Notes: a model not told the origin generated them from the sequence alone. DNA of 38,489 bases from Carbonactinospora thermoautotrophica (GCF_001543895.1 NZ_JYIJ01000011.1:170593-209081); one strand, 5' to 3'. Shown: positions 1 to 38,489, numbered from the stretch's first letter. Program-made: numbers and translations.

Positions 1-773
1 GGCCGCCAACCGACGACACGGTGATTGCCGGCGTCCGCGACCAACAGCAGCCCGGCCGTTCCGGTGACGTCGTGCGGCCACCGGAAGCTCGCCGGCCCGA
101 CCTGCTCGCCGCGGTTCTCCTCCCGGCTGCTCGGGTCAGGCTGGCCGAGCACCAGGTCCGCCGGCACATCGGGCGAGTCGGGGATGCCGTCCGCCCAGCC
201 CAACACCCGCCGGTTGCCGGTGTCGGCCACGTAGAACCAGCCGTCGATGATGCCCACGCCATACGGCCAGTACATCGAGCACGCCGAGCACTGCGCGCCG
301 CGGTTGGGCTCGACCGAGGAGACGTCCGGCTGGCCGAGCACCAGGTCCGGCGGTTGGTCGCTGCGACGCGGCACCTCATCCCACACCAGGATCCGGTGGT
401 GCCAGGCGTCGGCGACGATCAGCCGGCCGTCGTGGACCAGCACCCCGGTGGGCAGGTGCATGCCGCGCTCGGGTCCGCGTCCGCCGGCTGCCGGGCCCTC
501 GGTCATGCCGTCGGGCTGGCCGAGCACCACGTCGGCGGGCTGCTCGTCCTGCTCGGGCACGCCGTGCCAGATCAGCACCCGGTGGTTACCGGAGTCCGCC
601 ACGACCAAACACTCCTCGTCGAGGAAAACGCCGCGCGGGGAGTACAGCCAGGCCATCGTCGGGTGTGCCGCGGGCAGTGCCAGGCCACCCGGCGCTGGCG
701 CCCCGAGCCAAATGTGTGGGGTCCAGCCGCCGGTCACGTCGACCGCCTGGCCTGCCAGCTGTGTGGTGCTCAT
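1..773 (-). CDS. NHL-repeat beta-propeller protein of the hydrogenase operon (3' end outside window)
   Basis: The reading frame starts at ATG 773 and runs off the left edge after about 257 codons. It contains at least four repeats of about 60 residues with the signature VADSGNHRVL-W followed by PADVVLGQPD, which is typical of NHL-type beta-propellers. No signal peptide is visible at the N-terminus (MSTTQLAGQAVDV). Its ATG overlaps the stop of the upstream NifU/Rieske gene (ATGA at 770-773), so the two are probably translationally coupled. NHL propellers usually mediate protein or ligand contacts. Acting as a scaffold for the hydrogenase or its electron acceptor is inference from operon position only. 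No catalytic motif is seen. Confidence 0.8.
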   Translation of the reverse strand, partial: MSTTQLAGQAVDVTGGWTPHIWLGAPAPGGLALPAAHPTMAWLYSPRGVFLDEECLVVADSGNHRVLIWHGVPEQDEQPADVVLGQPDGMTEGPAAGGRGPERGMHLPTGVLVHDGRLIVADAWHHRILVWDEVPRRSDQPPDLVLGQPDVSSVEPNRGAQCSACSMYWPYGVGIIDGWFYVADTGNRRVLGWADGIPDSPDVPADLVLGQPDPSSREENRGEQVGPASFRWPHDVTGTAGLLLVADAGNHRVVGWR

Positions 774-1663
774 GAGCCGACCCTGATCCAGACGTGTCCG
801 TCGTCGACCCGCAGCGGCAGCTGTTCCAGCTGCGCCTCCGGCGCGCTCAGGCACTCGCCTGACAGGGCGTTGAAGCAGAAGCCGTGCCACGGGCAGGTGA
901 GGGTGCCGGCATTGGTGTCCAGCAGCGCCCCGTCCAGCGGCAGACCTTGGTGGGCGCAGGCGTTGACGAAGGCGGTGAGCCGCCCGTCCAGGTGCACCAC
1001 GATCACGTCGATCTCCCGGCCGTTCGCCGACACCAGATGCAGCGGGGTGATCTTCCCGGCCGGCACCTCCTCGAGCGGCGCGGCCTGCACCCACCCCTCC
1101 TGGCGGGGATCCGGGCCGATCCGCAGCGCACTGAGCGGGATGAGCGTCGGCGACGGCTCGTTGGGTAGCACCTCGACCTTGTGGATCCCGGCGACGTTGC
1201 CGATGAGCGCTTCCTCCACACCGTTGCGCAGCGTCACCGAGACCATCGAGCAGCCGTTGCAAGCGCCGTGCAGCCGCACGTAGGCCACGCCGTCCTCGAT
1301 CCGGACCAGCTCGACGTCCCCGCCGTGGGACTGCAGCGACGGGCGGACGCTTTCCAGCACCCGGGTCGCCTCGGTCATCGGGTCCGGCCGGATGATCCCG
1401 TGCAGCGACAGCAGCATGCGCACGACCGGTTCGTCGACCAGCTCGAACAGCAGCTCACGGGCCCGCTCGTCCTGACGCATCCGGCGCACGATCGTGATCA
1501 GTCCGGCGCGGTGGATGGCCTCCACGGCTCGCTTGAGCTCTTCCGCGGTCTCCTTGGCCGGGCCCTCCAGCTCCGCGACCCGGCGGGCCGCGTCGTCCAC
1601 CCGCTTGGCGAGTTCCTCGAACGACGGCTCAGTGGCGGTCTGCGGTTGTGCGGTCGTGGTCAT
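770..1663 (-). CDS. hhyE: NifU-like/Rieske fusion iron-sulfur protein of the hydrogenase operon
   Basis: This 297-residue protein has three parts. Residues 1-90 are helical with a coiled-coil-like start. Residues 100-165 form a NifU C-terminal-like domain with the CNGC motif (C135, C138). Residues 195-295 form a Rieske domain with C236-x-H238 and C257-x-x-H260 as the [2Fe-2S] ligands. Iron-sulfur proteins with this make-up accompany group 1h hydrogenases, and the mycobacterial one is called HhyE. They are thought to pass electrons from the hydrogenase towards the quinone pool. There are 10 bp between its start and the preceding small gene, and its stop overlaps the NHL gene start. The domains are clear; the electron-transfer role is inference from family and context. 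Confidence 0.85.
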   Translation of the reverse strand: MTTTAQPQTATEPSFEELAKRVDDAARRVAELEGPAKETAEELKRAVEAIHRAGLITIVRRMRQDERARELLFELVDEPVVRMLLSLHGIIRPDPMTEATRVLESVRPSLQSHGGDVELVRIEDGVAYVRLHGACNGCSMVSVTLRNGVEEALIGNVAGIHKVEVLPNEPSPTLIPLSALRIGPDPRQEGWVQAAPLEEVPAGKITPLHLVSANGREIDVIVVHLDGRLTAFVNACAHQGLPLDGALLDTNAGTLTCPWHGFCFNALSGECLSAPEAQLEQLPLRVDDGHVWIRVGS

Positions 1664-1673
1664 CTGCTTCTCC

Positions 1674-2033
1674 TCATCCGTACCGCTCGGCCCGCTCCAT
1701 CGCCTCGATCACCTTGGCGGCCAGCAGGTCGGCGAAGACTCTCTTGGCCAGTCGGACCAGCACGTCCGAGACGGTGCCGGTGTCCTCGACGGTCACCTGC
1801 CGCTTGTGCAGCGCCTGCAGCACGAAGGCGGCACCGGCCGCGTCGTCGAGGCAGAAGTCGGCGAACACAGCGTCGACGAACTCGTCCAGCCACACGCCTT
1901 CGCCCTGCGGATCGGCTCGCAGACGCTGCAGCGCGTTGGTCGCGCCCTCACATCGCTGGATGATGCGCTCGGCGAAACGATCCGCCGCGGTGAGCAGGAG
2001 GACGTCGAACTGCTGCCGGAGGTAGGCGTCCAT
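1674..2033 (-). CDS. small conserved hydrogenase-operon protein, unknown function
   Basis: 119 residues from ATG 2033 (MDAYLRQQFDVLLLTAADRF). The protein is predicted largely helical, and acidic in its middle part, with no membrane segment or metal motif that I can recognise. The start was chosen because it lies 5 bp after the stop of the TPR gene; the frame is open further upstream only as an antisense-type shadow of that gene. Tight spacing on both sides makes it an operon member. The function is not recognised; an accessory role in hydrogenase assembly or electron transfer is possible only from context. Confidence 0.72.
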   Translation of the reverse strand: MDAYLRQQFDVLLLTAADRFAERIIQRCEGATNALQRLRADPQGEGVWLDEFVDAVFADFCLDDAAGAAFVLQALHKRQVTVEDTGTVSDVLVRLAKRVFADLLAAKVIEAMERAERYG

Positions 2034-2038
2034 CGGGG

Positions 2039-3295
2039 TTACCCCTGCGTCCTGCTCAGCGTGGTCTGCCGGGCGATCTCGTCCAGCACGCCCCGCACCG
2101 CCCGCACCGACTCGCCGTCCTGGAACTCCTCGAAGATGAACCGTGCCTCGTGCAGCTTGGCCTTGGCCTGCTCGAACATTCCGAGGTGGGCGAGCACGTT
2201 GCCCTGGTTGGCCAGCACCCGTGCCCGGCCCAACGGGTCGGTCTCCCGGTCGCGCACCCGGAGCACCGCCTCGTACAGCTCGACCGCCTCGACCAGGTTG
2301 TCGCGCTGGTGTTTGGACGGCAGGTAGACCAGGGCGTTGGCCAGGTTCAGTTGGGCGCTCGCCCACCGCTCCGGGTGAGTCTCGGGGGTGTAGACCTTCA
2401 GCGCCGCGCGCAGCGACCGCACGGCGACGCCCAGCCGCAACTGGTCGGAGGCCTCCACCATGGGCATCGTGAGGTAGGCGGTGGCCAGGTTGGCGTGAGC
2501 CGCCGCCCACACCTCGGGCGCCTCTTCGCTGGTCACCAGCTGCAGCGTCGCGTGGTAGTGCTTCACCGCCTGAATCAGCAGGTCACGGCGGCCTTCGGCC
2601 AGTTCGTGCAGGGTCTGCGCCAGGGCCAGGTGCAGCTCGGCACGGCCCACCGGCAGATCGGTCTCGTCGAGCAGCTTCAGCGCCCGCTCCAGGGCGTCGA
2701 TGACCTGTGGACCGGGACCCTCGGTGTCCTTGCGGATCCCCGCGGCGGCGCCGAGCAGCACGCCGGCCAGCGGCTGGGCGACGCCGAGGGCCAGTTGCAC
2801 CGCCTGGTCGAGCAACCGCAGCGCCTCCGCCGGGTCGCCGCGGTCCACCGCGTGGCTGGCCTGCGCCGACAGCACCAGCGCGGCCAGCTCACCGTCGGCG
2901 GAGCCGAGCTCGGGCGGGTCGTCGGCACGGCCGAGGGCGAAGGAGACCAGGTCGACCAGCACGCCGAACGGCTCGCCCAGCTCGTCCCGCAGCCGATCGG
3001 GGTCCTCGCTGTCCGGGTCGATGACGAAGCGGTTGTACCGGGTGACCGGATCGTCGCCGCGCAACTCGGCGAGCGCGCCCTGCAGGTCCCCGGCCAGTGC
3101 GAGCTCGTGCGCCCGCAGCGCCGCCGGCCACTGCTTGGGCATCCGGCCGGACACCAGGTCGCGCCGGGAGGGTTCAGTGTCCTCCCCGGCGGGGACCAAC
3201 AGGAATCCCGCCGGTAGCGGAAACACTCCGATGGGCTGGGGCCGGACGGGAAGGGTCACGCCGGCACCGACATGGTCGATCATGGCCTCAGCCAT
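2039..3295 (-). CDS. tetratricopeptide-repeat protein of the hydrogenase operon
   Basis: 418 residues from ATG 3295. After an N-terminal region of about 60 residues, the protein is a series of paired helices of about 34-50 residues, for example AHANLATAYLTMPMVEASDQ, AQLNLANALVYLPSK and VLANQGNVLAHLGMFEQAKA, which have the spacing of TPR units. There is no signal peptide or enzyme motif. TPR proteins are usually scaffolds. Its start overlaps the stop of the preceding 82-residue gene by 8 bp, so it is co-translated with the hydrogenase accessory genes. A role in complex assembly is inference. Confidence 0.8.
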   Translation of the reverse strand: MAEAMIDHVGAGVTLPVRPQPIGVFPLPAGFLLVPAGEDTEPSRRDLVSGRMPKQWPAALRAHELALAGDLQGALAELRGDDPVTRYNRFVIDPDSEDPDRLRDELGEPFGVLVDLVSFALGRADDPPELGSADGELAALVLSAQASHAVDRGDPAEALRLLDQAVQLALGVAQPLAGVLLGAAAGIRKDTEGPGPQVIDALERALKLLDETDLPVGRAELHLALAQTLHELAEGRRDLLIQAVKHYHATLQLVTSEEAPEVWAAAHANLATAYLTMPMVEASDQLRLGVAVRSLRAALKVYTPETHPERWASAQLNLANALVYLPSKHQRDNLVEAVELYEAVLRVRDRETDPLGRARVLANQGNVLAHLGMFEQAKAKLHEARFIFEEFQDGESVRAVRGVLDEIARQTTLSRTQG

Positions 3296-3536
3296 TCAAC
3301 GGTCCTCGCAGGTCACGTTCTGCGCCGCGCTTGATGAGGCGGGCGCTGATCTCGGCGTGTGTCTTGGTCGGGTACGTGTCGATCCGACGCCGGACCACGC
3401 CGTCGGCGAACAGCACGATAATGTCGACCGCCCACCGGCCTTTTTCCGGGACGACGACGGTGTCGACTCCCAGCGCTGTTTCCTCGTGGGTCTCGTGCGC
3501 GTCGCGGTCCAGCGGGTTGTCGGTCACGGCAATCAC
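3288..3536 (-). CDS. small hydrogenase-associated protein, unknown function
   Basis: 82 residues beginning at GTG 3536, in a GTGA overlap with the stop of the maturation protease gene (3533-3535). The sequence (VVVPEKGRWAVDIIVLFADG, then RRRIDTYPTKTHAEISARLI) suggests one small alpha/beta domain of about 60 residues. It has no cysteines and no recognised motif. Its position between the protease and TPR genes, with overlaps on both sides, shows it belongs to the operon. I do not recognise a function. Confidence 0.72.
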   Translation of the reverse strand: MIAVTDNPLDRDAHETHEETALGVDTVVVPEKGRWAVDIIVLFADGVVRRRIDTYPTKTHAEISARLIKRGAERDLRGPLNG

Positions 3537-4357
3537 GTCTCCAGATCCAGTGGTATCCGCAGCGCGCCCTGTGTCTCGTCCCAGACCGCGTCGCGCACCC
3601 CGACCGGGATCCGGTCCTCGAGCACCTCCCGGACCAAGACGCAGCGGTCACCGGCAGCGTTGCGCTGCTTCAGCAGCAGACCACCGCCTTGTGGTCCGCG
3701 CAACGGCATCAGCCAAAGCTCCCCGCCGCGGCGGATGGCCGCCGCCGCGTCTGCGGGAAAGTACCGCGCGGCCAGCTCGGCGTCCAGTCGCAGGTACCCG
3801 TCCTCGGTGAACTCCACGCGCAGACCCGCGGGTGCCGTGGAGCCGCGGAGCTCGGCCAGGAAGTCCCGCTCGATCAACGCGATCACCTCCTCCATGGCCT
3901 GCCGCACCGCCGGACTGAGTTCTGCGCCCAGGTCGAGGCACCCGGCTTCGATGAGGAACACCGTGATGTCGTCAGGGTAGGCGTCCTTGAGCAGCCAGTG
4001 GGCGAATGCCAGCGCGTGATCCCAGCGGAAGGCATGCGTGTGCAGGCCCTCCAGAGGAGGAAGATCGGCCAGCGCGGGGCCGGGCACGCGGTAGATCGTG
4101 CCCGGCTCCGCGCCGGTTCGGCTGGCGTCGACGAGGACGACCCGACGGGCCCCGCGCATTCGGAACGCCACGTCCATCCCCGCGGTGCCGCCGTCCACGA
4201 TCTGCACGCCCTCGGGGATGCCGCGTTCCCAAAGGTGCCGGATGAGGATCGGGCCAACCCCGTCGTCGCCGCGGAGCAGATTGCCGCAGCCCACAACGAG
4301 GACCTCACAACCCGGCGTTCCGGGGTCGTCAACCAGTTCCTCATGGAGCTGCGTCAC
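3533..4357 (-). CDS. [NiFe]-hydrogenase large-subunit maturation endopeptidase (HyaD/HybD/HoxM family) with C-terminal extension
   Basis: 274 residues. Residues 18-165 match the M52 hydrogenase maturation protease family: GCGNLLRGDDGVG (D31/D32 region), VVLVDAS (D77) and LHTHAF (H106/H108) correspond to the three nickel-sensing ligand regions of HybD. These enzymes cut the C-terminal peptide from the large subunit once nickel is loaded; HhyL here still carries such a peptide. Residues 175-274 form an extra domain (VEFTEDGYLRLDAELAARYF onward) absent from classical proteases of about 160 residues. The gene lies 46 bp downstream of hhyL and overlaps the next gene. The protease call is firm; the role of the extension is unknown. 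Confidence 0.88.
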   Translation of the reverse strand: MTQLHEELVDDPGTPGCEVLVVGCGNLLRGDDGVGPILIRHLWERGIPEGVQIVDGGTAGMDVAFRMRGARRVVLVDASRTGAEPGTIYRVPGPALADLPPLEGLHTHAFRWDHALAFAHWLLKDAYPDDITVFLIEAGCLDLGAELSPAVRQAMEEVIALIERDFLAELRGSTAPAGLRVEFTEDGYLRLDAELAARYFPADAAAAIRRGGELWLMPLRGPQGGGLLLKQRNAAGDRCVLVREVLEDRIPVGVRDAVWDETQGALRIPLDLET

Positions 4358-4403
4358 TGTACTCCTCCGTTCCGTTCTCTGTCGCGAGTTCCCTGTCGCG
4401 GTC

Positions 4404-6011
4404 TCAGACCATTCCGTTGATCACGAACTTGCTGAGCTCGCGACCGGTCTTGCCGTCGTAGGCGTGCACCGTGCAGACCAGGCAGGAGTCGAAGCTACGG
4501 GCGACGTGCCCGAGCTCGACCGGGTCCTCCTTGTCCTTGATCGGCGCGCCGACCATGGCCTGCTCGATCGGCCCGAGCGCCTCGTCCCGGTCACGCGGGC
4601 CGATGTTCCAGGCGGTGGGGGTGATGACCTGGTAGTTCGCGATCTTGCCGTCCTCGATCACGATCCAGTCGGACAGCGAGCCGCGGGCCGCCTCGGTGGA
4701 GCCGAAGCCCTTGCCCTCGGCGTACTCGGTCGGCTTAGTGTAGAAGCTGTCGTGAAGGTCGAGCTGGTCCAGCCAGCTGCGCACCCACTTGTAGTACTTC
4801 GGAGCCTCGTGCATCCGGGCGAGCTGGCGGACCAGCACCGACGGGCCGATGCGGTTGAGGATGTCCACGAACAGCGGGTCGTTGTCCTGGTGCGGGGCAG
4901 CGTTCGGGGCACCGGCGGCCACGCGGCGGGCCAGCGGGCCGGCCTCCAGCGGCACGTAGCCCAGCCCCGGCACGTCGTAGCGCGGCGACTTGGCCCAGCT
5001 GTACTTGCCCTGCTTCCGGCCGACCTCGGGGTCGATCGGCTTGGTCTCGCCCTCGAACGGGTGCAGTGGCTTGTCGCCCTCGTAGAAGGAGTGGGTGACG
5101 TCCTCCCGAACCCGGGCCTGGTCGAACTCGAACCACTGCCCCTTGGCGTAGATGCCCGAGCGCCCGATGAGGGCGGCGTTGCGGCCCTCGATGGTCGGGT
5201 TCTCGTACATCGAAGGCTCGAAGTAGGTGCCGGTGGCGATGTAGTTGCCGACACCGCCGCCGTACTTGTCCAGCCCGATGTCCATCGCGTAGCGGATGAA
5301 GAAGCCGCAGTCGCTGTTGTACTGCGACTCGTTCTCGTCCACCCAGGCGAGCACGTCATCCCAGGTGCGGTTCTCCAGCCAGCGGTCGATCGAACAGCCC
5401 AGCCACTGCTTCTCGAGCCAGTTGTCCTTCCAGTGCTCGAGGATGGCGATGGCGCGGGTCACGTCCGACAGTGTCGGGGCCGACATCACGCCGCCGGGGA
5501 CCATGAAGCTGGAGTGCGGCCACTGCCCACCGAAGATGGCGTAAACCTCGACCGGCTTTGCCGAGAGCACCACGCCGGGGCCGTAGCTGGTGCCGACGTA
5601 AGGCGCGAAGCGGCGCACCGCCTCGTCGTAGAGCTTCGACTTGGCGTAGTTCTTGTTCGTCAGGTCGATGGCGAACAGCGCGTAGAAGTAACGCGGGATG
5701 CTCTGCAGGGTCTCGCAGGCCTGGCAGATGTTACGGATGAGCGTCGCGTTGCGGGGCACGTGGGTCCGCCAGGCGACGTCGAGCGCATAGGCGGACTTAT
5801 AAAGGTGGCTGCCCCCACAGATGCCGCAGATGCGGGGAGTGACGATCAGGCCGGCCTGCGGGTCCTTGCCCCGCAGGATGATCTCGAAACCGCGGAACAT
5901 CGCGGCCTCGGTCCAGGCCGAGGTGACGACTCCGTCTTCGATAGTCACCCGCACGTCGAGGTCGCCCTCGACGCGGCCCAGCGGGCTCACGGACAGATCG
6001 ATGGCAGTCAT
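4404..6011 (-). CDS. hhyL: [NiFe]-hydrogenase large subunit, group 1h actinobacterial type
   Basis: 535 residues, full length. The catalytic subunit holds the NiFe(CN)2CO site that splits H2. The N-terminal ligand motif is RICGICGGSH (C62, C65, H69) and the C-terminal one is DSCLVCTVH (C510, C513, H516). The 19 residues after H516 are the peptide removed by the maturation protease encoded just downstream. Both selectable ligand positions are cysteine, so this is not a [NiFeSe] enzyme. The pairing with a small subunit lacking a Tat signal and the accessory gene set fit group 1h, the high-affinity oxygen-tolerant hydrogenases that scavenge atmospheric H2. The substrate range is inferred from the family. 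Confidence 0.95.
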   Translation of the reverse strand: MTAIDLSVSPLGRVEGDLDVRVTIEDGVVTSAWTEAAMFRGFEIILRGKDPQAGLIVTPRICGICGGSHLYKSAYALDVAWRTHVPRNATLIRNICQACETLQSIPRYFYALFAIDLTNKNYAKSKLYDEAVRRFAPYVGTSYGPGVVLSAKPVEVYAIFGGQWPHSSFMVPGGVMSAPTLSDVTRAIAILEHWKDNWLEKQWLGCSIDRWLENRTWDDVLAWVDENESQYNSDCGFFIRYAMDIGLDKYGGGVGNYIATGTYFEPSMYENPTIEGRNAALIGRSGIYAKGQWFEFDQARVREDVTHSFYEGDKPLHPFEGETKPIDPEVGRKQGKYSWAKSPRYDVPGLGYVPLEAGPLARRVAAGAPNAAPHQDNDPLFVDILNRIGPSVLVRQLARMHEAPKYYKWVRSWLDQLDLHDSFYTKPTEYAEGKGFGSTEAARGSLSDWIVIEDGKIANYQVITPTAWNIGPRDRDEALGPIEQAMVGAPIKDKEDPVELGHVARSFDSCLVCTVHAYDGKTGRELSKFVINGMV

Positions 6012-6062
6012 AGACGGTCCTTTCTCATGACCGATGCCAGCGTGGTGGAACGTCGCTGGGCG

Positions 6063-7034
6063 TCAGACGACGAACATGTCTTCCTTGGACCACTGCGGAG
6101 CGGCGATCCGCGCGGCGGCGGCGTGCGCCATGTAGGTCAGGTGATCGCTGCCCTCCGGGATCTCCTTCGGGATCATCCCGCTCACCTTCTGGGTCTTGAA
6201 CACCGTGCCCGGGGCGAGGTCGAAGAACGGGAACTCCGGCTCGGTGCATCCGGTGCAGGGCATGCCCGCACGGGTCTTGGAGGACTGCCGGTTCCACAGG
6301 ATCCGGTTACACGGCGAGTGGGTCATGGGGCCGCGGCAGCCGAACTCGTAGAAGAGGCAACCGGTGCGGGTGCCCTCGCCGAAGGAGGTGGTGGGCTGCT
6401 TGTACTCGAAGAACTGCACCCGGGTGCACCCGGTCTGGGTGAACGTCTTGAAGAAGGTCTGCGGCCGGTGCAGCTCGTCGAGCGCGATGTCACCGGCGCG
6501 CCCGGTGGCCAGCGCCACGATGATCTGGGTGATCCAGTCCGGGTGCGCGGGGCAGCCCGGGATGTTGATCACCGGCAGGCCCATCTTCGACCGGAAGTCC
6601 GGGCCGAGGAATCCGCCGCGCTCACGCTTGTGGAACTGCAAGCCGGTGGAGTCCGTCGGGTTCGGTTCCGTCGCCGGGATACCGCCCCAGCACGCGCAGT
6701 CGCCGATCGCCACCACGATCTGGGCGGCGTTCGCCAGGTCGGTGACCCAGTCCTTCATCGGCCGGTCGGCGAACATGTCGTAGCGGCCGGTGCCGTCCGG
6801 GCCCATCATGACGGTGCCCTCGAAGACGAAGATGTCCAGCGGACGCTTGCCCTGCGCGCAGTCCCAGAAAATCTTCTGCGCCTGCTTGCCCAGCTCCATA
6901 CCGAGCGAGGGGTGCCACAGCAGGTCCAGTCCGAAGTCCGTGATCAGATCGACAACGTTCGGTTCCTCAGCGTTCAGGAACGACATGGTGTTGCCGCTGC
7001 AGGCCCCGCCTTGGAGCCACAGCACTGACGCCAT
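6063..7034 (-). CDS. hhyS: [NiFe]-hydrogenase small subunit, group 1h actinobacterial type
   Basis: 323 residues from ATG 7034, preceded by GAGGAGAT. This subunit carries the iron-sulfur relay from the NiFe site. It begins directly with the flavodoxin-like domain (VLWLQGGACSGNT); there is no twin-arginine signal and no C-terminal anchor, so it is probably cytoplasmic or peripheral. Cysteines at 12, 113, 115, 161, 203, 226, 233, 242, 260 and 263 are candidate cluster ligands. Only one cysteine is present in the N-terminal motif, where many hydrogenases have CxxC; group 1h enzymes are reported to use an aspartate in the proximal cluster. hhyL follows after 51 bp. Confidence 0.95.
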   Translation of the reverse strand: MASVLWLQGGACSGNTMSFLNAEEPNVVDLITDFGLDLLWHPSLGMELGKQAQKIFWDCAQGKRPLDIFVFEGTVMMGPDGTGRYDMFADRPMKDWVTDLANAAQIVVAIGDCACWGGIPATEPNPTDSTGLQFHKRERGGFLGPDFRSKMGLPVINIPGCPAHPDWITQIIVALATGRAGDIALDELHRPQTFFKTFTQTGCTRVQFFEYKQPTTSFGEGTRTGCLFYEFGCRGPMTHSPCNRILWNRQSSKTRAGMPCTGCTEPEFPFFDLAPGTVFKTQKVSGMIPKEIPEGSDHLTYMAHAAAARIAAPQWSKEDMFVV

Positions 7035-7129
7035 CGGATCTCCTCTCAGGGAGTGCTCATCCCGCAGCAGTCGGGAAAGACGTGATGATGCAGCGACGCG
7101 GCCGCATCGCGCGATCAGAGGGATCGGTG

Positions 7130-7666
7130 TCAGGGGCTCTTGAGCTCGCGCCCGAACGCCCGCGCCACATGGATCAGAAAGCCGAGCCCGCGGGCGACGT
7201 CCTCGTCCTTGAGCGCACGCAGCAGCGAGAACACGCCGGTGGGCTTCAACGGCTCGGCCTTCTCTTGCTCAGCCCCCTGGAGCAGAGCGCGGGCGACCCC
7301 CGAGATCACGCGGACCACCCGCGGATCGGTCAGGTCGGACCTCAGCAGCGTCTCCAGCGCCGGTGTCGCGTCCGCCACCGCGCTCGACAGCGTGGCCAGG
7401 CTGCTGGCCAGCTTCGGAAGGTCGACCGCCTCCCACGACGTGGACGCGCCGGACGCCGCTCCGCGCAGCTCACTGACCGCGTCAGCGAACGCTTCGCCGA
7501 TCACCTCTCCGCGCCGCACGAGCCCGTTGAGGCCGACCAGCAGGATCGCGAGCAGGTCGGCGTGGTCCAACAGGTCGTTCAGCGCAGCCACGATCCGTGG
7601 CTCTTCGAGCTTGGACAGCAAAGCGTCAACGGGGGACGGCGCGATCAACTGACTTTCTATCGTCAC
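7130..7666 (-). CDS. DUF1641-family protein, first gene of the hydrogenase operon
   Basis: 178 residues from GTG 7666, with a strong ribosome-binding site GAGGAGG 5 nt upstream. The sequence is helical. The C-terminal half (DLTDPRVVRVISGVARALLQ, then GVFSLLRALKDEDVARGLGF and LIHVARAFGREL) resembles the DUF1641 family, which often sits beside hydrogenase and formate dehydrogenase genes. It lacks metal ligands. It is 95 bp upstream of hhyS in the same direction and is the promoter-proximal gene. An accessory role is inferred from recurrence of this pairing in the family. Confidence 0.75.
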   Translation of the reverse strand: MTIESQLIAPSPVDALLSKLEEPRIVAALNDLLDHADLLAILLVGLNGLVRRGEVIGEAFADAVSELRGAASGASTSWEAVDLPKLASSLATLSSAVADATPALETLLRSDLTDPRVVRVISGVARALLQGAEQEKAEPLKPTGVFSLLRALKDEDVARGLGFLIHVARAFGRELKSP

Positions 7667-7752
7667 ATGCGCCTCCTCAAAGTGACCAGCCCACTTCAGT
7701 GAGCTTGGTCGCAGAGGTTACGTCGCGCCGTGCGGGCTGACTATCTGTAAAG

Positions 7753-7805
7753 CGCATGCGATGTCATTATTACGAACGAACGCATGCGCTGCCGCAATTA
7801 CGAAC
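7753..7805. promoter_or_regulatory. two phased copies of a bipartite operator-like motif between the hhy operon and araC
   Basis: The motif CGCATGCG-N8-ATTACGAAC occurs at 7753-7777 and again at 7781-7805, exactly 28 bp apart and in the same orientation. The intervening 8 bases differ between copies, so the conserved blocks are not just a recent duplication. CGCATGCG is itself a palindrome, and 7751-7760 with 7781-7790 form a perfect 10-bp inverted repeat. Bipartite direct repeats are the usual binding pattern of AraC-family proteins, and an araC gene starts 124 bp to the right. The region lies between two divergent transcription units. Regulator binding is inference. Confidence 0.6.
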
Positions 7806-7928
7806 AATCTTTATCAGGAATGCGCAGACTTAAGCATGCCCCGCACGCGCTTCCACCGTCGGGACAGCCACGTCCAAGGCCCGGTAGTGGTGACAAGCCC
7901 CGCCTGCGGCGAGGAAAGGAGCTGAGCA

Positions 7929-8993
7929 TTGAGCATGTCGCGGCTGGACAAGCTCGGTTTCATCGACGCCCGGCGCACGGTCAACCCGGTGCGTCCGCGG
8001 GCCCGCTCCCGCGGCATCCCGCCCGCCCTGGAAGGCCATGAGATCTTCTACACGGAGGACGTGGACGAAGCCTCCGACCTGGTCGGGCAGGCGCTCTCAC
8101 CCAACCGGCTCACCCTCCACGGCCTCGACTCGAAGCGCTTCGCCGCCAGCCTGCACGGGGTACGGCTGCGCGACGTGAGCATGCTGTACCTGGACCTGCG
8201 CGTCGCCGTTACGCTGCAGATCGCGGCCACCGGCCCGTACGTCGCGGTGCACATGCCGATGAACGGCCGGGCGGTGTGCACCCGGAACGGTCGGGAGTTC
8301 GAGGGCAACACCACCCGCGCCATCGTGACCAGCCCCGGCCAGGCGCTCGCCATGCGCTTCGATTACGACTCGCCGCAGTTGATCATCCGGATCGAGCAGG
8401 AAGCGCTGGACCGGTACCTCGCCCGATTGCTGGGCCGGACGCTGACCCGCCCGATCGTCTTCGAGCCGGAGATGGACCTGACCACCGACGCCGCGGTGCG
8501 CTGGTACGGGGCCGTCCAACTGCTGTACGCCGAGGTGCTTCACAGCGGCTCACTGATCCAGCAAGGCCAGGGCATCGGACCACTGGAGGAGCTGATCATG
8601 AGCAGCCTGCTGTTCCTACAGCCGTCCAATTACTACGAGCAGTTGGTCCATCCGCAGCGCCGACCGGGCCGACCGGCGGTGCGGAAGGCCCTGGACTTCA
8701 TCGAGGCGCACCTGCGGGAGCCGATCACCGTGAACGACATCGCCCGGCACGTGCACATGAGCGTGCGCGCCATCCAGCAGGGATTCCGCGACGAACTAGG
8801 CACCACGCCCATGGCCTACCTGCGCGACCGCAGGTTGGAGCGGGCGCGCGAGGAACTCGCCGACGCTATCCCCTCCGACGGCGTCACGGTGGCCGACGTC
8901 GCCCATCGCTGGGGCTTCACCCACCTCAGCAACTTCGCCATGCTCTACCGTAAGCGCTGGGGGGAATCGCCCTCGGACACGCTTCGCCGATGA
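7929..8993 (+). CDS. AraC-family transcriptional regulator
   Basis: 354 residues. The N-terminal 200 residues form an AraC-binding-like cupin domain (VALHMPMNG-type region near residue 100). The C-terminal 110 residues contain two helix-turn-helix units: ITVNDIARHVHMSVRAIQQG and VTVADVAHRWGFTHLSNFAM. Two starts are possible: TTG 7929, with AGGAG 7 nt upstream, or ATG 7935, 13 nt from it; I prefer TTG because of the spacing. The gene is divergent from the hydrogenase operon and 47 bp upstream of hypA, so it probably controls both. The inducer is unknown. Confidence 0.88.
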   Translation: MSMSRLDKLGFIDARRTVNPVRPRARSRGIPPALEGHEIFYTEDVDEASDLVGQALSPNRLTLHGLDSKRFAASLHGVRLRDVSMLYLDLRVAVTLQIAATGPYVAVHMPMNGRAVCTRNGREFEGNTTRAIVTSPGQALAMRFDYDSPQLIIRIEQEALDRYLARLLGRTLTRPIVFEPEMDLTTDAAVRWYGAVQLLYAEVLHSGSLIQQGQGIGPLEELIMSSLLFLQPSNYYEQLVHPQRRPGRPAVRKALDFIEAHLREPITVNDIARHVHMSVRAIQQGFRDELGTTPMAYLRDRRLERAREELADAIPSDGVTVADVAHRWGFTHLSNFAMLYRKRWGESPSDTLRR

Positions 8994-9040
8994 GCGACAT
9001 CACGTGTACCGTTTGCCGCACCTGAGGGGGGAAACCCGCC

Positions 9041-9379
9041 GTGCACGAACTGTCGATCTGCCACTCCATCGCCGACATCGTCACCAGGCATGCCGGCGGC
9101 CGTCCGGTGCGCACCGTGCACCTGCGAATCGGGCAACTGCGGCAGATCGTCCCCGACACGCTCGTCTACTGCTGGTCCCTGGTCAGCCAGGACACCGCTC
9201 TTGAGGGCTCGGAACTGCGAGTCGAGAGCATCCCGGCGCAGATCCGCTGTGCCGAATGCGACCACGTCGAGACGCTCACCGCGCCGGTCATGCGATGCGG
9301 GATGTGCGGCGGGCAGCAGGTGTCGGTCGTGGCGGGCGATGAATTCCTGATCACTTCCTTGGAGCTCGCGGAGGCGTGA
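9041..9379 (+). CDS. hypA: hydrogenase nickel chaperone HypA
   Basis: 112 residues from GTG 9041, preceded by GAGGGGGGAAA. The start MHELSI carries the conserved His2 nickel ligand, and two CxxC pairs (C70/C73 and C86/C89) form the structural zinc site. HypA delivers nickel, together with HypB, to the large-subunit precursor. The length is normal for the family. hypB begins 6 bp after its stop, so the two form one transcription unit, and the araC gene lies just upstream. Confidence 0.95.
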   Translation: MHELSICHSIADIVTRHAGGRPVRTVHLRIGQLRQIVPDTLVYCWSLVSQDTALEGSELRVESIPAQIRCAECDHVETLTAPVMRCGMCGGQQVSVVAGDEFLITSLELAEA

Positions 9380-9385
9380 ACACTG

Positions 9386-10204
9386 ATGGGACGGTTCCAT
9401 CGGCACGACGACGGCCACGGCCACGGGCATGGGCACGAGCACGGGCACGAGCACGGACATGCCGCGGCGGGCAGCGGTGGGCGGATCCTCGGCGACCACT
9501 CGGGCTACCAGACCGGCGCTGAGCGGATCGAGGTGCTCGAGCGGATCCTCGGCGAGAACGAGCAGACGGCTGCGGCCAACCGCGCCGACTTCGAAAAGGC
9601 CCAGGTCACGGTGGTAAACCTGATGTCCTCACCGGGAGCCGGCAAGACCTCTTTGCTGCGCGAGACGCTGCGACGGCTGCAGGGCAAGCTGCGGATCGGC
9701 ATCATCGAGGGCGATATCGAGACCAGCCTGGACGCTGATCGGCTGGAAGGCTTCGGCGCCGCGATCGCGCTGGTGAACACCGGCAACGGCTTCGGCGGTG
9801 AATGCCACCTCGACGCGCCCATGGTGCGCTCCGCCCTCCCCCGGCTGCCGCTGGAGGAACTGGATCTCGTGGTCATCGAGAACGTCGGCAACCTGGTATG
9901 CCCGGCGGAATTCGAGGTCGGCGAGCACGGCCGCGCGATGGTCTTCTCCATCACCGAGGGCGAGGAGAAGCCGCTGAAGTATCCGGTCATGTTCCGCTCG
10001 GCCGACGTGGTCGTCGTCAACAAGATCGACCTGTTGCCATACCTCGATTTCGACCTGCAGGCGTTCTACGCCAACCTGCGCGCGGTGAACCCCACCGTGA
10101 CCGTCATCGAGACCAGCGTGAAGACCGGCCAGGGAATCGACGACTGGTGCTCCTGGCTGACCGGCGTTCGATCGAGCGGCCCGTCGCAAGCCCAAACGGT
10201 CTGA
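9386..10204 (+). CDS. hypB: hydrogenase maturation GTPase HypB with histidine-rich N-terminus
   Basis: 272 residues. Residues 6-25 are a His/Gly/Glu-rich stretch that can store nickel or zinc. The GTPase core has the P-loop SSPGAGKTS, the metal-site motif CHLDA with a second cysteine in NLVCPAEF, and the NKID base-recognition motif. The segment before CHLDA (NTGNGFGGE) is a few residues longer than the NTGKG of common HypBs. HypB hydrolyses GTP to drive nickel insertion with HypA. It follows hypA by 6 bp; no further hyp gene follows before selD. Confidence 0.94.
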   Translation: MGRFHRHDDGHGHGHGHEHGHEHGHAAAGSGGRILGDHSGYQTGAERIEVLERILGENEQTAAANRADFEKAQVTVVNLMSSPGAGKTSLLRETLRRLQGKLRIGIIEGDIETSLDADRLEGFGAAIALVNTGNGFGGECHLDAPMVRSALPRLPLEELDLVVIENVGNLVCPAEFEVGEHGRAMVFSITEGEEKPLKYPVMFRSADVVVVNKIDLLPYLDFDLQAFYANLRAVNPTVTVIETSVKTGQGIDDWCSWLTGVRSSGPSQAQTV

Positions 10205-10494
10205 GCCGCCGGCAGCGCCCCGGGCCGACCTCACCTCCGCGCGCATCGCCGGCAGGAGATCCGCCTGGCTTCCTGGCCACGGGTGAAGATCGCCTTCGGT
10301 TGTGGGGTGAGCGCAAGGTGCGGAGCTTGGCGGCGGGGTAGCGCCTTGCATGGAGACGCCGTGGTTGCCCGGTCGCGGTTGTCGTGATCGGTCAAGGACG
10401 GCGTCGAGGGTGGTCGGTCTTCGACGTGGACGCGGTGGGGAGAACGGGCGGGGGAACCTGACCCGTCGGGGAAACTCACCCAGCCCGATGCTGC
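10205..10494. other. intergenic stretch between hypB and selD
   Basis: I see no convincing gene here. A 93-codon frame on the minus strand is rich in Arg, Pro and Ser and resembles no family I know. No tRNA-Sec or other RNA fold was recognised by eye. Confidence 0.4.
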
Positions 10495-10522
10495 TTGACA
10501 ACTCACAGCCACGCGGTATCTA
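10495..10522 (+). promoter_or_regulatory. predicted sigma-70-type promoter of selD
   Basis: TTGACA at 10495-10500 and TATCTA at 10517-10522 are separated by 16 bp. The start codon at 10533 is only about 10 bp from the -10 box, so the transcript would be leaderless or nearly so, which is common in actinobacteria. Confidence 0.5.
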
Positions 10523-10532
10523 GCTTGAGGGC

Positions 10533-11246
10533 ATGACGCATGAGACCGCGGTAGGGCCGTACCGGCTCACTCAGTTCGCCCACGGAGGCGGCTGCGCATG
10601 CAAGATACCGCCCGGCGAACTCGAAGATGTCGTGTCAGAACTCCTCGGTGGACCGACCGTTCACGCGCCCGGGGAACTTCTCGTCGGACTCGACAGCGGG
10701 GACGACGCAGCCGCTGTACGGCTGCATGGCTCCACCGCGATCCTCGCAACCGCTGACTTCTTCACGCCAGTCGTCGACGATCCGTACGACTGGGGGCGAA
10801 TTGCCGCGGCCAACGCGTTGTCCGACGTGTATGCGATGGGCGGCAGCCCACTCGTCGCGGTCAACCTTCTGGCCTGGCCCCGCGAGAAGCTGCCGTTCTC
10901 TCTCGCTCGAGAAGTGCTGCGCGGTGGACTGGACGTCGCGCGGGAAGCCGGCTGCCACGTCGCCGGCGGGCACAGCGTCGACGACCCCGAGCCCAAGTAC
11001 GGCATGGCGGTCACGGGTGTCGCCGACGCGGCCCGGCTGTTGCGCAACGATGCCGGTCGCCCAGGGCTGCCGTTGTCCCTTTCCAAACCGCTCGGCATCG
11101 GTGTGCTGAACACACGGCACAAGGCGACCGGTGAAACGTTCGCCAATGCGATCGCGACGATGGTGGAACTCAACCGGGATGCCTCCCGGGCAGCGGTAGA
11201 CGCTGGCATTCGCTGCGCTACGGACGTCACGGGATTCGGGCTGCTA
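10533..11246 (+). pseudogene. selD: selenophosphate synthase SelD, 3'-truncated by an IS630 element
   Basis: 238 codons match the N-terminal two thirds of SelD, the enzyme that makes selenophosphate from selenide and ATP. RLTQFAHGGGCACKIPP holds the catalytic Cys21 and Lys24; TADFFTPVVDDPYDWGRIAA, ALSDVYAMGG, AGGHSVDDPEP and KPLGIGVL follow. It stops at ATDVTGFGLL, where the family usually continues for about 110 residues (GHLxEM and onward). The IS630 element begins at 11247 and the frame reads 23 codons into it before a stop. Bases to the right of the IS do not restore the frame: removing the element gives GLLA followed by a stop. The product should be inactive, since the C-terminal domain is gone. 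Confidence 0.88.
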
Positions 11247-12479
11247 GTGCCGTGTCAGCCAAGGTTTGCCCTGTCTGATCGTGACGCGCCGGTCCGGATC
11301 CCCCAGGGGCCGGGGTGATCGTTTCATCCTGTGGGGTGTGGCTGAACGAGTTCGGGTGCGGCCGATCGATGACGATGAGGGCCGGCGGTTGTTGCGGATC
11401 GTGCGTCGAGGCTCGGGGTCGGTGGTGACCTGGCGGCGGGCGCAGATGGTGCTGCTGTCGGCGCAGGGCATGAGCGTGACCCGGATCGCGCAGGTGACCT
11501 TCACCAGCCCGGACCGGGTCCGGGACGTGATCCACAACTTCAACGCCGACGGGTTCGACTCGCTGTACCCGAAGTACCGGGGCGGCCGGCCGCCGACGTT
11601 CACCCTGCCGCAACGCCAGGAGATCAAGAAGATCGCCAAGTCCAGGCCGGTCGAGCACGGCCTGCCGTTCTCGACCTGGAGCCTGGCCAAGCTGGCCGAC
11701 TTCCTGGTCGCCGAGGGGGTGGTCGAGGACATCAGCCACGAGGGCCTGCGCGAGATCCTGCGCGGGCAGGGCGTGTCCTTTCAACGGGTGAAGACCTGGA
11801 AGACCTCCCGCGACCCGGACTACGAGACGAAGAAGGCCCGGATCGAGCACCTGTACGCCATCGCCGACGGTGAGATCACCCCTGATCCCGGTGAGCCGGC
11901 CGTGGTGTTCTGCCTGGACGAGTTCGGGCCGCTGAACCTCCAGCCCCACCCCGGCCGGCAGTGGGCCGCAGTCGGCGGCAAGCACAAGGACCCCGAGCGT
12001 GCACCCCGACCCCGCCGACGCGCCACCTACACCCGCCCGCACGGGGTCCGGCACCTGTTCGCCGCCCTGGATCTGGGCACCGACAAGCTCTACGGACACG
12101 TCAAGACCCGCAAGAAACGTGTCCAGTTCCTCCAGTTCTGCCGCTACCTGCGCAGCCTGTACCCGCCCCAGGTGCGGATCGCGATCATCTGCGACAACGC
12201 CAGCGCCCACCTGACCACCCGGGTCGACACCCGGGTCGGGGACTGGGCCGAATCGAACAACGTCGAGATCGCCTACACCCCGACCAACTCCTCGTGGCTG
12301 AACCGGATCGAGGCCCAGTTCACCGCGCTGCGCTACTTCACCCTCGACGGCACCGACCACGCCAGCCACCGCGAGCAGGCCAGCATGATCCGCCGCTATA
12401 TCGCCTGGCGGAACCGCCACACCGACAACCCCCGCCTACGCAAGATCGTCCAGAAGGCAAACGTTGCCTGATGCGGCAC
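11247..12479 (+). mobile_element. IS630-family insertion sequence, complete
   Basis: A 1233-bp element flanked by TA on both sides (11245-11246 and 12480-12481), the IS630/Tc1 target preference. Terminal inverted repeats at 11247-11270 and 12456-12479 match at 20 of 24 positions (GTGCCG at the tips, GTTTGCC at the inner ends). One transposase gene fills it. It sits at the break point of selD, but the right flank is not selD, so an adjacent deletion or exchange went with or followed insertion. Confidence 0.88.
11338..12471 (+). CDS. IS630-family DDE transposase
   Basis: 377 residues if started at GTG 11338, the usual length; the frame is open back to 11266. The N-terminal part has helix-turn-helix units (MSVTRIAQVTFTSPDRVRDV). 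The catalytic residues sit in FCLDEFGPL (Asp), ICDNASAHL (Asp) and TNSSWLNRIEAQF (Glu). No frameshift or internal stop is visible, so the element may still be active. It is the cause, or a marker, of the selD truncation. Confidence 0.9.
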   Translation: MAERVRVRPIDDDEGRRLLRIVRRGSGSVVTWRRAQMVLLSAQGMSVTRIAQVTFTSPDRVRDVIHNFNADGFDSLYPKYRGGRPPTFTLPQRQEIKKIAKSRPVEHGLPFSTWSLAKLADFLVAEGVVEDISHEGLREILRGQGVSFQRVKTWKTSRDPDYETKKARIEHLYAIADGEITPDPGEPAVVFCLDEFGPLNLQPHPGRQWAAVGGKHKDPERAPRPRRRATYTRPHGVRHLFAALDLGTDKLYGHVKTRKKRVQFLQFCRYLRSLYPPQVRIAIICDNASAHLTTRVDTRVGDWAESNNVEIAYTPTNSSWLNRIEAQFTALRYFTLDGTDHASHREQASMIRRYIAWRNRHTDNPRLRKIVQKANVA

Positions 12480-12485
12480 TAGCTT

Positions 12486-12507
12486 GACTTGAACCTTGAT
12501 TTAAGTC
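12486..12507. promoter_or_regulatory. imperfect palindrome upstream of the FMN reductase
   Basis: GACTTGA at 12486-12492 and TTAAGTC at 12501-12507 form an inverted repeat matching at 6 of 7 positions with an 8-bp spacer. It lies 70-90 bp upstream of the oxidoreductase start, a plausible operator site; the regulator is not in view. Confidence 0.3.
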
Positions 12508-12576
12508 CGAGGCTCATCACACGTCGGTCGGACTCCCGGCCGCAACACCACCGTGAGATCGGACGGGGACTTCGCC

Positions 12577-13191
12577 ATGCTCGAAAACGCCCATTTTGAA
12601 AACGCCGAGCAGCTCAGGCTCGCAGTGATCGTCGGCAGCGTCCGGGAGGGCCGGTTCGGCCCGACCGTCGCGAACTGGTTCGTCGGCCAGGCCGACGAGC
12701 GGGCCGACATGAGCGTCGACGTCGTGGACCTGGTCGAGGTCCAGCTACCGTTGGCGCTGCCGGCCTTCGGGACCAAACCGGTGCCCGAGACGGCCCGTGC
12801 CCTGGAGGGGTTGACCCCGCGGCTGGCTGCGGCCGACGCGTTCGTCGTGGTCACCCCTGAGTACAACCACAGCTTTCCAGCCTCGCTGAAGAACGTCATC
12901 GACTGGCACAACCAGGTGTGGCACGCCAAGCCGGTGGGGTTCGTCTCCTACGGCGGCCTTTCTGGCGGTCTTCGGGCGGTCGAGCAGCTCCGGGTGGTCT
13001 TCGCCGAGCTGCACGCCGTCACCATCCGCGCCACGGTCAGCTTTCACAACGCCTGGAGCCAGTTCGACAACGAGGGCCAACCGATCGACCCGGCCGGCTG
13101 CAACGGGGCGGCCAAGTCCATGCTCGACCAGCTCGCCTGGTGGGCCCGCGCGCTGCGTGAGGCCAGGGCGGCCCGCCCGTACACGGCCTGA
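12577..13191 (+). CDS. NADPH-dependent FMN reductase-family flavoprotein
   Basis: 204 residues from ATG 12577; GTG 12553 is an alternative eight codons earlier. The flavodoxin-like fold is shown by the FMN phosphate loop GSVREGRFG and the flavin-binding TPEYNHSFPASLKNVIDW, with SYGGLSGG later. Members reduce FMN or quinones and azo compounds with NAD(P)H. It precedes a DHA2 exporter by 64 bp in the same direction, so the pair may detoxify and export a redox-active compound; this is inference. A paralogue is encoded at 35557-36174. Confidence 0.88.
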   Translation: MLENAHFENAEQLRLAVIVGSVREGRFGPTVANWFVGQADERADMSVDVVDLVEVQLPLALPAFGTKPVPETARALEGLTPRLAAADAFVVVTPEYNHSFPASLKNVIDWHNQVWHAKPVGFVSYGGLSGGLRAVEQLRVVFAELHAVTIRATVSFHNAWSQFDNEGQPIDPAGCNGAAKSMLDQLAWWARALREARAARPYTA

Positions 13192-13255
13192 CTCCGGCTC
13201 GACTCCCTTCCGCCATCCGCCCGGAGCCCGGGCCCGCACGACAGGACTTCTTTCG

Positions 13256-14836
13256 ATGACGACAGCGCCATCCCCGACGGCGGACTTCACCGGCACCGGG
13301 CAGGCCACCACATCCGACGACGGTCCCGGCCACGGTCCCATGGCGGTCGCCATGGTCGTGGTCCTCGGGTCGCTCCTGCCGATCCTCGACATGACCGTCG
13401 TCAACGTCGCCCTCAACCACCTCTCTCAGGGTTTCGACGCCCCGCTGGTCACCATCCAGTGGGTGGCCACGGGCTACACCCTCGCCCTGGCCACGGTCAT
13501 CCCGATCACCGCATGGGCGGTCGGCCGGTTCGGCACCAAGCGCCTCTACATGTTCTCGATCGGGTTGTTCGCGTTCGGCTCGGCACTGGCCGGGCTGGCC
13601 TGGAACGCGGAATCCCTGATCGCCTTCCGGGTGCTGCAGGGGCTGGGCGGCGGCATGATCATGCCCGTGGGCATGACCATCATCATCCGGGCCGCCGACC
13701 CGGAGCGGATGGGCCGGATGATGAGTATCCTCGGCATTCCCGTGCTGGTCGGCCCGCTGGCCGGGCCCATCCTGGGCGGCTGGCTGGTCGACGACGTGTC
13801 CTGGCGCTGGATCTTCTTCATCAACATCCCGATCGGGATGCTGGCCCTCATCCTGGCCGCCCGGATCTTCCCCCGCGACACCCCACGGCTTACCCACCGC
13901 TTGGACCTGCCTGGCCTGCTGATGCTCTCCCCGGGCCTGACCGCTTTGATCTACGGCCTGGCCGTTGGCGGCGAACGCAGCGATCCCGGCTCCGCCGGGG
14001 CCCTGGTGCCCACGGTGCTCGGCGTGGTGTTGGTCACCGCCTTCGTGGCCCGCGCGCTGACAGCCCGCCACCCACTGATCGACCTGCGGCTGTTCCGCCG
14101 TCGCCCGTTCACCGCGGCCGCCGGGACCTTGACTCTCTTCGCCTGCGCGTACTTCGGGTCGATGCTGCTGCTGCCGCTGTACTACCAGGTGGTGCGGGGT
14201 CAGAGCGCGACCGCCTCCGGGCTGCTGGGCGTGCCGCAGGTCATGGCCACCGGGATCACCATGCAGATCGCGGGCCGCCTGATCGACAAGATCGCCCCCG
14301 GGAGGATCGTGTTGACCGGAGTGGGGCTCGCGTCCGCCGGGTTCCTCGCCTTCACCACCCAGGTCGGCGCCCACACCCCGTACTGGGTGCTGGTCGGGGC
14401 GCTGAGCGTGATGGGCGTCGGTGTGGGGATGACGATGATGCCGACGACGGCCGCGGCGACCCGGAACCTGTCGCACGAGGAAGTCCCGGTCGCCAGCACG
14501 ACGCTGAACATCATTCAGCAGGTCGCCGTGTCGGCTGGCACGGCGCTGATGTCAGTGCTGCTGGCCGGGGCGATAGCCGACCGGCTCCCCGCCACCGCCG
14601 GCAGCGGGCTGGGCGCGGTGCACGCCCTTGGGGCGAGGCACGCGATCGCCCCGCGCCTGGCGGATGCCTTCCAGCGCACCTACGGGTGGGCCGTCGCCCT
14701 GATGCTGGTGGCGTTGCTGCCGGCCCTACTGCTGCCCCGCCGCATGCCAAAGCCCGCAGCCACACCCGCGGATCCGGCGAATCGAATCCCAAGCGCTCTC
14801 GCCAAGGCGCAGGCGCCGTCGCCAGACGGCAGCTGA
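13256..14836 (+). CDS. DHA2-family (14-TM) MFS drug/proton antiporter
   Basis: 526 residues from ATG 13256, with AGGA upstream. It has about 14 hydrophobic segments and the DHA2 hallmarks LDMTVVNVALN in TM1, VTIQWVATGYTLALA in TM2, GRFGTKRLY after TM2, FRVLQGLGGGM, and motif C-like GIPVLVGPLAGPILGGWL. These proteins export drugs, dyes or secondary metabolites using the proton gradient. It is downstream of the FMN reductase and probably co-transcribed. The substrate is not predictable. Confidence 0.9.
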   Translation: MTTAPSPTADFTGTGQATTSDDGPGHGPMAVAMVVVLGSLLPILDMTVVNVALNHLSQGFDAPLVTIQWVATGYTLALATVIPITAWAVGRFGTKRLYMFSIGLFAFGSALAGLAWNAESLIAFRVLQGLGGGMIMPVGMTIIIRAADPERMGRMMSILGIPVLVGPLAGPILGGWLVDDVSWRWIFFINIPIGMLALILAARIFPRDTPRLTHRLDLPGLLMLSPGLTALIYGLAVGGERSDPGSAGALVPTVLGVVLVTAFVARALTARHPLIDLRLFRRRPFTAAAGTLTLFACAYFGSMLLLPLYYQVVRGQSATASGLLGVPQVMATGITMQIAGRLIDKIAPGRIVLTGVGLASAGFLAFTTQVGAHTPYWVLVGALSVMGVGVGMTMMPTTAAATRNLSHEEVPVASTTLNIIQQVAVSAGTALMSVLLAGAIADRLPATAGSGLGAVHALGARHAIAPRLADAFQRTYGWAVALMLVALLPALLLPRRMPKPAATPADPANRIPSALAKAQAPSPDGS

Positions 14837-15091
14837 ATCTCGGGCTAGACCTGCATGCTGGCGCGGATGTCCTTGATCCCCCGGTGCAGCCGCAGCGGCC
14901 GGGTCGGCGCGGGCAAGGACCGTAGCCGATCACGAGCCGGCCCGGTGCACCGCGAACGTCGGGCAGAACCCATCGCGTCGGCGGCTTCCGCGTGAAGAAC
15001 ACCCGCTGGGACGGTGAGGCCCCAAGCCCCAAGCACGCATGACGGCGCTCGCCCCCGGCGGCAATCGGCGGTAAATGGCGATAATGGCGTC

Positions 15092-15625
15092 ATGCGGCGA
15101 CCCAACAGCACCCTGGTCGTCGTGGCCGGAGACCGGGCCGAAGAGATCGTGAAAGGCCTCGACGCCCTGCCCAACGTCCGCGCGGTGCGCTCCCGGGACC
15201 ACCCGCCAGAAGCACTCAGGGACCTCCTCGCCCGCGCGAGCTCGACGTACCTCGTCCACGACGCCGACCCGCTGGCCGACGTCGCGGCGGCCTGGGCCGA
15301 CTTCTTCGACCAGGCCGCCCCGCACGGGCGACTCGAGGTCGCGGTCGAGGACACGATCGCGGCGCTGCGCACCGGCCGGGCGCTGCTACCCGACTACTAC
15401 ATCGTCGTGGAGCCGGAGACCATGCCGCCCACCCGACGGCACTGGTGGCTCGGGGTACTGGCCGGTACAGCGCCGGCGCGGGTGGTGCCGGCACCCGCCC
15501 GCGTCGACGCGGTCCGCGACGCGCTCGCCACCCTCTCGACCGGCCGCTGGTGGCCGGACCCTCCCGACCAGTGGCTGCGCGGGCTCGGCAAGATCGTCCC
15601 CGACCATGCCGGCCCGATCCCCTGA
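15092..15625 (+). CDS. conserved hypothetical protein
   Basis: 177 residues from ATG 15092. It reads as a globular alpha/beta protein (NSTLVVVAGDRAEEIVKGLD, YLVHDADPLADVAAAWADFF, LPDYYIVVEPETMPPTRRHW, STGRWWPDPPDQWLRGLGKI). There is no signal peptide, membrane segment or catalytic motif that I recognise. The C-terminal part is Trp/Pro-rich. The 255 bp upstream contain no clear gene. A strong GC-rich hairpin follows the stop by about 35 bp. The function is unknown. Confidence 0.7.
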   Translation: MRRPNSTLVVVAGDRAEEIVKGLDALPNVRAVRSRDHPPEALRDLLARASSTYLVHDADPLADVAAAWADFFDQAAPHGRLEVAVEDTIAALRTGRALLPDYYIVVEPETMPPTRRHWWLGVLAGTAPARVVPAPARVDAVRDALATLSTGRWWPDPPDQWLRGLGKIVPDHAGPIP

Positions 15626-15659
15626 CCCGCGGACAGCGCCCGCACAAGGGCCGGCCGGA

Positions 15660-15708
15660 GGCTCCGTGCCCGCGGCCCGGCCGGCGGTGTGCCGGCCGGG
15701 CCGGAGCC
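15660..15708 (+). terminator. strong GC hairpin, probable terminator
   Basis: GGCCCGGCCGGC at 15674-15685 and its exact complement at 15691-15702 leave a 5-nt loop. An outer pair, GGCTCC (15660-15665) with GGAGCC (15703-15708), can extend the stem. There is no U-tract, as is common in actinobacteria. It lies 35 bp after the hypothetical gene. Confidence 0.6.
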
Positions 15709-15829
15709 GGCCCAGCGTGCGAGGTTCACCAGCGGGTCCTCCGGACCGGGGGTGGACACGAAGCCAGGCTCACTTTCATGCCGTGACGGTTGCCGGCGGT
15801 CACCGCCGTCACCGAACCCGCCCGGTTTC

Positions 15830-15975
15830 TCAGGGGCCACACCCGGTTGCGCGGGCTGGTGTCGGAGGCGTTCAGCCCACGGCGCGTCGAGCAACCGCGC
15901 TCCCGAGTGCAGCGGGAAAAGAGCCTGCTCGACGGCCCAGCGCACGATGCCGACGCGGTCTTTGCCACCCCACCG
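15830..15975 (-). pseudogene. possible degenerate IS5-type transposase fragment
   Basis: On the minus strand, DRVGIVRWAVEQALFPLH followed by LLDAPWAERL resembles the C-terminal RWVVERTFAWLH-type segment of IS5-family transposases. Only about 40 codons are recognisable and no intact gene surrounds them. The similarity is by eye and weak. Confidence 0.3.
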
Positions 15976-15985
15976 GGGGATGCTC

Positions 15986-16085
15986 GGTCCACCCAGACGA
16001 ACCCGTCATCACGCTCGAGCAGGGCCTCCAGCGCCTCGACGCCATGCTGCTCAACCCCCGTGTCGGTTACCGACCGAACATCCAT
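15986..16085 (-). pseudogene. N-terminal fragment of a CorA-like magnesium transporter
   Basis: Minus-strand codons from ATG 16085 read MDVRSVTDTGVEQHGVEALE and then ALLERDDGFVWVD, which resembles the start of actinobacterial CorA-type transporters. The similarity ends after WVD, and neither the expected HPLAVRDC segment nor the GMN membrane motif follows. It is a relic of about 33 codons, perhaps cut by the adjacent IS5-like fragment. Confidence 0.45.
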
Positions 16086-16103
16086 TGCGATCCCATCCCT
16101 CAA

Positions 16104-16421
16104 GCCGCACCGATCCCAGCCACCCGCTCAGGTGCTGACGGCGGTCAGCACGCGCGAACCCCTCGTAACGGAGACTCCCGAGCCGACTACAGGCGACCCT
16201 GACGAACCGCACTCCGGGCGCCTGAGGCTTCGGCCACCTCGGTGGGAGTACGAGGTGACAGGCGGGAGGCCCGCACGCGAGGCCCCTGATCGGGGTCCCG
16301 GTAGTCCCGCCAGACCTGGTTCGGCATCCGCGCCCTGGGGGAACCGGACGGCGGCATGAGGGTACGCCGCTTCGCCGCTCTGCAGGCACTCACCGTGTGG
16401 CTGCCGCCCGCCGCTCGCCGG
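16104..16421. other. stretch without a confident gene
   Basis: A 68-codon minus-strand frame at 16187-16393 (containing MPNQVWRDYRDPDQG) could be a small protein, but it has no recognisable family or ribosome-binding site. Otherwise I see nothing. Confidence 0.3.
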
Positions 16422-17183
16422 CTAAGCCCCCAGCCAGGCAGCCGGGGCGCGACCGGACCGAGGTATCGCGTCAGGGGCGACGGCTGTCCCGGTGAGTCGG
16501 CAGGCGGCTACCCACGTCGCGGTGTCGAACATCATGTCGGGGTCGGCTTCATGGTGAACCCACGCCGCGCACTCATCGATCGCCTCGACGAGCAGGTCGC
16601 GCAGCATGTCGTCCGGCTGCGGGACGCAAGCCCGCGCGATCCCCTCGACCGCGTAGTGGACAGTGCTGGGCGCGGCGTGCCGGCGAAAAGCCCCCGGGGA
16701 GGTCCGGATGCCGCGGGTGAAGTCGTGGGCCCACCGCGCGGCCTGCGGGACCTGCGCCAACGCCCACCGGCTCTGCTCCTCAAGCCAGCCGACCGACCGC
16801 CCGTCGAGGTCAGCCAGCACACGCTCACACGTCAGCACGGACACCGCCATGACACGTTGCCGCTCGGCCGCCACCACCGGCAGCGCCGTCCTCGCGCACC
16901 GAAGCGCGATCCGCGCATCGACGTGCAGGTCATCGCTGGTCAACCCGATCACCGACGGAACCAGTCCAGCCAACCGCGTACGACCGGCGTCGGAGGTGTA
17001 GTCGTTGACGCAGCAGGCGACGGCAGCGAGCAGCGGGTGCGTGCACGCCGGGTGATCACTCCAACGCTCCCCGGCGAGGTACGACGCCAGCTCCATGAAA
17101 CACGCGCCCTTGCGCGGACTCCGGTGCTTGCCTCGAGAAAGAACCGGAATCAGCTCGGGCGGACGAGCACCGTAGCCAGACAT
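16422..17183 (-). CDS. conserved actinobacterial hypothetical protein
   Basis: 253 residues from ATG 17183. The protein is soluble and rich in helix-forming Ala, Leu and Arg (KGACFMELASYLAGERWSDH, HPLLAAVACCVNDYTSDAGR, ERQRVMAVSVLTCERVLADL, AVEGIARACVPQPDDMLRDL). Proteins with this opening (ELIPVLSRGKHRSPRKGACF) occur, as I recall, as uncharacterised actinobacterial genes of about 250 residues. No signal peptide, membrane segment or catalytic motif is visible. The function is unknown; it stands alone between degraded sequence on both sides. Confidence 0.75.
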   Translation of the reverse strand: MSGYGARPPELIPVLSRGKHRSPRKGACFMELASYLAGERWSDHPACTHPLLAAVACCVNDYTSDAGRTRLAGLVPSVIGLTSDDLHVDARIALRCARTALPVVAAERQRVMAVSVLTCERVLADLDGRSVGWLEEQSRWALAQVPQAARWAHDFTRGIRTSPGAFRRHAAPSTVHYAVEGIARACVPQPDDMLRDLLVEAIDECAAWVHHEADPDMMFDTATWVAACRLTGTAVAPDAIPRSGRAPAAWLGA

Positions 17184-17767
17184 GAGGCGCCCCCGGAGGA
17201 TCGGCGGGCCTGACACGACCAGTCTGCGCCACCATCGACCCGCACGCCACGGGACGGTCGCCTCCCGGTCACGCACCTCCGCCGCACCTCCCCACCGGTT
17301 GGGTGACCGCTGGACACGGGCTGACCGAACGGTCAGCGCCGCGCCACCTGGTATCGACACCGATCCCCCCACAGCACAGATCGCACGACGTACCTAGAAG
17401 ATCACTGAAGATGTTGGGGGTTCTGGCCTCGTCCCGTCTGGGCCGGGACCAGACTGGTTGGCGTGCGGGGGGATTGGGCCGGTCGGGCCGGACGCCCGGG
17501 AGGCCTGCCGGGAGTTGATCCGAGCGTGTTCGCGTTCTTGGACGCCGTCGGCGACCCCGCCTACTCCACCGGCGACGCCCGCCAACCTGGAACAGGCCGG
17601 ACACCGGCTGTTCCGCAAGCCCGTGCCGCTGCTGCCGTCTCCGGCGGCTTCACCCTCGACACCAGCACCGGCGCCGTACCTGCCCCGCGGGCCATACCGC
17701 TGAACTGGCGCAACCGGCCGGCCGGCACCAGCAGCGCAAGGCCTTCTTCGGGGAATGATGCTGCCAC
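17184..17767. other. 584-bp stretch without a confident gene
   Basis: Open frames are short and have the Arg/Pro/Ser-rich composition of shadows. No RNA gene or repeat was recognised. Promoters for the flanking leftward hypothetical gene presumably lie at its left end. Confidence 0.4.
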
Positions 17768-18256
17768 TCAGCTCTGGGGCCGTGTGCGGCGGACTCTGAG
17801 CGAGTCGCCAAGCGCTCGCAGAGCGGGTACGGCTTCTGCCAACGCGGCCCGCTCCTTGTCGCTGAGGCTCCCCAGGGCGTCGGCGAAGATCTCTGCCCAG
17901 GCGTTCTCGATCCTGGCCATGGCGTGGATGGCATTTATCGTGGGGCGCAACTGCACGGATCGGCGGTCGTGCGGGTCGGGGTCGCGGTGTATCAGGCCAC
18001 GGGCGACGAGACCGCGCACCATGGTGCTGGCGTTACTGGCATGCAGGCCGAGGTCGCGGGCGAGAGTGCTCACACTGACTCCCGGCGCGTCCAGCACGTA
18101 CCTCAGCACTTCGAGCTCGGCCGGGGGTAGAGGGGTCAGGCCGGCCTCCTGCACCCCCCGCAAGCGCAGGACACGGGCAAGTCTGTAGAGGACCGGGGTC
18201 AGCTCCCTGGCCTCGCGGAGGAGCCGCTTGTCAATTGCGGTGCCCGTTTTCTTCAC
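17768..18256 (-). CDS. MarR-family transcriptional regulator
   Basis: 162 residues from GTG 18256. The winged helix-turn-helix is in the middle: LPPAELEVLRYVLDAPGVSV, STLARDLGLHASNASTMVRG and then LVARGLIHRDPDPHDRRSVQ, with the DxRDRR-like wing. MarR proteins repress adjacent efflux or degradation genes and are released by phenolic or drug-like ligands. The gene is divergent from a Bcr/CflA-type exporter, and an 83-bp shared promoter region contains a perfect palindrome, so autoregulation and control of the exporter are likely. Confidence 0.9.
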   Translation of the reverse strand: MKKTGTAIDKRLLREARELTPVLYRLARVLRLRGVQEAGLTPLPPAELEVLRYVLDAPGVSVSTLARDLGLHASNASTMVRGLVARGLIHRDPDPHDRRSVQLRPTINAIHAMARIENAWAEIFADALGSLSDKERAALAEAVPALRALGDSLRVRRTRPQS

Positions 18257-18281
18257 GCTTCAATACTACTATTACCTATAG

Positions 18282-18297
18282 TTCTATAGCTATAGAA
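18282..18297. promoter_or_regulatory. MarR operator candidate (16-bp perfect palindrome)
   Basis: TTCTATAGCTATAGAA is a perfect inverted repeat between marR and the exporter gene. A third TATAG copy lies just upstream (18277-18281). The AT-rich block is unusual in this GC-rich DNA. Binding by the adjacent MarR protein is inference. Confidence 0.65.
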
Positions 18298-18338
18298 AAC
18301 TCCTCGCAGCACGCCCTCCCCTTTCTCAGGGAGATCAT

Positions 18339-19593
18339 GTGGCGTCCTCTCCGACCTCCCGACCGGCCGCGGCGCCGGCTCGGATGGGCCTGCTCACGGC
18401 GGCCCTCGCTCTGTTGTCGTTCGTCGTGCCGTTAGCCACGGACATGTACCTGCCCGCGTTCCCGCGGATGGTGGAGGAACTCCAGACGGACGCCTCGGGT
18501 ATCCAGCTGACGCTCACGGCCTTCATGATCGGCCTCGCGGTCGGGCAGTCGGTGCTGGGACCGTTACGACCGGTACGGCCGGCGGAAGCCCATCCTTATC
18601 GGTGCGGCCTTCTGCGCCCTCTCCACCGCGCTGTGCGCGGTGGCAACCTCGCTCGGTTGGCTGGTCGCACTGCGCTTCGTGATGGGTTTCAGCGGCGCGG
18701 CGGGCATCGTCGTGGGTCGGGCAGTCATCTCCGACGTCGCGAGCGGGAGGGTTGCGGCCCGCCTGTTCGGCATCCTGACGGCACTCGGCGGCATCGCACC
18801 GATCGTGGCCCCGCTGGCCGGCGGCGCCGTCGTCATCGCCGCCGGATGGCGAGGGGTCTTCTGGGCCTTGGCCGCCGCTTCGCTGCTGATGTTCCTCGCC
18901 GCGCTGTTCGCCGTGCCGGAGAGCCTGCCCCGGGAGAAGCGATACGGCAGCGGAATGCGCAGTACCCTGCGGGCCGTGGGCTCGGTCCTGACCAACCGCC
19001 CCTACCTCGGCTACACCTTCGCCTTCACGTTCGGCTGCGGCGCCTTGTACTGCTACATCGCCGCATCTCCGTTTCTCCTGCAGAAGGTCCTCGGGTTGAG
19101 CGTCGGTCAGGCATCGGTGGCCTTCGCCGGCGGGGCGCTGACCGCCACTGTCTCCAGCGCCGTCAACGCCAAGCTGGTCGACCACTTCGCCCCGGCCCGT
19201 CTGCTGCGCATCGGCCTGGCCACCATGGTCGCCGCTACGGCTGCGATGCTGGTGATCACCCTGGCCGGACAGCTGGGACGTGTCAGCGCGCTGGGACTGC
19301 TCGGGGTCACCTTCATTGGGCTCGGCATGGTGTTCGGCAACGCGACCGCTCTGGCCATCGACTACGTCCCGTACGCGGCTGGCACGGGGTCGGCCGTGCT
19401 CGGTACCTTGCAGAGCGCGCTCGGCGCGATCGTCGCGCCGCTGATGGGCCTCGGCGGAGAGCACACGGCTGTCCCGCTCTTCCTGGGCATGACCGCGTGT
19501 TCAGGCATCGCGGCACTGGCGCTGCTGCTCACCCGCGGCGCCGAGCCGTCCGCGGTCCGCGAGCACAAGGTCGCCGAGACCATCGGGCTCTGA
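18339..19593 (+). pseudogene. Bcr/CflA-family drug exporter with one frameshift
   Basis: The gene starts at GTG 18339 after AGGGAG. The first frame encodes TM1-TM2 (MGLLTAALALLSFVVPLATD, then MYLPAFPRMVEELQT and GQSVLGPL). It should continue as SDRYGRRKPxLIG (MFS motif A), but those codons (DRYGRRKPILIGAAFCALST) are in the +1 frame from about 18567. The rest reads through without interruption to TGA 19593, ending HKVAETIGL. Two bases missing, or one extra, near 18565-18567 would explain it. The intact protein would be about 415 residues with 12 TM segments. It is either a recent pseudogene or a sequencing error; conservation of the downstream frame argues for recency. Confidence 0.85.
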
Positions 19594-19629
19594 CCCGAAA
19601 GGGCAACCTGGCACATTAGCTGCTATCTG

Positions 19630-20015
19630 ATGAGGTCAGCTCGGTGGCGTCCCCAGCCGTGGTGTACGCCGACTCGCCGAGGCGTTGATGAACGGACGCG
19701 ATCTGCGGCGCGCCGTACGGGCAGCTCGGAGAAGAGCGGGTCAACCGGCGCGACGGCTATCGCTCCGGGAGCGGGACATCCGCGTGGGGTGCGGCGTCAG
19801 AGCGGGTCTTACAACCCGCAAGACTGGCTGGACAAGGAGATCCGCTGCCGCACCGACGTGTCGGCGTCTTCCCAGCCGCGACGCCGTTGCCTGCCTCGTC
19901 GACGCCGTGCTGGCCGAAAGGACGACGCAGAGGTCGAACAGCGTCGCCACATGGGCTTGGATCTGCTCGCCAGGAGCCGTCTGAGCCCTACCACCGGGTC
20001 ACCGGTGGCCGTCTC
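19630..20015 (+). pseudogene. degenerate IS256 (mutator-type) transposase
   Basis: Two parts of an IS256 transposase can be read in shifting frames. One is the N-terminal segment ICGAPYGQLGEERVNRRDGY with RERDIRVG around 19700-19800. The other is the C-terminal segment VGVFP, DAVACLVDAVLAE and RRHMGLDLLARSRL around 19860-19985. The catalytic middle is missing, so an internal deletion and several frameshifts have inactivated it. Only this debris separates the exporter pseudogene from the ATP-grasp operon. Confidence 0.75.
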
Positions 20016-20026
20016 GTACACCACCA
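19999..20026 (-). repeat. 28-bp dispersed repeat, copy 1
   Basis: These 28 bases are the exact reverse complement of 37736-37763, beginning TGGTGGTGTACGAGACGGCC on the minus strand. Here they follow the C-terminal relic of an IS256 transposase, so they may be the 3' end of that element family. Confidence 0.7.
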
Positions 20027-20100
20027 ACTCGGACACGGGCGGCGGCATCTGCTTGTGGCGCGAGCGAGACGGGCGCGCCTGGTGAAGAGCGATCCGTTGG

Positions 20101-21351
20101 TCAGGGCACGGCGGCGGTGGCGGGGAGCTGGGCCGGAGCGGGGTGGATGACGGGTGTGATGCCTCCCGCGGCGCTCAGTGCACGGTGCATGGCGAGTTCC
20201 GCGGTGGGGCCTTCGGTGAGGACGATGCCGGTGCAGCCTCGTTGGTCGCTGAGGTGTTCGAAGCGGTCACCGGGGGTGGAGGTGGGGAACCACTCCGGGT
20301 TGCCCGGCAGGGTGGACAGGCGGTCGAGGCCGGACCATCCGGTGAGGGTTCCCGGTCGAGGGGCGTAGATGAGGACGAAGGCGACTGCGGGGCCGGATCC
20401 GAGGTGGTCGTCGAGCAACGTCGGGTGTTCGCCCAGAGCCATCGAGATCATGGCTGTGTAGACGTTGGTGTCGAGTGAGCGGCACAGTGCCTCCCCGACG
20501 AGCGCGCCGCCGATACGGCCGTTGATCTCGACGACTTCCGGACCTTGCGTGGTGAGGACGAATTCGGTGTGTGCGAAACCCTGCCGGTACCCTGCCGCGG
20601 CCAGCACCCGGGTGATCCACCGCTCCAGCGCCGCCCGCTCGTCCGGCGGGAAGGCCACCGGGAACGACGCTGCCTCCTCGCGCCGCAGCGGCTCGGGTGA
20701 GAGCTGGCGGCTGAGCACGCCGAGCAGCCGGGTGCGTCCCTGCCAGGTGAGGGTTTCGGCGCTGTAGACGGGTCCGGCGAAGAACGGCTCAGCGATCAGG
20801 TGGCCGTTGAGCGTGGTCTGCTGGGCTTCGCGTACCGCGCGGCCCAGTTCGTGCTCGTCGCGGATCAACCAGACGGCGCGGGAGGAGGTGCCGGCGGAGT
20901 CCTTGAGCACCAGAGGAAACCCGATCGCGGTGGCCACCCGTTCGGCCTCCGCGAGGGTGGGCGCGGTCGGGATCGCGGTCGCACGGCTCAGCCCACGCCG
21001 GTGCAGCAGCGCCCGGACCGCGCCCTTGTCGCGGAGGGTGCGCACCGTGTCGATGTCGGGTCCGGGGAGCCCGAGACGCGCGGCGAGTTCCGCGCCCGGG
21101 AGCGCCCAGGTGTCGGTGGAGCTGATGATCCCGGCCAGGTCGGGGATCCGGCGGAGCGCGGTTTCGCACGCGGAGACGTCGCCGGTGTCCACGTCCAGCA
21201 CGTCGAGTCGGTCCGGGCGCAGCCGGCGCAGCTCGTGGGCGTAGATCGAGCGGTCGCTGGTGAGCAGGCACAGGCGGTGCCCGGCCTGGGATGCCGCGTC
21301 GACCAGCCTGCCCAGTCCGAAGGTGAGCGCTTCGAGCAGTGCGATGGTCAC
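20101..21351 (-). CDS. ATP-grasp ligase of the predicted metallophore operon
   Basis: 416 residues from GTG 21351, which overlaps the stop of the PLP-enzyme gene (GTGA). The ATP-grasp fold shows conserved lysines near 109 and 150, the glycine-rich loop DSAGTSSRA (151-159), and the metal/ATP motif VVEINGRIGG (273-282). The family joins a carboxylate to an amine through an acyl phosphate; amino-acid ligases making dipeptides are the closest type. The substrates are unknown. It is the last gene of the operon, so it probably condenses the product of the PLP enzyme with another acid or amino acid. Confidence 0.85.
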   Translation of the reverse strand: MTIALLEALTFGLGRLVDAASQAGHRLCLLTSDRSIYAHELRRLRPDRLDVLDVDTGDVSACETALRRIPDLAGIISSTDTWALPGAELAARLGLPGPDIDTVRTLRDKGAVRALLHRRGLSRATAIPTAPTLAEAERVATAIGFPLVLKDSAGTSSRAVWLIRDEHELGRAVREAQQTTLNGHLIAEPFFAGPVYSAETLTWQGRTRLLGVLSRQLSPEPLRREEAASFPVAFPPDERAALERWITRVLAAAGYRQGFAHTEFVLTTQGPEVVEINGRIGGALVGEALCRSLDTNVYTAMISMALGEHPTLLDDHLGSGPAVAFVLIYAPRPGTLTGWSGLDRLSTLPGNPEWFPTSTPGDRFEHLSDQRGCTGIVLTEGPTAELAMHRALSAAGGITPVIHPAPAQLPATAAVP

Positions 21352-22430
21352 GACACCCTGTCCTTCCGGTGTTCCTGCGGGGAAATCAGCCGAACCGCCG
21401 GGTAGCTGCGGCGTGCCCAGCGCATGGCTGACCACGGTGGCGTGAGGTCGGCCAGCGACGTGATCTCCACGGGGGCGAGCCTGGCCGGGTCCAGCGCCTC
21501 GCGGTGCCGGGTGAACACTCGCTCGGTGTACCGGTGCCCGGTGTCGGCTCCTATGACGAGGTGCGTGCGTTCGGGATGGCGGCGAGCCTCCCACGCGGCG
21601 ACCAGGTAGGCGGCGCCGGTGGACAGCCCCGCGAAGACGGCGTGGTCGCGCAGCAGCGCGACCGCTCCGGCCATCGCGTGCCGGAAGTCCAGCCAGTGCA
21701 GACGGTCGTACAGCTCGTGCCGGACGTTGCCGAAGTGGATGGCGCTGCCGATGCCGGCGATGATGGCATCGGGATCGGAGAACCGTTCGCTGCCGAAGGT
21801 GACGCTGCCGAAGGGTTGGATGCCGACCAGGCGGACGGCGGGGTCGCGGCGCCGCAGCGACTCGACGAGCCCGCCGGTGGAGGCACCTGTGCCGACGCTG
21901 CCCACGATCGTCAGCGGCACGCCCGGTAACGCGGCGTTGACGAGTTCCGCCAGTTCGGCGTAGCCGAGATAGTGCACCGGGTCGTGGTACTGCCGCATCC
22001 AGTGCATGTCGGGGTTGCGCTGCAGCAGTTCGCGTACGCGGGCCACTCTGCGTTGCTGGTCGAGCTGCAGGTCCGTCGACGGGGGCATCTGGTCCACGGT
22101 GGCGCCGAGGATCTCCAGCTGGACTCGCATCGTGGTGTCGACGGTGGTGGAGGCGACGATGTGGCAGCGCATCCCGTACCGGTGGCAGGCCATCGCCAAC
22201 GCCAGCGCGTAGATGCCGCTGGAGCTGTCGACCAGCGTCTGGCCGGGGTGAACGATCCCGCGGTCCAGCAGGGAGCGCACGGCGCCGAGCGCGGCATAGA
22301 CCTTGAGGGTCTCGAAGCGGGCCAGCACCACGTTGTCCGCCAGGCGGACGAAGCTGGGTGCTTTGATCGCGTCGGTGATGTGGGAGTGGACCGGAACGGC
22401 GGTGCCGGACTGTGCGCGCACGGTAGTCAC
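21348..22430 (-). CDS. PLP-dependent cysteine-synthase-fold enzyme
   Basis: 360 residues from GTG 22430, overlapping the stop of the binding-protein gene. The fold-type II features are a candidate Schiff-base lysine in RFETLKVYAA (K43), the substrate loop SSSG (69-72) and the phosphate-binding loop GSVGTGASTGG (177-187). Such enzymes perform beta-replacement on serine derivatives; SbnA of staphyloferrin B synthesis and the EDDS zincophore enzymes are examples that make diaminopropionate-type precursors. The motif around K43 differs from the usual NPGGSxKDR of CysK, so it forms a divergent branch. No SbnB-like partner is present. A role in chelator synthesis is inference from context. Confidence 0.82.
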   Translation of the reverse strand: MTTVRAQSGTAVPVHSHITDAIKAPSFVRLADNVVLARFETLKVYAALGAVRSLLDRGIVHPGQTLVDSSSGIYALALAMACHRYGMRCHIVASTTVDTTMRVQLEILGATVDQMPPSTDLQLDQQRRVARVRELLQRNPDMHWMRQYHDPVHYLGYAELAELVNAALPGVPLTIVGSVGTGASTGGLVESLRRRDPAVRLVGIQPFGSVTFGSERFSDPDAIIAGIGSAIHFGNVRHELYDRLHWLDFRHAMAGAVALLRDHAVFAGLSTGAAYLVAAWEARRHPERTHLVIGADTGHRYTERVFTRHREALDPARLAPVEITSLADLTPPWSAMRWARRSYPAVRLISPQEHRKDRVS

Positions 22431-23431
22431 CGCCCGATGGAGCGTAGGTAGGCGGCGAGGCTCTCAGCACCCTGAACGTTGCGCGGGCCGCTGACCATGT
22501 CGCCGTAGGAGATGACGTGGAACCGGTTGTTCCGCACGGCCGGCACGGTGGCGAGTTGAGGCAGCGACTTGAGGAAGGCGATCTTTTCCTGGGCGGTCTG
22601 GCCGGCGTAGTCGACCACGACGATCACCTCGGGTTCGGCCTTCACCACCGCCTCCCAGCCGACGGTGCCCCAGCCTTTCTCCAGGTCGTCGAAGATGTTG
22701 CGGCCGCCGGCGACCTCGATGATGTCGTTGGGTGCGGCGTGTCGTCCGGCGGTGAAGGGCTGGTCGGTGCCGGAGTCGTAGACGAACACCCGCGCGGGCG
22801 GCGTGTTCTTGGGCGCACCGGCGCGCACCGCGTCGACGCGTGCGCGCAGCTCCGCGACGAGTTCCCGGGCCCTGGGCTGGACCTGGAAGATCTCGCCAAG
22901 GTTGAGCAGGTCGGTGTAGAGCGCCTCCAGTGGCCTGACGTCCGCGCGCGAGGCCGGGTAGTTCCAGCACGTTTCGGTGTGCAGGTAGCTGCGGATGCCG
23001 ACCTGTTCGAGCAGTTGCGGCGTGATGCCTCTTTCCTCGCTGAAGCCGGAATTCCAGCCGGCGATCACCCAGTCGGCCTTGGCTTTGACCAGGATCTCCC
23101 GCGTCACGCGGGAGGTGCCGAGCCGCTCCACCCGCGCGTAGTCGTCCTTCCACGGGGAACCGGCGATGGACGGGTCGCCGAGCGAGTTCATCACATAGCC
23201 GCGCATCCGGCCGGCCAGGCCCAGGGAGAACATCTTCTCCGCCCCGCTGACGTCGTAGGCGACGGGACGCTGCGGAATCGGGTAGGTGACCTGTGCGCCG
23301 CAGTTGGTCACCGTCACTTCCGCCGCACCCGCCTGGTGTGACGGTTTGACGTCGGCTCCGCACGCGGTCAGCAGCAGCGCGCCGGCCGTCAGCACGGCGA
23401 CAGGCATGCCGGTGTTGCGCGACAGCGTCAT
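22427..23431 (-). CDS. ABC transporter substrate-binding lipoprotein (FecB/FepB type)
   Basis: 334 residues from ATG 23431, which overlaps the ATPase stop. It has a lipoprotein signal peptide with lipobox LTAC (Cys24). The mature part reads as a two-lobed periplasmic-binding-type protein: NCGAQVTYPIPQRPVAYDVS, WVIAGWNSGFSE, PNDIIEVAGGRNIFDDLEKG, WEAVVKAEPEVIVVVDYAGQ. It is anchored outside the membrane and captures a metal-chelate such as a siderophore. It adjoins the matching ATPase and FecCD permease genes. The exact ligand is unknown. Confidence 0.9.
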   Translation of the reverse strand: MTLSRNTGMPVAVLTAGALLLTACGADVKPSHQAGAAEVTVTNCGAQVTYPIPQRPVAYDVSGAEKMFSLGLAGRMRGYVMNSLGDPSIAGSPWKDDYARVERLGTSRVTREILVKAKADWVIAGWNSGFSEERGITPQLLEQVGIRSYLHTETCWNYPASRADVRPLEALYTDLLNLGEIFQVQPRARELVAELRARVDAVRAGAPKNTPPARVFVYDSGTDQPFTAGRHAAPNDIIEVAGGRNIFDDLEKGWGTVGWEAVVKAEPEVIVVVDYAGQTAQEKIAFLKSLPQLATVPAVRNNRFHVISYGDMVSGPRNVQGAESLAAYLRSIGR

Positions 23432-24237
23432 CGTGAGATCCCCTCAGGAGTTGTGGCGTCGTCGGTCGGCAGGTCGTAGAGCAACTGCGGCGCGCCGGTC
23501 CGCGGGTGGGTCACGACCGTGACGTCCACCCCGAAGACCGAACGCACCAGCTCCGGGGTGAGCACCTCCGCCGGCGTCCCAGAGGCGACCAACGTCCCGG
23601 AGCGCAGCACCGCGACCCGGTGGCAGGTGGCGGCGGCGAGGTTGAGATCGTGCAGCGCGACGAGAACCGTCAAACCGCAGCCCCGCAGGAACGACAGCAG
23701 CTCGACCTGGTGCCGTACGTCGAGGTGGTTGGTCGGCTCGTCGAGCACGAGCACCGCCGGTTCTTGAACCAGTGCCCGGGCCAGGAGCACGCGCTGCCGC
23801 TCGCCCCCGGACAGGGTGAGCACGCTGCGCTGCGCCAGGTGGGTGATGTCCAGGCGGCGCAGCGCGTCCCGGCACAGCTCGCGTTCCCGGGCGGTCAGCC
23901 GCAGGTTGCCGCGCTGGTGCGGTGACCGGCCCAGCGCCACGACCTCCTCCACGGTGAAGTCCAGTTCCATGCGGCTTTCCTGGGTGAGCGCGGCGATCCG
24001 CCGCGCGGTCTCGCGAAGGCTCTGCCCGGACAGGTCGGCGCCGTCGAGCAGCACCACACCGGAGGACGGCCGCAGCGCCCGGTAGACGCAGCGCAGCGCG
24101 GTGGACTTGCCGCTGCCGTTGGGTCCCAGCAGGCCGATGATCTCGCCCGCGCCGACGTCCAGCCGCAGCTCGCGGATCAGCGTCGCCCCCGCGACCTCGA
24201 CCGAAACGTCGCGCAGCGACAGCGGAAGCGGGCGCAT
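23428..24237 (-). CDS. ABC transporter ATPase (FecE/FhuC type)
   Basis: 269 residues from ATG 24237 (ATGA overlap with the permease stop). Walker A is GPNGSGKST (38-46), the signature LSGGE (142-146), Walker B VLVLDEP (162-168), and the H-loop is in LVALHDLNLA. Length and sequence (VVALGRSPHQ in the Q-loop-to-signature region) fit the iron-chelate/cobalamin import class. It powers import through the FecCD permease encoded immediately upstream. Confidence 0.92.
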   Translation of the reverse strand: MRPLPLSLRDVSVEVAGATLIRELRLDVGAGEIIGLLGPNGSGKSTALRCVYRALRPSSGVVLLDGADLSGQSLRETARRIAALTQESRMELDFTVEEVVALGRSPHQRGNLRLTARERELCRDALRRLDITHLAQRSVLTLSGGERQRVLLARALVQEPAVLVLDEPTNHLDVRHQVELLSFLRGCGLTVLVALHDLNLAAATCHRVAVLRSGTLVASGTPAEVLTPELVRSVFGVDVTVVTHPRTGAPQLLYDLPTDDATTPEGISR

Positions 24238-25337
24238 CAGCGGCCTCCGAACAGGTAGCCGCGGCGGCGCATCACCACGAGGAACACCGGGACACCGATC
24301 AACGCCGTGATCACTCCCAACGGCAGTTCCTCCGGGGGGACCAGCGTGCGGGCCAGCACGTCGACCCACACCAGGAAGCACGCGCCGGCCAACGGTGCCA
24401 CGGCGAGCACCCGGCGGTGCGCCGACCCGACCACCATGCGCACCACGTGCGGCAGGACCAGGCCGACGAAGCCGATGGCGCCGCTGACGGCCACCAGCAC
24501 ACCGGTCACCACAGCGGTGAGGACGAACAACTGCCGCCGCAGTCTCGCGGCGTCCACCCCCAAGCTGGCGGCGGTCTCGTCCCCCATCGACAACACGTCC
24601 AGCGCCGTGCTGCGGCGCAGCAGCACCACCACGGCCACGACCACCGCGACCAGCGCCAGCGGCAGCGACTCCCATGTCGCCGCGCCCAGGCTGCCGAGCA
24701 GCCAGAACAGCACCGTCTGCGCTGCCTGCCCGTTGGGCGACAGGAACACCAGCACGCTCATCACCGCCTGAAAGGCGTAGGCGAGCGCGACACCGGTGAG
24801 CACCAGCCGCAACGGAGTGAGGCCCAGGCGGCTACGGGCGGCGAGGTAGACGAGCACGGTCGCGGCCAGCGCGCCGAGGAACGCGGCCGTGGACAACGCG
24901 AGCACGCCGAGCCCGGCGAACAGGCCGAAGACCACCACCGCGGTGGCCCCGACCGAGGCGCCGGAGGAGATTCCCAGCACGAACGGGTCGGCCAGGGCGT
25001 TACGGACCAGCGCCTGTACAGCGACCCCGACCACGCTCAGCCCCGCACCGACCACCGCAGCCAGCAGCACCCGGGGCGCGCGCACGTTCCAGACGATCGA
25101 GTACGCGGTGACCTCGTCGGCGCGGATGGAGCCACCGGTGATCGCCGCGTCCAGATAGCGCAGCACGTCACCGAGAGGCACGACAGTAGGACCGAGGGCG
25201 ATACCAGCGATCACCGACAGCACCAGACCCGCACCCAGCACCAGAAGCGGCGTGGTCAGCTGGATCGCGCGCGCGTGACGGTCGTCCGGCTCGGCGAGCA
25301 GCCGCAACGCCACATCGGTGGCCTGCTCAGCTCGCAC
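24237..25337 (-). CDS. FecCD-family metal-chelate ABC permease
   Basis: 366 residues from GTG 25337. It has about ten hydrophobic segments with family motifs: RAPRVLLAAVVGAGLSVVGV, ALVRNALADPFVLGISSGAS, AIGFVGLVLPHVVRM and EELPLGVITALIGVPVFLVV. One permease gene is present, so it probably works as a homodimer like BtuC. It overlaps the methyltransferase gene by 11 bp and the ATPase by 3 bp. It imports a siderophore-like or cobalamin-like chelate; the biosynthetic neighbours favour a self-made chelator. Confidence 0.92.
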   Translation of the reverse strand: MRAEQATDVALRLLAEPDDRHARAIQLTTPLLVLGAGLVLSVIAGIALGPTVVPLGDVLRYLDAAITGGSIRADEVTAYSIVWNVRAPRVLLAAVVGAGLSVVGVAVQALVRNALADPFVLGISSGASVGATAVVVFGLFAGLGVLALSTAAFLGALAATVLVYLAARSRLGLTPLRLVLTGVALAYAFQAVMSVLVFLSPNGQAAQTVLFWLLGSLGAATWESLPLALVAVVVAVVVLLRRSTALDVLSMGDETAASLGVDAARLRRQLFVLTAVVTGVLVAVSGAIGFVGLVLPHVVRMVVGSAHRRVLAVAPLAGACFLVWVDVLARTLVPPEELPLGVITALIGVPVFLVVMRRRGYLFGGR

Positions 25338-26067
25338 GGGTACCTCGCACGATCAGCCGCCGGGCGTGATTGTCGTAGGCAGCGGCATCGAAGTCGCCGA
25401 AGCACTCCACGTCGCTGAAGCCCGCGGCCTCGAACAGCGCGCGCAGCTCCGCCGCGCTGTAGAGGTACGACACGATCGACGCGCGGCGCACCGTGTCCCC
25501 GCGTACCAGGGTCCAGTCGGTGCGTAACCGAGTCCAGTCATCCAGGATCGTGTCCCGCATGAACACCGTGCCGCCCTCGACGTCCACGGCCTGCGGACGG
25601 CCGACCCAGCTGGCGAGAACCTCCTTGCCCAGCACGTCGACCAGCAGCCGACCACCAGGTGCCAGGCTGGCGAAGGCGTTGCGCAGCACCCTCAGGTTGT
25701 CGTCCGGGTCGGTGAAGTACCCGAAGGAGGTGTACATGCTGATGACCAGATCGAACGCGCCCGGATCGACGTACTCGCGCATGTCGGCCCGGACGAGACG
25801 GGCGCGCACGCCCGCCCGCTCACAGGCCACGCGGGCGCGGTCCAGCATCGCCGGACTCAGATCGACCCCGGTGACCTCGGCGCCCCGTCGCGCCAGCGGC
25901 ACCACGTGAAGTCCCGGACCGCAGGCCAGATCCAGCACCCGCGTACCCGCCGCGACCTGCAGCAGCGGGGACGTGGCGACCAGCTCAGCGGCCTCGGCCT
26001 CGCGCCGCGCCGAAAACATCACGCTCGCGAAACCGACCCACAGATCATCGTCCTCGTACCAGTGCAT
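25327..26067 (-). CDS. class I SAM-dependent methyltransferase
   Basis: 246 residues from ATG 26067 (MHWYEDDDLWVGF), with GGGGTGG upstream. The SAM-binding motif I is VLDLACGPG (44-52), followed by VTGVDLSPAML and DLVISMYTSFGYFTD. The substrate is not predictable. Its overlap with the permease gene puts it in the operon, where it could N- or O-methylate the chelator made by the PLP and ATP-grasp enzymes. Confidence 0.87.
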   Translation of the reverse strand: MHWYEDDDLWVGFASVMFSARREAEAAELVATSPLLQVAAGTRVLDLACGPGLHVVPLARRGAEVTGVDLSPAMLDRARVACERAGVRARLVRADMREYVDPGAFDLVISMYTSFGYFTDPDDNLRVLRNAFASLAPGGRLLVDVLGKEVLASWVGRPQAVDVEGGTVFMRDTILDDWTRLRTDWTLVRGDTVRRASIVSYLYSAAELRALFEAAGFSDVECFGDFDAAAYDNHARRLIVRGTRAS

Positions 26068-26345
26068 GCCACCCCGCTCATCCACCCCATCCAGCGAAGG
26101 GCGACCACCCGTATCACGACCACCCGTATCAGCAGTCGTTGATCGGCGCGCTCCGGTTCCCGGCACGGGTGACTTTCCCGAGCGGGTCGCGCCGCGAGCA
26201 GAGGCACCAGCCCGCTGACGAGCTCGTCGAGCGGCAGGAAGATCAGGGCCAACAGCGCCAGCCTCACCGGCTGCCCGCGGTGCTCCACCCGGGAGGAAGC
26301 ACGGCCAGCCAGCAGAACCGAGCGGTTCTGCGACTGTGCGGATGG
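26068..26345. other. 278-bp gap in the operon with a 15-bp tandem repeat
   Basis: This is the only real spacer in an otherwise overlapping operon. It contains two exact adjacent copies of CGACCACCCGTATCA (26102-26116 and 26117-26131), 35 bp upstream of the methyltransferase start. An internal promoter or operator is possible. A minus-strand frame from GTG 26288 has a hydrophobic start (RLALLALIFLPLDELVSGLV), but no supporting family. Confidence 0.5.
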
Positions 26346-27572
26346 TTACTTCCGGCTGGGGCAGACGCGCGAGGCAGCCACAACGGCCATAAAGGTGAGA
26401 CCGCCGAACACCGAGGCCGCTCCGGAATACCCGGCGAGCGCGAGCCCGAGACCACCGAGCGCGGCCCCGGCAAAGGTGCCCAGGCTCATCCCCGCGGCGT
26501 TGACACTCAGGGCCGAGCCCCGCAGCGGTCCGCTGCGTCTCACCAGCAAGCCCACCACGCACGCGGCCACCCCTGCGTGGCTCGCGCCCAGCAGGGCGGT
26601 CAGCAGCAGCGCCAGCGGCAGCGCGGTGGTGAAGAAGATCCCCACGACCGCGCCGAGAGCGACCAGTAACCCCACCAGCAGTATCTGCTCGGGCCCGAAC
26701 CGCGGCCGGACACGGTTGGTGTAGCGGCCCACCAGCAGGTTACCGACGAAAAACGACGTCCCGCTAAGCGTCCAGACCAGCGCGAACGCACCAGCACCCA
26801 GCTGGAAACGCGCGTCGTAGAACGCCGCCAGGTAGGACAGATAGCCCATGAACGCCGCCGCACGCAGCACGGACACGGCAAGCAGCGGCACCGCACCGGG
26901 CACATGGACCAGCGCACGAAATGACGCCGTGTAACCGGGGAGCCGCTCCCGCTCACCGCCCCGGGCGCCGGCGGGTGCCCACCGGCGCAGGATGAGGGCG
27001 AGCAGCAGCGCGACCACCGCCACAGCCAGCAGATCACCACGCCAGCCCCACACGGTCGCGGGCAGCGCGACCGCCGGGGCGGCGAGCATCGCGACCAACG
27101 ACTGCGTCGCGGTCACCAACGTCGCCGCACGGCCGGCAGCGGCGCCGTCACCGAAGCGATCCGCGGCCGCCGCGCCGAGCGCGGGGCTGAGCACCGACAG
27201 CGCCGCGCCCGCCAGCAGGCAGAAGGCGACCATCGCGACGAACACGCCGAGGACGCCGATCAGCGCCGAGACGGCGAGCAGCACCAGCCCGCCAGCGGCG
27301 ACCTGATGGCGCGGCGCCCGGTCGAGCAACGGCGCGAACGCCACACCCACGATCAGCGCCGCAAGCCCGCCAAGCCCTCTCAGGCTGCCCATCGCCGCCA
27401 CCCCGCTGCCGGCCTCGCGCGCGATCGGCACGAGAAACGTGCTGAACACGGTGAACGGCAGCAGGCTCACCACCGAAGCCAGCAGAACAGGCCACAGAAT
27501 CCGCGCTATCTGCAGATCGCTCGGTACCGCATCGGGAACACGAGCGTCCGGGCCCCCCGCTTCAGCACTCAC
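26346..27572 (-). CDS. MFS exporter, first gene of the predicted metallophore operon
   Basis: 408 residues from GTG 27572, with about 12 hydrophobic segments (ILWPVLLASVVSLLPFTVFS, TLSGTSFFVGNLLVGRYTNR and SALSVNAAGMSLGTFAGAAL are examples). The length suits 12-TM drug/metabolite efflux proteins. It is the leading gene of the leftward set and is the likely secretion route for the chelator; importer genes follow. A short upstream frame with a strong ribosome-binding site overlaps its start. The substrate is inferred from context only. Confidence 0.87.
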   Translation of the reverse strand: MSAEAGGPDARVPDAVPSDLQIARILWPVLLASVVSLLPFTVFSTFLVPIAREAGSGVAAMGSLRGLGGLAALIVGVAFAPLLDRAPRHQVAAGGLVLLAVSALIGVLGVFVAMVAFCLLAGAALSVLSPALGAAAADRFGDGAAAGRAATLVTATQSLVAMLAAPAVALPATVWGWRGDLLAVAVVALLLALILRRWAPAGARGGERERLPGYTASFRALVHVPGAVPLLAVSVLRAAAFMGYLSYLAAFYDARFQLGAGAFALVWTLSGTSFFVGNLLVGRYTNRVRPRFGPEQILLVGLLVALGAVVGIFFTTALPLALLLTALLGASHAGVAACVVGLLVRRSGPLRGSALSVNAAGMSLGTFAGAALGGLGLALAGYSGAASVFGGLTFMAVVAASRVCPSRK

Positions 27573-27621
27573 GTCGCAAACCCACCCGCCCCCTCGCGGG
27601 CCGTGCGTACGACCCCCCCAC
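27562..27621 (-). CDS. possible 19-codon leader peptide overlapping the MFS start
   Basis: GTG 27621 is preceded 5 nt upstream by GGAGGAG (27627-27633), the best ribosome-binding site nearby. The frame (MGGSYARPARGRVGLRREC) ends at TGA 27562, 10 bp inside the exporter gene, whose own GTG has a weaker site. This arrangement would couple exporter translation to the leader. Alternatively the site belongs to a longer frame that I cannot identify. Confidence 0.35.
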   Translation of the reverse strand: MGGSYARPARGRVGLRREC

Positions 27622-27633
27622 GTTGTCTCCTCC

Positions 27634-27869
27634 GCCGAGACTGCCGAGGCCAGCCAGCTCGACACCCGCGGCCGCAATACCAGCTTCGAGGAGATCACCG
27701 AGATTAACCCGCGGTTGGCCCGCCCGCACCTGCAATGCGGAAACGCTGCTGACCTGATGCCCGGTTGAAACGATCCCGCAACTGACGCCGCTGAGATCTG
27801 CCCCGCCGTGACAGGGCAAGCCGCGATCAAGCCCTCTGCCTGCCGGCGGGAGTGTCAAACGAAGGGTGG
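27634..27869. other. upstream region of the exporter operon
   Basis: The promoter of the leftward operon should lie here, but I see no convincing -35/-10 pair or Fur/Zur-type palindrome. A minus-strand frame runs through it without a start site that I can support. Confidence 0.3.
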
Positions 27870-28165
27870 TGCGCCACGAGGTGCTGTTTGTTCGGATGGG
27901 GGTGAGAGACCTTCATCGCCTGGCCGTCGTAGCGGTCGGGTGAAGCTGGCGGCAGCCTGATCCACGGGACGGTGGTGAGGGTGGGAGCAGCCGCGACGAA
28001 GTCGGGGCGGCCTGGTACTACCGGACGGGTCGGGCCCGGTGAGCGAGACGGGAAGGCATACGCGAGGAATCGGCGTCTGAGGCCTCTTAACTTCTGACCA
28101 GCTCGAACCCGGTGGATGTGGGCTGGTGGGCGGTGCGTACCGGTTGTCGGCGACGGCCGAATCTG
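27870..28165 (+). mobile_element. probable 5' portion of a group II intron, truncated by ISL3
   Basis: The segment begins GTGCGCC, fitting the GUGYG 5' end of bacterial group II introns. It continues with structured, non-coding GC-rich text (GTGAAGCTGGCGGCAGCC, then GTGAGCGAGACGGGAAGGC) like domain I. No maturase frame is present. It ends abruptly at the ISL3 terminal repeat at 28166. The assignment is by sequence feel, without folding. Confidence 0.42.
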
Positions 28166-29898
28166 GGTTCTGGCCCATATTTCGTGATGAAGTTGGCCCT
28201 TGCTGTCAGGTGGCGTGGAGGATGCGTTTGCGGAGCAGGTCGAACTTGGCGCGGCCGTACATCTGCCTTTTGATCATTTTGATGCGGTTGATGTTGCCTT
28301 CCACGGCGCCCGAGCTGTGCGGGAGGGTGAGTCCGTTGCGGACGGCGGTGTAGTCGCGCCTGAGTCCTCGCACGAAGCGGTGCAGGTGGGGCAGGTCGTC
28401 GGCGTCGACCTTGGCCATCCAGGAATCCAGGCGCTCGCCGTGCCGGCCGGTGAGGATCTCGGCGAACGCCGTGACGTGGGCGGCGGCGGTGTCCAGGTGC
28501 GGACAGACGGCGAGGATCTGCTTGAGCTTGGCCTGTTCGTCGGCGTCGAGGTCATCGGGGTGGCGCAGCATCCAGGAGGTGATGCGGCGGACCTTCGGCA
28601 CGGCTGGCTGGGCGGGTGGTGCGGCGCCCAGCGCCCGGAACGGCGCGAGGTAGGCGGCGACGGTGCCCAGGCTGCCCCGGTAGCCCTGTTCGGTGATCTC
28701 CCGATAGAGGGTGCTGGCGCCTGTGCAGCCGGCGTTCCAGCGTTCGTGCAGGTAGGGCTTGTAGGCATCGAGGATGCTGGGCCGTCCGGCGCGGGGTTTG
28801 GCCAGCAACTCCTCGACGCTGTCGGCGCGGTAGAAGCGGCGCACGGTCTCCTTGGCCAGCCCGAGTTCCCGCATGATCGGCTTGATGCCCTTGCCCTGGG
28901 CCTTCAGCGCCTGGACCGCGTCGTAGCGGGCCTTGGTGCGCGCCACCAGGCGGGAGTTCTCCCGGCGCTCGGCGTGAGCGGCCTCGGCCGCCTCGGCGAG
29001 TTCGGCGGCGCTGGTCGCCTGAGCCGGGACCTCGAGTGGAATGTCGGCCTCACGGCGCAAACAGCCGTGGTGGGCGGCGACGGTCTTCTCCACGTACTCG
29101 GCGAGGTTGTGCCACACATGCCAGCGGTCCGCGACCTGGATCGCCTCTGGCGCACCGGCTTGGGCGCCTTCGGCGTAGGCGCCGGCGCGGTCCCGACACA
29201 CCACCGCGGTGCCGGGATGCCCGGCCAGCCAGGCAGCGAACGTCTCGGCCTGCCGGTCGTCGAGGACGTCGATCGGCCGGTGGGTGTCCAGGTCGACCAG
29301 GACCGTGCCGTAGCGATGGCCACGCCGTAGCGCGAAGTCGTCCACGCCGAGGACCGCCACCGGGCCGACCTCGGGATCGGGCAGGGCCCGGACCAGACGG
29401 AGCAGCACGTTGCGGCCCACCGGCATCCCTAACCTGGCGGCCAGGCGGGACCCGGCTCGGCCGGCCAGCGCCACCCCGATCGCCTCCAGCATCGCCCGCA
29501 GCAGCGCCGTGCGCCGACCGTAGGGCACGGTCAGGCCCGCGACCTGCTCGGCGAACGTCCTGACCCGACAGCCTTCGTCGTCACAGAAGAACCGGCGCAC
29601 CCGCAGCCGAATCACCACACGCCGACCGGCCAGTGCCGCATCGGCGAGCCTGCGCTCATACCGGCTGTGCACCCGCACCGACTCACAACCGCAGCCGGGA
29701 CACGCCGCGGCCGCTCCCCGCGGATACGCCCAGATCCACACCGCGCCACGGATCTCCTCGACCCGCTCGATCACCACACCAGCCAGGTGCGGCAGCAGAA
29801 CGCTCAGATCGTGATCAACACACGCCCGAACATGATCACAGAGCCCTCGCCAGCACCCCGCAGGGGGCCATGCCGATCACGAAATATGGGCCAGAACC
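28166..29898 (-). mobile_element. ISL3-family insertion sequence A
   Basis: A 1733-bp element bounded by perfect 23-bp terminal inverted repeats at 28166-28188 and 29876-29898 (tips GGTTCTGGCC). It carries one transposase gene. The 8 bp outside the ends are CGAATCTG and AGTTTTCG, so there is no target duplication, unlike a simple ISL3 insertion. The left flank is intron-like sequence and the right flank is truncated drmB, so this is a recombination junction. Confidence 0.9.
28206..29777 (-). CDS. ISL3-family transposase (copy A)
   Basis: 523 residues from GTG 29777, full length. The N-terminal zinc-binding part is [20 protein letters not shown] with FFCDDEGC. The catalytic domain follows: [52 protein letters not shown], and the C-terminal [20 protein letters not shown] holding the glutamate. 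There are no frame breaks. It is related to, but clearly different from, the copy at 32619-34172. Confidence 0.92.
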
Positions 29899-31320
29899 AG
29901 TTTTCGCGAAGCGTTGACAGACTTCCCCTACGTGCACTTTGTGCACCGTGGCGCAGAGTGCGCCAAGGCCAGCCACCCCATCCTGCGGATGGACGACCGC
30001 GGCGGCAACATCGGCGCCAACGTGGCGATCCAGTGCCTCAGCTGCGAGGAGCGCCGCAACATCCGGGAGGCGATGGGCCGGCGCGGGGAGGAGAACCTGC
30101 CACGCTGCCGGGGCCGCCACCCCCATCTGGGCACTTTCGACCCGCGGGGTTGCGGCAAGGACCCCAAGGTGCTCGTGATCGGCGCGTCCAACCAGTGGTT
30201 CCCGCAGACGCTGTCCGCGCTTGCCGTGCCGCCCAGCGGTGCGAGCGCGCTGGACGCCAAGGTCGAGCAGCACTGGAAAGTCCTCAAGGGCATTCCCGAC
30301 AAGGCCATGCTGGCGTACCTGCGTGAGAACAGCGAAAGCTTCCCGGTCTTCCGCGAGTTCGAGAAGTGGAGCGACGAGGAGATCTGGAACGCGATCGAAC
30401 GACGCCGCCAGGCCCCGGAAACAGGGGAGGAAGCCGGGCGCGGCTATCCCGACCTGCGGACCCCGGAATGGGAGGTCTTCTCCTCCCCCCACCTGCCCGA
30501 GCCCACCGACGACTTCGCCCTGCACCGTGGCCCGGTGCCGGACCCGCTGGCCGGCGTGTACGCCGACGTCGTCCAGGCCGAGCGGCTGCGTGAGGTCCGA
30601 GCCCTGGTCGGGTTCACCCGCCTGGACGCCCCCGACCCCGACGACCCCGACCTGGTGGTACGCGCCCCGCTGGCCCGCTCGGCACCCACCTGGGTGCCGG
30701 CGAGCGAGGTCCGAGGAGAGGGGATCTTCCTGCGGCTGCCGGAGGACCTGCTGCGCGACTGGGAAAAACGCGTCCAGGACTCCGCGGCCCTGCGGGCGCA
30801 TGAGGAAGCGTACGCCCGGTTCCGCAGCAACCGGTACTCCGACCGCATCCCCGGGTCGTTCGACCCGATGGACCACTGGCCCGGAGCCCGCTACCTCGCC
30901 CTGCACACGCTGTCCCACCTGCTGATCCGCACGATCGCGCTGGAATGCGGCTACAGCTCGGCCAGCCTCGCCGAGCGGATCTACGCCGGCACCGAGGACG
31001 ACCCGCGCAACGGCATCCTGATCTACACGGCGGTTCCGGACGCCGAAGGCACGTTGGGCGGCCTGGTCTCGCTGGCCGAACCCGAGCCGCTCCTCCGGCT
31101 GACCCGCCGCGCCCTCGACGACGCCCGGCGCTGCTCCTCCGACCCGCTGTGCGCCGAACGGCTGCCGCACCCGCCCGCCGACTTCCTGCACGGGGCGGCC
31201 TGCCACGTGTGCCTGTTCGTCTCGGAGACCACATGCGAGCGGGGCAACCGGTTCCTGGACCGGCGGTTCATCGTTCACATCGACGAGCCCGAGCTGGCAC
31301 TGTTCCCTGACCTGCCATGA
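29899..31320 (+). pseudogene. drmB: DISARM protein DrmB (DUF1998), N-terminally truncated
   Basis: About 470 codons remain, beginning right at the ISL3 end with TDFPYVHFVHRGAECAKASH, a conserved internal DrmB block, so roughly the first quarter is gone. Later DrmB features are intact: IQCLSCEERRNIREAMGRRG, VIGASNQWFPQTLSALAVPP, and the DUF1998 core HTLSHLLIRTIALECGYSSA with ERIYAG and GILIYTAVPDAEGTLGGLVS, then HGAACHVCLFVSETTCERGN. DrmB works with the DrmA helicase to block incoming phage DNA. No start codon or promoter of its own is evident. It overlaps drmC (ATGA at 31317). Confidence 0.87.
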
Positions 31321-32081
31321 CCTGGCGTCCCGGCTTCGAGGCGGCGGTGGCGGACCTCGCCGCCCGGATGGGACCAGCCCAGCTGCGCGCGTTCGCCGAC
31401 CGGATCGCGGCGGGCTGGCCGCATGAGGCGATCCTGCAGGCGGTACCCGTGCCCGGGTTCGCCGAGGCGGCCAGGCCGGTGCTCGCCGCACAGCAAGCGG
31501 AAGGGGTGACGAACGCGGAGGCGGCGGCCTACCTGCGCGGGGTGGCCGCCGGCCACGCCCAGCACGCCAGCACCGTGCGCGTCGAGTCCGTGTGGAGCGG
31601 CCCGAGCACGCACGCGGTGCCGGTACGGGCCACCGCCCAGGTGCTCGTCGAACTCGTCAGCGAGGCCGAGAACGAACTGCTGCTGATGACCTACTCGGCC
31701 AAACCGTACCCGCCGCTGCTCGACGCCCTGGCGAAGGCGGTCGCCCGAGGCGTGTCGGTCACCGTGGTGGTCGAGACCCTCCAAGGCGCGGGCAGCGCGC
31801 TTGCCGGGCAGGAACCCGCGGCAGCCTTCGCCTCAGTCCCCGGCCTGGAACTGTGGCACTGGCCGGTCAGCGAGCGCCCAGACGAGGGGGCGAAAATGCA
31901 CGCCAAACTGGCCGTGGCCGACCAGCGCCTGCTGCTCGTGACGAGCGCCAACCTCACCCAATCCGGGGTGGACAAGAACATCGAAGCCGGCCTGCTGGTC
32001 CGCGGCGGGACCGCGCCACAACGCGCGGCGGAACACATCACCGAGCTGCGAGCGCGGGGCGTGCTGGCGCGGTTGCGCTGA
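31317..32081 (+). CDS. drmC: DISARM protein DrmC, phospholipase D-like
   Basis: 254 residues, apparently full length. A helical N-terminal half (residues 1-85) precedes a PLD-like domain with one HKD motif, MHAKLAVADQRLLL (H195, K197, D202), followed by TSANLTQSGVDKNIEAGLLV. PLD-family members cut phosphodiesters; in DISARM, DrmC is an accessory part. Its start overlaps the drmB stop. With drmA and the methyltransferase gone and drmB truncated, the system cannot be complete. An IS256 relic begins about 80 bp after its stop. Confidence 0.87.
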   Translation: MTWRPGFEAAVADLAARMGPAQLRAFADRIAAGWPHEAILQAVPVPGFAEAARPVLAAQQAEGVTNAEAAAYLRGVAAGHAQHASTVRVESVWSGPSTHAVPVRATAQVLVELVSEAENELLLMTYSAKPYPPLLDALAKAVARGVSVTVVVETLQGAGSALAGQEPAAAFASVPGLELWHWPVSERPDEGAKMHAKLAVADQRLLLVTSANLTQSGVDKNIEAGLLVRGGTAPQRAAEHITELRARGVLARLR

Positions 32082-32157
32082 AATCCAGCGGTGGCACTGC
32101 GCCCATGTGAACCACAACATTTCAAGTATTTGAGGCACCCGGCGTGGTAACCCGCGA

Positions 32158-32523
32158 CCGATCCAACGCGGCCTGCTCGGTGGGCGCGGTGTAGCCGGGC
32201 TTAAGGTCCCGGCTGAGGGCCGCCCAGTCCTTGCGGGAGGCGTAGCGGAGGCTGTTCCGCAGCAGGTGGACGATGCACGTCTGGGTCACCGCTTGCGGCC
32301 ACACCGCGCCGATGGCGTCCGGCAAGCCGGTCAGCCCGTCACACACCACGATGCACACATCCCCGACACCGCGGTTCTTGATCTCGGTGAGGACGTGCAG
32401 CCAGTACTTCGCGCCCTCCCCGCCGTCCCCGGCCCACAACCTGAGGATGTCGCGTTCCCCATCGACGGTCACTCCGAGGACGACGTAGATGGGCCGGTTG
32501 GCGACCTGCCCGTCGCGCACCTT
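32158..32523 (-). pseudogene. IS256-family transposase, middle part, split by ISL3
   Basis: Minus-strand codons read KVRDGQVANRPIYVVLGVTV, DGERDILRLWAGDGGEGAKY, CIVVCDGLTGLPDAIGAVWP and CIVHLLRNSLRYASRKDWAA, a clear IS256 catalytic core. It ends at about EQAALDR, so the C-terminal third is missing. The preceding codons (QAVYPVVFIDCIHVKIR) lie on the far side of the ISL3 element at 34209-34260. The gene was therefore interrupted by ISL3 and truncated at both ends. Confidence 0.87.
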
Positions 32524-34208
32524 GGTTCTGTCGACGATCTTGTGATGCGGACGGTTCAGCGGGACGGCCAGTGCGCTGGTGATTATGCTGCGCGTGTTCT
32601 GGTGACGTCCTGGAAGAGTTGTTTCCGCATCTGGCCGACCTGGTGGTCGAGCGCGTTGAACGCCAGGCGGATGCAGTGGTGTTGTGTGGCCGGGTGCGGT
32701 CGGCTGCCGCATCGTGTCCGTGGTGCGGGCAGATGTCCGACCGGGTGCACGGCGGTTATCTCCGGCGTCTGCGGGATGCCGCCGTGGGCGGTACTGGTGT
32801 CGTGATCGTGTTACGGGTACGGCGCTTCCGCTGCACCAACGGAGACTGCCATGCCGTGACGTTCGCCGAGCAGGTGACCGGGCTCACGACCCCGCACAGC
32901 CGCTACACCCCGCTGCTGCGCGGTTTGCTGACCCAGATCGGCCTGGCCCTGTCGGGCCGGGCGGGAGTACGGCTGGCGGCCGCGGCCGGCCTGACGGTGG
33001 GCCGGGACACCCTGCTGAAGCTGGTGAAGGCGCTGCCCGACCCCGACATGGGGCCGGTGGAGGTGCTGGGGGTGGACGACTTCGCTTTCCGTAAGGGATA
33101 CCACTACGGCACCGTGCTGATCGACATGGCCACGCGGCGCCCGCTGCACCTGTTCGACGGCCGCGAAGGTGGGGACCTGGCGGCCTGGCTGCGACAGCAC
33201 CCCGAGGCCAGGGTGATCTGCCGGGACCGCTCCGGCGGCTACGGGGAAGGCGCCCGGCTGGGGGCACCCCAGGCAGCACAGGTCGCCGACCGGTTCCACC
33301 TGTGGCAGAACCTCGGCCAGGCCGTGGAGAAGACGGTCAGCACCCATCGGGCCCGCCTCGCCGAACCCGCGACCGCGCCACCGGCTGGGCCCACGCCGCA
33401 GGTGGTGCAGCCACCAGCGGAGCTGAAGATCGTCACCCGGCTGCGGACCCGGTACGCCGCGGTGCACAAGCTGCGCGCCGAGGGGCTGTCGAAGGCGGCG
33501 ATCGGCCGCAAACTCGGCCTGTGCCAGGCCACCGTCGGCAAACTCGCCGACGCCCGCACCGTGGACGACGTGATCGCCAAGAGCCAGCACCGCGCCCACA
33601 TCGTCGATCCGTACACCGGATACCTGCACCGCCGCTGGCACGAAGGCGTACGCAACGCCGCCCAGCTCTTTCGCGAGATCCAGGAACTCGGCTACCCCGG
33701 AGGTGAGTTGGCCGTCCAGCGTTACCTGCGGCGGTACCGGACAGGACGCGGGCACGCCCCGCATCCCGGCCCGAAGCCGCCCCCGGTCCGCGAGGTCACC
33801 TCCTGGATCACGACCCACCCCGACCACCTCAGCGAGGACGACGCCGCCAAACTACGAGGGCTCCGGGACCGGGACGCTGAGCTCGACCGGCTCACCAGCC
33901 ACGTCAGGGCCTTCGCCGCGATGATGACCGGCCGGCACGGCGACCGCCTGAAGGAGCGGATCACCAGCGTCGAGCAGGACCCCCTGCCGCCGCTGGCCTC
34001 CTTCGCCCGCAACCTCCGCCGCGACCTGGACGCGGTCCGCAACGGGCTGTCCCTGCCCTACAGCTCCGGCGCGGTCGAAGGCAACATCAACCGGCTGAAG
34101 ATGCTCAAGCGCCAGATGTTCGGCCGCGCCGGCCTCGACCTGCTCCGCACACGCGTCCTCCTCGCGAGATGACCGCAGCCGTCGGATCACAAGATCGTCG
34201 ACAGAACC
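32524..34208 (+). mobile_element. ISL3-family insertion sequence B
   Basis: A 1685-bp element with perfect 23-bp terminal inverted repeats at 32524-32546 and 34186-34208 (tips GGTTCTGTCG). It sits inside an IS256 transposase gene. The 8-bp flanks are CGCACCTT and CGGATCTT, equal at 6 of 8 positions, so the target duplication has either diverged or comes from two different IS256 copies. The tips differ from element A after GGTTCTG. Confidence 0.9.
32619..34172 (+). CDS. ISL3-family transposase (copy B)
   Basis: 517 residues from TTG 32619; the frame is open a little further upstream. It has the zinc-binding N-terminus (SCPWCGQMSDRVHGGYLRRL, FRCTNGDCHAVTF), the catalytic [46 protein letters not shown], and the C-terminal [20 protein letters not shown]. 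It is intact, so the element may be mobile. It is a divergent relative of copy A. Confidence 0.9.
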   Translation: MFPHLADLVVERVERQADAVVLCGRVRSAAASCPWCGQMSDRVHGGYLRRLRDAAVGGTGVVIVLRVRRFRCTNGDCHAVTFAEQVTGLTTPHSRYTPLLRGLLTQIGLALSGRAGVRLAAAAGLTVGRDTLLKLVKALPDPDMGPVEVLGVDDFAFRKGYHYGTVLIDMATRRPLHLFDGREGGDLAAWLRQHPEARVICRDRSGGYGEGARLGAPQAAQVADRFHLWQNLGQAVEKTVSTHRARLAEPATAPPAGPTPQVVQPPAELKIVTRLRTRYAAVHKLRAEGLSKAAIGRKLGLCQATVGKLADARTVDDVIAKSQHRAHIVDPYTGYLHRRWHEGVRNAAQLFREIQELGYPGGELAVQRYLRRYRTGRGHAPHPGPKPPPVREVTSWITTHPDHLSEDDAAKLRGLRDRDAELDRLTSHVRAFAAMMTGRHGDRLKERITSVEQDPLPPLASFARNLRRDLDAVRNGLSLPYSSGAVEGNINRLKMLKRQMFGRAGLDLLRTRVLLAR

Positions 34209-34260
34209 CGGATCTTCACGTGGATGCAGTCGATGAACACGACCGGATACACCGCTTGAG
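34209..34260 (-). pseudogene. IS256-family transposase, fragment right of ISL3
   Basis: Minus-strand codons QAVYPVVFIDCIHVKIR belong directly before KVRDGQVANRPIYV, which is at the left end of ISL3 element B. The first catalytic aspartate lies in this FIDCIHVK block. The N-terminal part of the transposase is missing; an IS30 fragment begins beside it. Confidence 0.8.
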
Positions 34261-34294
34261 TTCTAGCGGTGGTTGCGAACGTCTCAGAAGAGGG

Positions 34295-34453
34295 ATGTGG
34301 ATGCCTCGTAGGGCTCACAACAAGATGCCGACCTCGGTCAAGAAGCGGTACTTCGAGCTGTTGCGGGAGGGTCACAAGGGTGCGGCAGCTGCCCGCATGG
34401 TCGGTGTGTCGACCAGCTGCGGCTCCCTGTGGTTCCTGGATGCTGGCGGTTAA
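34295..34453 (+). pseudogene. N-terminal fragment of an IS30-family transposase
   Basis: From ATG 34295 or 34301 the frame reads MPRRAHNKMPTSVKKRYFEL, LREGHKGAAAARMVGVSTSC and GSLWFLDAGG, then a stop. This matches the helix-turn-helix start of actinobacterial IS30 transposases, which are several hundred residues long. No catalytic domain follows. Confidence 0.7.
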
Positions 34454-34508
34454 GCAGGAACGAGGAGACGGGCGGAGCCTCCACCGCGTGCCCTTCGACG
34501 CCTTGCGA

Positions 34509-34805
34509 TCAGTCGAAGCCGAACGAGCCGACCTCGTGGAGCATGGTCGTGGCCGGGGGTTCCTCACACCGCTCGGCGATGGTCGACCGGTAGCGCTGGA
34601 ACGTCTCCAGCCTCGCAAACGATCCTGGGCCGTTCTTGGCGTCTACGAAATGCACGAAGGTGACCTTGTCCTCAAGCTGGAAGGCCGCGTAGCGAAGACC
34701 GTCCGGTCGGACCGAGTTCAGCTCCTCGAAGAACGCGTTGAGCAGCTCCACGTTCCGTTCCAGCTGATCAGGCTTGACCTTGTAGCGGATCATCACCCGG
34801 GACAT
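34509..34805 (-). CDS. small antibiotic-biosynthesis-monooxygenase-like protein
   Basis: 98 residues from ATG 34805 with AAAGGAG upstream. The sequence SRVMIRYKVKPDQLERNVEL, FFEELNSVRPDGLRYAAFQL, DKVTFVHFVDAK and LETFQRYRSTIAERCEEPPA fits the dimeric alpha/beta-barrel (ABM-like) fold. Such proteins act as small monooxygenases, heme-degrading enzymes or stress proteins; the function here is unknown. It lies 15 bp after a truncated gene fragment. A broken second copy is found at 36205-36562. Confidence 0.8.
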   Translation of the reverse strand: MSRVMIRYKVKPDQLERNVELLNAFFEELNSVRPDGLRYAAFQLEDKVTFVHFVDAKNGPGSFARLETFQRYRSTIAERCEEPPATTMLHEVGSFGFD

Positions 34806-34820
34806 GATCAGCTCCTTTCC

Positions 34821-34928
34821 TCAGTCGCCGGGACCCGAAGGGCGGCGAGTGCGGCCCTGCTCCCCGGCGATGAAGCCCCCGAGTATGTCCGTTGCTCCGG
34901 CGACAGAAACGGTGGGCTTGGCCAACAT
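34821..34928 (-). pseudogene. N-terminal fragment of an NAD(P)-binding (NmrA-like) protein
   Basis: ATG 34928 is preceded by AAGGA and encodes MLAKPTVSVAGATDILGGFI followed by AGEQGRTRRPSGPGD and a stop, 35 codons in all. The start resembles the Rossmann beta-alpha unit of NmrA-like proteins (KPTVLVAGATGxLGG), which normally run to about 280 residues. It abuts the monooxygenase-like gene, so the original pair may have been an operon. Confidence 0.45.
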
Positions 34929-35556
34929 GACTAGTTTCCTTGACTGGCACGAACCGATAGCACCCGCCATCGTCACAGATGCGCCGCCCGGTGGCGGTAC
35001 CGCGCAACAGGAGCCCGGTGTTCCGGGATTGCCAGGTCTGGTCCAGGAAGCCGCAGCGGGTGAGGGCCTTCGCGCGACGCGGACGTCGGCGGCACGGAGC
35101 CCCACGCGTGTCCGAGCTGCCCGGGCCTCCTCCAGGGCTTCAGCAAGCCGGCTCGGATCGCTGACAGTTCAGGCGAGCCGATGCAGCCCAGTCACCATCC
35201 ATCGCTTCGGCACACCGAACTCACCCGGCTCACCGAACTCGGCCCGCCCGGGCACGTCCCGCACGCTGTGCGAGCCGCGCACCCCGACGATGTCCATGAA
35301 CCGCACCGTCCATGAACCACGTCGCCTGGGGGAGGAACACGCCGAGCAAAGCGTTCCTGACCACCCGTGGATCCGGGGCCGACGGCACCGGGGCAAGGCC
35401 CGCGCCAGGAGACGGATCCGCGGGTGGCACGCACCCGACCGTCCGGACGCGGCGGCGGGCCAGGGCGCTCCCAGCGAGGCGACGACCACCGCCGACCACC
35501 GGCGTGCGGCTCGGCGAGCAGCGCAGGAGGCACCCACGCGTCATCCCGGTACCGCT
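34929..35556. other. 628-bp stretch without a confident gene
   Basis: Frames on both strands are Arg/Pro/Ser-rich with no recognisable domain. A short direct repeat (ACCGAACTC, 9 bp, twice between 35213 and 35243) is present. I see nothing further. Confidence 0.35.
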
Positions 35557-36174
35557 TCAGGAGGCAGTGCTCGCGGCGGTGTTACGCAGCGGCTTGAGGG
35601 CACCGGACCACGCAATGATCTCGTCCAGCATCCTGAATAGCGTCGGCTCCTGGTGCTCGCCCGGAGTGACCACGCCGGGGTCGGTGGGGTCGGTGGGGTC
35701 GGTGAACGTGAAGTCGGTGAACACCGGCAAGGAGACCTGGGTCGCCACGTCGGCGATCTTCACCTCTGCCAGCGCCAGCCGCAGGTGCTCCACCGCGCGG
35801 GTCCCGCCGTGCACCCCGTAGCTAACGAACCCGGCCGCCTTGTTGCGCCATTCGGCATACAGGAAGTCGATCGCGTTCTTCAGCGCGGCGGGCATGGAGC
35901 GGTTGTACTCCGGGGTCACGAACACGAACCCGTCGAACGAATCGATCGTCTGCGCCCACCGCTTGGTGTGCTCGTTGCTGTACTGGCCGAACGCCGCAGG
36001 CACGGCCTCGTCCAGCAGAGGAAGCCCGTACTCGGCCAGGTCCACCACCTCGACGGTCGCGTCACCGGCCTTGACGGCGGGATGCCGACCGGCGGCCTCC
36101 TTGACCCACCGGGCCACGGCCACTGCCCGGCGGCCGGGCCGGGTGCTGCCAATGATGATGGCGATCCGGATCAT
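35557..36174 (-). CDS. NADPH-dependent FMN reductase-family flavoprotein (second copy)
   Basis: 205 residues from ATG 36174, with AGAAAGGGAAGG upstream. The flavin motifs are GSTRPGRRAVAVARW and TPEYNRSMPAALKNAIDFLY, then SYGVHGG. Near the C-terminus a 9-bp unit repeated three times encodes TDPTDPTDP. It is a distant paralogue of the protein at 12577-13191. Upstream are a broken monooxygenase-like gene and a divergent TetR gene, which suggests a small regulated oxidoreductase unit. Confidence 0.88.
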   Translation of the reverse strand: MIRIAIIIGSTRPGRRAVAVARWVKEAAGRHPAVKAGDATVEVVDLAEYGLPLLDEAVPAAFGQYSNEHTKRWAQTIDSFDGFVFVTPEYNRSMPAALKNAIDFLYAEWRNKAAGFVSYGVHGGTRAVEHLRLALAEVKIADVATQVSLPVFTDFTFTDPTDPTDPGVVTPGEHQEPTLFRMLDEIIAWSGALKPLRNTAASTAS

Positions 36175-36204
36175 ATGCCCTTCCCTTTCTCCGTGCTGTC
36201 CTGG

Positions 36205-36562
36205 TAGGCCGCGCAAAGCCGTGCCAGCCGACCTCGTGAGGCTCAGTCAAGACCGGCAGTTCATCGCACCACTCGTCGTGGACCGCCCGAAAACGCCGGA
36301 AGGTGCCCCGGACCATGCTCATCGGTCACCACGCGAGCCACGAAGCTTACGTGATCGTCGAGCCGACGGCTCGCATGACGCGAACCGTCGGCTGGGCCAC
36401 CTTCATCTCCTCGTAGGCAGCACGAGACAGCCGCAGGTTCCGTCGCGCCTGATCGCACTTGAGCTCGCGGCGGATCACCACCCGCGCGATCAGGTCCCCT
36501 TCGCCCGCAGGAGCCAGCCCCGAGCCGCCCGCCCCCTGGATACGAACGCTTTCACTGGACAT
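36205..36562 (-). pseudogene. frameshifted monooxygenase-like (ABM) gene
   Basis: Three consecutive frames together spell a protein like the intact one at 34509-34805. From ATG 36562 comes DLIARVVIRRELKCDQARRN and AAYEEMKVAQPTVRVM; then, in another frame, LDDHVSFVARVVTDEHGPGH; then, in a third, FRRFRAVHDEWCDELPVLTE and PHEVGWHGF. The intact copy has RVMIRYKVKPDQLERN, LEDKVTFVHFVDAKNGPGS and FQRYRSTIAERCEEPPATTM in the same order. At least two indels are needed, so the gene is dead. Confidence 0.75.
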
Positions 36563-36587
36563 CGTGTCTTTCACGAGACATCTTGTC
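36558..36587. promoter_or_regulatory. two TetR operator candidates
   Basis: GACATCGTGTC (36558-36568) and GACATCTTGTC (36577-36587) are both GACA-N3-TGTC palindromes, 19 bp apart, between tetR and the divergent oxidoreductase unit. The left copy overlaps the start codon of the monooxygenase pseudogene. Confidence 0.6.
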
Positions 36588-36610
36588 AAGTGAATGATAG
36601 GATGCTGGTT

Positions 36611-37225
36611 ATGGCCAGCCGGAAGTACGAGCAACGCCTGCGCGCGCAGGCGGCGGAGGAGACTCGGCGGCGCATTCTCGACGCGCTCTACGAGCGACTA
36701 CGCGTGGCGCCGTCCGAGCCCGTCAGCATCGGCCTGGTCGCCCAGAAGGCCGGCGTGGCGCGCTCAACCGTCTATCTGATCTTCGGCTCTCGCGCAGGGC
36801 TGTTCGACGCATTCGGCGCGGATCTCCTGCACCGCGGCGGGTTCGAGCGCATGGTGCGGGCGGTGCTCCAACCGGACGCCCTCGAAGGACTGCGCGGCGG
36901 GATTCGAGGCAACGTCCTGATGTACGCGGCCCACCGGGATGTGCTGCGCGCGCTGTTCTCGATGGCCCAGCTCGACGCCGACGCGGTGGGCGGGGCGGTC
37001 CACCGGATGGAGAAGGGCCGGGCCGCCGGAATGGGTGAACTCGCGCAGCGCCTGTCCGAGCAGGGGGTGCTGCGCGCGGGCGTCACCGCCGACGAAGCCG
37101 CCACCCTGCTCTGGGTCCTCACGAGCTTCGACTGCTTCGACCTGCTGTACACCGGCCGAGCCCTGACTGTCGACGAGATTGCCACAACGCTGGTGGCCAC
37201 CGCGGAACGCACCCTGTGCAGGTGA
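36611..37225 (+). CDS. TetR-family transcriptional regulator
   Basis: 204 residues from ATG 36611 (ATG 36602 is also in frame). The N-terminal DNA-binding domain shows TRRRILDALYERLRV and VSIGLVAQKAGVARSTVYLI followed by FGSRAGLFDAF; the C-terminal 130 residues form the ligand domain. TetR proteins repress neighbours until a ligand binds. It is divergent from the FMN reductase unit and two palindromes lie in the shared region, so it probably controls both sides. The ligand is unknown. Confidence 0.88.
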   Translation: MASRKYEQRLRAQAAEETRRRILDALYERLRVAPSEPVSIGLVAQKAGVARSTVYLIFGSRAGLFDAFGADLLHRGGFERMVRAVLQPDALEGLRGGIRGNVLMYAAHRDVLRALFSMAQLDADAVGGAVHRMEKGRAAGMGELAQRLSEQGVLRAGVTADEAATLLWVLTSFDCFDLLYTGRALTVDEIATTLVATAERTLCR

Positions 37226-37389
37226 CCGGCGATCCCGCACCCGCGTCCTCGACTCCGGTGCGGGCATGCGTGGCCGGACCGGCCTCGAGGCGGTCTCAGG
37301 CTGATCTCCAACACCCGACACGGCCGTCCGGCCGAAGGCGTCCCGGTGGTCCGCGACGGAGCGGAACCGGCTCGCCGTATCGTCCCTTC

Positions 37390-37605
37390 CGGGAAACAGG
37401 CGCCGCCCCGCGCAGGATCTCCTCCGCGCGCAGCCCGGCGATCCCCTGGCGGAACCGTTCGAGCTCCTCGCGCCCGGTCGAGATCAGCCCGCCGGGCCTC
37501 CCCCACCCCGGTCGGCGTTGCCGCAGTTGACCCAGCCCCGCAACCCCTCCGGGCCGGAGCGGACCAACGCGACGGCATCACCCTTGAACTCCTCCGTACA
37601 CCTGC
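37390..37605 (-). pseudogene. IS3-family OrfA remnant
   Basis: On the minus strand TEEFKGDAVALVRS joins directly to GPEGLRGWVNCGNADRG, as in IS3 OrfA but with the middle deleted. A second frame continues GREELERFRQGIAGLRAEEI, like the OrfA leucine-zipper segment. It is a relic with at least one frameshift and no OrfB. Confidence 0.55.
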
Positions 37606-37735
37606 TGTTCTTGTGCTGTTCTCGCCTACCGCCTGACCTTGCTCGGGCTCACGTCCCGGCGTCCAGATGTCCGGCTTCGCGGGAACCCCGGTTCTGGGAA
37701 CAGGGCGTGGCCCCGCCTACGGGCCCCGTCCGGGC

Positions 37736-37763
37736 TGGTGGTGTACGAGACGGCCACCGGTGA
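37736..37763 (+). repeat. 28-bp dispersed repeat, copy 2
   Basis: An exact inverted copy of 19999-20026. Its surroundings here do not otherwise match copy 1. Transposase relics of the IS3 and IS110 types lie on either side. Confidence 0.7.
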
Positions 37764-37919
37764 GCTCAGCACGCCGATCCGACACGGCCGTGGGTGCGGC
37801 GCAGCCGGGCCGGGATGCCTGCTGGAGGCCGCTCGGTCCTTGCCGGACGCGCGGCGGGGCTCGCGGCGCAGCGGAACCGGACCTGACGGGTGCGTCCGGA
37901 GGCGCAGGACCGGCCTCAG

Positions 37920-38160
37920 CCGGCAGGGCGGTCCTCGCCTGTCTGGGAGATGAGCACGCAGATGGCCACGGGCCCGGTGCCGGGGAAGCTGGTGAAGACC
38001 TCGGTGTCGGGGTGGGTTTCCAGCAGTTCGGCCAGCCGCTTGTCGTGGGCACGCAGATGCGTGCCGAGCAACCGTACTCGGTGACCGGCTGGGCGGAGAG
38101 GACTCTGCCGACACCCGCTGCTGGCACCCGCGGCCGGGCTGCCAACACGATCTGGTGACA
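37920..38160 (-). pseudogene. IS110-family transposase fragment
   Basis: Minus-strand codons HRVRLLGTHLRAHDKRLAEL and LETHPDTEVFTSFPGTGPVA resemble the segment of IS110/IS116 transposases that precedes the C-terminal domain (helix, then FTSLPGxGxxxA). About 60 codons are recognisable. Catalytic DEDD and C-terminal serine regions are not seen. Confidence 0.6.
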
Positions 38161-38163
38161 CCA

Positions 38164-38489
38164 GCGGACGGGTGGGCAGGGAGCAGTGCCTGGACCCGCA
38201 ACGGCTCGATGAGCCAGGGCAGCAGCGCAGGCACGGACGATCCTCACTTCTCGATCACGGGTGCAGGCAACCACGCGATCTTGGGGCTCCGTGCCCGCGT
38301 TGCCGCCGGCCCCGCTCACGCCCCGCTCACTGTCAACGGTTATTGAGATCTGCGGGTGGGTGGTCGTGAGGTCTCCGGGCCGGCGGTCGCCGGGAGTCCG
38401 GGTGGGTGGTCGGCTGGTGTCCCGGTGGGTGTCGGTTCAACGGGACCACCCCCTTGCCGGCGAGGGCTTCGGCGAGGCGGTGGGAGTCG
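38164..38489. other. window end, no confident gene
   Basis: A minus-strand frame entering from the right edge (DSHRLAEALAGKGVVPLN) may be the end of a gene outside the window, possibly a transposase. Nothing else is supported. Confidence 0.3.

Follow-up and report, generated by a model that had tools for sequence, protein, structure and literature searches.

A putative NRPS-independent copper metallophore operon behind a SigC-type promoter in Carbonactinospora thermoautotrophica

Gene layout of the locus

The window, a stretch of 38,489 nucleotides from Carbonactinospora thermoautotrophica (GCF_001543895.1 NZ_JYIJ01000011.1:170593-209081), carries a string of seven genes on the minus strand at positions 20101-27572 (Table 1). 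An earlier sequence-only reading of this DNA had described seven genes in one direction and assigned a family to each. Both statements are borne out, as all seven lie on the minus strand at the expected places and the family calls agree with Pfam and profile matches. The string brings together predicted functions in biosynthesis (PLP, GRASP and MT), export (MFS) and import (FecBCD). The closest solved chains to the FecB-type lipoprotein are 4mlz and 4n01, both periplasmic binding proteins, and the choice of start codon for MT is backed by a conserved M[x]WYED N-terminus.

Table 1. Features of the operon region, with positions in the window
Feature	Position	Strand	Evidence and remarks
MFS transporter	26346..27572	-	Probable exporter; outside the reach of the SigC-type promoter; Pfam MFS_1 9e-26
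SigC/ECF-type promoter GGGAACCGGAGCGCGCCGATCAACGACTGCTG	26130..26161	-	94 nt 5′ of the MT start
SAM-dependent methyltransferase (MT), 246 aa	25327..26067	-	Methyltransf_25 2.5e-22
FecCD-type ABC permease	24237..25337	-	PF01032 5.9e-88
FecE-type ABC ATPase	23428..24237	-	ABC_tran 7.4e-34
FecB-type substrate-binding lipoprotein, lipobox LTAC	22427..23431	-	Peripla_BP_2 1.7e-22
PLP enzyme (PLP), cysteine-synthase/SbnA fold type	21348..22430	-	PALP 2.8e-34
ATP-grasp ligase (GRASP), LAL_C2 domain, L-amino-acid-ligase type	20101..21351	-	ATP-grasp_4 1.8e-10; LAL_C2 1.6e-15

From MT through the permease, the ATPase, the binding protein and PLP to GRASP, consecutive genes overlap by 11, 1, 4, 4 and 4 nt. 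The sole intergenic gap in the string, of approximately 280 nt, separates MFS from MT, in agreement with the earlier reading that one junction does not overlap. The upper limit of the locus had been placed at 27621. This position is not in the MFS frame, so the start of this gene is most likely the GTG at 27572, which is also the best start found. As the strong ECF-type promoter resides inside the MFS-MT gap, the promoter-driven unit comprises six genes, from MT to GRASP. The description of the locus as a single seven-gene operon therefore holds for these six, and the MFS gene is probably transcribed apart, on its own transcript, since the SigC-type promoter starts at MT.

Elsewhere in the window, two ISL3-family transposases (28206-29777 and 32802-34172) flank a gene whose product has an MZB (MrfA Zn-binding) domain (29914-31320). 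On the plus strand, a frame at 18339-19619 overlaps one at 18640-19593; the latter looks like an MFS-type drug transporter, and thus the gene may be frameshifted. The large and small subunits of a NiFe hydrogenase are encoded on the minus strand at 4404-7025, and a likely HypA-like gene and a His-rich HypB-like gene are located at 9041-10204.

The conserved triad, its promoter and a SigC-type sigma factor

Close relatives of the PLP enzyme were sought in one genome per species, yielding 68 loci, or 69 with the window. Both MT and GRASP accompany the PLP gene in 64 of the 69, forming a triad that occurs in Streptomyces, Amycolatopsis, Saccharothrix, Actinokineospora, Kibdelosporangium, Saccharopolyspora and Sphaerisporangium; a PLP relative is also present in one Acidobacteria MAG. 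The MT-PLP-GRASP core of the gene set thus recurs widely in actinobacteria, with the FecBCD genes in a subset to which the window belongs. No description of the set was found in the open-licence literature searched. A ferric-reductase-like membrane protein is encoded close to the triad in 23 loci, and an ECF sigma factor of the SigC family in 38. It was also observed that a small His/Met-rich membrane protein (family c6, without a Pfam or NCBIfam family) is encoded beside SigC in 29 loci, such as L060 (14566-15189) and L046 (5118-5846); it may serve as a copper sensor or as the partner of an anti-sigma system.

The promoter consensus 5′ of MT is GGGAAC-N17-CGAC, often extended to CGACYNYTG. 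The exact form GGGAAC-N17-CGACYNYTG has a single match in the 5.13 Mb home genome, at 26130-26161, and this site reaches a weight-matrix score of 23, with the second-best site in the window at 10.9. With a spacer of 16-18 nucleotides allowed (GGGAAC-N16-18-CGAC), 51 of the 52 loci have the motif on the right strand no more than 450 bp from MT, where approximately 1.3 would be expected from its background frequency in these sequences; as these loci are related, the figure reflects conservation as opposed to 51 independent events. A genome-wide search with two mismatches was swamped by chance (239 matches versus 257 for the control), and so only exact or fixed-position matches were counted. The exact motif also gives occasional chance matches, as does a reversed control pattern, and it is the position 5′ of MT that carries weight.

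The other targets of this promoter are informative as to its role. Fifteen triad-bearing genomes hold 18 exact matches: 11 are located just 5′ of the triad, four precede a gene for a His/Met-rich membrane protein that has a PepSY gene behind it, one precedes the importer in a chalkophore cluster of the isonitrile (ScoA-E-like) type, and two are apparently due to chance. In further genomes, regions chosen by eye from a 246-genome list, and so not an unbiased sample, show the motif 5′ of genes for a Cu P-type ATPase with an HMA domain, for PCuAC and PepSY proteins and for a ZnuABC-like importer, as well as 5′ of isonitrile clusters and SigC-type genes. In Streptomyces, it is located 5′ of Cu-ATPase, PCuAC and isonitrile-chalkophore genes. 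Mycobacterial-type genomes with an nrp operon, recognised by gene content, have GGGAAC-N17-CGAC 5′ of a ctpB-like ATPase and of ppe1, and in two genomes of this type it precedes a ScoE-like gene. Counting against the copper reading, the two copper-ATPase genes found in the home genome have no SigC-type site in the flanks examined, and PCuAC was not found. A separate observation concerns locus L192 (11073-13405), where an ABC-3 (ZnuABC-like) importer, close to a GHMP-PLP-GRASP-MFS-MT operon, has a SigC-type site on its 5′ side; similar sites are present in L195 and L199, and the importer of L192 may be a copper importer of another kind.

The ECF factors near the triads have SigC as their best model match, at 164-214 bits (cut-off 219). 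The SigC-like factor of the home genome, at C17:66293, scores 189 bits, somewhat below the family cut-off of 219, with the next ECF factor at 67 bits. Its gene adjoins a zf-HC2 anti-sigma gene, which has its own GGGAAC-N17-CGAC site. In the same stretch of the home contig (L129, 7377-16999), genes resembling cydABDC of the copper-free cytochrome bd oxidase, assigned by reading the sequence, are found approximately 3 kb from the SigC-like factor. From the promoter and the sigma factor genes, it is very likely that the operon is controlled by SigC.

In Mycobacterium tuberculosis, ctpB and ppe1-nrp are upregulated when SigC is induced, and the poor growth of a sigC mutant in copper-deficient medium is reversed by copper (PMC7924339). 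The mutant is sensitive to limitation of copper, not of zinc (PMC9600254). The link from this organism to the window runs through homologous promoters and not through the operon itself. A link to the lpqS-cysK2-Rv0849 operon of M. tuberculosis was also considered and dropped, as this is a RicR-regulated copper-toxicity operon and no direct SigC target (PMC7924339). The regulon points to copper as the metal concerned.

Enzyme chemistry, a zinc sister clade and the proposed pathway

The PLP enzyme retains the invariant lysine K43 and the motifs that bind the cofactor, with a glycine-rich GTGAS loop and a D-x-G-x-R-Y motif. The best solved matches to its profile are 9k2p (CapA1) and SbnA 5d87, each at approximately 149 bits. 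Its structure model (mean pLDDT 81, weak at 208-234) has O-ureido-L-serine synthase as the top fold match, alongside CysK, CBS and SbnA. For GRASP, both the profile and the AlphaFold model find their best match in the L-amino acid ligase 3vot. A GHMP kinase gene adjoins the PLP gene in some triads and in most loci of the sister clade described below, which suggests that the PLP substrate is phosphorylated; no homologue of this kinase was detectable in the home genome. The simplest proposal for the product is an amide-linked, methylated compound of the diaminopropionate type.

In the PLP tree, the triad clade is separate from a sister clade whose PLP proteins are approximately 60% identical to the triad enzyme. 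The sister operons (L163-L171, L180 and L182) encode PLP, a GHMP kinase, DUF364, a small methyltransferase, FecBCD and an MFS protein. Their permease and ATPase share 64-68% identity with those of the window, the binding protein approximately 50%, and the MFS protein, in several loci, approximately 60-65%. DUF364 is a “putative heavy-metal chelation” protein. Zur boxes are present in nine of 11 sister loci as opposed to none of the 69 triad loci, with 20 shuffled motifs giving no hits, and they lend independent support to the view that this PLP family makes metallophores. The sister operons are candidates for an undescribed zinc metallophore. On balance, the two clades appear to represent a widespread and undescribed NRPS-free metallophore class built on one SbnA-like PLP enzyme, with a SigC copper branch (ATP-grasp ligase and MT) and a Zur zinc branch (GHMP kinase, DUF364 and another methyltransferase). 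More distant PLP relatives are accompanied by ATP-grasp ligases in other clusters (L172-L179 and L181), some with a tetrapyrrole-methylase-fold protein and some beside or inside NRPS clusters.

Under copper shortage, the operon quite probably serves to produce a small NRPS-independent copper metallophore, or chalkophore, and to take it up again. The first step of this scheme is strongly supported at the sequence level: a SigC-type ECF factor, encoded elsewhere beside a zinc-finger anti-sigma, would transcribe MT to GRASP. The later steps are suggested by protein families and gene neighbourhood. The SbnA-like enzyme would act by beta-replacement, converting an activated and probably O-phosphorylated serine-type substrate into a diaminopropionate-type amino acid. 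This would be joined by the ATP-grasp enzyme to another amino acid through an amide bond, and the product would be methylated by MT. Export of the methylated product may proceed through the MFS protein, and the copper complex would be re-imported through FecBCD. The proposal of an undescribed NRPS-independent metallophore operon, already made from the sequence, has the best support of the readings considered. The choice between iron, zinc and some other metal had been left open; the promoters speak for copper and against the first two, as neither Zur nor iron boxes are found at those of the triad operons.

Alternative readings and comparison with known systems

It is unlikely that the metallophore serves zinc or iron, or is a broad-range chelator that just happens to be expressed when copper is short. 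Such a role would be in keeping with the sister clade, which combines Zur boxes with the same importer and exporter families, with siderophores as the usual cargo of FecBCD importers, and with SbnA being a siderophore enzyme. However, no Zur-like site with up to two mismatches occurs in 1.31 Mb of triad loci, and Zur control of the triad operons was rejected. Control by iron boxes of the DmdR/IdeR type was likewise rejected; these are almost absent from triad loci, the only similar sites being in three related Streptomyces loci, approximately 1 kb beyond the PLP gene. The operon shares its promoter with copper genes, and iron could be served by two separate IucA/IucC synthetases in the genome.

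The distribution of the transport genes bears on whether the copper compound is scavenged at all. Many Streptomyces triad loci have an MFS gene and no FecBCD at the locus, so that import in these species must use other genes. A different MFS, not of the window's type, is found in 34 other triad loci; the window's type adjoins it at L040 and L049, both from Actinokineospora. This pattern would suit an intracellular copper buffer or an exported copper-binding antibiotic, with FecBCD in another role, as would the membership of the cysteine synthase CysK2 in the M. tuberculosis copper-toxicity operon (PMC7924339). Yet the importer lies within the triad gene string in the window, Amycolatopsis, Actinokineospora, Kibdelosporangium and Sphaerisporangium, FecBCD is likewise present in the isonitrile chalkophore clusters that share the promoter, and SigC of M. 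tuberculosis answers copper shortage, not excess (PMC7924339). A non-scavenging role is thus quite improbable. Very improbable indeed is a dipeptide-type natural product cluster of the ordinary sort, with an importer unrelated to it and a promoter match due to a general ECF stress factor, for although natural-product clusters, NRPS ones included, do hold distant PLP/ATP-grasp relatives (L172-L179, L181), copper genes dominate the other targets of the promoter and the sigma factor is SigC-like.

The proposed copper metallophore operon may be compared with several known systems. Staphyloferrin B (sbn) is produced independently of NRPS with an SbnA-like PLP enzyme, an MFS exporter and a FecBCD-type importer. 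The window operon differs in having an ATP-grasp ligase in place of an IucA/C ligase, in lacking an iron box, and in a PLP enzyme whose score against the SbnA model TIGR03945 (136.7 bits) falls far under the cut-off of 349.95. The absence of SbnB and IucA/C noted earlier holds for the operon, as neither SbnB (ornithine cyclodeaminase fold) nor an IucA/IucC synthetase is among its seven genes. It also holds genome-wide for SbnB, whose best match scores 19.6 bits against a Pfam cut-off of 24, but not for IucA/IucC, of which two copies reside elsewhere in the home genome.

The EDDS route also uses SbnA-like chemistry. [S,S]-EDDS of Amycolatopsis japonicum is a Zur-controlled actinobacterial metallophore (PMC6103462), comparable by its description with the zinc sister clade; the window operon has no Zur box.

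Among antibiotics, a cysteine-synthase-type PLP enzyme is combined with an ATP-grasp ligase in the clusters for dapdiamide (dda) and D-cycloserine (dcs). The window operon shares this pairing, and the top fold match of its PLP model is O-ureido-L-serine synthase, but the other dda and dcs enzymes are not seen in it. These clusters are not known to have a metal importer or a SigC-type promoter.

The diisonitrile chalkophores (SF2768 ScoA-E in Streptomyces; nrp in M. tuberculosis) share the SigC-type promoter motif and a role in copper acquisition, and the Streptomyces system has a FecBCD-type importer, as does the window operon. However, they are made by NRPS and isonitrile enzymes, none of which are present in the operon, and a ScoE-type isonitrile synthase has no match in the home genome at E <= 1e-60. 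Mutual exclusion between the triad and the isonitrile cluster was considered and rejected (six of approximately 33 overlap, 3.6 expected).

Few bacterial copper metallophores have been described. Those of actinobacteria in the literature covered here (diisonitriles and chalkophomycin) come from large NRPS or NRPS-PKS assembly lines. If the copper reading is true, the compact route of three enzymes, which is common in Streptomyces and its relatives, would define a novel class of copper-chelating natural products, and the SigC-type regulon in Streptomyces would gain a concrete target. The triad and its Zur-controlled sister would then offer a natural comparison of the ways in which a single biosynthetic scaffold is fitted to either copper or zinc.
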